DNA of 42,170 nucleotides from a virus: the IMG/VR virus record IMGVR_UViG_3300044568_002526, positions 1 to 42,170 of that record, one strand, 5' to 3'. A program made the position numbers and the translations under genes. Each line of letters starts with the position of its first letter. Position 1 is the stretch's first letter. The notes beneath the pieces were generated by a model that was not told where the DNA came from, made no database searches, and saw only the letters and a list, made by a program, of their open reading frames with translations. Positions 1 to 42,170 of the stretch are shown piece after piece.

Positions 1-1
1 A

Positions 2-1822
2 TATAAGAAGTTCACGTATACCCAACAACCTAACTATCGTCTTGATACGATTGGACGATTGGAAGTCGGTATGGGCAAGGTAGACTACGAAGGTTCTCTT
101 GACGATTTGTTCCGAGATGACTTGGATAAATTTATTGAGTACAACTTACAGGACGTGCGCATTATTGTTGACCTAGATAAGAAATTAAATCTCATCGACC
201 TTGTACGAGGTATCTGTCACATTGGACACGTGCCATACGAAGACTATGGCATGAGTTCTCGTTTTCTTGAAGGTACTATTGTTACCTATCTACATCGCAA
301 GGGAATTATCGTGACCGATAAACCCAAGGATGGTAGAGAACAGATGGATGCAATGGGTGATAGAGAAGGATTTGCGGGAGCATATGTACAAGAACCTGTG
401 CCTGGATTGTATGATTGGGTATATTCGCTCGACTTGCAATCGCTATATCCAAGTATCATTATGAGTTTGAATATTTCCCCAGAGACAAAGGTTGCCAAAG
501 TATTGAACTTTGACATGGAGCAACATTTCCGTAAAGAAATTGTTGCGTATGTAATTCAAGAAATGGGTAACGATACGACGGTAGAATTGGAGTACGATGC
601 GTTTGTCCAGTTTATACAAGAGAATAATCTCACGATGGCATCTAATGGCGTATTGTATAGTACAATATCAAAGGGAATTATCCCAGAGGTATTGGAAGAA
701 TGGTTTGCTAAACGTGTGGAATATAAGAATCTGATGAAGAAGTATACTAACGAAGGTGATAAGGTACAGGCCGCCTATTACGACCAACGGCAACATATTC
801 AGAAGATTTTTCTCAATAGTCTCTACGGTGTGTTAGGCTTGCCGGTGTTCCGCTTCTATGATGTTGACAATGCCGCCGCAGTAACATTGACGGGGCAAGA
901 TGTAATTAAGACTACAGCCAAGTTTATCAATTTGAAATATGAAAATGCAACGGGTGAGAAGAAAGACCATTGTGTATACGTCGATACGGACTCCGTGTAC
1001 TTTCCAGCAAAGCCATTGTTTACTGAGGACGCCCCCGATGCTCTTGCGGCAACTATTGATATTGCGTATGACATGGAAAGTGGACTGAATAAGTTCTATG
1101 ATTCTATGGCAAAACGTATGTTCAATTGCGATAGTCATAAGTTCCATATTAAGGGAGAAAGTGTCGCTAAGACGGGATTCTGGGTCGCTAAGAAGCGATA
1201 TGCACTGGACAAGGTGTATGATTTGGAAACCCACCAGACTGTCAGTAAACTTGTCGTAAAGGGATTGGATGTTGTAAGGTCATCGTTCCCCAAAGCATTT
1301 CGGGAATTTATGACGCAGATGTTGAAAGATATTTTGGGCAGAGTAGATAAGAATGAATTGGATGATAAGATTCTTGCGTTGAAGACTTCACTGAAGACTC
1401 GCCATTATCTAGAAGTTGCCCGAAATACATCAGCAAACAATATTAGTCAGTTTGCCGCAGGTGAGGGCGGGGGTGGCATTAATAGATTCAAGAAGGGAAC
1501 TCCTGCACACATTAAGGCGGCAATTGTATATAATAGATTATTGACACATTTCAATATTCAAACACGATACGAACCCATCGCAGATGGTGCAAAGATCAAG
1601 TATGTGTATCTGAAGGATAATCCATTACACATTGATGCGTTGGCAATTAAAGGATATCAAGATCCTCCGCAGATTGTTGAGATGATTACCGAATATATTG
1701 ACACCGATGCATTGTTTGAAAATGAGTTACGGAATAAGTTGCATGATTTTTATTCCGCGCTATCGTGGGGACTAATACCAACAGAAAAAAATCAAAATTC
1801 GAATGAATTTTTTACGTTCTAA
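2..1822 (+). CDS. 43: Family B DNA polymerase, T4 gp43-like (5' end outside window)
   Basis: This is the replicative DNA polymerase with 3'-5' proofreading. The reading frame is open from base 2, so the N-terminal and Exo I/II regions lie upstream of the window. Visible motifs are Exo III YNLQDV (140-157), polymerase motif A DLQSLYPSII (431-460), motif B KIFLNSLYGV (803-832) and motif C YVDTDSVYF with its two catalytic Asp codons at 983 and 989. These are the standard family B signatures, and about 607 C-terminal codons are present. The C-terminal end reads EFFTF, but a clamp-binding tail is not certain. The clamp and clamp loader lie downstream, which fits a T4-type replisome. The stop codon lies inside the next gene (20-nt overlap). 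Confidence in the family is very high. Confidence 0.97.
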   Translation, partial: YKKFTYTQQPNYRLDTIGRLEVGMGKVDYEGSLDDLFRDDLDKFIEYNLQDVRIIVDLDKKLNLIDLVRGICHIGHVPYEDYGMSSRFLEGTIVTYLHRKGIIVTDKPKDGREQMDAMGDREGFAGAYVQEPVPGLYDWVYSLDLQSLYPSIIMSLNISPETKVAKVLNFDMEQHFRKEIVAYVIQEMGNDTTVELEYDAFVQFIQENNLTMASNGVLYSTISKGIIPEVLEEWFAKRVEYKNLMKKYTNEGDKVQAAYYDQRQHIQKIFLNSLYGVLGLPVFRFYDVDNAAAVTLTGQDVIKTTAKFINLKYENATGEKKDHCVYVDTDSVYFPAKPLFTEDAPDALAATIDIAYDMESGLNKFYDSMAKRMFNCDSHKFHIKGESVAKTGFWVAKKRYALDKVYDLETHQTVSKLVVKGLDVVRSSFPKAFREFMTQMLKDILGRVDKNELDDKILALKTSLKTRHYLEVARNTSANNISQFAAGEGGGGINRFKKGTPAHIKAAIVYNRLLTHFNIQTRYEPIADGAKIKYVYLKDNPLHIDALAIKGYQDPPQIVEMITEYIDTDALFENELRNKLHDFYSALSWGLIPTEKNQNSNEFFTF

Positions 1823-2255
1823 ATTAGACCAATACTTAATACCGTTGTTTAATAGATATGCGTTAGATACCTTACGTATATCTCTTGGCATTGTATTCTT
1901 TTGGTTTGGATTCTTAAAGTTTTTCCCAAATGTATCGCCGGCAGAATCCTTGGCAACGGATACCATTAATGTACTTACTTTTGGAATAATTCCATCATAT
2001 ATTAGTATTAAGATATTGGCAGTGTGGGAAACATTAATCGGAATAGGATTTTTATGTAATATATTTCAACGTACTACATTATTTTTATTGTGGATGCAAA
2101 TGATAGGGGCATGGACGCCATTAATTATTTTTCCAGAAAGAATGTTTATATATGTCCCATTTATATTGACATTAGAAGGGCAATATATATTGAAAAATAT
2201 GGTATTAATCGCCGCAACCTTTGTATTAGGGGCATATGTTAAATCCAATAAATAA
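1803..2255 (+). CDS. DoxX/DUF417-like four-helix membrane protein
   Basis: A 150-residue integral membrane protein with about four hydrophobic segments, near residues 22-40, 56-82, 87-105 and 112-145. The first segment (RISLGIVFFWFGFLKFFP) and a later WETLIGIG stretch resemble bacterial DoxX/DoxD/YkgB-type proteins. Those proteins are linked to quinone, thiosulfate or redox stress functions, mostly without a defined reaction. The start overlaps the polymerase 3' end by 20 nt and has no clear Shine-Dalgarno, so translation may be coupled. Such a protein directly after a phage polymerase is unexpected. The family assignment rests on general pattern and topology only; another small polytopic membrane protein is possible. 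Confidence 0.6.
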   Translation: MNFLRSKLDQYLIPLFNRYALDTLRISLGIVFFWFGFLKFFPNVSPAESLATDTINVLTFGIIPSYISIKILAVWETLIGIGFLCNIFQRTTLFLLWMQMIGAWTPLIIFPERMFIYVPFILTLEGQYILKNMVLIAATFVLGAYVKSNK

Positions 2256-2268
2256 TGTATAATACCCC

Positions 2269-2297
2269 TTGACTTTTGGGGCAAGATTAGTTATATT
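2269..2297 (+). promoter_or_regulatory. Promoter P1 (TTGACT-17-TATATT)
   Basis: The -35 is TTGACT at 2269-2274 and the -10 is TATATT at 2292-2297, with a 17-bp spacer. Upstream lies an 18-nt element (2248-2265) that matches a copy upstream of P3 at 17 of 18 positions. CCCC and GGGG flank a 9-nt stretch starting with the -35. A near-palindrome AGTATACC follows the -10. It would drive the Cys-rich ORF, the small membrane protein and ligase. Confidence 0.75.
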
Positions 2298-2326
2298 ACT
2301 AGTATACCATAACCGAGGTCAGAAAT

Positions 2327-2458
2327 ATGTGTAAATGCTGCATGAAATACTTTCAGATGCTCTCCCGTCATTGCACGGCACATTCCTATGGAGAATGTGA
2401 TTGTCCGAAGTGTCAAGGTATGTGTTCGTGTACATCTAACAATCTGAGAAATAACTAA
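2327..2458 (+). CDS. Small Cys-rich protein (43 aa), probable metal binding
   Basis: A 43-residue ORF, the first one downstream of P1. It carries eight Cys and two His, in MCKCC, then C and H residues, then CDCPKC and CSC clusters, so it probably folds around zinc. No family is recognised. The start ATG follows a weak purine-rich AGAA stretch. The stop codon is immediately followed by the ATG of the next gene, which supports it as a real translated gene in a packed operon. Function unknown. Confidence 0.6.
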   Translation: MCKCCMKYFQMLSRHCTAHSYGECDCPKCQGMCSCTSNNLRNN

Positions 2459-2560
2459 ATGATTGATGACTCTATGGATGAGTATTGGGGATTGATGGTG
2501 TTCGGTGTAGGCGTTCTTCTAATGGGAGTAGGTAAACTCTTTAAACACTGGTTTCGATGA
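2459..2560 (+). CDS. Small single-pass membrane protein (33 aa)
   Basis: A 33-residue ORF with an acidic N-terminus (MIDDSMDEYW), one hydrophobic helix (about residues 10-27, glycine-rich) and a basic tail (KLFKHWFR). That is the layout of a small N-out/C-in single-pass protein. It starts directly after the preceding stop, and its own stop overlaps the ligase ATG in an ATGA junction. The placement is the main evidence that it is real. Function unknown. Confidence 0.5.
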   Translation: MIDDSMDEYWGLMVFGVGVLLMGVGKLFKHWFR

Positions 2561-3657
2561 AAATTATTAAAAGTAGTGATTTGCTGATTTCTGAAAATAA
2601 GGCCGGTAACCGGAAATTCTGGCGGTTGTATATCCTTCAAGATAATACCGATTTCTATACGCAGTCGGAATGGTTTCAGTTGACCAAGACAGGCCGTGAA
2701 ACAAAGAAGCAGACTTCGGACCCATACTTTGCGGCACCGACTAATGTTGGACGAGCAAACGAACGGAACAGTGAAGAACAGGCTTTCTTTGAGTTTGATG
2801 CCATTATCAAGAAGCAGTTGGATGCGGGATTCTATCGTGAAGGTGAGAAGGTAGATAGTTGGCCGATGCCGATGTTGGCGCACAAGTTCAAGGATCATAT
2901 GAACAAGGTGGAATGGCCGTCCTACATCCAGCCCAAGCTCAACGGTATGCGTATGTTGTTCAACGGCACTGACGCACGCAGTCGGGGCAACAAAGAAATT
3001 ATTCCCGAAGTGATTGAACATCTACAGTTTGACACGGGTGGGTTCATTCTTGATGGTGAACTGATGCTTCCGAATAATCAGCTGTTGCAGGAAAGCATGA
3101 AGGCTATCAAGAAGTATCGTCCAGAACTGTCTCCACTACTTATGTATCATGTATATGACATTGTGGACAACGAACTTCCTTATGCCATGCGGCAGCAGAT
3201 TATCGTTGACTTGATGCATGACGCACCACCGAATGTCGTTATGGTAAAGACGGTGGCGTGTATAGATGAGACAGAAGTTTATAAGCAGCACACCCAGTTT
3301 GTGTCTGAAGGTTACGAAGGTACCATGATTCGCAATCCGTCGATGGCATATGAAATTGGAAAACGTTCCTATTCACTACTTAAACTAAAGGATTTTGTTG
3401 ATGCAGAATATCGTATTTTTGATATCATTGATGGTGGTGGCTCTGATACAGGGCTTGCTATTTTCATCTTGGAAACAGATGACGGTAACCGTTTCAATTG
3501 TCGTCCAGAAGGCACGCAAAGTAATCGAGCGGAACTATATATCAATCGCAAGGAATTGGTAGGTAAGTTCTTGACAGTTCGCTATCAAGAGCTGAGCCGC
3601 GACGGCATCCCGATCTTTCCGGTCGGGGTGTCGATTCGCAACCACGGGGAGTTTTAA
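2557..3657 (+). CDS. ATP-dependent DNA ligase with N-terminal WGR-like domain
   Basis: Seals nicks in DNA by the ligase-AMP mechanism. The nucleotidyl lysine motif reads QPKLNGMR with Lys near residue 127 (KxDG family, here KLNG). Later motifs are FILDGEL (III), EGTMIRN (IV) and LKLKDF (V), followed by an OB-fold-like C-terminus. Residues about 20-95 (KFWRLYIL through GRANERNSEEQAFFEF to KKQLDAGFY) look like a WGR domain, a nucleic-acid-binding module best known from PARPs. At 366 residues it is shorter than T4 gp30. Start ATG overlaps the stop of the small membrane protein. Its position between polymerase and clamp fits Okazaki fragment joining. The ligase call is secure; the WGR call is moderate. 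Confidence 0.93.
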   Translation: MKIIKSSDLLISENKAGNRKFWRLYILQDNTDFYTQSEWFQLTKTGRETKKQTSDPYFAAPTNVGRANERNSEEQAFFEFDAIIKKQLDAGFYREGEKVDSWPMPMLAHKFKDHMNKVEWPSYIQPKLNGMRMLFNGTDARSRGNKEIIPEVIEHLQFDTGGFILDGELMLPNNQLLQESMKAIKKYRPELSPLLMYHVYDIVDNELPYAMRQQIIVDLMHDAPPNVVMVKTVACIDETEVYKQHTQFVSEGYEGTMIRNPSMAYEIGKRSYSLLKLKDFVDAEYRIFDIIDGGGSDTGLAIFILETDDGNRFNCRPEGTQSNRAELYINRKELVGKFLTVRYQELSRDGIPIFPVGVSIRNHGEF

Positions 3658-3881
3658 TGCGTAATAAACCAGAAAAAATTGAAATGTACTTCGAATGGAA
3701 CTGGCCGTCTTTTGGATATAGAATGGATGGAATTCAGTGGTTTGAGTTTCTTGTAGAAAGTAGAACCTCTGGTGACCATTCGCCTGGTCATTACGTATTA
3801 TTGTGCATCTGTAACTTGAAGTTGTTGGATTTTGCGTATTACAACATCCATCACGTATCCGATGACGAGGGGGAATTTTAA
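3657..3881 (+). CDS. Hypothetical protein (74 aa)
   Basis: A 74-residue protein starting at a TAATG junction with the ligase stop and ending at a TAATG junction with the next gene, so it belongs to the same operon. The sequence is rich in aromatics (FEWNWPSFGYRMDGIQWFEF) with a C-terminal acidic SDDEGEF tail. No motif or family is recognised. It is predicted soluble, since no long hydrophobic stretch is present. Confidence 0.65.
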   Translation: MRNKPEKIEMYFEWNWPSFGYRMDGIQWFEFLVESRTSGDHSPGHYVLLCICNLKLLDFAYYNIHHVSDDEGEF

Positions 3882-4216
3882 TGGGACAAGAAACCGATTT
3901 CATATGGGAAAAGTTAGAACTGGCACTTGCGGAAAATACTTTGCTCAAAGAAAAGAATAATAAGCTGACCAAAGAACGTGATGAACTGTCGGCACGTTGG
4001 GAAAACTTGAATAAGGTAGTAGAAAAGAAGTTTGATTATAGAACCGAGAGAGTGTTTGATCCCACGGCGTTTCATAGTAAAATTAATATTTCTGTTATAT
4101 TTGACGAGGATTTATATCGTGCGTCACAGATTGAATTTGTAGAAGGTATTATTCAAAAGGTAGTGCCATTGTTTCAAAGTGAACTATCAAAGATGTTAAA
4201 CCGTCCTAAATATTAA
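3881..4216 (+). CDS. Hypothetical coiled-coil protein (111 aa)
   Basis: Residues about 8-52 are charged and heptad-like (LELALAENTLLKEKNNKLTK, then ERDELSARWENLNKVVEKK), predicting a coiled coil. A short mixed domain follows (HSKINISVIFDEDLYRASQI, then EFVEGIIQKVVPLFQSEL). It starts at a TAATG junction with the previous gene and is the last gene before the tRNA-like RNA. No family is recognised. A role as an oligomerising accessory factor is possible but not supported by specific residues. Confidence 0.65.
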   Translation: MGQETDFIWEKLELALAENTLLKEKNNKLTKERDELSARWENLNKVVEKKFDYRTERVFDPTAFHSKINISVIFDEDLYRASQIEFVEGIIQKVVPLFQSELSKMLNRPKY

Positions 4217-4221
4217 TATTT

Positions 4222-4345
4222 TGGCATCGCGGACTGTCGGGAAGTCGGTAGGAGTGGACGGGTTGCTACCCCAATGTTATGACCACACTATGCTAGCCAA
4301 GGACTTAGAGAAATCTATGTGGGGTTCGACTCCCCTGATGCCGCT
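4222..4345 (+). ncRNA. tRNA-like RNA, about 124 nt, anticodon not assignable
   Basis: The non-coding stretch between two genes has tRNA hallmarks at its ends. GGCATC (4223-4228) is complementary to GATGCC (4337-4342), extendable by wobble pairs on either side. Directly inside the 3' strand is a T-arm: GGGG (4321-4324), loop TTCGACT, CCCC (4332-4335), matching the TPsiCRA consensus. GACT...AGTC (4232-4235 / 4243-4246) could be a D-arm. TAGA-GAAA-TCTA (4306-4317) forms a small hairpin resembling a class II variable arm. A TTGCTAC loop (anticodon GCU, Ser) sits between GGG and CCC at 4260-4272, with only 3 bp. The length exceeds a normal tRNA by 30-40 nt and the core does not fold canonically, so this may be a degenerate, inserted or tRNA-mimic RNA. 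No CCA is encoded. Confidence 0.45.
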
Positions 4346-4358
4346 TTAGGAGGAATAT

Positions 4359-4868
4359 ATGCTAAAAATGTTATTGATGGCACAATTGATAGTCCCAACG
4401 TTATTAAACAAACCACTGGCGTCAAAGAAAACCGCAAGAAGTGCCGCGGCCAATTATATTGTATTACATTATGATGCTGGCGGTTCATACAAATCGACAA
4501 GACGAGCATTAATTAAAAAAAGAAATAGTTATCATTATTATATTCAACGTGATGGTACTATTATTAAATTAATTGACCCCAAATATCAGGCATCCCATGC
4601 GGGCATTTCGTATTATACAGGAATGGTTCGATTAAATAAATATAGTATTGGTATTTGTTTACAAAATGACCCACCGGAAGCATATACAGAAAAACAATAT
4701 AATAGTGCGGGATGGCTTATAAAACAATTACAGTCACGATACAATGATTCTACATCAAAGGTAATTATTGGACATTCTGATATTGCAATTCCCCGAGGAA
4801 GAAAAATTGATCCAGGATTGCATTTCGATTGGGAAAAATTGCATGTCAATATTAATAAATGGAGATAG
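4359..4868 (+). CDS. N-acetylmuramoyl-L-alanine amidase endolysin (Amidase_2) with N-terminal signal
   Basis: Peptidoglycan amidase for host lysis. Amidase_2/AmpD-type features are visible: YIVLHYDAGG with probable zinc ligand His37, YHYYIQRDGTI, ASHAG, SIGICLQN, and the C-terminal GHSDIA...GRKIDPG region. That region normally supplies the second His and the Asp ligand. The N-terminus (MLKMLLMAQLIVPTLLNKPL) is hydrophobic, followed by ASKK, and looks like a signal peptide or signal-anchor. That would allow export without a holin. The start is preceded by a strong AGGAGG (4348-4353). At 169 residues it is a single-domain enzyme without a cell-wall-binding module. No holin is recognisable nearby. 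Confidence 0.88.
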   Translation: MLKMLLMAQLIVPTLLNKPLASKKTARSAAANYIVLHYDAGGSYKSTRRALIKKRNSYHYYIQRDGTIIKLIDPKYQASHAGISYYTGMVRLNKYSIGICLQNDPPEAYTEKQYNSAGWLIKQLQSRYNDSTSKVIIGHSDIAIPRGRKIDPGLHFDWEKLHVNINKWR

Positions 4869-4870
4869 TT

Positions 4871-5227
4871 ATGGGAATGTTCGATGAAATCAGAATAGAA
4901 CAAATATTACCAGGTAATACAGAAATTGCCGATGAATGGTATCAAACGAAGTCACTTGAAAATGCACTGACTAAATATGTTATTACGGCAAAGGGTGAAT
5001 TGTATGAAGAACTTTGGGAGTATGAATGGATAGATGATGGCACTGCCTTGTTTAAAGGATATTCGCAAAAAATAGAAGGAAGTTATCGTCGTGAGTACTT
5101 GACAGATTACCACGGTGATATTATGTTCTATAAGGGTATGAATAGCAACAATGTATTGCGTGATTATTTTGCACGATTTACGGATGGGAAGTTAACAAAG
5201 ATGTGGTATGAAGATACACAATATTAA
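4871..5227 (+). CDS. Conserved phage hypothetical protein, MFDEI type
   Basis: A 118-residue protein beginning MGMFDEIRIEQILPG with an internal WYQTKSLENALTKYVI. This resembles a common family of uncharacterised phage and prophage proteins whose members begin with MFD and carry a QTK motif; I know no function for it. The chosen ATG (4871) lies 6 nt after GGAG. An in-frame ATG at 4859 would place the GGAG inside the gene. It sits between endolysin and clamp in the same direction. Confidence 0.7.
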   Translation: MGMFDEIRIEQILPGNTEIADEWYQTKSLENALTKYVITAKGELYEELWEYEWIDDGTALFKGYSQKIEGSYRREYLTDYHGDIMFYKGMNSNNVLRDYFARFTDGKLTKMWYEDTQY

Positions 5228-5247
5228 TAATTAAGAGGTTAACGGTT

Positions 5248-5967
5248 ATGGAAAAATCAAAGTTGGAAAAGTTTATTGGTAAGTATAATTTGGGTGGTTC
5301 GTGTGAAAGTGTTACCTTGAAGTCTGATGGGAACAATCTTTCCGTTCGAACGATTTCAGCAGACAAGAATGTTCTTGTTGAAATTGCAGCAGAAAAGATT
5401 AATTTTCCCGAGGGTGAATTTGGTGTGTATGATACCAAGAAGCTTCGGTCGATCCTTGGTGTATTGGATGAAAACATTGTGGTAAATCCAAGTACTGCAA
5501 ATGGTAAGACGACGGGACTTAATCTGTCCGACAGTTCCACAAAGGCAACATTCGTCCTTGCTGACGCAACCGTCATTCCCGCAGTGCCGGAGTTGAAGAA
5601 ACTTCCGATTATAGATTTTACTATTCTACTGGATGATAAGTTTGTCAATACCTTTGTGAAGGCAAAGAGTGCATTGAATGATGTTGAAACATTTACCGTG
5701 ATGAGTTCCGGCGATGAAAAGATGGCAGAAGTAGTAATTGGTCATTCGGCCAACAATACGAATAGAATCTCCATTTCAGTGGCCACCGATGTTGCTGTAA
5801 AGTTGGCTCCTATTAGTTTTTCGGCAAACTATCTTCGTGAAATCTTTACGGCAAATAAAGAAATTAGTAACGGAACGTTGCAGATTAGTTCAAAGGGATT
5901 ATCTGTGGCAAAGTTTGATGCAAACGGATACACATCAACATATTACCTTGTTCAGATTTCTATTTAA
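5248..5967 (+). CDS. 45: DNA polymerase sliding clamp, T4 gp45-like
   Basis: Trimeric processivity clamp that tethers the gp43-type polymerase; in T4 it also activates late transcription. The 239 residues fit the gp45 family (T4 gp45 is about 228). It opens MEKSKLEKFIGKYNL and shows clamp-like strand patterns (TLKSDGNNLSVRTISADKN, LNLSDSSTKATFVLADATV, LSVAKFDANGYTSTYYLVQ). A GAGG ribosome site precedes ATG 5248. The clamp-loader genes follow after the two putative DNA-modification genes, an arrangement consistent with a T4-type replisome operon. Confidence comes from sequence pattern plus context. Confidence 0.9.
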   Translation: MEKSKLEKFIGKYNLGGSCESVTLKSDGNNLSVRTISADKNVLVEIAAEKINFPEGEFGVYDTKKLRSILGVLDENIVVNPSTANGKTTGLNLSDSSTKATFVLADATVIPAVPELKKLPIIDFTILLDDKFVNTFVKAKSALNDVETFTVMSSGDEKMAEVVIGHSANNTNRISISVATDVAVKLAPISFSANYLREIFTANKEISNGTLQISSKGLSVAKFDANGYTSTYYLVQISI

Positions 5968-5981
5968 TATAGGTATAGTAT

Positions 5982-7232
5982 ATGGAAATTATTAAAATCC
6001 ACACAAGTCATAAAGAAAAAGTTGCAGATATTTTAAATAACACACTTATTGAAGGTGACTTCTGGGATTATACACTTTCATATGAATTTGATTATAAAAA
6101 TCATAACATGTATGATTTGGAATGTGAACATTATTTCAATCTACCAGAATTTGCGTGGTCGCCATATTTGATGGAACGGTGCATAGTAAATGTATTTGTT
6201 AAAAATCAAATGGAACGGAATATAGTGTATAAGACATTTGGGTTGAAAGAAAATAATGCAAGTCGTTATGTACATTATGATCTTAATGAAAATCCATTGC
6301 GGGATTATGAATATGCATACACACATAAAATTTATCCCAAGTATCCGATATATGTAATTACTAAAGGTCGGTGGGAAAAGACATTTACGATTGATACACT
6401 TGAAGAGATGGGAATTGATTTTTATATATGTGTAGAACCCGCGGAATACGATTCGTATGCTGCAAAAGTAGATGTAAAAAAAATTATAAAACTCCCCGAA
6501 AACTTTAGTGCATTAAAGAGGGGTAGTATTCCTGTTAGAAATTTCGTATGGGATCATGCGGTTAAGAGTGGTCACAAAAAACATTGGGTAGTCGATGATA
6601 ATATTCTTGGATTTTATCGGTGGAACAATAATTTAAAGAAGAAAGTTAAAGACGGTGTGTTTTTCAGAATCATGGAAGATTTCAGTGACCGATATGAAAA
6701 CTTGGGGTTGGTCGGATGCCAATATATGTCATTTGTTCCTGCAACAGAACCAGGCCGTAGTCAGTTTATAAAAAATACAAGAGTGTATAGCTGTATTTTA
6801 ATCAATTCTGAATTACTAGATACTCGGTTGGAAGAACGTTGGCGCGGAACGTACAACGAAGATACCGACTTGTCTTTGCGAGTGCTGTCCACTGGCGATT
6901 TGTGCACGGTCAACTTTAATACACTACTGAGTGGAAAACAAACCACCGGTACCATGCGTGGCGGGAATACGGATACCATTTATGAAGGTGGTAATACTTC
7001 TGGATATCAAAAAAAGTTTGATGAGTTAAAGAAGCATTGGGGTAAAATTGTTACATTGACGCATGAAATGCATAAAGATGGCAGACCGCATCATCACATT
7101 GCATACACTAAGTTATTTAAGCAAGACTTGGTATTGAAAGAGGGAATTTCTAGAGAACCAAAGGTCAATGAATATAATATGAAACTAGTAAAACGTACTA
7201 ATCCAGTGGATATTGAAACCGAAACAGAATAA
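5982..7232 (+). CDS. Glycosyltransferase, probable TET-associated (TAGT-type) DNA-base glycosyltransferase
   Basis: A GT-A-like enzyme of 416 residues. The core starts near residue 120 with YPIYVITKGRWEKTFTIDTL, continues with FYICVEPAEY, then has VVDDN as the probable metal-binding DxD-type motif and EDTDLSLRVLSTGDLC as the acceptor/base region. A C-terminal helix-rich tail follows. This pattern recalls the phage TET-associated glycosyltransferases, described as adding sugars to oxidised or hydroxymethylated pyrimidines. No TET/JBP or hydroxymethylase gene is in this window, so the substrate is inferred. It lies between clamp and clamp loader, with a DNA methyltransferase-like gene directly after it. 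The N-terminal ~115 residues are unassigned. Confidence 0.6.
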   Translation: MEIIKIHTSHKEKVADILNNTLIEGDFWDYTLSYEFDYKNHNMYDLECEHYFNLPEFAWSPYLMERCIVNVFVKNQMERNIVYKTFGLKENNASRYVHYDLNENPLRDYEYAYTHKIYPKYPIYVITKGRWEKTFTIDTLEEMGIDFYICVEPAEYDSYAAKVDVKKIIKLPENFSALKRGSIPVRNFVWDHAVKSGHKKHWVVDDNILGFYRWNNNLKKKVKDGVFFRIMEDFSDRYENLGLVGCQYMSFVPATEPGRSQFIKNTRVYSCILINSELLDTRLEERWRGTYNEDTDLSLRVLSTGDLCTVNFNTLLSGKQTTGTMRGGNTDTIYEGGNTSGYQKKFDELKKHWGKIVTLTHEMHKDGRPHHHIAYTKLFKQDLVLKEGISREPKVNEYNMKLVKRTNPVDIETETE

Positions 7233-8462
7233 ATGTATCAAAATTACTTTGACAAGTTTTTAGCCATGACTCCGTACTTGGCAATAAGTGCGGACGAGTG
7301 GCAGTATATTAAACAAACATTCTCGGTAGATGATATCAAAGAAAGTATGGCGACAATTTGTATGATGTACCCTATTCCTTACAATGATATTAGTGAAGAC
7401 GATGCGTATAATAGTTATATGCAATTGAAAAGTGTTAAATGGAATGAGAGTACTAAACAACAAGAATGGTTTTCCCGTACAAAAAGTACAGACTATAGTT
7501 TATTGTTTGAAGGAACGCCGACGATATTTTCAAAGAGCAATACGGGTAACATGGCTTCAAATTACTTTCAACAAGAGAATCGTTGGAAAGCAAATTCAAA
7601 TCGGTCACCTGGTCCCGAGAAGACATGGCGTACTAAGAGTACGATGGTAAGTCTGATGGGATCATTGTTTACCTTAAAAGTTCCTCGCATTGATAAGTCT
7701 ACATTGCGAGGATGTTTACATTTACGTAAATATACGTGTTCGCAATTCAGACCAAATGTAGCAAAATCATTATATGATATGTTCCAATCTAAAAATGTAT
7801 TGGACTTTTCAATGGGTTGGGGTGATAGGTTGGCGGGATTCTATGCGGGAAACACAACAGAACATTATGTTGGCATGGACCCCAATAAAGATAATCATCC
7901 ATTATATGAAAAACAAAAAGAATTTTATGTAAAACATAGTAGTTTTTTTGAGAACGATAAAAAAACAACATTTTATGAATTACCCGCCGAAGGGGTTGAC
8001 TTTTCAGAGTATAATGAGTACTTTGATATAGTATTCACTTCGCCACCATATTTTAATGTAGAACATTATAGTACGGATGACACCCAGAGTTTCAAACGAT
8101 ATAAATCTATTGAAGAATGGAATGAAAAGTTCTTACATCAAGTACTAACGAATATTTATCCAGCATTACGAGTCGGTGGTATTATGGCAATAAACATTGC
8201 TGATGTATTTTCTACATCTGGGAAGGGTGGTAAACGGTGGTTAGAAATTACAACTCCCATGAATAATCATTTACAGTCATTGGGATTGGAATATATGGGA
8301 TCAATCGGAATGGAAATGTCCAAACGACCGAATAGTGCGGGAGCAGGAACGGTGTCACAAGGAAGTGCACCGAACGAGTGGACAGACGATACAATGGACA
8401 GAGTAGATAACTCTGTTAATAAAATTTTTGCCGAGCCGCTGTGGCTGTGGAGGAAGGTGTGA
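7233..8462 (+). CDS. DNA methyltransferase, SPPY type (N4-cytosine or N6-adenine)
   Basis: AdoMet-dependent methyltransferase of 409 residues. LDFSMGWGDRLAGFYAG (near residue 190) fits the AdoMet-binding motif I, and DIVFTSPPYFNVEHY (near 265-280) is the catalytic motif IV SPPY. GGIMAINIADV fits a later strand. SPPY is used by N4-cytosine and some N6-adenine enzymes, so the target base is not decided. The N-terminal ~170 residues may contain target recognition. The gene begins immediately after the glycosyltransferase stop and overlaps the clamp loader start by 4 nt, so it is locked into the replication operon. No restriction partner is visible, which favours self-protection or regulation of hypermodification. 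Confidence 0.8.
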   Translation: MYQNYFDKFLAMTPYLAISADEWQYIKQTFSVDDIKESMATICMMYPIPYNDISEDDAYNSYMQLKSVKWNESTKQQEWFSRTKSTDYSLLFEGTPTIFSKSNTGNMASNYFQQENRWKANSNRSPGPEKTWRTKSTMVSLMGSLFTLKVPRIDKSTLRGCLHLRKYTCSQFRPNVAKSLYDMFQSKNVLDFSMGWGDRLAGFYAGNTTEHYVGMDPNKDNHPLYEKQKEFYVKHSSFFENDKKTTFYELPAEGVDFSEYNEYFDIVFTSPPYFNVEHYSTDDTQSFKRYKSIEEWNEKFLHQVLTNIYPALRVGGIMAINIADVFSTSGKGGKRWLEITTPMNNHLQSLGLEYMGSIGMEMSKRPNSAGAGTVSQGSAPNEWTDDTMDRVDNSVNKIFAEPLWLWRKV

Positions 8463-9373
8463 ACGAAAATACGATTTGGACGGAGCGCTATCGCCCTGAT
8501 AATCTTGAAAACTATATCGGAAATGATGTGATTCGGGCAAAGTTGGAACAGTATATCCAAACACAGGATATTCCACACCTATTGTTTTACGGAACTGCGG
8601 GAACTGGTAAGACGACTGCCGCAAAGATTCTTGTTAAGAACATTGACTGTGATTATATGTTTATTAATGCATCCGACGAACGGGGTATTGATACGGTTCG
8701 TGATAAGATTAAGGGATTTGCGTCAACGGTTGGATTTGCTCCATTGAAGATTGTTGTATTGGATGAGGCAGATTTCTTGGGACGAGAAGCCCAACCCGCG
8801 CTTCGTAACATGATGGAAGCATATTCCGCATCAACTCGATTTATCTTGACGGCAAATTATCTAGAAAGAATCATTGACCCACTAGTAAGTAGAACGCAGG
8901 TGTATAAGCTCACGCCACCGAGTAAGAAGGATGCCGCAAAGAAGTTGGCGGATATCCTAAAGAATGAAAATGTGGAATATGATACAAAGACAATCGCACA
9001 GATTGTGAATGCATATTACCCAGACATTCGTAAATGTATCAATACTGCACAACTTCAGACCCGTGATGGAAAACTACAAGTAAGTATTGATGAACTGATT
9101 GGACAGGATGTTAAACTAAAGGTCGTAGATGCATTAACCAGTAATTTGACCTTGAAGGATAAGGTTGGTGAAATTCGAAAGATTGTAGCTGACGCACAGA
9201 TTCAAGACTTCACCGAATTATACAGAGTATTATTTGATTATGTTGAACAATATGCCCCCAATAAAATTTCACAAGCAATTATTGCAATTGGAGACGGGTG
9301 TAGGTGGGACAGTCAAGTGATTGACAAAGAAATTAATTTTATAACAGTACTACATACCATTTTAACAAGTTAA
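8459..9373 (+). CDS. 44: Clamp loader large subunit, AAA+ ATPase, T4 gp44-like
   Basis: ATP-driven loader of the sliding clamp. IWTERYRPDNLENYIG opens the protein as in gp44/RFC small subunits. Walker A is GTAGTGKTT, Walker B is VVLDEADF, sensor 1 is RFILTANY, and a SRTQVYKL region holds the SRC-like arginine finger. The C-terminal collar continues to residue 304. The best start is GTG 8459, which overlaps the methyltransferase stop (GTGTGA) and lies 5 nt after GGAGG (8449-8453). In-frame GTG codons at 8441 and 8447 would place the ribosome site inside the gene. The partner subunit gp62 is at 10242. Confidence 0.94.
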   Translation: MNENTIWTERYRPDNLENYIGNDVIRAKLEQYIQTQDIPHLLFYGTAGTGKTTAAKILVKNIDCDYMFINASDERGIDTVRDKIKGFASTVGFAPLKIVVLDEADFLGREAQPALRNMMEAYSASTRFILTANYLERIIDPLVSRTQVYKLTPPSKKDAAKKLADILKNENVEYDTKTIAQIVNAYYPDIRKCINTAQLQTRDGKLQVSIDELIGQDVKLKVVDALTSNLTLKDKVGEIRKIVADAQIQDFTELYRVLFDYVEQYAPNKISQAIIAIGDGCRWDSQVIDKEINFITVLHTILTS

Positions 9374-9383
9374 CGGAGATTTT

Positions 9384-9644
9384 ATGAGCAAGCAACCAAT
9401 GAATATTGATTTAAGTAACGCGCAGGATGTTACGTGTGAAAGTTGCGGTAACTATACATTTCAAGAAGTAGCGTTGATGAAGAGAGTTTCTGCTCTTGTA
9501 TCACCCACTGGAAAGGAAGCTATTGTGCCAATCCCAACGTTCGCATGCAATGCGTGTGGATTTATTAACAAGCAGTTCTTGCCGGTCAAGATTGCAGAAC
9601 AGTCAGAAACTCCGGCAAAGTCTCAGTTGAAGTTAGAGCTGTAA
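9384..9644 (+). CDS. Small zinc-ribbon protein (86 aa)
   Basis: Contains two CxxC knuckles, CESC near residues 18-21 and CNAC near 55-58, separated by a strand-rich stretch (LMKRVSALVSPTGKEAIVPI). That is a classical zinc ribbon. The family looks like short phage zinc-ribbon proteins found beside clamp-loader genes, but no function is known to me. GGAG precedes ATG 9384, 10 nt after the clamp-loader stop. It may be a nucleic-acid or protein-binding accessory of the replisome operon; that is inference from position. Confidence 0.75.
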   Translation: MSKQPMNIDLSNAQDVTCESCGNYTFQEVALMKRVSALVSPTGKEAIVPIPTFACNACGFINKQFLPVKIAEQSETPAKSQLKLEL

Positions 9645-9645
9645 T

Positions 9646-10230
9646 GTGTTAAATAATAACATGCAGGATCTTCAGGGATTTATGTTAGATCAGCGCCAGT
9701 CGTCATTGTCTGATCACGGCGTGTATTATTTTTCCAGTGAATTTAACACTAGTACAACGAAAGATGTTATTACATGGATTCTGGATAACAACTTTCAAAC
9801 GGCTAATAAGTTTGAACATCTGACCCTCATGATTACGAGTTATGGCGGAGATCTTATGTCCGCGTTTGCCTTGATTGATGTTATGCGAGGTAGTAGTATT
9901 CCAGTTCATACCGTTGGATTGGGAGTAATTGCAAGTGCAGGATTAATGACGTTTATTGCCGGTACGCCTGGTCATAGAATTATTACGCCAAATACTTCCA
10001 TTCTTTCGCACCAGTGGTCGGCCGGAACCTATGGAAAGGAGCACGAACTTATTGCAACGCAACGTCAGTTTGATCTTACCACACAGCGTATGATATCTCA
10101 TTATAAGAAGTGTACAAAGTTGAGTGAGAAAATGATTCGGGAAAAGTTACTGCCCCCACAGGATATTTGGTTAAGTGCAGAAGAAGCACTGGAATACAAT
10201 CTCACTGACGCAGTTAAGAACCTAAAATAA
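9646..10230 (+). CDS. clpP: ClpP-like serine protease
   Basis: A ClpP-family protease of 194 residues from GTG 9646. A catalytic triad can be placed by family pattern: Ser97 in GVIASAGLM, His122 in ILSHQWSAG and Asp173 in PPQDIWLSAEEALEYNLTD. The oxyanion glycine region SYGGDLMSAFALIDVM is also present. No propeptide is obvious. The start is uncertain: GTG 9646, or ATG 9661 giving MQDLQGFM; neither has a strong ribosome site. No ClpX/ClpA ATPase is encoded here, so the protein would act alone, use a host unfoldase, or serve as a modulator. ClpP-like genes occur in other phages, where capsid maturation or host protein turnover has been proposed. Confidence 0.88.
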   Translation: MLNNNMQDLQGFMLDQRQSSLSDHGVYYFSSEFNTSTTKDVITWILDNNFQTANKFEHLTLMITSYGGDLMSAFALIDVMRGSSIPVHTVGLGVIASAGLMTFIAGTPGHRIITPNTSILSHQWSAGTYGKEHELIATQRQFDLTTQRMISHYKKCTKLSEKMIREKLLPPQDIWLSAEEALEYNLTDAVKNLK

Positions 10231-10241
10231 TTGAGTTATAC

Positions 10242-10709
10242 ATGACAAAGAAAGCTGAAGTATCTGAAAAGGGAAAGGAGTTATTTGATTTCTTAGCTGC
10301 TGTTACTGCTGACCAATCTATGCAGTTTTTTGATGGGTTGACTGATACGGATAAAAAGAAATATAAATATTCCCGATATATTCTTCACCGTTTTCTTTCG
10401 ATGAATGTGAATTATGCCCCTATCGTGAATGAACTCCAAAAGTATCCAAGCATTCCCGATAGGGCACATTATCAATTTCTCACGAATATTCTTCCCCGTG
10501 GGAAACAATATAATAAATATATTAAAGGCAGCAAAGATGAGAAGTATGAAAAGTGGTTGGTAGAATTGGTTGCCAAACATTATCAAGTATCGAAAGTGGA
10601 AGCAATTACTTATCTGGAAATCTATTATAACCAAAATAAAAATGGATTGCGGGAATTGTGTGAGATGTATGGGATTGGTAAAAAGGAATTGAAGCAGGTG
10701 AAGCTATGA
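10242..10709 (+). CDS. 62: Clamp loader small subunit, T4 gp62-like
   Basis: Non-ATPase subunit that completes the clamp loader with the gp44-like protein. The 155 residues show KYKYSRYILHRFLSMNVNYAPIVN, then YQFLTNILPRGKQYNKYIKG and a C-terminal LRELCEMYGIGKKELKQVKL. This pattern resembles gp62 of T4-like and cyanophage T4-like viruses. T4 gp62 is longer at 187 residues. It follows ClpP by 11 nt and ends in an ATGA overlap with a 40-residue ORF. The assignment rests on pattern plus the presence of all its partners; without the context it would be called hypothetical. Confidence 0.75.
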   Translation: MTKKAEVSEKGKELFDFLAAVTADQSMQFFDGLTDTDKKKYKYSRYILHRFLSMNVNYAPIVNELQKYPSIPDRAHYQFLTNILPRGKQYNKYIKGSKDEKYEKWLVELVAKHYQVSKVEAITYLEIYYNQNKNGLRELCEMYGIGKKELKQVKL

Positions 10710-10828
10710 CAGATACCGAATTAAAAGAAATTGAAATTAAATGTAATCGGGAAGACATACCTACCTTGGTTGCTTATATACGAAAACTGCACGTTATTCT
10801 TGACCAATGTAAAGAAGTATTGTTATGA
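10706..10828 (+). CDS. Small hypothetical protein (40 aa)
   Basis: A 40-residue ORF whose ATG overlaps the gp62-like stop and whose stop overlaps the dCMP deaminase ATG, both as ATGA. It is charged and helical (MTDTELKEIEIKCNREDIPT and onward to LDQCKEVLL). Both couplings argue for real translation. No function can be assigned. Confidence 0.5.
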   Translation: MTDTELKEIEIKCNREDIPTLVAYIRKLHVILDQCKEVLL

Positions 10829-11283
10829 ACTGGCCAGAATACTTTCGTGCAATAGCACATACGGTCAAATTGAAGTCGAAAGATTGGCACACGCAGATTG
10901 GCGTGGCCATTGTTGGAAAAGACAATGAAATTGTTTCTACGGGATATAACTCATTTCCTAGAGGAATTGACGACTATAGACTTGAACGACAAGAACGTCC
11001 TGAGAAATATTTTTGGATGATGCATGCCGAGCAAAATGCTATTGTAAATGCTGCCCGCATTGGTGTATCCACGAAAGGATGTACAATGTATATGACGTGC
11101 GGCATGCCGTGCGCAGATTGTGCCAAGGCAATTATAAACGCCGGTATTGAAAAGATTGTGATTGAACCAAATGGTACGGGTTCTGGCGCAAAGGACGGCA
11201 TATGGACAGAGCATGGTTTGCGTAGTATTACGATGTTTATTGAAGCGGGTATGACTATTGAATATTATGGAGATAAATCATGA
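10825..11283 (+). CDS. cd: dCMP deaminase
   Basis: Zinc-dependent deaminase converting dCMP to dUMP, feeding thymidylate synthesis. The catalytic HAE motif is His67-Ala-Glu69 in MMHAEQNAIVNAA. The zinc cysteines are Cys96 and Cys99 in CGMPCADCAK. Length 152 fits the ComE/dCMP deaminase family; T4 Cd is about 193. The start is coupled to the preceding 40-residue ORF (ATGA). In T4-like phages with modified cytosine, this enzyme helps set the dCTP/dTTP balance. Here it sits in the same operon as the putative base-modifying enzymes. Thymidylate synthase is not in the window. Confidence 0.93.
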   Translation: MNWPEYFRAIAHTVKLKSKDWHTQIGVAIVGKDNEIVSTGYNSFPRGIDDYRLERQERPEKYFWMMHAEQNAIVNAARIGVSTKGCTMYMTCGMPCADCAKAIINAGIEKIVIEPNGTGSGAKDGIWTEHGLRSITMFIEAGMTIEYYGDKS

Positions 11284-11405
11284 ATAGTCCAGTGTCAAGT
11301 TCAATCGGTTACACTATGGAAGAAATTTTACAGAATCCGCTGTATATACCTTATTATCCACTTGTGTGGGCAGACGCTAAAGATTGGGGAAATAAAAATG
11401 AGTGA
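11280..11405 (+). CDS. Small hypothetical protein (41 aa)
   Basis: A 41-residue ORF starting in an ATGA overlap with the deaminase stop. It runs 8 nt into the next gene, whose ribosome site GGGGA lies within it. It is rich in Pro/Tyr/Trp (NPLYIPYYPLVWADAKDWGN). No family is recognised. Its reality is supported only by the overlaps. Confidence 0.4.
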   Translation: MNSPVSSSIGYTMEEILQNPLYIPYYPLVWADAKDWGNKNE

Positions 11406-11709
11406 AAACGGAAAGGGTGATAAACAGCGCCCATCAAGTGTTGACCAGAAAACATTCTCGGATAATTGGGATACGGCGTTCGGCGACCATGAAAGATGTG
11501 AGTATAGTGGATTGCCAACGCCGGTAACCGTGGAGAACATTCAACGAGAAATTACCGAACTGTCAAATAAGTTGAAAGCACAGACGGGGGCGCCGGATGA
11601 ATACCTTCAAACCATTCAATCTGGAATGTTCTGGGAATTATATCCACACTTAAGTGGTAAGTGGGAATTAGACGCAGCGGAGTGGGGAAGGTTCAATGTT
11701 CATCGCTAA
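11398..11709 (+). CDS. Hypothetical protein (103 aa), MSENGKGDKQRPSS type
   Basis: Begins MSENGKGDKQRPSSVDQKTF, which resembles a recurrent N-terminal signature of short phage and bacterial proteins (GKGDKRRP...). The rest is helical with a possible coiled coil (ENIQREITELSNKLKA) and ends WGRFNVHR. ATG 11398 is chosen because GGGGA lies 8 nt upstream and the KGDKQRP start is family-like. An in-frame ATG at 11362 would add 12 residues without a ribosome site. Function unknown. Confidence 0.7.
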   Translation: MSENGKGDKQRPSSVDQKTFSDNWDTAFGDHERCEYSGLPTPVTVENIQREITELSNKLKAQTGAPDEYLQTIQSGMFWELYPHLSGKWELDAAEWGRFNVHR

Positions 11710-11914
11710 AGAAATTGGGAAAACGGAACGAGGAGGCACCTATGTTATTGCACAGGATACCCCCTCGTCATTTCATATTTCCGTTTCGTATGGAAACAAT
11801 GTTATATATGATTTTATTGAAAATCCGCCAAATATTGAATTCGTAAAAGAAAGCGTTAAAACATTAGAAGAACAGGTAATTGGTATGTATACACCAATTG
11901 ATGTTATTGCTTAA
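11696..11914 (+). CDS. Hypothetical protein (72 aa)
   Basis: A 72-residue protein overlapping the previous gene by 14 nt, with GGGGAAGG upstream of ATG 11696. It has mixed beta-rich content (GGTYVIAQDTPSSFHISVSY) and a helical tail. Its TAA overlaps the TTA that is the reverse-strand stop of the only minus-strand gene, so the two genes converge on one TTAA. No family is recognised. Confidence 0.6.
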   Translation: MFIAKEIGKTERGGTYVIAQDTPSSFHISVSYGNNVIYDFIENPPNIEFVKESVKTLEEQVIGMYTPIDVIA

Positions 11915-12117
11915 TACGAACCAGAGATAAAGTAGCACAATACTTGACCATTACCGTTTCCGTTAATATTTGATAATGGAACAACTTGCACTAAGTTCCA
12001 ACTTCCAGATACCGCGCCTGGTATGGTCTGCGCGGTATTAGAACCCAATGCATTTAGCCACGCGGTGTCAATTGCCGAACCGGACGGCATTATTGCGGTA
12101 AGATATTTCCATGCCAT
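11911..12117 (-). CDS. Lone minus-strand gene, 68-aa hypothetical protein
   Basis: The 68-residue protein (MAWKYLTAIMPSGSAIDTAW, then Asn/Gly/Ser/Val-rich beta-like sequence ending CYFISGSY) is read leftward in an otherwise plus-strand region. The ATG (complement of 12115-12117) has GGAG 6 nt upstream on its own strand (ACGGAGCAGTTTATG). No plus-strand gene covers this interval, so it is not a shadow ORF. The composition resembles small beta-structured virion or fibre-associated proteins, but that is only an impression. The stop overlaps that of the convergent plus-strand gene. No convincing leftward promoter was found. Confidence 0.6.
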   Translation of the reverse strand: MAWKYLTAIMPSGSAIDTAWLNALGSNTAQTIPGAVSGSWNLVQVVPLSNINGNGNGQVLCYFISGSY

Positions 12118-12155
12118 AAACTGCTCCGTATAATTAAGGTATTAATACTTCCCAG

Positions 12156-12163
12156 TATAAATA
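12156..12163 (+). promoter_or_regulatory. T4-late-like TATAAATA box upstream of P2
   Basis: TATAAATA at 12156-12163 is identical to the T4 late promoter consensus. It is in the intergenic space and reads rightward toward 12240, 28 nt before the P2 -35 start. A clamp is encoded, as T4 late transcription needs; a gp55-like sigma factor was not seen in this window. An 8-bp AT-rich match could be chance. Confidence 0.3.
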
Positions 12164-12183
12164 GAATATATTCTCACAAACAC

Positions 12184-12212
12184 TTGACTTTTAATGATAG
12201 ATTAGGTATATT
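12184..12212 (+). promoter_or_regulatory. Promoter P2 (TTGACT-17-TATATT)
   Basis: The -35 is TTGACT (12184-12189) and the -10 is TATATT (12207-12212), with a 17-bp spacer. TTAAGAATACT follows the -10, nearly the same as after P3. It drives the gene at 12240. Confidence 0.8.
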
Positions 12213-12239
12213 TAAGAATACTCTAGCAAGGAAGGGTGT

Positions 12240-12599
12240 ATGAAGAATCCCCCAGTATGGCTACCAGCCAGTTTTTATCCGCCAGGATACACCAGAGAAC
12301 AAGCACTGGAATCGGTTGATATTGGATGGCATGGATTAATCAATAAAGCATTTGATAAGTTGGAATCCATTACCGATATTATTATTGTCATTGACCAAGT
12401 AAAGGAAAAGTACGGTGGATTGCGTATTTATACATCGACCATGTACGAAGAATTTGATAAGTTTGTTATTGAATTAGAAACCGAAAGTTATAAGATTTGC
12501 GAAACCTGTGGAGAAGCGGGTGAACTCCGCGGCGCCGACTGGTACAAAACCTTGTGTGATGTGCATGCAAATGGCCGCCCCGCTATTAGTCCCTTTTAA
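12240..12599 (+). CDS. Conserved phage protein with C-terminal zinc knuckle (119 aa)
   Basis: First gene after P2, with AGGAAGGG upstream of ATG 12240. It contains ESVDIGWHGLINKAFDKLE, then VKEKYGGLRIY, then CETCGEAGELRG and LCDVHANG near the C-terminus. The last two form a likely zinc site (CxxC plus CxxH). This arrangement recalls a widespread phage hypothetical family with the order GWHGL, KEKFGGLR, CxxCG. I know no experimental function. Confidence 0.75.
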   Translation: MKNPPVWLPASFYPPGYTREQALESVDIGWHGLINKAFDKLESITDIIIVIDQVKEKYGGLRIYTSTMYEEFDKFVIELETESYKICETCGEAGELRGADWYKTLCDVHANGRPAISPF

Positions 12600-12600
12600 T

Positions 12601-12837
12601 ATGCCGCGGAAAAAGAAAGACACCACGCCCGAATTGGAATTGAAATTCACGGGCAAGATGAGTATATTAATTGAGCAAGAAAATCATGGGCCAATAGAGT
12701 GGCGTGTTAATGACATGGATACCGTCATGGCAGTCGTGCGTGTTATCTTGGATAAGACGGATAATAAAACATCGGTGGATGCATATGATGCCCGTACACA
12801 AAAAACCTTTACTAAAATTCTGGATAGTATTGAATGA
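12601..12837 (+). CDS. Hypothetical protein (78 aa)
   Basis: A small protein with a basic start (MPRKKKDTTPELELKFTGKM) and a helical C-terminal half (VMAVVRVILDKTD...FTKILDSIE). ATG 12601 lies one base after the preceding stop. An in-frame ATG at 12508 would read deep through the previous gene and is less likely. The 3' end overlaps the nuclease start (ATGA). No family is recognised. Confidence 0.6.
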   Translation: MPRKKKDTTPELELKFTGKMSILIEQENHGPIEWRVNDMDTVMAVVRVILDKTDNKTSVDAYDARTQKTFTKILDSIE

Positions 12838-13712
12838 GCAATAAAATCTCCTACTCACAATATAGCATGTGGGCTAACTGCCCGAAGTCGTGGCAGTTGA
12901 AGTACGTCGATGGCCATAGATTGGATGACAGTAGCATTCATACAATTTTTGGTACTGTTTGTCATGAGAGCATCCAAGAATGGCTGGATGTGTTGTATAA
13001 TCAAAGTGAAACGATGGCGAAAACCATGTATCTTCATGATGGGTTCAAGGAGAAGTTGCTTAATCTCTTCAAGGAAAATACTACAATTGCCGAAAATGGT
13101 GAGAAGGTATTTCTTGCTGATAAGAAAACTTTGATGGAGTTCTATGAACATGGGTGTTTGATTTTAACCTATCTACAGGAAAATTATAAGAAGATTTTCC
13201 CCACGATTAATACTAAGTTGCATAGTATTGAATATCCACTGGACATGGAAGTTAGATCAGGCGTTCAGTATATTGGATACATCGACGTTGTAACCTATAA
13301 TGAAGCCACTAAGAAATATGTACTGTATGATTTGAAGACTTCTCGGTCTGGATGGACGCAATCACAGAAAAACGATCCACTGAAGGTTGGTCAGTTGTTG
13401 CTCTACAAACGGTTCTTTTCCCAGCAATTGGGTATTGATGAAAAGGATATTAGCGTGGAGTTTATTATTCTGAAGCGCACCATCATGGAAAATAGTCAGT
13501 ATCATATTCCACGGATTAGTAAGTTTGAACCATCGAACGGCGCACCATCCGTGAATAAAAGTTGGAATAGTTTTCAGCAATTCATTAATACGTGCTTTGA
13601 TGAAAATGGACAGTATATCACAGAACAACTTGCAACGCCCAGTAAAGACGCATGTCGCTGGTGCAAGTTTCGTGATAAGAAGGAGTTGTGCGCATTGGGT
13701 GTGTCTAAATAA
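12834..13712 (+). CDS. PD-(D/E)XK nuclease, RecB/Cas4/AddB-like with probable Fe-S cluster
   Basis: DNA exonuclease-type protein of 292 residues. The nuclease core shows GTVCHESIQEW (conserved His), GYIDVVTYNEATKKYVLYDL followed by KTS (the D and DxK of PD-(D/E)XK), and a QLLLYKRFF helix with the QxxxY motif. Cysteines fit the Cas4/AddB 4Fe-4S layout: one near the N-terminus in WANCPKSW and a C-terminal cluster CRWCKFRDKKELC. A role in end processing or recombination is expected. T4 uses gp46/47 for this; here the enzyme might replace or assist it. It overlaps the preceding gene by 4 nt and is followed by P3. Confidence 0.87.
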   Translation: MSNKISYSQYSMWANCPKSWQLKYVDGHRLDDSSIHTIFGTVCHESIQEWLDVLYNQSETMAKTMYLHDGFKEKLLNLFKENTTIAENGEKVFLADKKTLMEFYEHGCLILTYLQENYKKIFPTINTKLHSIEYPLDMEVRSGVQYIGYIDVVTYNEATKKYVLYDLKTSRSGWTQSQKNDPLKVGQLLLYKRFFSQQLGIDEKDISVEFIILKRTIMENSQYHIPRISKFEPSNGAPSVNKSWNSFQQFINTCFDENGQYITEQLATPSKDACRWCKFRDKKELCALGVSK

Positions 13713-13741
13713 GCACATTATAATAAATTAGGTACATCCGA

Positions 13742-13749
13742 TATAAATA
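13742..13749 (+). promoter_or_regulatory. T4-late-like TATAAATA box upstream of P3
   Basis: TATAAATA at 13742-13749, 27 nt before the P3 -35, matches the placement of the same octamer upstream of P2. It partly overlaps the 18-nt element shared with P1, so it may belong to that element instead of being a late promoter. Confidence 0.3.
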
Positions 13750-13768
13750 ATATATAATACAAACCCCC

Positions 13769-13797
13769 TTGACAAATCCTCTATGATAGTGTATATT
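13769..13797 (+). promoter_or_regulatory. Promoter P3 (TTGACA-17-TATATT)
   Basis: The -35 is consensus TTGACA (13769-13774) and the -10 is TATATT (13792-13797), with a 17-bp spacer. TTAAGTATACTC follows, containing the perfect palindrome AGTATACT. An upstream 18-nt element at 13743-13760 is shared with P1. Confidence 0.85.
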
Positions 13798-13826
13798 TAA
13801 GTATACTCATCATGGGGGATTTTTGT

Positions 13827-14276
13827 ATGAACACCAGAACCATTACCATTAAAATTCCGAAGTGGGTTCCCACACGATATCAACTTCGTGCATGGAAAAA
13901 GAAACTGTATGTATTCTTTGTTCCGTATCGGTGTCATTCGTGTAACTGCAAAATTCCTGACCGATATGGGTCATATGTAAAACAGAAAACGGGCACACAT
14001 CCATTAGGATATAAAAATGTGTGTACTGATTTGGTTATCAAGTCGTCTAAATCATGGTGTAGAAACTGCACAAAAGAATATATTCACCAATTAAATTTAC
14101 CGATTGGGCAGTGCACGATGTGTGAGAAACAGAATACCGCCATTATGGGGTATCATTATAATAAGGATACCAAACAGGTTATTACATTTTTCTGGCATTG
14201 GTGGAACGGTAGTAAATTTTGTTTAGAGTGCGTTGATGATTTGTTGGATACCGGAACCTTTTCAAAAACATACTAA
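13827..14276 (+). CDS. Cys-rich multi-zinc-knuckle protein (149 aa)
   Basis: Contains CHSCNCKIP, CRNC, CTMC and CLEC pairs plus isolated Cys/His, so it should bind two or more zinc ions. The N-terminus is basic (IKIPKWVPTRYQLRAWKKKL), compatible with nucleic-acid binding. ATG 13827 is preferred because GGGGGA lies at optimal distance; the in-frame ATG 13812 would include that site. It is the first gene after P3. No family is recognised. A host-takeover or nucleic-acid-binding role is possible from position behind a strong promoter, as inference only. Confidence 0.7.
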   Translation: MNTRTITIKIPKWVPTRYQLRAWKKKLYVFFVPYRCHSCNCKIPDRYGSYVKQKTGTHPLGYKNVCTDLVIKSSKSWCRNCTKEYIHQLNLPIGQCTMCEKQNTAIMGYHYNKDTKQVITFFWHWWNGSKFCLECVDDLLDTGTFSKTY

Positions 14277-14828
14277 ATGTATAATAAAGTAAATAATTTA
14301 GAATATCAATACCAGATACAAGAAATGACTCTAACAGATAAAGCACTGACCGCACTCATTCCAACATACACTGCGATAATACTTATGGAAAAAGAATTAT
14401 ACAAACTCTGTTACATTGAAAATAACTTTGCCTACTTCACTACCCAAGACCTTGACAAGCAGTGGGGCGATGATTGGGATGATACTCCCTATGAACATAA
14501 TGCTGGAGAACCCTACACACCACATATCCGATATTATGCTGATGGTCGCACCGAGAAGATTCCTGAGTATTGGAATGAGAATGGATCGCCGAAGTGGGAA
14601 ATTATGAAGATTGCCTTTTATTGTCCAACGGCAGGAACTCCCGCACAGATGTCAGGAAGTAATAGCAAGTATTCAGTGCAACAGATTAATGAAGGACTGA
14701 TTCCGTGGGTAACCGTGCATCCCCAGAAATGGTTGTTTGCGGGAGCAAGTATTGACGAGTTTGTGCAGTTTATTGAAGACGCTGGTGGTGAAATCTTTTT
14801 TCCTAAATCCTTGCTACAAATTAACTAA
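14277..14828 (+). CDS. Conserved phage hypothetical protein (QWGDDWDDTPYEHNAG type)
   Basis: The central stretch NNFAYFTTQDLDKQWGDDWD and the following TPYEHNAGEPY are a signature I associate with an uncharacterised protein found in many enterobacterial and other phages. A C-terminal AGASIDEFVQFIEDAGGEIF follows. Those homologues seem to begin shortly before NNFAYF. The first ~36 residues here may therefore be an extension or a wrong start (internal ATGs at 14325 and 14385). ATG 14277 directly follows the previous stop but lacks a ribosome site. Function unknown. Confidence 0.7.
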   Translation: MYNKVNNLEYQYQIQEMTLTDKALTALIPTYTAIILMEKELYKLCYIENNFAYFTTQDLDKQWGDDWDDTPYEHNAGEPYTPHIRYYADGRTEKIPEYWNENGSPKWEIMKIAFYCPTAGTPAQMSGSNSKYSVQQINEGLIPWVTVHPQKWLFAGASIDEFVQFIEDAGGEIFFPKSLLQIN

Positions 14829-14838
14829 GGTATAATCT

Positions 14839-15069
14839 ATGAAATATCTTCTTATGGTACTGGTATTCGCTCTCACTGCGTGTTCATCCCCAAAGGTAAC
14901 TTCTACCTATGAAGTCATGTGTCCTATGAGTATGCTACACGTCAAGGTAGATACTATTACGGGATATCATTACGCCTACTACAAAAGTAGACTCTCAATC
15001 TATGCTGGTCCGGATAATTGGCGAGAATATCCAATCACCTGTGTTGTTACACAACTCAATAAAAAATAA
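14839..15069 (+). CDS. Small lipoprotein (76 aa)
   Basis: A classical lipoprotein signal: MKYLLMVLVFALTAC with lipobox LTAC and lipidated Cys15, followed by SSPK. The mature part is about 62 residues with two further Cys, one near each end of the mature domain, which could form a disulfide. AAGG precedes ATG 14839. Phage lipoproteins of this size are sometimes superinfection-exclusion factors or spanins. No spanin partner is seen, so exclusion is a guess. Confidence 0.75.
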   Translation: MKYLLMVLVFALTACSSPKVTSTYEVMCPMSMLHVKVDTITGYHYAYYKSRLSIYAGPDNWREYPITCVVTQLNKK

Positions 15070-15071
15070 TT

Positions 15072-15245
15072 ATGACTACCGCATGGATTATGTTTTATAA
15101 CAATGGTGAAGTTGTGGTTGATGTGACTATTAAGTTTGGTGTTGAACATAGATACCCATACGGCGAATACTATATTACCCCGAGATATGGAAAGGTGCCA
15201 GTGGATAATGTGATTGAAGTACGAGATGCTGCTATGGAGGAATAA
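15072..15245 (+). CDS. Small hypothetical protein (57 aa)
   Basis: A 57-residue ORF (MTTAWIMFYNNGEVVVDVTI, then FGVEHRYPYGEYYITPRYGK) lying 2 nt after the lipoprotein stop and ending in a TAATG junction with the next gene. Its last codons carry that gene's GGAGG ribosome site. Beta-rich by composition. No family is recognised. Confidence 0.55.
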   Translation: MTTAWIMFYNNGEVVVDVTIKFGVEHRYPYGEYYITPRYGKVPVDNVIEVRDAAMEE

Positions 15246-15454
15246 TGAAATGTCCTGAATGCGTGAAAAATAATCAAAAGAGCACCGTGTCAGTTGGGAT
15301 GAGTATGACTACGTTAATGTATTGTGCGCCATTTTATGATGAAGCGGGACGCTTCCATAGTCATAACCCAAATACAACAACCACTCAATATTCATGTTCA
15401 AACGGACATCGGTGGAGTGAATCGGTTAAACCTAAGTGTTGGTGTCAGGAGTAA
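15245..15454 (+). CDS. Zinc-ribbon protein (69 aa), CPEC...SNGHRW type
   Basis: Begins MKCPECVKNNQKSTVSVGMS and contains CSNGHRWS and CWC near the C-terminus. The paired CxxC and C...H/C knuckles predict a zinc ribbon, resembling a small conserved phage family with a YSCxxGH motif. TAATG coupling and an upstream GGAGG support the start. Function unknown. Confidence 0.7.
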   Translation: MKCPECVKNNQKSTVSVGMSMTTLMYCAPFYDEAGRFHSHNPNTTTTQYSCSNGHRWSESVKPKCWCQE

Positions 15455-15456
15455 AT

Positions 15457-15777
15457 ATGGAAAATCTTGATGATGATGATTATCCGACTGATGCAGTATT
15501 AGATAAAATTACGAATTGGTCGTACACGGATAAGTTTGTTCATTTAATGGAATTTGTAAAGGATATTTGGTGGGCCGCAGATTGGGGGTGGCAGGAGTAT
15601 AATACCAAAGATTATAACAACCGCCATGAAATTACATACGACATTTCTACAGGCGGGTGGTCTGGCAACGAAAGTATTATTAATGCCCTTCAAGATAACA
15701 GATTGTTTTGGATGTTTTGTTGGGAGCAAAGTAAACGTGGTGGGCATTATAGATTTAAAGTATTAAGGGAGAATTAA
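15457..15777 (+). CDS. Conserved phage hypothetical protein (106 aa), STGGWSGNE type
   Basis: Acidic N-terminus (MENLDDDDYPTDAVLDKI) followed by Trp-rich sequence with ITYDISTGGWSGNESII and a C-terminal SKRGGHYRFKV. The STGGWSGNE...RGGHY pattern is one I recognise from uncharacterised phage proteins. GGAG (15447-15450) sits at good spacing from ATG 15457. The upstream in-frame TTG at 15436 lies inside the preceding gene and is rejected. Confidence 0.7.
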   Translation: MENLDDDDYPTDAVLDKITNWSYTDKFVHLMEFVKDIWWAADWGWQEYNTKDYNNRHEITYDISTGGWSGNESIINALQDNRLFWMFCWEQSKRGGHYRFKVLREN

Positions 15778-15785
15778 ATGTTTCT

Positions 15786-15917
15786 AAAACACAAATGATA
15801 TTTATATATGTGAGGATTGTTAACGGCCTTCTTCGCACATATAACAAAATTACCCCTATAAGTAAGCCCAAGGTGCCGTTAACACTTTGGTGACTGAAAG
15901 TAGGGGTTTTGTGTTTT
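15786..15917 (+). ncRNA. Structured RNA with kissing loops, upstream of the endonuclease gene
   Basis: The only sizeable gap here folds into nested perfect helices. P1: AAAACACAAA (15786-15795) with TTTGTGTTTT (15908-15917), 10 bp. P2: TATATGTG (15805-15812) with CACATATA (15836-15843), 8 bp. P3: ACCCCTA (15852-15858) with TAGGGGT (15901-15907), 7 bp, extended inside by CCAAGG (15868-15873) with CTTTGG (15885-15890). The P2 loop holds GTTAACGGC (15819-15827) and the P3 hairpin loop holds its exact complement GCCGTTAAC (15875-15883), a 9-nt kissing or pseudoknot pairing. P1 ends directly against the GGAG ribosome site (15918-15921) of the next gene. I cannot match it to a named ribozyme or riboswitch. 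Translational control of the endonuclease or a mobile-element RNA are possibilities. Confidence 0.65.
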
Positions 15918-15927
15918 GGAGTAAGAT

Positions 15928-16635
15928 ATGCAACCATATACCTATTATTTGTATCACAAACCAACGGGCAAACATTACTATGGCGTAAGAACGGCAAAAG
16001 ATTGTCATCCGGATGAATTGTGGAAAACTTATTTTTCAACTTCAAAAATCGTAAAATCATTACGAGAACAACATGGTGATGATTCATTTGAGTATGAAGT
16101 TCGTAAATTATTTGAAACCTCAGAAGATGCGCTATCATGGGAAACAAAATTCTTAACACGAATTGATGCAGCGTCTAAAGATGAATGGTTAAATCGTCAT
16201 AATGGCGGTAAGAATTTTTGTACGACGGGCATTCCTTCGTGGATTGTTGGAAAAACGCACAGTGAACGGACACGTAAAAAGATATCGGAAAAAAGAAAAC
16301 CTTATGTTGGAGAAAAACATCCGATGTATGGAAAAACTCACTCGGAAGAATCTAAGCAAAAAATGGCAATCAATAGAGAAAAAAAGTTAGGTAAAGATAA
16401 TCATTTTTATGGTAAACAACACTCAGCGGAACTTAAAAAATATATTTCTGAACTCAATAAAGGCAGACCCTCTCCAAGAAAAAATGTTGTATTATCCGAT
16501 GAACAACGAAAAAAACAATCTGATAGTATGAAAAATAAACTGAATATTGTGTGTCCACACTGTAATAAAGAGGGAAAGCCCAGTGGTATGAAACGATATC
16601 ATTTTGATAATTGTAGATTAAAACCAACACCTTGA
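15928..16635 (+). CDS. GIY-YIG homing-endonuclease-like protein with NUMOD3 repeats
   Basis: A 235-residue protein. The N-terminus (YTYYLYHKPTGKHYYGVRTA) fits a GIY-YIG nuclease core (YLY...YYG), with WETKFLTRID as a later motif carrying the usual Glu. Residues ~108-180 hold NUMOD3-type repeats (GKTHSERTRKKIS, GEKHPMYGKTHSEESKQKM, GKQHSAELKKYIS), which are DNA-binding modules of homing enzymes. The C-terminus has CPHCNKEG...H...C, a probable zinc finger. It is a free-standing mobile gene type. The stop TGA lies inside the -35 of P4. GGAG precedes the ATG and abuts the structured RNA. Confidence 0.85.
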   Translation: MQPYTYYLYHKPTGKHYYGVRTAKDCHPDELWKTYFSTSKIVKSLREQHGDDSFEYEVRKLFETSEDALSWETKFLTRIDAASKDEWLNRHNGGKNFCTTGIPSWIVGKTHSERTRKKISEKRKPYVGEKHPMYGKTHSEESKQKMAINREKKLGKDNHFYGKQHSAELKKYISELNKGRPSPRKNVVLSDEQRKKQSDSMKNKLNIVCPHCNKEGKPSGMKRYHFDNCRLKPTP

Positions 16636-16660
16636 CAAACTGCTTTCTTTTAGTTATATT
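16632..16660 (+). promoter_or_regulatory. Promoter P4 (TTGACA-17-TATATT)
   Basis: The -35 is TTGACA (16632-16637), overlapping the endonuclease stop codon. The -10 is TATATT (16655-16660), with a 17-bp spacer and TTAACTTAA after it. It drives the SpoU-type methyltransferase. Confidence 0.85.
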
Positions 16661-16686
16661 TAACTTAACCCTATTAAGGAGAGTAC

Positions 16687-17349
16687 TTGGAAAACCCAAT
16701 GGTTAATTATAAGAAAATTAATAAGGAAATTCTGAGCAATCATTATAACGTGCGGGATGAATATAAGAATAACACGCTACAAGAAAACGTAAACATATGT
16801 AAAGCAGACCGACTTCCTTTCTCGGTGGGAATGATTAACGTAACCGGAGAACTTAACGTGGGAATGGCTCTGCGTTCGGCGTCTTTGTTGGGAGCAGAAA
16901 ACTTTTATATCTTCGGACGCAAAAAGTTTGACGCTCGTTCCACGGTTGGTGCGGAAAACTATATCAATGTTGTTCAATATGTGTTTGATGACCCGATAAA
17001 TTCCGACGAAGATATCTATCAGAAGGTTGTAGATTTATATTTGGAGAAGCATGATATTGTGTTGTGTGAACATGGTGGAGCGCAATTGGGAACTTTTTCG
17101 TGGGCGAAACTCATTGAGGATAGTCATGGATTTATGGTTGACGGAACGTTAATCAAGGCAAAAGATTATAGTAAGTATACTCCATTGTTCTTGTTCGGTA
17201 GCGAATCTTTTGGAACACCCAAATGCCTTCTTGAAAATCATAGTTTTATAAAAGTTAGCATCCCCCAGCGTGGTGTACTTAGAAGTTTTAATGTGAGTGC
17301 CGCTATGAATCTAATCGTGTGGGATTACATTAAGGAGACGCATCTATGA
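16687..17349 (+). CDS. SpoU/TrmH-family RNA 2'-O-methyltransferase
   Basis: SPOUT methyltransferase of 220 residues that uses AdoMet in a C-terminal trefoil knot. The three family motifs are present: 1, ELNVGMALRSASLLGAENFY; 2, LFLFGSESFGTP; 3, VSIPQRGVLRSFNVSAAMNL with the Ser/Asn that close the knot. Members methylate ribose 2'-OH in tRNA or rRNA; the target here cannot be read. The likely start is TTG 16687, 6 nt after AAGGAG (16676-16681); ATG 16699 is too far from it. A TTG start directly behind a strong promoter suggests that translation is deliberately low. It could alter host tRNA/rRNA or protect phage RNA, as inference. Confidence 0.9.
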   Translation: MENPMVNYKKINKEILSNHYNVRDEYKNNTLQENVNICKADRLPFSVGMINVTGELNVGMALRSASLLGAENFYIFGRKKFDARSTVGAENYINVVQYVFDDPINSDEDIYQKVVDLYLEKHDIVLCEHGGAQLGTFSWAKLIEDSHGFMVDGTLIKAKDYSKYTPLFLFGSESFGTPKCLLENHSFIKVSIPQRGVLRSFNVSAAMNLIVWDYIKETHL

Positions 17350-17609
17350 CTCATGGTAAGTCAGTCAATTGGATATCTATTGATGAAGCAGAAAATATTC
17401 CGAATAATATTGCGGAAAAACTTTTTACATCCGGAATAATTCCTTCACGCCATCTAAACCTAGCGTCATCAATCAGTTTCCCCAGATATGTAGGGTATTG
17501 GCAACATGGCAACACAAGTCTTGCCATGACGAAGAAACCCCGATGGCTTACCCGTGTCATGATGCGGTTGGTATTTGAAACTACATGGAAAGACAACACG
17601 GAGAAATAA
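17346..17609 (+). CDS. Hypothetical protein (87 aa)
   Basis: A basic protein overlapping the methyltransferase stop (ATGA). It contains NWISIDEAENIPNNIAEKLF and a Trp/Arg-rich C-terminal part (KKPRWLTRVMMRLVFETTWK). No motif is recognised. It shares the P4 transcript. Soluble by composition. Confidence 0.6.
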   Translation: MTHGKSVNWISIDEAENIPNNIAEKLFTSGIIPSRHLNLASSISFPRYVGYWQHGNTSLAMTKKPRWLTRVMMRLVFETTWKDNTEK

Positions 17610-17612
17610 AAT

Positions 17613-17876
17613 ATGAATACACTTATGCAAATCATCACGCTTCAAAACGCTACATTTAACCAATGGGCATGGATAATCGGCACGATAATTATCTTGATTT
17701 TGATTGGTATGAATTGGGAAAATTATGCACACGACGAGCCAGAAGTTCCTATTACTCTGGGTATCCTTGCGTTTTTCTGGCCATTTTGTTTGTTAATGGT
17801 ATTACTTGTGGGAATTGTGTACTTTCCTATTTGGATTGGTAGACAACTTGCTAAATTTAATAAGGAGAAGGTATGA
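17613..17876 (+). CDS. Small two-helix membrane protein (87 aa)
   Basis: Two hydrophobic segments, about residues 18-33 (WAWIIGTIIILILIGM) and 47-74 (ITLGILAFFWPFCLLMVLLV and on), separated by an acidic loop, with a basic C-terminus (RQLAKFNKEKV). It might be a holin, but holins usually sit beside the lysin and the endolysin is 13 kb away, so no function is given. An ATGA-type overlap joins it to the next gene, with AAGGAGAAGG providing that gene's ribosome site. Confidence 0.6.
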   Translation: MNTLMQIITLQNATFNQWAWIIGTIIILILIGMNWENYAHDEPEVPITLGILAFFWPFCLLMVLLVGIVYFPIWIGRQLAKFNKEKV

Positions 17877-18541
17877 CTTACTACTGTGAAGAGTGTCAAA
17901 ATAGTGTTAACTTTAATCATGATTGTGTGATAGATAAAATCTCTCGTCAAGACATGGGAAATGCATTTAATACATGGTTGGGTGAGCAACCAACCTCTAA
18001 AGAATCCTATATGAACCCACAAGGATATGTTGACCCAACAAGCAAGTATTACATTGACCGCATGTGGGAAGAATATCATAAGGTTAAGAGCGATTTGGCA
18101 GCAGTAAGGATTGACGCATCAAGTGCGTGGCAAGAATATCATAAGATGAAGGAAGAACTTGCTGACACCAAGAGTAAGTTGGGACAGATGGATGATTACG
18201 TTAATGAAGTCTTAAAGCCTGAATTAGCAGAAGCCAAACTTAAGTTGAAGATGGCACAGAGTGCGTGGGACGAATTGGATAAGTCTCATGCCGCCCGTGC
18301 GAAGTTACATGATGAATTGATTATTGCGGAAGGGCAACGTGACCAATGGAAGATGAAATACGAAGCGGCTGTAGAGTACAACCTCCAATTACGTGCATAC
18401 AACGAATCATTGGTTCCATTGATTGAAGCGGCACAGGAACTAGAAAACAGTTATCATGATATCTATGTGGTAAATAAGGTGCGGCAAGCCAGTAAGAATA
18501 TTAGAGAAACATGGGAAGATACTAGAGCGAGGTGCTCATGA
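17873..18541 (+). CDS. Coiled-coil protein with N-terminal zinc knuckle (222 aa)
   Basis: The N-terminal MTYYCEECQNSVNFNHDC is a probable small zinc-binding motif (CxxC...HxC). Residues ~60-200 form a long coiled coil. Two imperfect repeats of EEYHKVKSDLAA / QEYHKMKEELAD are visible, followed by LKPELAEAKLKLKMAQSAWD. It could be an oligomeric scaffold or an anti-host protein; nothing specific points to either. The stop overlaps the start region of the next gene. Confidence 0.65.
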   Translation: MTYYCEECQNSVNFNHDCVIDKISRQDMGNAFNTWLGEQPTSKESYMNPQGYVDPTSKYYIDRMWEEYHKVKSDLAAVRIDASSAWQEYHKMKEELADTKSKLGQMDDYVNEVLKPELAEAKLKLKMAQSAWDELDKSHAARAKLHDELIIAEGQRDQWKMKYEAAVEYNLQLRAYNESLVPLIEAAQELENSYHDIYVVNKVRQASKNIRETWEDTRARCS

Positions 18542-18558
18542 AAAACGGAGAGTATACA

Positions 18559-19104
18559 ATGATCGTACAGAACTTTCGCAAAAAGCCCGTCGTGATTCAG
18601 GCTGTGCAACTCACAAACGACAACGTGCTAGAGGCGTTCCGCTGGTGCGATGCAATGGAGTGGAGCACTGATCCCGCTGAGTTGAAGATCAAGACACTGG
18701 AAGGTGTGATGACTGCCAGCGAGGGTGACTACATCATCTGTGGTGTCAGTGGAGAGTTCTACCCGTGCAAGCCTGATATCTTCGCAAAGACATATGACGT
18801 TGGCCCAGACACCGCCGTACTGGCGGAACGAGTAGAAGCGGTAGTTCAAGAGTTTTACGGGCAGAGTATGACAGAAGACGAAGGATTTATTGCACCTGAC
18901 TTTTTTGGGATGGCTCGTGAGATACTCAATCTTCGTGCCGAGCGGGATCAGGCGCGGGCCGAGCGGGATGCGCTGCGTACGGAGGCCATCATGGCCCGCA
19001 TCCGGGGTGGCCCGTCGCCGGCCGCCGGCTTTACGGCGGCCGGAATCGCACGGCTGGCCGCAGCCGAAGCAGACGGACATGCGTTTGCGGGGGATCGTCG
19101 GTGA
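18559..19104 (+). CDS. Conserved phage protein (KKPVVIQAV / GEFYPCKPDIF type) with atypical GC-rich C-terminus
   Basis: The first ~85 residues (MIVQNFRKKPVVIQAVQLTN ... GVMTASEGDYIICGVSGEFY ... PCKPDIFAKTYDV) match a very common uncharacterised phage protein family, normally about 80-110 residues. Here it continues with EFYGQSMTEDEGFIAPDFFG and an Ala/Arg coiled region, LRAERDQARAERDALRTEA. It ends in an Ala/Gly/Arg-rich tail encoded by DNA of much higher GC. ATG 18559 is chosen for the GGAGAG upstream; in-frame GTG 18532 and ATG 18538 are possible. The tail contains a perfect 10-bp GC hairpin (19018-19027 / 19034-19043). It looks like a fusion or an extension into acquired DNA. Confidence 0.7.
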   Translation: MIVQNFRKKPVVIQAVQLTNDNVLEAFRWCDAMEWSTDPAELKIKTLEGVMTASEGDYIICGVSGEFYPCKPDIFAKTYDVGPDTAVLAERVEAVVQEFYGQSMTEDEGFIAPDFFGMAREILNLRAERDQARAERDALRTEAIMARIRGGPSPAAGFTAAGIARLAAAEADGHAFAGDRR

Positions 19105-19198
19105 CGACGACCATCACGTTGCGATAGCCGCCGCTTTATCCGCGCTGGTGGTGCAGCCGACGACCGGAGAGAGTATTGAGAAGAGATTGTGCGGCTGA
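19079..19198 (+). CDS. Possible 39-aa ORF in GC-rich patch
   Basis: An ORF from ATG 19079 overlapping the end of the previous gene by 26 nt, encoding GIVGDDDHHVAIAAALSALV and ending EKRLCG. The ribosome site is weak. Given the foreign base composition, it may be a remnant of a longer gene, not a functional one. From 19199 to 19247 I see only the GGAGG of the next gene. Confidence 0.25.
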   Translation: MRLRGIVGDDDHHVAIAAALSALVVQPTTGESIEKRLCG

Positions 19199-19247
19199 TC
19201 CTCAAACATTTTAACAGCGCCGTGCGGAAGGCGCGCAAGGAGGCACC

Positions 19248-19667
19248 ATGATGAAAGACGCAACAAACGATATCACCGAACTTCGTAGACGAGTAGCAAA
19301 GGCAAAAGAATTGTCTGGTGGATATGATAACCGTGGTAATCATGTGCTTGGTGCATTTCTCACGGGAATCTTACAGGAATACGATAAAGTCGTCAATGAA
19401 AACATGGAACTAAAACATCAAATCAATGAACTACAATTACAAGTTGGTGATTGGAAAGATGCTGCCGAACAAACAATTGCTGCCGCACGAGGTACAATGA
19501 TTGATGCAGCAGGTGAACGACAACTGCGTGAACTGGTAGAAGAGCGCACAGAATTATGCAAAACAGTAGCGTTCTTCGCATCAGTTATTAAGAGCGGAGA
19601 ATCGTGGAGTGATACCTGTCAAACAATGTACAACAATACAATTATACACTTACCGTCACGAAAATGA
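19248..19667 (+). CDS. Hypothetical helical protein (139 aa)
   Basis: Preceded by a strong AAGGAGG; the start is ATG 19248 or the adjacent ATG 19251. It is mostly helical, with a coiled-coil stretch (NENMELKHQINELQLQVGDW) and a second amphipathic region (RQLRELVEERTELCKTVAFF). Normal AT-rich composition resumes here after the GC-rich patch. No family is recognised. The 3' end overlaps the next gene (ATGA). Confidence 0.6.
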   Translation: MMKDATNDITELRRRVAKAKELSGGYDNRGNHVLGAFLTGILQEYDKVVNENMELKHQINELQLQVGDWKDAAEQTIAAARGTMIDAAGERQLRELVEERTELCKTVAFFASVIKSGESWSDTCQTMYNNTIIHLPSRK

Positions 19668-19933
19668 AAGTTAGCGAACTGATTACCAAACTCCAAGAGT
19701 TAGACCAAGATAAGATGATTGTGATTAATGGATATGAAGGAGGATGTGATTTTCCTGCCTCGTTAGCAAAAGCACATATTGTTCTTAACCAAAATACAGA
19801 ATGGTATTATGGCAAGCATAATTACATACATCAGTGGGCAACGGGAGCAACTATCAGAAAACCACCACGCGGCACCGAATATGCAGACGACGAATGGAAC
19901 GCTTATCTCTTAGAAAGAAGTAACAATGCTTGA
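19664..19933 (+). CDS. Conserved phage protein (89 aa), MKVSELITKLQELDQD type
   Basis: Starts MKVSELITKLQELDQDKMIV followed by INGYEGGCDFP. This N-terminal pattern is found in many small uncharacterised phage proteins beginning with a KVxELIxxLxxLxxD helix, a strand and GYEGG. The remainder contains two Trp-rich segments. Overlaps on both sides place it in one transcript with its neighbours. Function unknown. Confidence 0.7.
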   Translation: MKVSELITKLQELDQDKMIVINGYEGGCDFPASLAKAHIVLNQNTEWYYGKHNYIHQWATGATIRKPPRGTEYADDEWNAYLLERSNNA

Positions 19934-20153
19934 CCCATTACATAAACTCTATCGTCGTCTACTGGCGATTGACATAGACACTACTTATATTGGAAATTAT
20001 CCGTGGGTATATTTGCATATGGTGAACGGAAAGCGTGTTATGGAAAAGTATATGGCAAAACACGGATTTACGATTGCTACCGTATCGGCTGGTGGCGAGA
20101 TTAAATTAACCGATACAAAGAAAATCTTTGAAATTATTAGGAAATACCGATAA
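19926..20153 (+). CDS. Hypothetical protein (75 aa)
   Basis: A small protein (MLDPLHKLYRRLLAIDIDTT, YIGNYPWVYLHMVNGKRVME, then GFTIATVSAGGEIKLTDTKK) overlapping the previous gene by 8 nt. It resembles short phage proteins with a YPWVYL...NG core, for which I know no function. It is the last gene before the P5 regulatory region. Confidence 0.65.
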   Translation: MLDPLHKLYRRLLAIDIDTTYIGNYPWVYLHMVNGKRVMEKYMAKHGFTIATVSAGGEIKLTDTKKIFEIIRKYR

Positions 20154-20174
20154 TACCTATTATATAGTATTTAA

Positions 20175-20203
20175 AATACCCCACTTGACAACGGTGGGGT
20201 ATT
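20175..20203. repeat. Perfect 10-bp inverted repeat with the P5 -35 in its loop
   Basis: AATACCCCAC (20175-20184) and GTGGGGTATT (20194-20203) are exact reverse complements separated by 9 nt (TTGACAACG) that begin with the P5 -35 hexamer. The only T-rich stretch downstream is the promoter -10. As RNA it would form a stable hairpin for transcripts arriving from upstream; as DNA it is a candidate operator. Confidence 0.7.
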
Positions 20204-20213
20204 GTGTTATATT
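20185..20213 (+). promoter_or_regulatory. Promoter P5 (TTGACA-17-TATATT)
   Basis: The -35 is TTGACA (20185-20190) and the -10 is TATATT (20208-20213), with a 17-bp spacer. TTAAGTAT follows, as after P3. The -35 lies in the loop of the inverted repeat. It drives the VWA gene at 20250. Confidence 0.85.
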
Positions 20214-20249
20214 TAAGTATGATGAAAAATAACCTCTTTAACTCGGATA

Positions 20250-22478
20250 ATGATTAAGACTACCCAACACTCTAGTTACTGGCTTGATGACGATCTGTTT
20301 GATAACGCTCCCGATGAGCAGACAACAGATTTGCAACGCATCACCAGACTCAGTGCCGTGCGCCGTGGTATTGCCAATTTCGTATCAATTCTGAGCGGGA
20401 AGAATGTCCCCGTACATTTTTCCAGTGGAAAGGAATCGTACACAGATGGTACACAGGTTATTATTTCTGCCGACGAAGATATTGATAAATTCGATGTAAT
20501 GGTTGGATTGGCATTACATGAGGGTAGTCACATTCTATTGTCCGATTTCTCACTGTTGCAGACCCTAAAGCGTTCGGTGGAAGATCAATTGCGATATCGT
20601 GGTCCTCATATCCATTGGAACACGGGCACGAAGGTAACGGAAGCAAAGTCTGGAAATGTCTTTACTGACATTCTCCATCCCGATATTGTAAAGTTGCTGC
20701 CCGATTATCCGGCAAAAATTGGTATGTATCTTGATGCAGAGTCTCCGTATTGGAAGGCATCGTTGCAGGTGTTGGATGATCTTAAATTCTTGATGAATAT
20801 TTTGGAAGATCGCCGCATTGATAACTATGTGTATAAGAATGCAATGGGATACCGCCCCTATTATCAGGCGTTGTATAACAAGTATTTTTACACAAAAGAA
20901 ATGGGAAAGAATCTTCGGTTCAATCCAAAGTTTCGTGAACTAACGGTAGAGAATTATATCACTCGTTTGTTGTATTGCATTCATCCTGCCGCAGATTTCG
21001 ATGCAATGCCCGGCCTGCGTGCACTGATTAATCGTATGAATTTGAATACGATTGATCGGGTTGGTCCTGAGCACGATCCTTATGAAATCGTAGACGGTAA
21101 CAAGCGTCCATTGTGGCTGACGACGGGCACGTATGATGCTATGCCGATTCTGTGGAAGGAAGCAAATGTATTGTATGCACATATTCTAAAGTATGTGGGT
21201 ATGGTTACTTATGAACCCAATAAGGAACCTTCGCAGAATCCTATGAATGATATTATCCAGCAAAAGTCGTCGGCGCTTGATGGACTACCAGACCTTGATG
21301 GGGCGCCTGGCATGGGTGATATGGAGCCCGTTCCTGTTGAAAAGGATACAAAGGGTAAGGGTAGTAAGCAAGTTGAAGTGGACGGTAAGTTTAACGAAAA
21401 GGCAGCACGGAAGGAATTGGAAACTGCTAAGAAAGTGTTGGAGGGTGATATCAAGAAAAAGAAATTGTCCAAGGCCGATGCGGAAGCAGTAACTGCGTTG
21501 GAAGAGGCAGATGCCAAGATGGTCGATATTACTGGTGAAGGCGTTCCGTTTGGCAAGTGCATGGTTACCAGAAAAATGACGGACGAACTTATGCGCCAAG
21601 ATTGGTTTATTTTCAAACGATATGGATGGGATCGCAACCTTAATGATGACCGGTCTGACGCCTCTATTGCAGCAGGAAAGCGTATGGGACAAATTCTAGT
21701 GCATCGGTTGCAGGTGCGTAATGATCCAATGATTACCAAGCAAACGAGATTACCGCAGGGTGGATTGGATCGACGGTTACTGGCACAGTTGGGTATGGAT
21801 ATTACCTCAGTGTTTCAGAAGTCTCGCACCGACATTCATAAACCCGCCATGTTGCATCTTACACTGGATGCATCGGGTTCTATGAGTGGAAGAAAGTGGG
21901 ATAAGGTTCGGTCGGTGGCAGTTGCACTAGCCTATGTTGGTTCGAAACTCCGCAATGTGGATACTGTGGTATCTATTCGCGGCGGCAACGAGATGCCAAT
22001 TGTATCAGTTGTATATGATTCTCGGCGTGATCAATTGTCACGATTTCTTAGGTATATGCGGGTGTTGGACCCTGCGGGAGCAACGCCAGAAGGATTGTGT
22101 TTTAAGGCAACGTTGGATCTTATTATGGAATGTAAGGATACGCACGATGTATACTTTATTAATTTCAGTGACGGCGAACCATCATTTGGATATTCTGAAA
22201 AAACAGCTGCAGGTAAGAAAGGTAGCCGGAGAAAATCGTATGGCGGAGCCTACTTCAGTTATACCGGAGAAACCGCCGCCAAGCATACGAAAATGATGGT
22301 ACAGCAATTGCGTGACTCTGGGATTAAGGTATTAAGTTATTTTATTAGTGAAGGAAGTTACATTCCTGCATATTCAACATTTAAGAGTATGTATGGAGAG
22401 GATTCGCTATCAGTTAATGTCCAAAATGCTACCGAAGTATTACGCACCCTTAATTCTAGATTACTGGTTAGGGGTTGA
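20250..22478 (+). CDS. CobT-like VWA-domain protein with N-terminal HExxH motif
   Basis: A large 742-residue protein with three parts. The N-terminal part has LALHEGSHILLSDF, a zincin-like HExxH (His90-Glu91...His94), and a helical domain to ~330. A charged Lys/Glu-rich linker spans ~350-430 (KDTKGKGSKQ, KELETAKKVLEG). The C-terminal part is a VWA domain with MIDAS DASGSMS (Asp540 to Ser546), a GATPEG threonine site and a FSDGEPSF site. The layout resembles CobT-type partners of MoxR/CobS AAA+ ATPases, and such an ATPase is the next gene. Related bacterial pairs insert metals or remodel complexes; the phage substrate is unknown. The putative metallopeptidase site would be unusual in a plain CobT. 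The gene has its own promoter, P5. Confidence 0.87.
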   Translation: MIKTTQHSSYWLDDDLFDNAPDEQTTDLQRITRLSAVRRGIANFVSILSGKNVPVHFSSGKESYTDGTQVIISADEDIDKFDVMVGLALHEGSHILLSDFSLLQTLKRSVEDQLRYRGPHIHWNTGTKVTEAKSGNVFTDILHPDIVKLLPDYPAKIGMYLDAESPYWKASLQVLDDLKFLMNILEDRRIDNYVYKNAMGYRPYYQALYNKYFYTKEMGKNLRFNPKFRELTVENYITRLLYCIHPAADFDAMPGLRALINRMNLNTIDRVGPEHDPYEIVDGNKRPLWLTTGTYDAMPILWKEANVLYAHILKYVGMVTYEPNKEPSQNPMNDIIQQKSSALDGLPDLDGAPGMGDMEPVPVEKDTKGKGSKQVEVDGKFNEKAARKELETAKKVLEGDIKKKKLSKADAEAVTALEEADAKMVDITGEGVPFGKCMVTRKMTDELMRQDWFIFKRYGWDRNLNDDRSDASIAAGKRMGQILVHRLQVRNDPMITKQTRLPQGGLDRRLLAQLGMDITSVFQKSRTDIHKPAMLHLTLDASGSMSGRKWDKVRSVAVALAYVGSKLRNVDTVVSIRGGNEMPIVSVVYDSRRDQLSRFLRYMRVLDPAGATPEGLCFKATLDLIMECKDTHDVYFINFSDGEPSFGYSEKTAAGKKGSRRKSYGGAYFSYTGETAAKHTKMMVQQLRDSGIKVLSYFISEGSYIPAYSTFKSMYGEDSLSVNVQNATEVLRTLNSRLLVRG

Positions 22479-22503
22479 CAAATAGGTGGGAATGTGTTAT
22501 ATT
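22475..22503 (+). promoter_or_regulatory. Promoter P6 (TTGACA-17-TATATT)
   Basis: The -35 is TTGACA (22475-22480), overlapping the VWA gene stop codon. The -10 is TATATT (22498-22503), with a 17-bp spacer. The following ACAGAA is shared with P7. It drives the AAA+ gene and rules out that gene's upstream alternative start. Confidence 0.85.
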
Positions 22504-22545
22504 ACAGAAGGTTCAATAATCAATCATTTTTCGGAGAGTAAAACA

Positions 22546-23748
22546 GTGACTAAGGTCAAGCATACGCAGGTAGAAATCGTGGTGGCATTGAATGATGCAG
22601 AGATTCCAGTGAATCAGTTTGGTGATACGGTTGATCTGGCAGCACACAAGATTCGTCACCTGCGTAAAAATGGTGGGTGTTATCGTATGATTACCACAAA
22701 GACGGGCGGTACGCAGTTGCGTCATGCAGAAATGAGCGTATTCGATGCACTCTCAAAGAATGCAATTCCGCTGGACGTAACCGACAATCGTTCGGATGAA
22801 GTGCATGAAGATATTGAAAAGTATCTGGCGGAGAGTATTGACCTTCGCCCGTCCAATCTCATCATTTCCGATTTGAAGTGGAAGTATCTGATGCGTTCGG
22901 TGGTTCGTGGCAAGAACATTATGATGACCGGCCCGTCTGGTTGCGGCAAGACGCTGGCAGTCCAGAGTGTTGCGAAAGCGTTGAATGGCCGTCCATTCTT
23001 TTACTTCAATCTTGGCGCCACCACCGATCCTCGCTCGTCTCTGATTGGTAATACCCATTATAGTAAGGAAAAGGGAACTTTCGTGGCAGAGGCATGGTTC
23101 TGCCAGGCCATTCAGAAAGAAAATGCCATCATCATGATTGACGAGTTGACGCGCGGAACTTCTGACGCATGGAACATTCTCATCACGGTACTTGACGAAA
23201 ACCAGCGATATCTCCGAATTGACGAGAAGCCTGATACGCCGACCATCAAGGTTGCGAAGGGCGTGACATTTATCGCCACGGCAAATATCGGTAGTGAGTA
23301 TACCGCCACCCGTGTACTTGACCGAGCGATGATGGATCGGTTTACGGCAATCGTTGAAATGGAACCACTGTCGGTTGAGAATGAACTGAAGCTGATTAAC
23401 ATGACCTACCCGAATCTTCCAGAAGTATCGGCTCGGGCAATTGCTGAAATTGCTGGAAATACCCGAACGCAGGTTCGTTCTGATGATCCGAAGGTTACCA
23501 CTTCAATCTCTAGTCGTCTCACGGTAGAAATGGCCGGATTGATTTATGATGGATTCAGTTTGGCAGAGGCGGCCGAGGTGTGCATCTATCCGTTCTTCTC
23601 GGACGCCGGTGGTGCAGATTCGGAACGCACCTACATGAAGCAGTTGGTTCAGAAGTATATTCCAAGCATTCTGAACACTGGTAACGTGTGGGATAACCTT
23701 CACGCTTCGACGCAGGTGCCAGCGTCTGGCATGTGGAATGCGATCTAA
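22546..23748 (+). CDS. MoxR/CobS-like AAA+ ATPase
   Basis: AAA+ ATPase of 400 residues. Walker A is GPSGCGKT (Gly129 to Thr136), Walker B is IIMIDEL (Asp199-Glu200), sensor 1 is FIATANIGSEY, and VLDRAMMDRF carries the arginine finger. These match the MoxR/CobS clade, which works with VWA proteins such as the one just upstream. The start is GTG 22546, 6 nt after GGAGAG. An in-frame ATG at 22486 lies between the -35 and -10 of P6 and cannot be on the P6 transcript. Residues 1-100 are a separate N-terminal domain. The separate promoter suggests the ATPase is needed at a different dose from its VWA partner. Confidence 0.92.
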   Translation: MTKVKHTQVEIVVALNDAEIPVNQFGDTVDLAAHKIRHLRKNGGCYRMITTKTGGTQLRHAEMSVFDALSKNAIPLDVTDNRSDEVHEDIEKYLAESIDLRPSNLIISDLKWKYLMRSVVRGKNIMMTGPSGCGKTLAVQSVAKALNGRPFFYFNLGATTDPRSSLIGNTHYSKEKGTFVAEAWFCQAIQKENAIIMIDELTRGTSDAWNILITVLDENQRYLRIDEKPDTPTIKVAKGVTFIATANIGSEYTATRVLDRAMMDRFTAIVEMEPLSVENELKLINMTYPNLPEVSARAIAEIAGNTRTQVRSDDPKVTTSISSRLTVEMAGLIYDGFSLAEAAEVCIYPFFSDAGGADSERTYMKQLVQKYIPSILNTGNVWDNLHASTQVPASGMWNAI

Positions 23749-23918
23749 TGGGAAAAACCTATAAAGACCAGAATAAGTGGGATCGTAAGCGTAACAAGCG
23801 CGATGAAGATCCCGTGAAGGAACCACGAAAGACGGCAAAGAATCGACTTGATGAAATTATTCCCCCCGATGACGAACTTGCTCCCTATGAGGAATATGAC
23901 TATGAGGATTACCGATAA
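23748..23918 (+). CDS. Small highly charged protein (56 aa)
   Basis: A basic first half (MGKTYKDQNKWDRKRNKRDE) and a strongly acidic end (PPDDELAPYEEYDYEDYR), predicted disordered. ATG 23748 is in a TAATG junction with the ATPase stop; a further upstream ATG (23733) lies inside that gene. It ends in another TAATG junction. No family is recognised; it could be a DNA mimic or an adaptor tail, but nothing proves either. Confidence 0.55.
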   Translation: MGKTYKDQNKWDRKRNKRDEDPVKEPRKTAKNRLDEIIPPDDELAPYEEYDYEDYR

Positions 23919-24160
23919 TGGAAAATATGACTACCGAAGAACCCTCTGGAAAAGATTTTGTATTCTGGGTAAACGATGCCGCCGGTGGGCGGGGCGGATA
24001 TTCCTATCAGGCAGTTGGACTAGGAGACTTTCTTCAAACGATTGTTGATTCTGGTGAAACTCCAGTTGGTATCAGAATTGAAGTGGGTAGTAACAATGTA
24101 GAAGTTATTGTTGCGGATGATTTTATTAACAGTTTAAAGCCCATGACTGAGGACGTATAA
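23918..24160 (+). CDS. Hypothetical protein (80 aa)
   Basis: TAATG-coupled to the previous gene. Sequence includes FVFWVNDAAGGRGGYSYQAV and GIRIEVGSNNVEVIVADDFI, suggesting an alpha/beta fold. No family is recognised. It lies in the P6 transcript of small genes downstream of the ATPase. Confidence 0.6.
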   Translation: MENMTTEEPSGKDFVFWVNDAAGGRGGYSYQAVGLGDFLQTIVDSGETPVGIRIEVGSNNVEVIVADDFINSLKPMTEDV

Positions 24161-24163
24161 GAC

Positions 24164-24370
24164 ATGACGCACTACAAGTATGATGCGTTAACGCTTACAG
24201 CCAGTAATTACAATAGAAAACTTAGTATTGAGCTTCCAATGGATAGTGATTCACACGAATTATTTGATGCATTTAAAGCACTTATGGTGGGATTGACATT
24301 CTGTGAAAAAACCTTTGACGTTGCCGTGACGCAATATTTTTACGAACACGGATTAGACAAGGATGGGTGA
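24164..24370 (+). CDS. Hypothetical protein (68 aa)
   Basis: A soluble 68-residue protein (MTHYKYDALTLTASNYNRKL, DSDSHELFDAFKALMVGLTF). The SHELFDAFKALMVGLTF helix with preceding strands is reminiscent of many small phage proteins of unknown role. It starts 3 nt after the previous stop and overlaps the next start by 4 nt. Confidence 0.55.
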   Translation: MTHYKYDALTLTASNYNRKLSIELPMDSDSHELFDAFKALMVGLTFCEKTFDVAVTQYFYEHGLDKDG

Positions 24371-24627
24371 ACTTTATGGCAATTCATGATGATAACTGGA
24401 CTAATGAATTTAAAAAGATAGATGCAGTAAAAGACATTTCAACATTTCCATTAATCTGGTTTATTGTGATGTCCGCATGTCTATATGTGCTCGGGACACA
24501 GATGTATCAACTTACAATTTCAAATCCAGTACAAGTTATTCGGGTTTCATTGGTGTCGGGTGGCATTGTAATGTTTGCAATTGCGGTAAAGGCGGCACTT
24601 AAACTGTATGTAAGGAATATGAAGTGA
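24367..24627 (+). CDS. Small two-helix membrane protein (86 aa)
   Basis: Two hydrophobic segments, about 29-48 (PLIWFIVMSACLYVLGTQMY) and 57-77 (VIRVSLVSGGIVMFAIAVKA), with a soluble 25-residue N-terminus and a short basic tail. The start is GTG 24367 (GTGA overlap) or ATG 24376. Both are near the purine stretch AAGGATGGG, so I cannot decide. Function unknown. Confidence 0.6.
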   Translation: MNFMAIHDDNWTNEFKKIDAVKDISTFPLIWFIVMSACLYVLGTQMYQLTISNPVQVIRVSLVSGGIVMFAIAVKAALKLYVRNMK

Positions 24628-24857
24628 CACAAATTTGGATCGTCGAAGATGAGAATCAAAAAATTATAGGGGCTGAACTTGATCCGGTGAAAGCAATTAT
24701 GAGTGCATTCCCATCAGTAGAATATGTTGGAAAAGAATCCAGAGACAATATGTTATTGTTTGCACTTCAAACTAAAAATCTCCGACACTATACATTTGGT
24801 CAATATACACTACGACCACTAAATGTTGTTCATACACGATACGAAATTATACCGTAA
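24624..24857 (+). CDS. Hypothetical protein (77 aa)
   Basis: GTG start at 24624 overlapping the previous stop, with AAGGA upstream. It begins MTQIWIVEDENQKIIGAELD, followed by a helix and a YVGKESRD segment. The ending VVHTRYEIIP is beta-like. No family is recognised. Confidence 0.55.
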   Translation: MTQIWIVEDENQKIIGAELDPVKAIMSAFPSVEYVGKESRDNMLLFALQTKNLRHYTFGQYTLRPLNVVHTRYEIIP

Positions 24858-25126
24858 TGCACACGAAAGCAAAAGAATTCCTCACACTGTTTTTCATTCA
24901 GATATTATCGTATAGTATTCTGAAGGTGAACTATCGTGCGGTTGCTGATGCCCACTATGCTACCGCTGCTCTTAGTGATTTTATGATTGCCACTATGAGT
25001 TTTTTTGTTATTCGGAAAATTGCACAAAACACGGATGCAATTCACCAGTGGGCCGGATACGCATTGGGTAGCGTGGTTGGTAGTTATTTAGGCATTTGGA
25101 TATCTTCAACATTTTTAGGTGGGTAA
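24857..25126 (+). CDS. Small membrane protein (89 aa), two helices
   Basis: Hydrophobic segments near 7-22 (EFLTLFFIQILSYSIL) and 67-88 (WAGYALGSVVGSYLGIWIS), with a middle amphipathic region (ALSDFMIATMSFFVIRKI) that may be a third helix. The glycine zipper pattern (GxxxG/GxxxS) suggests self-association. Such a pattern occurs in DUF5698-type or holin-like proteins, but no assignment is safe. Confidence 0.6.
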   Translation: MHTKAKEFLTLFFIQILSYSILKVNYRAVADAHYATAALSDFMIATMSFFVIRKIAQNTDAIHQWAGYALGSVVGSYLGIWISSTFLGG

Positions 25127-25130
25127 CAAT

Positions 25131-25802
25131 ATGATTTGCATTTTGGGGGATATTCACGGTGATGTTCGGGAACTTCGTAACGCTATTGCCGAAGCAGAGG
25201 ATTCGGGTGCTGTCGCACTTATCCAAGTAGGGGATTTTGGATTGATGCAACATAGTGGCAATGATGCGGGATTCCATAGAGTATGCAAGGAAGCAAAACT
25301 TCCCGTATACTTCATATGCGGTAATCACGACGATTGCACTCGGTGGACGGAATTATCAGAAGTTACACGCATTTGGGATGATGCTAATTTGTTTTACATT
25401 CCTCGCGGTATGGTCATGGAAATTGATAATCGCACAATTGCGTTCATGGGTGGCGCAGCAAGTATTGATAAAGAATATCGTCTGCGTAATCATTGGCACT
25501 GGGATGAAAGGGAGAACATCAGTCCCTACGAAGTATTGCGTATGATGGATAATGCAAAGGACAAACACATTGATTTGTTCATTACACATTGTCCGCCGAA
25601 TAGTGTCATCAACGAACACTTTGACCCTAGAGGAAAGTTGCAGTTTGGTGTGGGATTAGATTGGCATGACCATAACCAAGATATCATTGAAAACATTTGG
25701 CATGCGATTGGAACGCCAAACATATATTCTGGTCACATGCACAGAACTGTAGAAGGAATGACGTATCGTATTTTGGACATTAACGAACTATTGGCGGTGT
25801 AA
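25131..25802 (+). CDS. Calcineurin-like metallophosphoesterase
   Basis: A two-metal phosphoesterase of 223 residues. All core motifs are in order: GDIHGD (Asp7, His9), QVGDFG, CGNHDD, THCPP and SGHMHRT. ATG 25131 is preferred, with GGTGGG about 8 nt upstream; GTG 25119 would overlap the previous gene by 8 nt. Known phage members include lambda phosphatase and Ap4A hydrolase or ppGpp-related enzymes. The substrate could be a phosphoprotein, dinucleotide or alarmone and cannot be read from the sequence. Confidence 0.92.
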   Translation: MICILGDIHGDVRELRNAIAEAEDSGAVALIQVGDFGLMQHSGNDAGFHRVCKEAKLPVYFICGNHDDCTRWTELSEVTRIWDDANLFYIPRGMVMEIDNRTIAFMGGAASIDKEYRLRNHWHWDERENISPYEVLRMMDNAKDKHIDLFITHCPPNSVINEHFDPRGKLQFGVGLDWHDHNQDIIENIWHAIGTPNIYSGHMHRTVEGMTYRILDINELLAV

Positions 25803-25803
25803 T

Positions 25804-26166
25804 ATGAAACTACCAAAAATTACAGAAAAGCCGTGGGGCAGTGAAACATTGTGGGCCCACACGAAACATTATGTAGGAAAGATTTTGAAGGTGAATGCAG
25901 GAGAATCATTGAGTATTCAGTATCACCACTTCAAAGATGAAACGATGTATGTGTTATCTGGTACGGGGCATATTAACTTTTATATTCTTGAAGATGCACA
26001 GCCAGTACTCGTTAATAAACAATTTGTGGTTCCAGGTGATTCCATTCACATTGCACCAACGCAAGTTCATAACGTGGAAGCAATTTCGGATATACAAATT
26101 TTAGAAGCATCAACTAACCACTTGGATGATTTGGTCCGAGTACAAGACAAATATCATAGAGACTAA
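25804..26166 (+). CDS. Cupin, mannose-6-phosphate isomerase type II-like
   Basis: A 120-residue single cupin domain. The opening KPWGSETLWAHTKHYVGKIL and following SIQYHHFKDETMYVLSGTGH resemble the C-terminal cupin of bifunctional ManC/AlgA enzymes, which interconvert fructose-6-P and mannose-6-P. Metal ligands would be the HH...E set plus a later His in PTQVHNVE. If active, it would supply mannose-6-P for the GDP-mannose used by the dehydratase at 29116. No GDP-mannose pyrophosphorylase domain is attached. It overlaps no neighbour and precedes the purine gene by 1 nt. Confidence 0.75.
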   Translation: MKLPKITEKPWGSETLWAHTKHYVGKILKVNAGESLSIQYHHFKDETMYVLSGTGHINFYILEDAQPVLVNKQFVVPGDSIHIAPTQVHNVEAISDIQILEASTNHLDDLVRVQDKYHRD

Positions 26167-26167
26167 C

Positions 26168-27196
26168 ATGGGAATTCAAAGCGTAGATGTTATCGTAGAC
26201 TGCCAACATGGCGATACCGGTAAAGGGAAAGTGGCCCATCACCTTGCCAAATCCGGTTTTTATGATATTGTACTGCGATATAATGGCGGTAGTAATGCGG
26301 GACATACCGTATATCATAACGGCGAAGTAATTGTCACACATCAGGTTCCTATGGGTGTTCTCCACGGCATCACCAGTATCATTGGTCTGGGATGTGTGGT
26401 GCACATCGGTAAATTGATTGAGGAAATTCGTGCGTTAAATACTGTCGGAATTGATACGAAGAACTTAATTAAGATTGATAAACGAGCGCACGTGGTCACC
26501 GATCAACACATACACGATGACAAAACGGACAGTATCATCGGTACGACGGGACAAGGCATCGGTCCCGCCTACCGTGATAAGTATGGTCGCACTGGTATTC
26601 CTATCGGTAAGATGGATGTGTCTCAGTATCAGAATTTGTTTGAAGTAATTGATATCTATGATTATTTATTTGTCCACGATGACAAGTATAATATTTTATG
26701 TGAAGGGGCACAGGGATTTCATTTAGATATTGATTGGGGAGAATATCCGTATGTTACTTCGTCGCATTGTACAGTGGGATCAGTGTGCTTAAACGGTATC
26801 CCTCCGCACAAGATCCGCAAAGTATATGGGGTCATGAAGGCATATGAAACCTATGTGGGAAACAATAAGAACTTTACAAACCAAGACGACGATGTATTAA
26901 AGACCATTCAATTGGTTGGGCAGGAAGTTGGAGCAACTACTGGTCGGCCTCGCCAAGTCAATTGGGCAAACTTGGATAATGTTATTAAGGCAATGCATAT
27001 TAATGGCGTCACGGATTTAATCATTAATAAGGTAGATATTCTACGGCAAGTAAACAAGTTTGCCGTTATTGATGATGGCATGATTAAAACCTTTATGAAC
27101 TATTATGATTTTAATCGGTATGTAAATGCAAGAATGTATGATTCAAATAATCGTGGATTAAAAATTACATGGTCACAAACCCCAGATGGCATTTAA
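26168..27196 (+). CDS. purA: Adenylosuccinate synthetase, short archaeal/phage type (PurA/PurZ-like)
   Basis: A GTP-dependent ligase of 342 residues joining aspartate to IMP (PurA) or dGMP (PurZ). Motifs: HGDTGKGK (Gly15 to Lys21, with Asp16 at the PurA catalytic Asp and Thr17 where E. coli has Glu), NGGSNAGHT, GTTGQGIGPAYRDK, EGAQGFHLDIDWGEYPYVTS and the aspartate loop GATTGRPR. The length is near archaeal and phage enzymes, far below the ~430 of bacterial PurA. ATG 26168 fits the family N-terminus; an upstream in-frame ATG at 26126 would overlap the cupin. Retention of Asp16 favours IMP as substrate, but assignment to PurA or PurZ is open. Confidence 0.9.
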   Translation: MGIQSVDVIVDCQHGDTGKGKVAHHLAKSGFYDIVLRYNGGSNAGHTVYHNGEVIVTHQVPMGVLHGITSIIGLGCVVHIGKLIEEIRALNTVGIDTKNLIKIDKRAHVVTDQHIHDDKTDSIIGTTGQGIGPAYRDKYGRTGIPIGKMDVSQYQNLFEVIDIYDYLFVHDDKYNILCEGAQGFHLDIDWGEYPYVTSSHCTVGSVCLNGIPPHKIRKVYGVMKAYETYVGNNKNFTNQDDDVLKTIQLVGQEVGATTGRPRQVNWANLDNVIKAMHINGVTDLIINKVDILRQVNKFAVIDDGMIKTFMNYYDFNRYVNARMYDSNNRGLKITWSQTPDGI

Positions 27197-27259
27197 AAAA
27201 TGAATGTTTGGTGAAGTAGGATGATATATATTCTGTAGAACTCACTAGAAGAGATTATT

Positions 27260-27418
27260 ATGAATAAATCAAAATATACAACCATACAAATTCGTAGAGA
27301 AATTAATGAGCATGTCCGAAAACTCTGTAAAGAACGTGGCTGGTTAGCCTCCACGTTTACAGAGAATTATTGGCTGAGTGAAATCTCTGCAAGTATGTCT
27401 GGTAGTTTAACAGTTTAA
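27260..27418 (+). CDS. Ribbon-helix-helix-like small protein (52 aa)
   Basis: A 52-residue ORF, MNKSKYTTIQIRREINEHVR, then KLCKERGWLASTFTENYWLS. It shows an N-terminal strand (TTIQIRRE) followed by two helices separated by a turn, the Arc/CopG ribbon-helix-helix layout of small dimeric DNA-binding repressors. A purine-rich AGAAGAGA precedes the ATG. The 63 nt upstream (27197-27259) have no clear promoter. It is a candidate regulator; the DNA target is unknown. Confidence 0.6.
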   Translation: MNKSKYTTIQIRREINEHVRKLCKERGWLASTFTENYWLSEISASMSGSLTV

Positions 27419-27429
27419 CGAGAAATATT

Positions 27430-27696
27430 ATGTCGGCTATTTTAAAGGGATTATTACAACCACAAATACTAGGCGTATTACAAAGTTATGGGTCAGAAAC
27501 ATATACAGGCCCGCCCAATCCCGCCGTCGCTCAGGCATTGTTTGCAGATAAGTTAGCAACTGCAATTGCAACGGCGATGCAACAATATTTATTATCGAAT
27601 GTAACTGTTATACCCGGAATTCCGGTAGTTACCGCGGGTGGCCCAACGAATCAAGTAGGAGCTACCACAGCTCCTGGAATATTACAAGCACCATAA
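27430..27696 (+). CDS. Hypothetical protein (88 aa), Pro/Ala/Val-rich C-terminus
   Basis: The N-terminal helix (MSAILKGLLQPQILGVLQSY) is followed by PNPAVAQALFADKLATAIAT and a Pro/Gly/Thr/Val-rich tail (IPGIPVVTAGGP ... APGILQAP). This hydrophobic, low-charge composition is like small virion or assembly proteins, but no family is recognised. It precedes the first gene of the glycan island by 14 nt. Confidence 0.55.
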   Translation: MSAILKGLLQPQILGVLQSYGSETYTGPPNPAVAQALFADKLATAIATAMQQYLLSNVTVIPGIPVVTAGGPTNQVGATTAPGILQAP

Positions 27697-27710
27697 AAGA
27701 GGATTTATAA

Positions 27711-29114
27711 ATGAAGCAATGGTTACCAAAAGAACAGCGTAAGAAAATTATGCTAATGTCTGATGACATCCGAGTTCATTCGGGCATTGGAGTTATGTCT
27801 AGAGAAATCGTAGAACAAACTGCTGGTGTTTTTAATTGGATTCAAGTGGGTGCCGCAGTGAATCACCCAGAAGCAGGAAAGCAAATTGATATTAGCGCCG
27901 AGGTAGCAAATGTTACAGGTGTTGCTGATGCATCTGTCCGTATCTATCCACAAAATGGGTATGGCACTAGTATGGTGGTTCGGCAGTTATTGGAAACTGA
28001 AAAGCCCGACGCTATTCTACACTTCACAGACCCTCGGTACTGGGTGTGGCTCTATCAAATTGAACATGAAATTCGTCAGAAGATTCCTATGTTGTTCTAT
28101 ACCATCTGGGATGATTTGCCGTACCCAAAATATAATAAGAACTTTTATAAGTCTGATGACGGATTATTTTGCATTAGTAAGCAAACCTATAACATTGTCA
28201 AGCAAGTATTGGGTGAGGATGCTAAGGATAAGGTTATTACCTATCTTCCACATGGCATTGATCATGTGAAGAAGTTCTACCCGATTGCCGAAGATAATGT
28301 AGAAGGACAGACATTGATGAATAATGTCAAGGAAGGTATTTTAAATAATCAAGAAGTAGATTTCGTGGTATTTTATAATGCACGCAATCTCCGTCGCAAG
28401 ATGACTTCAGATGTATTACTTGCCTACGACCATTTCTTATCGCAACTTCCAAAAGAAAAAGCAGACCGTTGCCGCATCGTCATGCATACCGCACCAGTAG
28501 ACGAGAATGGAACAGATCTTCCCGTTGTTATTCGTGATGTCGTGCCGAATGTGAAAGCAGTCTTTAGTAATCAGCAAGTTGATGCAAGTGTGCTGAATGC
28601 TTTATACAATGTTGCTGATGTTACGATTAATCTCGCAAGTAACGAAGGATTTGGGTTAGGTACGTGTGAAAGCATGTTGGCAGGAACGCCGATCATTGTC
28701 AACGTCACGGGTGGACTACAAGATCAATGTGGATTCAAGAATGATGCCGGTGAATATCTTGACGCAGAAAAAGATTTCACGTTTGAATGGGGCAGCAATC
28801 ACGATGGTCGTTTCCGCAATCACGGTGAATGGGCATTCCCATGTTATCCAACGTCAAGAGCATTGCAGGGGTCACCACAAACTCCGTACATCTTCGATGA
28901 TCGGTGTGATTGGAAAGATGCCGGCAATCATATACTTGAACTCTACAACATGACACGTGAAGAACGGAAACGCCGTGGTTTGTCCGGCCGTGAGTTTGCA
29001 ATGGGGCCAGGCATGATGACAGCAGAAAAGATGGGTGAACTATTTATAGAACATATTAATACAGCGTTGGAGAATTGGACTTCACGGGAACGTTATACTT
29101 TAGTGAAGGCGTAA
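27711..29114 (+). CDS. GT-B glycosyltransferase, GT4-like
   Basis: A 467-residue retaining-type glycosyltransferase. HSGIGVMSREIVEQTAG fits the N-terminal acceptor Rossmann domain. VVFYNARNLRRKM starts the donor domain. NEGFGLGTCESMLAGTPIIV carries the E-x7-E motif that binds the nucleotide sugar. The start follows GAGG. It opens the glycan island and is followed 1 nt later by GDP-mannose 4,6-dehydratase. Donor and acceptor are not deducible. Related phage proteins could act on host surface glycan, virion protein or DNA. Confidence 0.85.
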   Translation: MKQWLPKEQRKKIMLMSDDIRVHSGIGVMSREIVEQTAGVFNWIQVGAAVNHPEAGKQIDISAEVANVTGVADASVRIYPQNGYGTSMVVRQLLETEKPDAILHFTDPRYWVWLYQIEHEIRQKIPMLFYTIWDDLPYPKYNKNFYKSDDGLFCISKQTYNIVKQVLGEDAKDKVITYLPHGIDHVKKFYPIAEDNVEGQTLMNNVKEGILNNQEVDFVVFYNARNLRRKMTSDVLLAYDHFLSQLPKEKADRCRIVMHTAPVDENGTDLPVVIRDVVPNVKAVFSNQQVDASVLNALYNVADVTINLASNEGFGLGTCESMLAGTPIIVNVTGGLQDQCGFKNDAGEYLDAEKDFTFEWGSNHDGRFRNHGEWAFPCYPTSRALQGSPQTPYIFDDRCDWKDAGNHILELYNMTREERKRRGLSGREFAMGPGMMTAEKMGELFIEHINTALENWTSRERYTLVKA

Positions 29115-29115
29115 T

Positions 29116-30090
29116 ATGAAACGCGCATTAGTAACTGGAATAAATGGTCAAGATGGCTCGTACATGGCTGAATTTCTTCTTGATAAAGGATATAAAGTAT
29201 ATGGGATGGAACGTAGAGTCTCTGTAAAAAATAGAGAGAATACCAATCATCTAGAATTACATCCAAACTTTCAATTCATTATCGGAGACTTATCGGATCA
29301 AAATTCACTACTACGGTGCATAAAAACGTCAAACCCCGAAGAAATATATAATTTTGCAGCACAATCTTTTGTGGCAGAAAGTTGGAATACGCCAGAACAA
29401 ACTAGTGATATTACCGCTCTCGGCGTGTTACGAATGTTAGAAGCTATTCGTGAGTATGGTAAACCTATTAAATTCTACCAAGCATCATCCAGTGAAATGT
29501 TTGGTAGAATGGTAGAAAATCCTTCTAGAGAAACTACGCCATTTTATCCACGTTCGCCATATGGAGTTTCTAAGCTATATGGCCATTGGATTACAAAAAA
29601 CTATCGTGAAAGTTATAATATGTTTAATGTGTCTGGGTTGTTGTTCAATCATGAAAGTGAACGCCGTGGGTTGGAATTTGTTACTCGTAAGATTACACAC
29701 GGTGTTGCCCGAATACATCTTGGATTGGATACCCATATAGAACTGGGTAATTTGGATGCGGGTAGAGATTGGGGATATGCACCAGACTACGTAGAAGCAG
29801 CGTGGATGATGTTACAGCAAGAAACACCAGATGACTTTGTGATTGCTACGGGCGAAGTTAGAACCATCAGAGAATTTTTAGATGCGGCGTTCAGTAACGT
29901 GGGAATTAATACTTGGGATTCGTATGTTAAAATAAATCCAAGATACATTCGTCCCGCCGAAGTTGAAGTATTGTGTGGAGATGCAAGTAAAGCCAAAAAT
30001 GTACTTGGATGGAAACCAAAAACTCCGTTTGATGTGTGGGTAAAGAAAATGATTAATCATGATATTAAAAAATTAGAGGTTACATTATGA
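29116..30090 (+). CDS. gmd: GDP-mannose 4,6-dehydratase
   Basis: An extended SDR enzyme making GDP-4-keto-6-deoxy-D-mannose, precursor of fucose, rhamnose, perosamine and colitose. The 324 residues show the NAD(P) motif ALVTGINGQDGSYMAEFLL, IIGDLSD, NFAAQSFV, the catalytic SSSEMFG with Ser and Glu, and YGVSK with the Tyr/Lys pair. FNHESERRG and NLDAGRDWGYAPDYVEAAW are strongly Gmd-specific. It is coupled to the glycosyltransferases on both sides (1-nt gap upstream, 4-nt overlap downstream). The product could feed the dehydrase at 32181, whose usual donor nucleotide is CDP in RfbH but GDP in ColD. Confidence 0.93.
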   Translation: MKRALVTGINGQDGSYMAEFLLDKGYKVYGMERRVSVKNRENTNHLELHPNFQFIIGDLSDQNSLLRCIKTSNPEEIYNFAAQSFVAESWNTPEQTSDITALGVLRMLEAIREYGKPIKFYQASSSEMFGRMVENPSRETTPFYPRSPYGVSKLYGHWITKNYRESYNMFNVSGLLFNHESERRGLEFVTRKITHGVARIHLGLDTHIELGNLDAGRDWGYAPDYVEAAWMMLQQETPDDFVIATGEVRTIREFLDAAFSNVGINTWDSYVKINPRYIRPAEVEVLCGDASKAKNVLGWKPKTPFDVWVKKMINHDIKKLEVTL

Positions 30091-31412
30091 GTATAGAACA
30101 AAAACCGCTGTGTGTAGTAAGAGCGCCCTGTGCGACTCGTAGCGGATACGGCGATATGAGCCGTGATATTATTCGTCACCTTATTGAATACGATAAGTTT
30201 GATGTGAAAGTTCATAGCGTGAATTGGGGTGATACACCCATGAATGCCTTGGATGAAAATGATCCAAAGGATAAAATAATTCTAGATAGAATTATTCGTG
30301 AGAATATCAATAAGCAACCTGACTTGTTTGTTTCTATTACCGTTCCAAACGAATTTGAACCGATTGGAAAGTATAACATTGGTATTACTGCGGGTATTGA
30401 AACGACGGCGGTATCATCGCAGTGGATTGAAGGATGCAATCGTATGAATGCAATCTTTACAATCTCCGAACATTCCAAGAATGTATTCATGAATAGTAAA
30501 TATGGATACAAAACTCCACAGAATACGCAAGGAACTCTGGAACTATCAAAACCCATTGAAGTCTTACACAATTGCATTGACACGAATATCTTTGGGAAGA
30601 AAGCACCGATGGACGCAGGATTTACGAAAATGCTGAATAGTATCCCAGAGTCATTCTGTTTTGCATTCGTTGGGCATTGGTTACGTGGGGAATACAGCGA
30701 AGATAGAAAGAATGTGGCAGTATTAATTAAACTGTTCTTGGAAACATTCAAGCAAATTACAGACAAGCCACTGCCCGCACTTATTCTTAAAACAAGCAGC
30801 GCAGGATTTTCTATTTTAGATCGTGAAGAAATTCTCACCAAGATTCAACAGTTAAAGGATTCTGTTACTTTGACAGGAACACAGAAACTTCCAAATATAT
30901 ACTTGTTACACGGTGAATTGACTGAGAAGGAAATGAATACGTTGTATAACCATAACAAGGTTAAGGCACATGTGAGTTTCACAAAGGGTGAAGGATTTGG
31001 TCGTCCACTCTTGGAAGCAAGTGTGAGTGGTAAACCAGTTATTGCAAGTGGTTGGAGCGGTCATATGGACTTCTTACGAGTAGATGAGGCGGTGTTAGTG
31101 GGCGGTGAACTCACGAATGTGCATCCGAGTTCTGTGTGGGAGAATGTTATTATAGCAGAATCGCAGTGGTTCACCGCAGATCCGCAGCAATGTGTAAATG
31201 CTATGGCGGCGGTATTCATGGATTACACCACGTTTAAGAATAAAGCATATAACACCGCTGACCGTAATCGCAAGCAATTTTCGTATGAAAGTATTCAAAA
31301 GAAAACGTGGGAATTATTGGACAAGTATGTTCCCGAGTTTCCAACGCAGCGTACATTGGTATTACCTAAATTAAATAAGATTGACCTTCCTAAACTCAAC
31401 AAGGTTGAATAA
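30087..31412 (+). CDS. GT-B glycosyltransferase, GT4-like
   Basis: A 441-residue enzyme. APCATRSGYGDMSRDIIRHL is the glycine-rich N-terminal loop, FAFVGHWLRGEYSEDRKNV begins the donor domain, and TKGEGFGRPLLEASVSGKPV is the E-x7-E donor site. It shares the layout of the gene at 27711 but is clearly divergent in sequence. The C-terminal tail repeats LPKLNKID / LPKLNKVE. Start ATGA-coupled to gmd. Confidence 0.85.
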   Translation: MSIEQKPLCVVRAPCATRSGYGDMSRDIIRHLIEYDKFDVKVHSVNWGDTPMNALDENDPKDKIILDRIIRENINKQPDLFVSITVPNEFEPIGKYNIGITAGIETTAVSSQWIEGCNRMNAIFTISEHSKNVFMNSKYGYKTPQNTQGTLELSKPIEVLHNCIDTNIFGKKAPMDAGFTKMLNSIPESFCFAFVGHWLRGEYSEDRKNVAVLIKLFLETFKQITDKPLPALILKTSSAGFSILDREEILTKIQQLKDSVTLTGTQKLPNIYLLHGELTEKEMNTLYNHNKVKAHVSFTKGEGFGRPLLEASVSGKPVIASGWSGHMDFLRVDEAVLVGGELTNVHPSSVWENVIIAESQWFTADPQQCVNAMAAVFMDYTTFKNKAYNTADRNRKQFSYESIQKKTWELLDKYVPEFPTQRTLVLPKLNKIDLPKLNKVE

Positions 31413-31813
31413 TGGCATTACGGAGCGAACGAAAGTTTATATCAAAAGGTAATATACAATCCGGTATGCTTGTAGAATTTTCATATAAAAAAATTAAAGA
31501 TGGGAACACTGGAAAGTATATGGTATTGGTGATTGATCCTAATAAAAAGAATGAATCAACAACCAAAGATCAATTGCATGGATTGCTGGTGGATGATTTG
31601 TCGGACATGGATCTTGTTAGGATATCAACGGAATTTGGGCAAACATTTAATTATAACGCAGATGATAGGTCGAACCCAATAACAAATTTACAATCCGGTG
31701 AGGCTTACTCTCGATATACCGCATCAACTATGAAAAATGATCGTCGATATAGAACCTTCGTAGTAGATAATATTTCTAGTTTACAACAGATTTTAATCGG
31801 AGAACTTGAATGA
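31412..31813 (+). CDS. Hypothetical protein (133 aa), small beta-barrel-like
   Basis: A basic start (MALRSERKFISKGNIQSGML) and strand-rich core (GMLVEFSYKK, GKYMVLVIDP, HGLLVDDLSDMDL), suggesting an SH3-like or KOW-like barrel. The C-terminal helix is SSLQQILIGEL. I do not recognise a named family. It overlaps both neighbours and so sits in the same transcript, yet nothing in it points to glycan work. Confidence 0.6.
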   Translation: MALRSERKFISKGNIQSGMLVEFSYKKIKDGNTGKYMVLVIDPNKKNESTTKDQLHGLLVDDLSDMDLVRISTEFGQTFNYNADDRSNPITNLQSGEAYSRYTASTMKNDRRYRTFVVDNISSLQQILIGELE

Positions 31814-32100
31814 CCGATCCATTTGGAGTGTGTTTAGAACCAGAGTGTCATGATGAACCAAAGTTGCCATCCATTGGTGATATGGCAAAAGGATTCGTTG
31901 CAAGTGCAAAAGATGTTATCTCTGGAGCTGTTGCGGGAGAGGGTCTAATTGCATCTGACGAAGTTTACAATCACCGCATGAGTATCTGCGGTGGTTGTGA
32001 GTTCTTCATCCAAGATACGAAACGGTGTAATAAGTGTGGATGTTTCATGGAAACAAAGAATAAATTTATAAACGTAAAGTGTCCGGTAAATAAGTGGTGA
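31810..32100 (+). CDS. Zinc-binding protein (96 aa), CGCFMETK type
   Basis: The C-terminal half carries CGGCEFF, CNKCGCFMETK and KCPVNKW, a cysteine pattern I recognise from small phage and bacterial proteins with CxxC...CxxCGC.M..K...CP...W; zinc binding is expected. The N-terminal half has ECHDEP and a helical, Ala/Gly-rich stretch. ATGA overlap with the previous gene. Function unknown. The next 80 nt contain P7. Confidence 0.7.
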   Translation: MTDPFGVCLEPECHDEPKLPSIGDMAKGFVASAKDVISGAVAGEGLIASDEVYNHRMSICGGCEFFIQDTKRCNKCGCFMETKNKFINVKCPVNKW

Positions 32101-32109
32101 ATGCGTCTA

Positions 32110-32138
32110 TTGACAAATGCACCCGAAGGTAGTATATT
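32110..32138 (+). promoter_or_regulatory. Promoter P7 (TTGACA-17-TATATT)
   Basis: The -35 is TTGACA (32110-32115) and the -10 is TATATT (32133-32138), with a 17-bp spacer; ACAGAA follows as after P6. It is the only member inside the glycan island and would transcribe from 32181 to at least the right edge, since I see no other promoter there. Confidence 0.85.
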
Positions 32139-32180
32139 ACAGAATGGATTAATCTACACAACTTATAATAAAGGTTTATT

Positions 32181-33500
32181 ATGGAAGAAATTTTGAAGTT
32201 AGTAGAAGAATATATAAAGAATAAAGATTCTAAAAAGAAATGGGTTGCCGGCGAAGATTGGGTGCAATACGCCGGCCCATACTTTACTCACGACGAATAC
32301 GTTAATGCCATACGAAGTTTGTTGAGTGGGTGGTTGGTACTTGGAGCAGATGCCACAAAGTTTGAACGTAAGTTCCCAGCATTACTGGGTAAGAAACTTG
32401 GGCTATTTGTTAATAGTGGTTCTTCTGCTAACTTATTGATGTTGAAGGCATTGACTTCTATGAGAGGCCGAAACTTCCCAAAGGGTAGTAAAGTCATTAC
32501 TCCGATTGCCGGCTTTCCAACAACCATCAATCCAATCTTTCAAAGTGGATTTGAACCAGTATTTGTGGATATTGAGTTGGATACATTGAATCTTAACTTA
32601 GATGAAGTGGAAAAGGCATGTCAAGAACATCCAGATGCAAAGATTATTACCTTTGCTCACGTTCTCGGTAATCCCCCGAACATGGATAAGTTAATGGAAA
32701 TTGTCAAGAAATATGACCTTATTCTATTAGAAGATTGTTGCGATGGATTGGGAAGCACGTATGACGGAAAGAAGCTCGGGTCGTTTGGTGAGATGGCCAG
32801 TTGCTCGTTCTATCCTGCGCATCATATCACCACGGGCGAGGGTGGATTCGTTGCGATGAATGACCCCGAAACAGAGAAGATTGTTCGATCATTTAGAGAA
32901 TGGGGTCGCGGCTGTTACTGTATAGGCAAGCAGAATCTACTGGCAAATGGTTCGTGTGAATGCCGATTTAGCAGTTGGCTTCCAGCACTCCCAGATTATT
33001 TGTTTGACCACAAATATGTGTATGAAGAGATTGGATACAATCTAAAACCTATTGAACTTCAGGCGGCAATTGGATTGGCACAGATTGATAAGTTGGAAGA
33101 GATTGGAAAGAAACGCCGTGAGAATTATGCTCACTTATATAAGATATTTTCCAAATACGATCAATTTTTCCACTTACATAAAGCACAACCCAAATCAGAT
33201 CCAGATTGGTTTGCGTTTCCAGTTACATTAAAGAACACCGCTGATTTCAAACGGTCGGATCTTTGTACGTTTTTTGAACGACACATGATTCAAACGCGCC
33301 CATATTTTGCCGGTAATATTATGTTACAACCAGCATATGCGGGAATGTACGATGCCGAAGAAGTAATACAAAAGTTTCCAGTGGCGAGAAAGGTTACAAC
33401 CGACACATTCTTTCTGGGGACTAGTCCGGTTATCGACCACGAAAAGATAGAGTATATTGGAAAAATATTACATAAATTTATTTCAGGAATTTGTATATGA
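32181..33500 (+). CDS. rfbH: RfbH/E1-type 4-keto-6-deoxyhexose 3-dehydrase (PMP, 2Fe-2S)
   Basis: A DegT/DnrJ-fold enzyme of 439 residues removing the C3 hydroxyl of an NDP-4-keto-6-deoxyhexose. The usual PLP lysine is replaced by His in SFYPAHHITTGEGG (His214-His215). This is the hallmark of E1/RfbH and ColD dehydrases and excludes a normal aminotransferase. REWGRGCYC and the following SCECRF give the cysteine cluster for the 2Fe-2S centre, favouring RfbH over ColD, which lacks it. VNSGSSANLLML and LEDCCDGLGSTYDGKKLGSF bind the cofactor. The reductase partner (RfbI/AscD type) is not seen in the window. First gene after P7. Confidence 0.88.
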   Translation: MEEILKLVEEYIKNKDSKKKWVAGEDWVQYAGPYFTHDEYVNAIRSLLSGWLVLGADATKFERKFPALLGKKLGLFVNSGSSANLLMLKALTSMRGRNFPKGSKVITPIAGFPTTINPIFQSGFEPVFVDIELDTLNLNLDEVEKACQEHPDAKIITFAHVLGNPPNMDKLMEIVKKYDLILLEDCCDGLGSTYDGKKLGSFGEMASCSFYPAHHITTGEGGFVAMNDPETEKIVRSFREWGRGCYCIGKQNLLANGSCECRFSSWLPALPDYLFDHKYVYEEIGYNLKPIELQAAIGLAQIDKLEEIGKKRRENYAHLYKIFSKYDQFFHLHKAQPKSDPDWFAFPVTLKNTADFKRSDLCTFFERHMIQTRPYFAGNIMLQPAYAGMYDAEEVIQKFPVARKVTTDTFFLGTSPVIDHEKIEYIGKILHKFISGICI

Positions 33501-34717
33501 TAGTTACACGCATGGGACCGCACTATGTCTCGGATTTTATTAAGTCAGATGATGATTATGTAAATAGAACTAAGTGGTCATTGGACTTGGAACTTGATGA
33601 AACTATCGGGGCCGCCCGATTAACAGAAGTTCCTCCCTCTAATACAATGTGGGGAAAGTATTGGTATCGGTCTGGTATTAATAGTACGATGACCAAAGAA
33701 CTTGGTAATATTGTACAAGAAATAGTATCTCGCGTCCGCCTACAAGATAATGATATTTGGTTAGACATTGCTTGTAATGATGGTACGCTACTACGTCAGA
33801 TTCCTTCCAATCTTATAAAATTAGGAATAGATCCCGCAGAAGATTCTTTTCATGTAGAAGCATCCAAGCATGGCACAGTTATCCAAGATTATTTTAGTTA
33901 TGATGCATACAAGCGTACTGGATATGGTGATAGAAAAGCAAAGGTAATTACAACTATAGCGATGTTTTATGATTTGATGAACCCACACCCATTTATCGAA
34001 GATATAAAGTCTGTGTTGGATGATGATGGCATTTGGATACTACAAATGTCGTATACACCACTGATGCTTGAACAGTTGGCATTTGATAATATCTGCCACG
34101 AACATGCTTATTATTATTCATTATCGTCAATTATGTCATTATTTGCCGAACATGATTTAAAAGTGGTAGATTGTGATTTGAATGATGTAAACGGTGGAAG
34201 TTTTCGGGTATATGTACAGAAGACTGTGGCCAATGCCAATTCGTTTGGAACGGTACCATTGCGTGATGTATGTAAATTCAGAACAAATTGTATTTTACAG
34301 TATGAACGCGAACATTTTAATTTAAATGATATTTCGGTGTGGAATAAGTTTCAACAGAATATTGAAGAATTGAAAGAACAAACGGTATCCTTTATTAAAG
34401 CTGAAAAGGCAAAAGGAAAGATTATCTGTGGGTATGGTGCTTCAACAAAAGGAAATACATTATTACAGTGGTTTGGATTGGATCATACACTAATTGATGC
34501 CATCGCAGAACGTTCTCCGTATAAGTTTGGGTTGAAAACCGTGGGAACCAATATTCCCATTCTTTCTGAAGAAGAGGTGCGAAATATGAAGCCCGATTAT
34601 ATGTTGGTACTTCCTTGGCACTTCATATCAGAATTTGTTAAGCGGGAATCTGAGTTTTTACGCAATGGGGGAAAGTTTATAGTTCCGTGTCCTCGGTTTG
34701 AAATAATCTCGTTATAA
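33497..34717 (+). CDS. Sugar C-methyltransferase (TylC3/EvaC-like)
   Basis: An AdoMet enzyme of 406 residues resembling NDP-hexose 3-C-methyltransferases. WLDIACNDGTLLRQIPSNLI is motif I. Conserved later features are ICHEHAYYYSLSSI (the EH(x)YY region), NGGSFRVYV, and a C-terminal second Rossmann domain with IICGYGASTKGNTLLQWFGL. Family members usually have an N-terminal zinc domain with CxxC; here there are no such cysteines and only a short N-terminus, so that domain is lost or remodelled. ATG 33497 overlaps the dehydrase stop (ATGA), with AGGA upstream. Together with the dehydrase it predicts a branched deoxysugar. Confidence 0.83.
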   Translation: MIVTRMGPHYVSDFIKSDDDYVNRTKWSLDLELDETIGAARLTEVPPSNTMWGKYWYRSGINSTMTKELGNIVQEIVSRVRLQDNDIWLDIACNDGTLLRQIPSNLIKLGIDPAEDSFHVEASKHGTVIQDYFSYDAYKRTGYGDRKAKVITTIAMFYDLMNPHPFIEDIKSVLDDDGIWILQMSYTPLMLEQLAFDNICHEHAYYYSLSSIMSLFAEHDLKVVDCDLNDVNGGSFRVYVQKTVANANSFGTVPLRDVCKFRTNCILQYEREHFNLNDISVWNKFQQNIEELKEQTVSFIKAEKAKGKIICGYGASTKGNTLLQWFGLDHTLIDAIAERSPYKFGLKTVGTNIPILSEEEVRNMKPDYMLVLPWHFISEFVKRESEFLRNGGKFIVPCPRFEIISL

Positions 34718-34729
34718 AGGAAATAATAT

Positions 34730-34981
34730 ATGGAAACCATAGGAAATCTTATAGATAAATTAACGATAGCAAATATCAGAATATGGATGGCGGAAGATAT
34801 CAAACGTGATAAAAATACTACAGATAAACAAATTGCAGATGCTACCAGAGTAACTAATGTTGTAAATAGTCTAAGAACCGATCTTATTCAAGAAATTGAC
34901 GAGAAGTTAAACGAAATGGTGAGCACTGGAAAATTACAGAAGTTATATAAACAAGGTTCAACGAAGATGTATGGCAAATAA
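34730..34981 (+). CDS. Small helical protein (83 aa), DUF4254-like
   Basis: METIGNLIDKLTIANIRIWM followed by AEDIKRD, and NSLRTDLIQEIDEKLNEMVS, resembles short helical proteins found in O-antigen and capsule clusters (DUF4254-like). The C-terminus is KLYKQGSTKMYGK. It is placed between a sugar-modifying enzyme and a glycosyltransferase, consistent with that. AAGGA precedes the ATG. Mechanism unknown. Confidence 0.5.
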   Translation: METIGNLIDKLTIANIRIWMAEDIKRDKNTTDKQIADATRVTNVVNSLRTDLIQEIDEKLNEMVSTGKLQKLYKQGSTKMYGK

Positions 34982-35780
34982 TTTTTTGATGGGTGGAAAG
35001 CTTGGTGATTTTTTACATGCAATGTATGCAGTAAAACAATTATCTGAGGTGCGTGCTGAGCCAGCAAACGTGTATATGTACGATATTGGATGGGAGTATG
35101 GAATACAAAATACTCACGCCGAACTACAACCGATACTAGAACAACAATCGTATATTAATTCTTTGGCCATACTACGCAATTATGAATTAGATCCTATTCA
35201 AACTCCCTCTCAGAGTACTCCTATACGTGTGTATGATATAGAATTATGTATGAATGGTTTTATAGATTTGGGTGGGTATATTCGATCACCGTTTCTGTAT
35301 AAAAACTGTTGGTCGGAAATTTATAGTAAAACATTTAAGTTTGAAATATCTAAGGATGCGGCGTGGATATCGTATCCACATATAGATGAGAACTTACAGG
35401 GGAAAGTATTGATACATCGTAGATATAATCCAATCCGATTAAATAAATCGTTCCCATATGCGGAACTTATAGAAAAATATAAGGATAACATCGTATTTAT
35501 TGGTTCTTCGGATCAAGATTATTTTAACTTCCCATATAAAAATGATGTAGAATTTTATAAAATCAGCACGTTACATCAATGGTTTTCGGCAATTAATACA
35601 TGTGAAATGATTGTGTCCAATCTAACCGCCGCATCTGTTATCGCACACAGTATGGATAAAAAAAGAATAATAGAACTGCCAACCACGCCCGATGCTACTC
35701 ACTGCATGGGTGAGGAGGCGTACTCCAAAAATATACAGTGGTACTTAAATAAAGAACTCAATACGGTTTTAGATATATGA
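34971..35780 (+). CDS. GT-B-like glycosyltransferase, GT9/heptosyltransferase-like
   Basis: The 269-residue protein starts NNFLMGGKLGDFLHAMYAVK, the phosphate-loop-like opening of GT9/ADP-heptose-type transferases. A second domain carries KVLIHRRYNPIRLN, IVFIGSSDQDYF and the SNLTAASVIAHSMDKKRIIE donor region. Heptosyltransferases are about 330-350 residues, so this is a short member. Overlaps the preceding gene by 11 nt. Acceptor and donor are unknown; the nearby activated-sugar cassette is a natural donor source. Confidence 0.65.
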   Translation: MANNFLMGGKLGDFLHAMYAVKQLSEVRAEPANVYMYDIGWEYGIQNTHAELQPILEQQSYINSLAILRNYELDPIQTPSQSTPIRVYDIELCMNGFIDLGGYIRSPFLYKNCWSEIYSKTFKFEISKDAAWISYPHIDENLQGKVLIHRRYNPIRLNKSFPYAELIEKYKDNIVFIGSSDQDYFNFPYKNDVEFYKISTLHQWFSAINTCEMIVSNLTAASVIAHSMDKKRIIELPTTPDATHCMGEEAYSKNIQWYLNKELNTVLDI

Positions 35781-36238
35781 GATTAATCGCACATAGAGGT
35801 AATATACGTGGTAAAATTCCGCATTTAGAAAATACAGAACCGTATATAATTGATGCCATTGCACAGGGATATCAAGTGGAAATTGATATGTGGTATGTAA
35901 ACCAAACTTTATACCTTGGCCACGACGATCCTTTATATAAAACATCGTTTGAGTTTTTACATGAACACTCGGCTGAGTTATTGATACATTGTAGAGATTT
36001 AAAAACGTTGGAATTCATGCACAACGATAAAAAATTAAGTAAATTTAATTATTTTTATCACATCACAGAGCCGGCAGTTATCTCTAGTCATGGGGATATT
36101 ATTATGCATTCTCATGCAAACCGTTGTATAGATAACAGTATATACATGTTACCAGAAATATTGGGAATAAAGAATAGATATTTAAAAAAATGTGCCGGTA
36201 TTTGTAGCGATGTAATTTTTAATTACGTTTTTTTATGA
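35777..36238 (+). CDS. GDPD-like phosphodiesterase, short
   Basis: LIAHRGNIRG (His-Arg pair), LENTEPYI, GYQVEIDMWYVN (Glu/Asp metal ligands) and LYLGHDDP (His) are the opening motifs of glycerophosphodiester phosphodiesterases. The barrel ends early: 153 residues against ~240 or more in full enzymes, and the second half after IIMHSHAN is unlike the family. It may be a minimal glycan-cluster variant acting on a phosphodiester-linked substituent, or degenerate. ATGA overlap upstream and a 4-nt overlap downstream. Confidence 0.7.
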   Translation: MRLIAHRGNIRGKIPHLENTEPYIIDAIAQGYQVEIDMWYVNQTLYLGHDDPLYKTSFEFLHEHSAELLIHCRDLKTLEFMHNDKKLSKFNYFYHITEPAVISSHGDIIMHSHANRCIDNSIYMLPEILGIKNRYLKKCAGICSDVIFNYVFL

Positions 36239-36765
36239 TAAATTTATTAATTTTAGATGTTGATGGCATATTGACTGATGGTAGAAAATATTATGGTTTG
36301 GATGGAATGCCATTTATCAAAACCTTTTCTGACAAGGATTGGACGGCAATAAAACGATTTAAGGCACTAAACATCCCAGTAATTTTTGTTACTGGCGATG
36401 CCACAGTAAATGAATTGGTTGGGATAAACAGAAACATTCCAGTATATTTGAGTAGAGGGATGGACAAAGCCGATTTACTTCCAATTATCGAAGAAAGATT
36501 TAATTGCCAATCAGAAAATATGGCATATGTCGGCGACGATTTGTTTGATATAGGGATAATGCGGAAGATTAAATATTCATTTTGTACAAACGATTCACCT
36601 TCCATCGTAAAGAAGAATTGTGCTATTGTGATGGACAAAGATGGTGGAGATAATGTTATTATGCATTTGTTTGATTATTGTGAAAACAATAATTTAATAC
36701 CACAACTACCATTTGATGAAATAATGTTGGCCATTAATGAACTTGATAAACTTGAGAAGTTTTGA
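36235..36765 (+). CDS. HAD phosphatase, KdsC-like
   Basis: A 176-residue C0-type HAD phosphatase. LLILDVDGILTDGR carries Asp8/Asp10, followed by VIFVTGDATVNEL (motif II Thr), a Lys in GMDKADLL and YVGDDLFDIGIM (motif IV). KdsC removes the phosphate from KDO-8-P; relatives act on acylneuraminate-9-P or heptose bisphosphates. A canonical KdsC is about 175-190 residues and tetrameric, so this is full length. Next to a kinase and a nucleotidyltransferase/isomerase, it likely removes a phosphate during synthesis of an NDP-sugar. Confidence 0.85.
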   Translation: MINLLILDVDGILTDGRKYYGLDGMPFIKTFSDKDWTAIKRFKALNIPVIFVTGDATVNELVGINRNIPVYLSRGMDKADLLPIIEERFNCQSENMAYVGDDLFDIGIMRKIKYSFCTNDSPSIVKKNCAIVMDKDGGDNVIMHLFDYCENNNLIPQLPFDEIMLAINELDKLEKF

Positions 36766-36768
36766 AAT

Positions 36769-37428
36769 ATGGATATATCATTATACGGCAATCTTACAAT
36801 TGACACCATCATAAAGAATACTGAAATTTACAAAAGTATTGGTTCTATGGGCAACGTGTGGGATGCGCTGGTAAAACTGGATGGCACCAAATCAATTAAT
36901 CTGGAACCCATAGAGTATGGTGAGGCTTTGGTTTTTGTAGATACTAATACAGGTGTAAAAGTATCTAAGCCCAATTTACAAATACATTATAGGAAACCGA
37001 ATGTATGTGCGGCAAAATGGCATCACATAACATATGTAAACAGATTGCGCAATCTAGACTTTTTATCAGAGATTCACGGGGGAATAGTTTCGGCCGATGT
37101 TGCCGGAAACACTAAATTCTCTTTTAATAATCTACAATATGTTGACTATTTGTTTGTTGCTGACGATGAATGCAAATATTTGTCTGAATTTATCAAGTAT
37201 GTAAAAATTGCCGTAATTGTGCACGGCAAAGCGGGTAGTATGACTTATATACGGTCAGCAGATTTATTACATCACACCACAACTGAGTTGTCAAACGTAA
37301 ATGTCTTGGGAGCCGGAGATTATTTTGCCTCTGCATTTATTGTTAGTATGTTGAATGGCAATGATTTGGATGCTTCGTTGACTAACGCACACATTCACAC
37401 TTTTAATTTTTTGAAAAACTATGAATAA
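36769..37428 (+). CDS. PfkB-family sugar kinase-like protein, short
   Basis: SLYGNLTIDTIIKN is the PfkB N-terminal strand with its GNLTxD motif, and SNVNVLGAGDYFASAFIVSM is the C-terminal signature with catalytic Asp in GAGD. It is 219 residues against about 300 in typical ribokinases, with the substrate lid reduced. The fold resembles the kinase part of HldE/RfaE. A 3-nt gap follows the phosphatase and an 8-nt overlap precedes the nucleotidyltransferase fusion. Probable sugar-phosphate kinase; the missing lid could mean altered or lost activity. Confidence 0.75.
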   Translation: MDISLYGNLTIDTIIKNTEIYKSIGSMGNVWDALVKLDGTKSINLEPIEYGEALVFVDTNTGVKVSKPNLQIHYRKPNVCAAKWHHITYVNRLRNLDFLSEIHGGIVSADVAGNTKFSFNNLQYVDYLFVADDECKYLSEFIKYVKIAVIVHGKAGSMTYIRSADLLHHTTTELSNVNVLGAGDYFASAFIVSMLNGNDLDASLTNAHIHTFNFLKNYE

Positions 37429-38587
37429 GAAAGCTACTTTATTGGTTCCCATAGCTGGCAAGGGACAACGATTTATTGACGAAGGATTTCATATGCCGAA
37501 GCCACTCATAATGGTTGACGGCGAGCACATAATTGATTGGTCATTCAAATCAATTGATGTATCGGAATACAATATTGTTTTTGTTGTTAGAGAAGAACAT
37601 ATTCGGAACTTTGGTATTGATCACGTATTAAAAAATAAATTTGGCACAGACGTTACGATTGTATCCACTGATAAAATCACCAGTGGAACAGTGGCGTCTT
37701 GTTTATTAGCTGAAAAATATATAGACAATGATATGCCTTTAGTTGTTTATACACTTGATGTATACTTCGAACCCAGATTTAATTTAGATGCAGTTGGAGA
37801 CAGTGACGGATTTATTCTGACGTTCAAAGCAAATAATCCCGCATATTCATATGTACAGTTAAATGAAAACGGTACGGCTGCCCGTACTGCTGAAAAAGAA
37901 ATTATCAGTGAGAATGCCGCAGTTGGAATATATTATTTCAAACGTGGTTCTGATTTTGTCAAATACTCACATGAGATGATTGACAAGAATTTAAGAAGTA
38001 ATAACGAATTCTACGTCTGTCCTTTATATAATTTAATGATTGGTGATAATAAAATCGTTAGAACCTCCCAAGTAGAAAAGATGCATTTGATGGGCACACC
38101 AGTGGAATTAAGTTTTTTCAAACGAAACGTAAACAAGAAATTTGGAAATAAGCCCATAACTTTATCAGCGGATCACTCGGGATTTGAACTAAAAGAAATT
38201 ACAAAGAAGTTACTTGATGACCGTGGTATAAAATATATTGACTTTGGCACATACGTTAAGAAAGATTGTGATTATAATGAGTACATAGAACAAGCCGCCG
38301 AGTTCATACGAAACGGTGAATGTGATTTTGGATTTGCTTTTTGTAGAAGTGGGCAAGGCGTTAACATGTGTGCAAATAAACAGTCTGGAATCAGATCCGC
38401 GCTTGTATCCGATGAATTTTCTGCTGAGATGGCGGTGCGTCATAATTGTGCAAACTTCTTCGCATTCAGTGAACGTGGTGTAGACGAATATAATATGGGA
38501 AGATTGATAGATGTTATTAAATCAAATACATTTGATGGCGGTAGACATATCACACGTATACAGAAATTAGAAAATGAAATTCAATAG
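37421..38587 (+). CDS. Fusion: sugar nucleotidyltransferase plus RpiB/LacA-type isomerase
   Basis: A two-domain protein of 388 residues. Residues 1-~235 are a GT-A-fold NTP transferase: TLLVPIAGKGQRFIDEGFHM followed by PKPLIMVDG (pyrophosphorylase-like signature), then TSGTVASCLLAEKYI and a VVYTLDVYF metal site. Residues ~245-388 are an RpiB-type isomerase: LSADHSGFELKEITKKLLDD, CDYNEY, FAFCRSGQGVNMCANK (base Cys kept; the usual CGTG reads CRSG), GIRSALVS, RHNCANFFAF and TFDGGRHITRI. RpiB/LacB interconvert aldose and ketose phosphates. Having activation and isomerisation in one chain, beside a kinase and a phosphatase, suggests a complete NDP-sugar route. I do not know this fusion from characterised enzymes. 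Confidence 0.88.
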   Translation: MNKKATLLVPIAGKGQRFIDEGFHMPKPLIMVDGEHIIDWSFKSIDVSEYNIVFVVREEHIRNFGIDHVLKNKFGTDVTIVSTDKITSGTVASCLLAEKYIDNDMPLVVYTLDVYFEPRFNLDAVGDSDGFILTFKANNPAYSYVQLNENGTAARTAEKEIISENAAVGIYYFKRGSDFVKYSHEMIDKNLRSNNEFYVCPLYNLMIGDNKIVRTSQVEKMHLMGTPVELSFFKRNVNKKFGNKPITLSADHSGFELKEITKKLLDDRGIKYIDFGTYVKKDCDYNEYIEQAAEFIRNGECDFGFAFCRSGQGVNMCANKQSGIRSALVSDEFSAEMAVRHNCANFFAFSERGVDEYNMGRLIDVIKSNTFDGGRHITRIQKLENEIQ

Positions 38588-38891
38588 TATTAATAATTTT
38601 CACAGAGGGTGGTTAGTTGGTAATTTTGAACCAAGTTTAATACCAACTACTGATATAGATGTGGGGTTGTTGTTTTGCGAAAAGGGGCACGTTGCTGACG
38701 GGCACTATCATAAATTACACACTGAGTATAATATTATAGTGTCTGGTAAGGCTCAGATAAACGAATCTGTTTACACTGCCGGTGATATTTTTATTTATGA
38801 ACCATACGACAGGTCTACTGTGCAATATTTAGAAAACACTGCATTGTTGGTAATTAAACATCCTTCTGTTAAAGGTGATAAGTATGAATGA
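38574..38891 (+). CDS. Cupin-domain protein (105 aa)
   Basis: A single small beta-barrel cupin. GHVADGHYHKLHTEYNIIVS holds the GxxxxxHxHxxxxE-type motif 1, followed by GKAQINESVYTAGDIFIYEP and RSTVQYLENTALLVIKHPSV. Glycan-cluster cupins include sugar epimerases and 3,4-ketoisomerases; metal ligands appear kept (His, His, Glu). The start overlaps the fusion gene by 14 nt. The reaction cannot be specified. Confidence 0.75.
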   Translation: MKFNSINNFHRGWLVGNFEPSLIPTTDIDVGLLFCEKGHVADGHYHKLHTEYNIIVSGKAQINESVYTAGDIFIYEPYDRSTVQYLENTALLVIKHPSVKGDKYE

Positions 38892-39681
38892 ACATCTTAT
38901 GGACATAGTATTACAAGGGCCAATGCATGATTACACCCCAACAATTGCAACAGAATATTCGAAACTGCCATTCGTAAATAATGTTATAATTTCTTGCTGG
39001 GATAGCTGCCCAATGTACGAGATGCCATCTAATATTAAATTGGTTTGTAGTTCAGATAGTCCTACAACTGGATTTGGTAATAGAAATCGCCAGATTAAAT
39101 CATCTAGAAACGGTTTAGAATATGTTATGACCGAATTTTGTGCTAAGTTAAGAACTGATCAATTCATCTCACTAGACAGTATGCACAAATTATATAATTA
39201 CTATTTTTCCAACTGTGAGATTAATTCCCCGTTTAAAACCGCCACACCATATAATAAAATTGGTGTGCATGGAGTTTGTCGAGATTTTGCATTTCATCCA
39301 ATTGATCACATTTTCTGGGGGAATACACAAGACCTCGTTAAGTTTTTTGATATAGAATATGATATGCAATTACCTACACCGAGTGGAAAATCTGATTTTG
39401 ATAACTACATACGTTCAGAAACATACATAACACTTTCTTATGTGCTTCATCATTATAATGAACTATCACATCTGAAGGAGAATTATACTGAGTATTTGCT
39501 TGATAATAGTCCGCTTCGACAAGAGGCAATTTCTATCAGTGAGCAATTGATGCCAACTTTATTTTATGTGTTTCCCAAAATTGAATTAAATTGGATTAAA
39601 TATGGCATGTCATCATATCACTATGACGTTATGGAAAGTGAACGCGGCGGACATGCTTATTGGAGTCCCGATAACTTATGA
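38884..39681 (+). CDS. WavE-like lipopolysaccharide synthesis protein
   Basis: MDIVLQGPMHDYTPTIATEY, NNVIISCWDSC, GFGNRNRQIKSSRNGLEYVM and FCAKLRTDQFISLDSM match the WavE family pattern: an IVLQGP opening, an IISxW strand, NxNxQI and the K(L/I)RTD metal-like motif. WavE is needed for the LPS core of Vibrio cholerae and is presumed to be a glycosyltransferase. ATG 38884 is preferred (AAGGTG upstream); GTG 38875 is possible. It overlaps the cupin by 8 nt. Confidence 0.75.
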   Translation: MNEHLMDIVLQGPMHDYTPTIATEYSKLPFVNNVIISCWDSCPMYEMPSNIKLVCSSDSPTTGFGNRNRQIKSSRNGLEYVMTEFCAKLRTDQFISLDSMHKLYNYYFSNCEINSPFKTATPYNKIGVHGVCRDFAFHPIDHIFWGNTQDLVKFFDIEYDMQLPTPSGKSDFDNYIRSETYITLSYVLHHYNELSHLKENYTEYLLDNSPLRQEAISISEQLMPTLFYVFPKIELNWIKYGMSSYHYDVMESERGGHAYWSPDNL

Positions 39682-40514
39682 AAAAGTTTGTCATTAGTAC
39701 ACATGGATTTGATATGGGAATTGGTGGATTAAAAGTTCTTCATAAACTATGTCATCTCTTGAATGAAAAGGGCCACGATGCATATTTAATTCCTCTAGAT
39801 TTTCTAAATACTTTTTCTGTATATGAAGGATATAATACAAAAATGGTAACGCAAGATATAATGGATAATCTAGATGACGTAATAGTAATCTATCCAGAAA
39901 GTTGGTATGGAAATTATTTGAATGCACCCAATGTGGTGAGATGGATTCTAGGGTTTCCGTATAAACAGCACGTAGATACTTGGGACACGAAAGATTTGTG
40001 GTTTTGGTATCTTCCGTATTTTTTTAATGGACAATTTCAAACCAACGCTGATAATATTTTATATGTGGGAGAAACTCACAGAGATATTTTTTATGACATG
40101 AATCTTTCTAGAAACGGATCGTGTTGGACGCTAAGAAAAGCAGAAGTTTCTAAGAATGAATATAGTCATCCCGATGGAACTTTCATTCCATATCATGCAG
40201 CGGGTGATTTAGCATCGCTATCAATGCTGTTTAATTCCAAAGAAACATTTTATTGTTATGATAATTACACATACCTAACAATGCAAAGTCTAATGTGTAA
40301 CACAGATACTATCGTTATACCCAGTAAGTTACAGAATAAAGAACAGTTTTTAGCTGGGTTTGAGTTAAATAAATATATAGCGTATGGTGAAAATGATCTT
40401 GATAGGTCACGCAGTATAAGAAATGAATTTTTTGATCACCTAAGCTTCGTAGAAAATAATACACTTAATCAACTTGATATTTTCGTAGAGAAATGTTATG
40501 CTTACTTTAAATGA
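39678..40514 (+). CDS. GT-B-like glycosyltransferase (rhamnosyl/WsaF-like), putative
   Basis: A 278-residue protein starting FVISTHGFDMGIGGLKVLHK, followed by LCHLLNEKGHDAYLIP, a GT-B opening with a GGL loop. VIVIYPESWYGNYLNAPNVV followed by RWILGFP resembles an RWxLxxPG-type signature of GT4/WsaF-like enzymes. The C-terminal donor half (FYCYDNYTYLTMQSLMCNTD) is short, and the typical Glu pair is not obvious. ATGA overlap upstream, 17-nt overlap downstream. Probable glycosyltransferase with moderate certainty. Confidence 0.6.
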   Translation: MKKFVISTHGFDMGIGGLKVLHKLCHLLNEKGHDAYLIPLDFLNTFSVYEGYNTKMVTQDIMDNLDDVIVIYPESWYGNYLNAPNVVRWILGFPYKQHVDTWDTKDLWFWYLPYFFNGQFQTNADNILYVGETHRDIFYDMNLSRNGSCWTLRKAEVSKNEYSHPDGTFIPYHAAGDLASLSMLFNSKETFYCYDNYTYLTMQSLMCNTDTIVIPSKLQNKEQFLAGFELNKYIAYGENDLDRSRSIRNEFFDHLSFVENNTLNQLDIFVEKCYAYFK

Positions 40515-41514
40515 CTTTAGTTTACTTTTAGTTACAACTGGCAAGGATATTGATAGACTTCTTGCGGTATATAGTACTATCAGAAATCTATATCCAACCA
40601 ATGAAATTGTTATTGTGTACGATAATAATACTACATCAACTCTTGGTGTTGCAGACGCTAATTTAATAGAAGTGCATACAGATAAGCGTGTATATGTTAG
40701 TGGGGGTTATAATTTAGCACTCGCGCGTGCCACAAGAAAATGTTTTGTATTTTTACATGACGATACGTTTCCCGCGGAAAACTTCTTAGAGAATATTATT
40801 TCGCACGTAACGGAAACACAATTCTGTAATTTTACTACCATTGAACCGCCATTATATAATGACCCTGATACGTTGATGAAGCCCATCAAGGATTTTGGTA
40901 GAGATGTTGAATCGTTTAATTGGAATGAATTTAATACTCATACACAACTGCACATCGGTAAGTTAACTGATGTAACCGTACCATCACCGTTTGGCGGATT
41001 TTTTATGGCTGGGTATGTAGATTCCTTGAATAAAATTGGTAACTTCGATGAAAAGTTTCAACCGTATTTTTATGAGGATGCCGATTTAATTCTTCGAATG
41101 TATATGAGCGGATATAATTTTGTTCATTCATTAAATAGTATTGTATACCATATGGGAAGTTTAACTTCTCGCGCAAGCAATGAAAGCAATGTGGCTATGC
41201 AAACTACTCGTAATATTTTCTTATCAAAGTGGAAATGTCCGTGGGAATATATAAGACAATATACACTTGAACATTTTGTAGAATATAAGAAAGTTTCGTT
41301 CGAAATACAGTCAACGAATTGCCCAGTTGATATGCAAGACTATTTCAAATTGATATCTGACGTTGGTAGTAATATTAAAATTATTATTGATGGAAAAAAG
41401 TTAAATCAAAGTGACATAGAGTATTTACAAACACTACCATATGTGTTAAGTTCATTAGAGGAGTGTGGTACGTATGAAATTGGCAACTTAACAGTACATT
41501 ATACACAGGATTAA
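40498..41514 (+). CDS. GT2-family glycosyltransferase
   Basis: A GT-A enzyme of 338 residues. SLLLVTTGKDIDRLLAVYST is the first strand-helix, NEIVIVYDNNTT the second and YVSGGYNLALARATRKCFVF the third. LHDDTF is the DxD-type metal motif, and FGGFFMAGY with YFYEDADLILRMYMSGY is the acceptor/catalytic ED region. This is the rhamnosyltransferase-like GT2 pattern. The C-terminal ~90 residues are extra. It overlaps the preceding gene by 17 nt. Confidence 0.87.
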   Translation: MLTLNDFSLLLVTTGKDIDRLLAVYSTIRNLYPTNEIVIVYDNNTTSTLGVADANLIEVHTDKRVYVSGGYNLALARATRKCFVFLHDDTFPAENFLENIISHVTETQFCNFTTIEPPLYNDPDTLMKPIKDFGRDVESFNWNEFNTHTQLHIGKLTDVTVPSPFGGFFMAGYVDSLNKIGNFDEKFQPYFYEDADLILRMYMSGYNFVHSLNSIVYHMGSLTSRASNESNVAMQTTRNIFLSKWKCPWEYIRQYTLEHFVEYKKVSFEIQSTNCPVDMQDYFKLISDVGSNIKIIIDGKKLNQSDIEYLQTLPYVLSSLEECGTYEIGNLTVHYTQD

Positions 41515-41517
41515 TAC

Positions 41518-42170
41518 ATGAAAACGGTAATTATCTCCAACATGATGCGATGTAAAAATAAACAATCATTTTTTGCATTGCATCAGATTCAAACTAAGAT
41601 TGAAAACATTGACCCATCAATTAATGTAGAATTTCATATTTTGTGGGATTCTGACGCATCTAATCATGAAAAGCTGGATGATCCGATTTGGAGCAATCTA
41701 ATTGATGTGCACATAAAAAATGTTCATTCATACGATAAGCAATTCTTTAAAAACTACGTTAAGGAATTTTACCACGATGTTAACGTTGATAAATTCGATG
41801 TGTGGCCAGCTGTATATTTCGTATTAATGGCTCAATATCTACGGCGGGTAAAGTTGTATGATTATTATTTGATATATGATGATGATGTATTAATCAACAA
41901 TGACTTTTCACACATTCTAGATAAAGTTCTCAACAAAATTCCAGTCTTGATTGCGGAACCAATGAATATGAATTGTGATAAAGTATTTTTTCAACGATTT
42001 TTATCAATTTATGGCAATGAATTTTTAGACACATACAACCAAAGAAATCCGTTGCAACTAGGATTTAATGCTGGATTTCAAGGAGTAGACTTGAGTGTCT
42101 ATGATAACTTTTTATCCGTAGATAGATTTAATTTCTTGTTATCGTTGTTTGAATACAAAAGTATATATGG
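41518..42170 (+). CDS. GT-A-like glycosyltransferase (3' end outside window)
   Basis: An ORF open to the right edge (217 codons visible). It begins MKTVIISNMMRCKNKQSFFA, with VEFHILWDSDAS as the second strand and YYLIYDDDVLINNDFSHILD as the DDD metal-binding motif at about residues 117-136. LGFNAGFQGVDLSVYDNF resembles a product or acceptor site. The ATG follows the previous stop by 3 nt. This is probably another glycosyltransferase of the island; the family cannot be fixed without the C-terminus. Confidence 0.65.
   Translation, partial: MKTVIISNMMRCKNKQSFFALHQIQTKIENIDPSINVEFHILWDSDASNHEKLDDPIWSNLIDVHIKNVHSYDKQFFKNYVKEFYHDVNVDKFDVWPAVYFVLMAQYLRRVKLYDYYLIYDDDVLINNDFSHILDKVLNKIPVLIAEPMNMNCDKVFFQRFLSIYGNEFLDTYNQRNPLQLGFNAGFQGVDLSVYDNFLSVDRFNFLLSLFEYKSIY

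Follow-up and report, generated by a model that had tools for sequence, protein, structure and literature searches.

A kissing-loop leader RNA upstream of mobile GIY-YIG endonuclease genes in uncultured phages, identified by comparison of its copies

The locus and its mobile cassette

The DNA analyzed in this study (the window) was a 42,170-base record of an uncultured phage. It contained T4-type replisome genes encoding DNA polymerase, clamp, clamp loader and ligase. Its nearest cultured relative found was Microcystis phage Mel-JY01, to which its DNA polymerase and UvsX-like recombinase were 45 and 53% identical, respectively. Matches to a PurZ-like 2-aminooxy adenylosuccinate synthetase and a TET-associated glycosyltransferase (positions 26126–27196 and 5982–7232) were also found in the window, and are signs that the phage DNA may be modified.

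A cassette with the approximate limits 15777 and 16672 consisted of a leader RNA, a GIY-YIG gene and a 3' promoter, all on the plus strand. In a relative, L093, the sequence corresponding to 15776 was joined directly to that at about 16672 without a cassette, and the identities of the flanks were 91 and 77–78%. The GIY-YIG gene (15928–16635) encoded a polypeptide of 235 amino acid residues that matched Pfam NUMOD3 (3e-19) and the homing endonucleases of PHROG (6.5e-31). Downstream of it on the same strand was a phage gene for a SpoU-type RNA methyltransferase (16687–17349; Pfam SpoU_methylase, 4e-12). Empty sites were identified for four insertions: that of the window in L093, those of L143 and L149 in the window, and that of L144 in L095 and L091. 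The protein match and the empty sites of the relatives both fit a freestanding GIY-YIG homing endonuclease cassette, for which cleavage of the empty site and homing in crosses would be expected. The target of the L143 cassette was the start of an exonuclease gene, at position 12834 of the window. In L143 (3560–3700) and L144 (3560–3720), the exonuclease gene after insertion appeared to start within the 3' end of the endonuclease open reading frame, in another frame, and the resulting N-terminal extensions of the two exonucleases were alike.

Three of the insertions had a sharp left edge, at which the inserted DNA began about 15–31 nt before the promoter motif that opens the leader (see below). 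Thus, the RNA travels with the endonuclease gene. An earlier sequence-only reading of this locus had suggested that the RNA could mark a mobile unit, which is correct in one sense, as the empty sites show that the inserted DNA has the RNA at its left end. The same reading tied the RNA to the GIY-YIG gene, and all nine copies identified in this study were directly upstream of a GIY-YIG start codon. Comparison among relatives thus bears out both the mobility of the cassette and the GIY-YIG link. The GIY-YIG proteins associated with these copies included two unlike subfamilies. The endonuclease of the window was of a subfamily unlike those of the other cassettes compared, whereas its leader was close to theirs; leader and enzyme have thus been recombined.

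The nine distinct RNA sequences, seven long and two short, were all from related uncultured phages. The copy of the window itself (W), at about 15799–15927, was found unchanged in three further contigs. Comparison of neighborhoods identified L088 and L089, diverged copies elsewhere in related phage genomes that were 85–86% identical and located before different GIY-YIG genes. A covariance model built from W, L088 and L089 (R1) found L137/L143 and L138/L145, of which L138/L145 is a second copy within the window's own species (contig G003). A search with the neighboring GIY-YIG proteins added L164, L151 and L161. L149, first seen as L141, is the second copy of contig G017. When a second model (R2) was run over 50 whole records, every copy that it found was beside a GIY-YIG gene. 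Weak antisense matches that also arose in the model searches are attributable to the near-palindromic nature of the 5' helix (P2). The search of 50,697 phage records by DNA similarity to the RNA region returned only chance matches of 38 nt, and the RNA model found no copy in Mel-JY01 or five other named phage genomes. Three scans of IMG/VR with DNA patterns recovered as true matches only the copies already known, the rest being coding sequence or chance, and both matches of one pattern scan of the GTDB genomes were chance. Finally, the covariance models of Rfam 15 gave no match at the gathering score in the window or in the leaders of the other copies, and permissive scans of both produced only sub-threshold chance matches, none of them credible, in agreement with the earlier statement that no known class is recognizable.

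Fold and covariation of the leader RNA

The helices and the loop–loop complement that the sequence-only reading had described were all present in the sequence at the positions given, and their core was confirmed by the homologs. The RNA region of the window had a folding energy of -51 kcal/mol, compared with a mean of -32.4 kcal/mol for shuffled sequences (z = -4.8; none of 200 shuffles folded as well). Its 5' hairpin, P2a (15812–15834), pairs GAGGA with UCUUC and presents in its loop the kissing strand K1 (UUAACGG, 15820–15826), which was 100% paired in the seven long copies. Helix P3 (15853–15906) is formed by CCCCUA (15853–15858) and UAGGGG (15901–15906), with a weaker lower part (15845–15849/15907–15911). 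Above P3, AGUA (15861–15864) faces GAA (15896–15898). This internal loop was conserved in all nine copies and, judged from its sequence, is possibly a bulged-G (loop E) motif. The hairpin P4 (15868–15890) has a stem of 8 bp (15868–15875/15883–15890) and a 7-nt loop that is K2 (CCGUUAA, 15876–15882). Directly after P3 is a terminator-like, U-rich tract (15907–15917), which also serves as the 3' strand of the closing helix P1, followed by the Shine-Dalgarno sequence GGAG (15918–15921).

Comparison with the homologs revised several dimensions of the structure proposed earlier. Of the 9-nt kiss, 7 nt (15820–15826/15876–15882) were conserved, but the outer positions 15875 and 15883 belong to the stem of P4. 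With these included, the helix first described as 6 bp is real but has a true length of 8 bp, all of which covaried. The 7-bp helix was kept in all copies as 15853–15858/15901–15906. It was nearly invariant, however, and P3 therefore provides little covariation evidence. The 8-bp helix can be paired in the sequence, but its register (15805–15812/15836–15843) was not conserved; the homologs instead back the pairing of 15802–15816 with 15830–15844, to which P2a extends in read-through RNA. This helix has one mismatch and one wobble in the window, and what all long copies share of it begins at about 15812. The 10-bp closing helix (15786–15795/15908–15917) is real in the window, where it grows to 14 bp as UUCU (15782–15785) pairs with GGAG itself, but it recurred in only one other copy. 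The 5' strand of P1, UUCUAAAACACAAA (15782–15795), pairs with 15908–15921 in the minimum free energy fold of read-through RNA only. The equivalent pairing was found in L143, both in the sequence and in the read-through fold, and the other copies were without P1. A three-way junction is thus not the conserved form: what the homologs share is two hairpins, each presenting a loop. Because the 5' strand of P1 lies upstream of the predicted transcription start, the closed junction would exist only in transcripts coming from upstream.

The loop–loop pairing was kept in all nine copies with differing sequences. The K1/K2 strands were UUAACGG/CCGUUAA in W, UUAGCGG/CCGCUAA in L088, UUCACGG/CCGUGAA in L144, UUAGAGG/CCUCUAA in L143, UUCGUGG/CCACGAA in L145 and AUUGCGG/CCGCAAU in L164. 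In the two short copies, the kiss ranged from 9 to 12 nt and had no sequence resemblance to those of the other copies. Among the seven long copies, all 49 cells of the 7-bp kiss were paired and 10 were changed on both sides, whereas shuffles gave 3.3 and slid strands no more than 1; four of the seven pairs had such changes. In an alignment not fitted to any model, the covariation score of the kiss was 0.599, as against 0.17 for shuffled and at most 0.163 for slid controls. The kissing pairs were in neither R1 nor R2, the models used to find the copies. For the whole fold, both-side changes were found at 25 of 41 pairs, including 8 of 8 in P4, in an alignment fitted to R1, which leans toward the helices and not toward the kiss. 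From the unfitted alignment, RNAalifold returned P2a, P3 and P4 unaided, with the consensus 5' hairpin beginning at 15812. Given that the sample was a small one of seven sequences, whose relatedness inflates the shuffle-based numbers, the slid controls and the independently assessed kiss carry the most weight.

In a table of duplex energies, the most stable partner of K1 was its own K2 in eight of the nine copies. The exception was L144, whose K1 scored -9.4 with K2 of L151, which has the same 7-nt core, and -8.8 with its own; K1 of L088 also paired well with K2 of W. Holding K1 and K2 in a form ready for the kiss cost 1.3–6.2 kcal/mol, which is less than the duplex gain of 6.5–14.7 kcal/mol (loop penalty excluded), and the kiss is therefore energetically plausible. 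TTAACGG, the DNA equivalent of K1, also occurred at the empty site of L093 (near 3985). As nothing comparable was found at the three other empty sites, this occurrence was regarded as a coincidence and K1 was rejected as a target-recognizing sequence.

The sequence-only reading had named homologs lacking compensatory changes as what would speak against the structure; when the homologs were compared, compensatory changes were present. Since the fold was kept in nine versions while the sequence changed, these RNAs form a real family that is not in Rfam. Comparison of the copies thus supports both the fold and the kiss, and the covariation identifies a new leader RNA family on mobile GIY-YIG cassettes, found only before mobile endonuclease genes. 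The loops change with their pairing kept, even between two copies of the same genome, which provides a natural mutant series for a leader kissing loop.

Promoters and the proposed role of the leader

The first element shared by all nine copies is TATTTATA (15799–15806, plus strand), a putative late promoter, and every copy opened with TAYTTATA. In the relative G020, TATTTATA was the commonest noncoding 8-mer. The motif TA(T/C)TTATA was there confined to the sense strand, mostly at a distance of 22–46 nt upstream of start codons, and preceded the genes for tail tube, head-tail adaptor, tail-fibre assembly, ribonucleotide reductase and recombinase. The same motif was found before the tail tube gene of Mel-JY01. 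From this placement, we infer that TAYTTATA is the late promoter of this phage group. In sense orientation, TAYTTATA is the reverse complement of the T4/cyanophage motif TATAAATA, and the direction of the promoter therefore rests on placement. The alternative that TATTTATA marks a late promoter pointing outward from the opposite strand was rejected, given that TATTTATA occurred 11 times and TATAAATA 0 times on the intergenic sense strand of G020. T4 spacing predicts that late transcription starts at 15812 (plus strand), exactly where the 5' hairpin begins. In all copies, the predicted first nucleotide starts either the 5' hairpin (long copies) or K1 itself (short copies). The leader from this predicted start to AUG was 116/117 nt in the seven long copies and 93/94 nt in the two short ones.

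These features suggest that the endonuclease gene has a late mRNA of its own with the RNA as 5' leader; the RNA is also the left end of the mobile GIY-YIG cassette. Transcription of the leader would start from the late promoter of the cassette. The 5'-terminal hairpin P2a and the longer hairpin P3/P4, with its loop-E-like internal loop, would then pair their loops by 7 bp, and the compact fold would end about 10 nt before the ribosome site. It would control endonuclease output in cis, such that production of the enzyme is late and limited. In W and three other copies, additional pairing of the ribosome site or the start codon with sequence from before the late start is possible, so that early read-through RNA would be locked and late RNA would be unable to form the lock, as in the logic of T4 I-TevI. 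Taken as a whole, this explanation is, in our judgment, somewhat favored. The leader is likely a cis control of endonuclease expression, and the gating of that expression proposed by the sequence-only reading is plausible; we infer both the effect of the leader on expression and its direction.

In four of the nine copies, sequence from before the late start was found to form a helix with the ribosome site or AUG. In W and L143, it is the 14-bp helix over GGAG, whereas in L088 and L144 a different upstream segment pairs with the start-codon region. No clear lock was found in the remaining five. Moreover, the computed mean accessibility of the initiation region in read-through and late RNA, respectively, was for example 0.41 and 0.39–0.40 for W, 0.57 and 0.31 for L164, and 0.40 and 0.56 for L088, without a consistent rise. 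Thus, the lock is an optional addition, and another role must fall to the kissing core. Precedents for early-locked, late-open endonuclease mRNAs are known (PMC2988022, PMC3014915). In T4 I-TevI and segB and in Aeh1 mobE, a helix over the ribosome site keeps early RNA untranslated, and late RNA cannot form it (PMC2988022).

The strongest rival to leader control is termination or insulation, to which the U-tract after P3 and an early-type promoter downstream both point. This promoter, TTGACA-N17-TATATT (16632–16660, plus strand), overlaps the stop codon of the endonuclease gene and probably drives the downstream gene. TTGACA-N17-TATA(T/C)T was found near the 3' end of six of the nine cassettes, overlapping the stop codon in three, and was absent from the empty site of L093. 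On the gene strand and the other strand, it occurred 7 and 0 times in the window, 5 and 0 times in G020, and 10 and 0 times in G003 (which overlaps the window), respectively, and by this distribution it behaves as an early promoter of the group. Strong early-type promoters with the related sequence TTGAC(A/T)-N17-TATATT were at 2269, 12184, 13769, 16632, 20185, 22475 and 32110 of the window, on the gene strand only. P3/P4 and the U-tract could be an intrinsic terminator. Early transcripts arriving from upstream would end there, at the edge of the cassette, the K1:K2 pairing would tune termination, and the 3' early promoter would restore transcription of the host gene. A GC-rich stem followed by a U-rich tract in eight of the nine copies and the classic A-tract/stem/U-tract layout of the short copy L161 are consistent with such a role. 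However, the late promoter is upstream of the same hairpin, so that late transcription must pass it too, the stem has a large internal loop, a standard terminator scan gave no call, and downstream promoters are embedded in T4 endonuclease genes without such a structure (PMC2988022). This reading is thus unlikely, even as the best of the rivals. We hold it more doubtful still that the RNA is a new cis switch in which the nascent late 5' end docks on the terminator-like hairpin via a copy-specific loop code of 7–12 nt and so decides endonuclease transcription and translation, the code differing between cassettes of the same genome and thereby avoiding cross-talk.

The fold could also be a protein operator: the endonuclease, or a phage protein such as a gp32-like SSB, would bind it and repress translation. 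It is compact and has invariant positions outside the helices (AGUA/GAA), and the pseudoknot of the T4 gene 32 leader nucleates a repressor (PMC3014915). Nevertheless, this RNA is found before genes of two unlike GIY-YIG subfamilies, and almost every copy has loop sequences of its own, a pattern ill-suited to one sequence-specific partner; such an operator is improbable, and a shape-specific protein binder is a possible partner of the fold. Slightly less credence is given to a fold whose main role would be to protect the late mRNA's 5' end against decay, without any regulatory switch: the 5' hairpin, or K1 in the short copies, does begin at the predicted first nucleotide, but a simple hairpin would be enough for protection, which leaves unexplained why there is a kiss and an internal loop and why the leader length is constant. 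A known riboswitch, self-cleaving ribozyme or degenerate intron, to which the three-way topology with docked loops had led the sequence-only reading, is very improbable, as there was no sign of self-cleavage or riboswitch membership, no copy matched Rfam at the gathering threshold or credibly below it, GIY-YIG proteins were the sole gene type associated with the RNA copies, and the L143 cassette supplies its target gene with a new start instead of leaving a join that could be spliced.

Comparison with other leaders

Similar to the leaders with hairpins sequestering the ribosome site in T4 I-TevI, I-TevII, I-TevIII and segB and in Aeh1 mobE, the proposed leader would be a structure on the mRNA of a phage homing endonuclease. 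As in the I-TevI-type leaders, late RNA from the cassette's own promoter would, in four copies, begin downstream of the 5' strand of the inhibitory helix. Unlike those single hairpins, however, the core here is two kissing hairpins downstream of the late start, and the lock is optional. The leader hairpin of Aeromonas phage 25 seg43(25) is also a stable structure that abuts, but does not cover, the ribosome site of a GIY-YIG gene. It is a simple hairpin, and the review (PMC2988022) mentions no kissing interaction for it. Like the gene 32 leader pseudoknot of T4, T2 and RB69, the RNA is a 5' tertiary fold upstream of the ribosome site on a T4-type phage mRNA, although the former is a pseudoknot on a replication gene and is bound by gp32, whereas the latter has kissing loops on a mobile endonuclease gene. 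The T4 paradigm of RNA-controlled homing endonucleases would thereby be extended from simple hairpins to a tertiary fold. In complexes of the ColE1 RNAI/RNAII type, two 7-nt loops can pair along their whole length, as here; unlike theirs, the kiss of this leader is intramolecular and in cis.

Other GIY-YIG genes were preceded by different elements. In L026 (3850–3930), a long perfect hairpin with repeated GTCTGACGA was upstream of another GIY-YIG gene; it was considered as a hammerhead and rejected, as no credible Rfam match was found. A second conserved leader motif, unrelated to the first and with no match in Rfam or in named phages, was upstream of the GIY-YIG start in L005 (3935–4000), L008, L010, L012, L014, L016 and L019. 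It comprised a TAAATA-type promoter, a hairpin with apparent covariation, CTCTAAYGC and a small hairpin whose loop contains GGAG.
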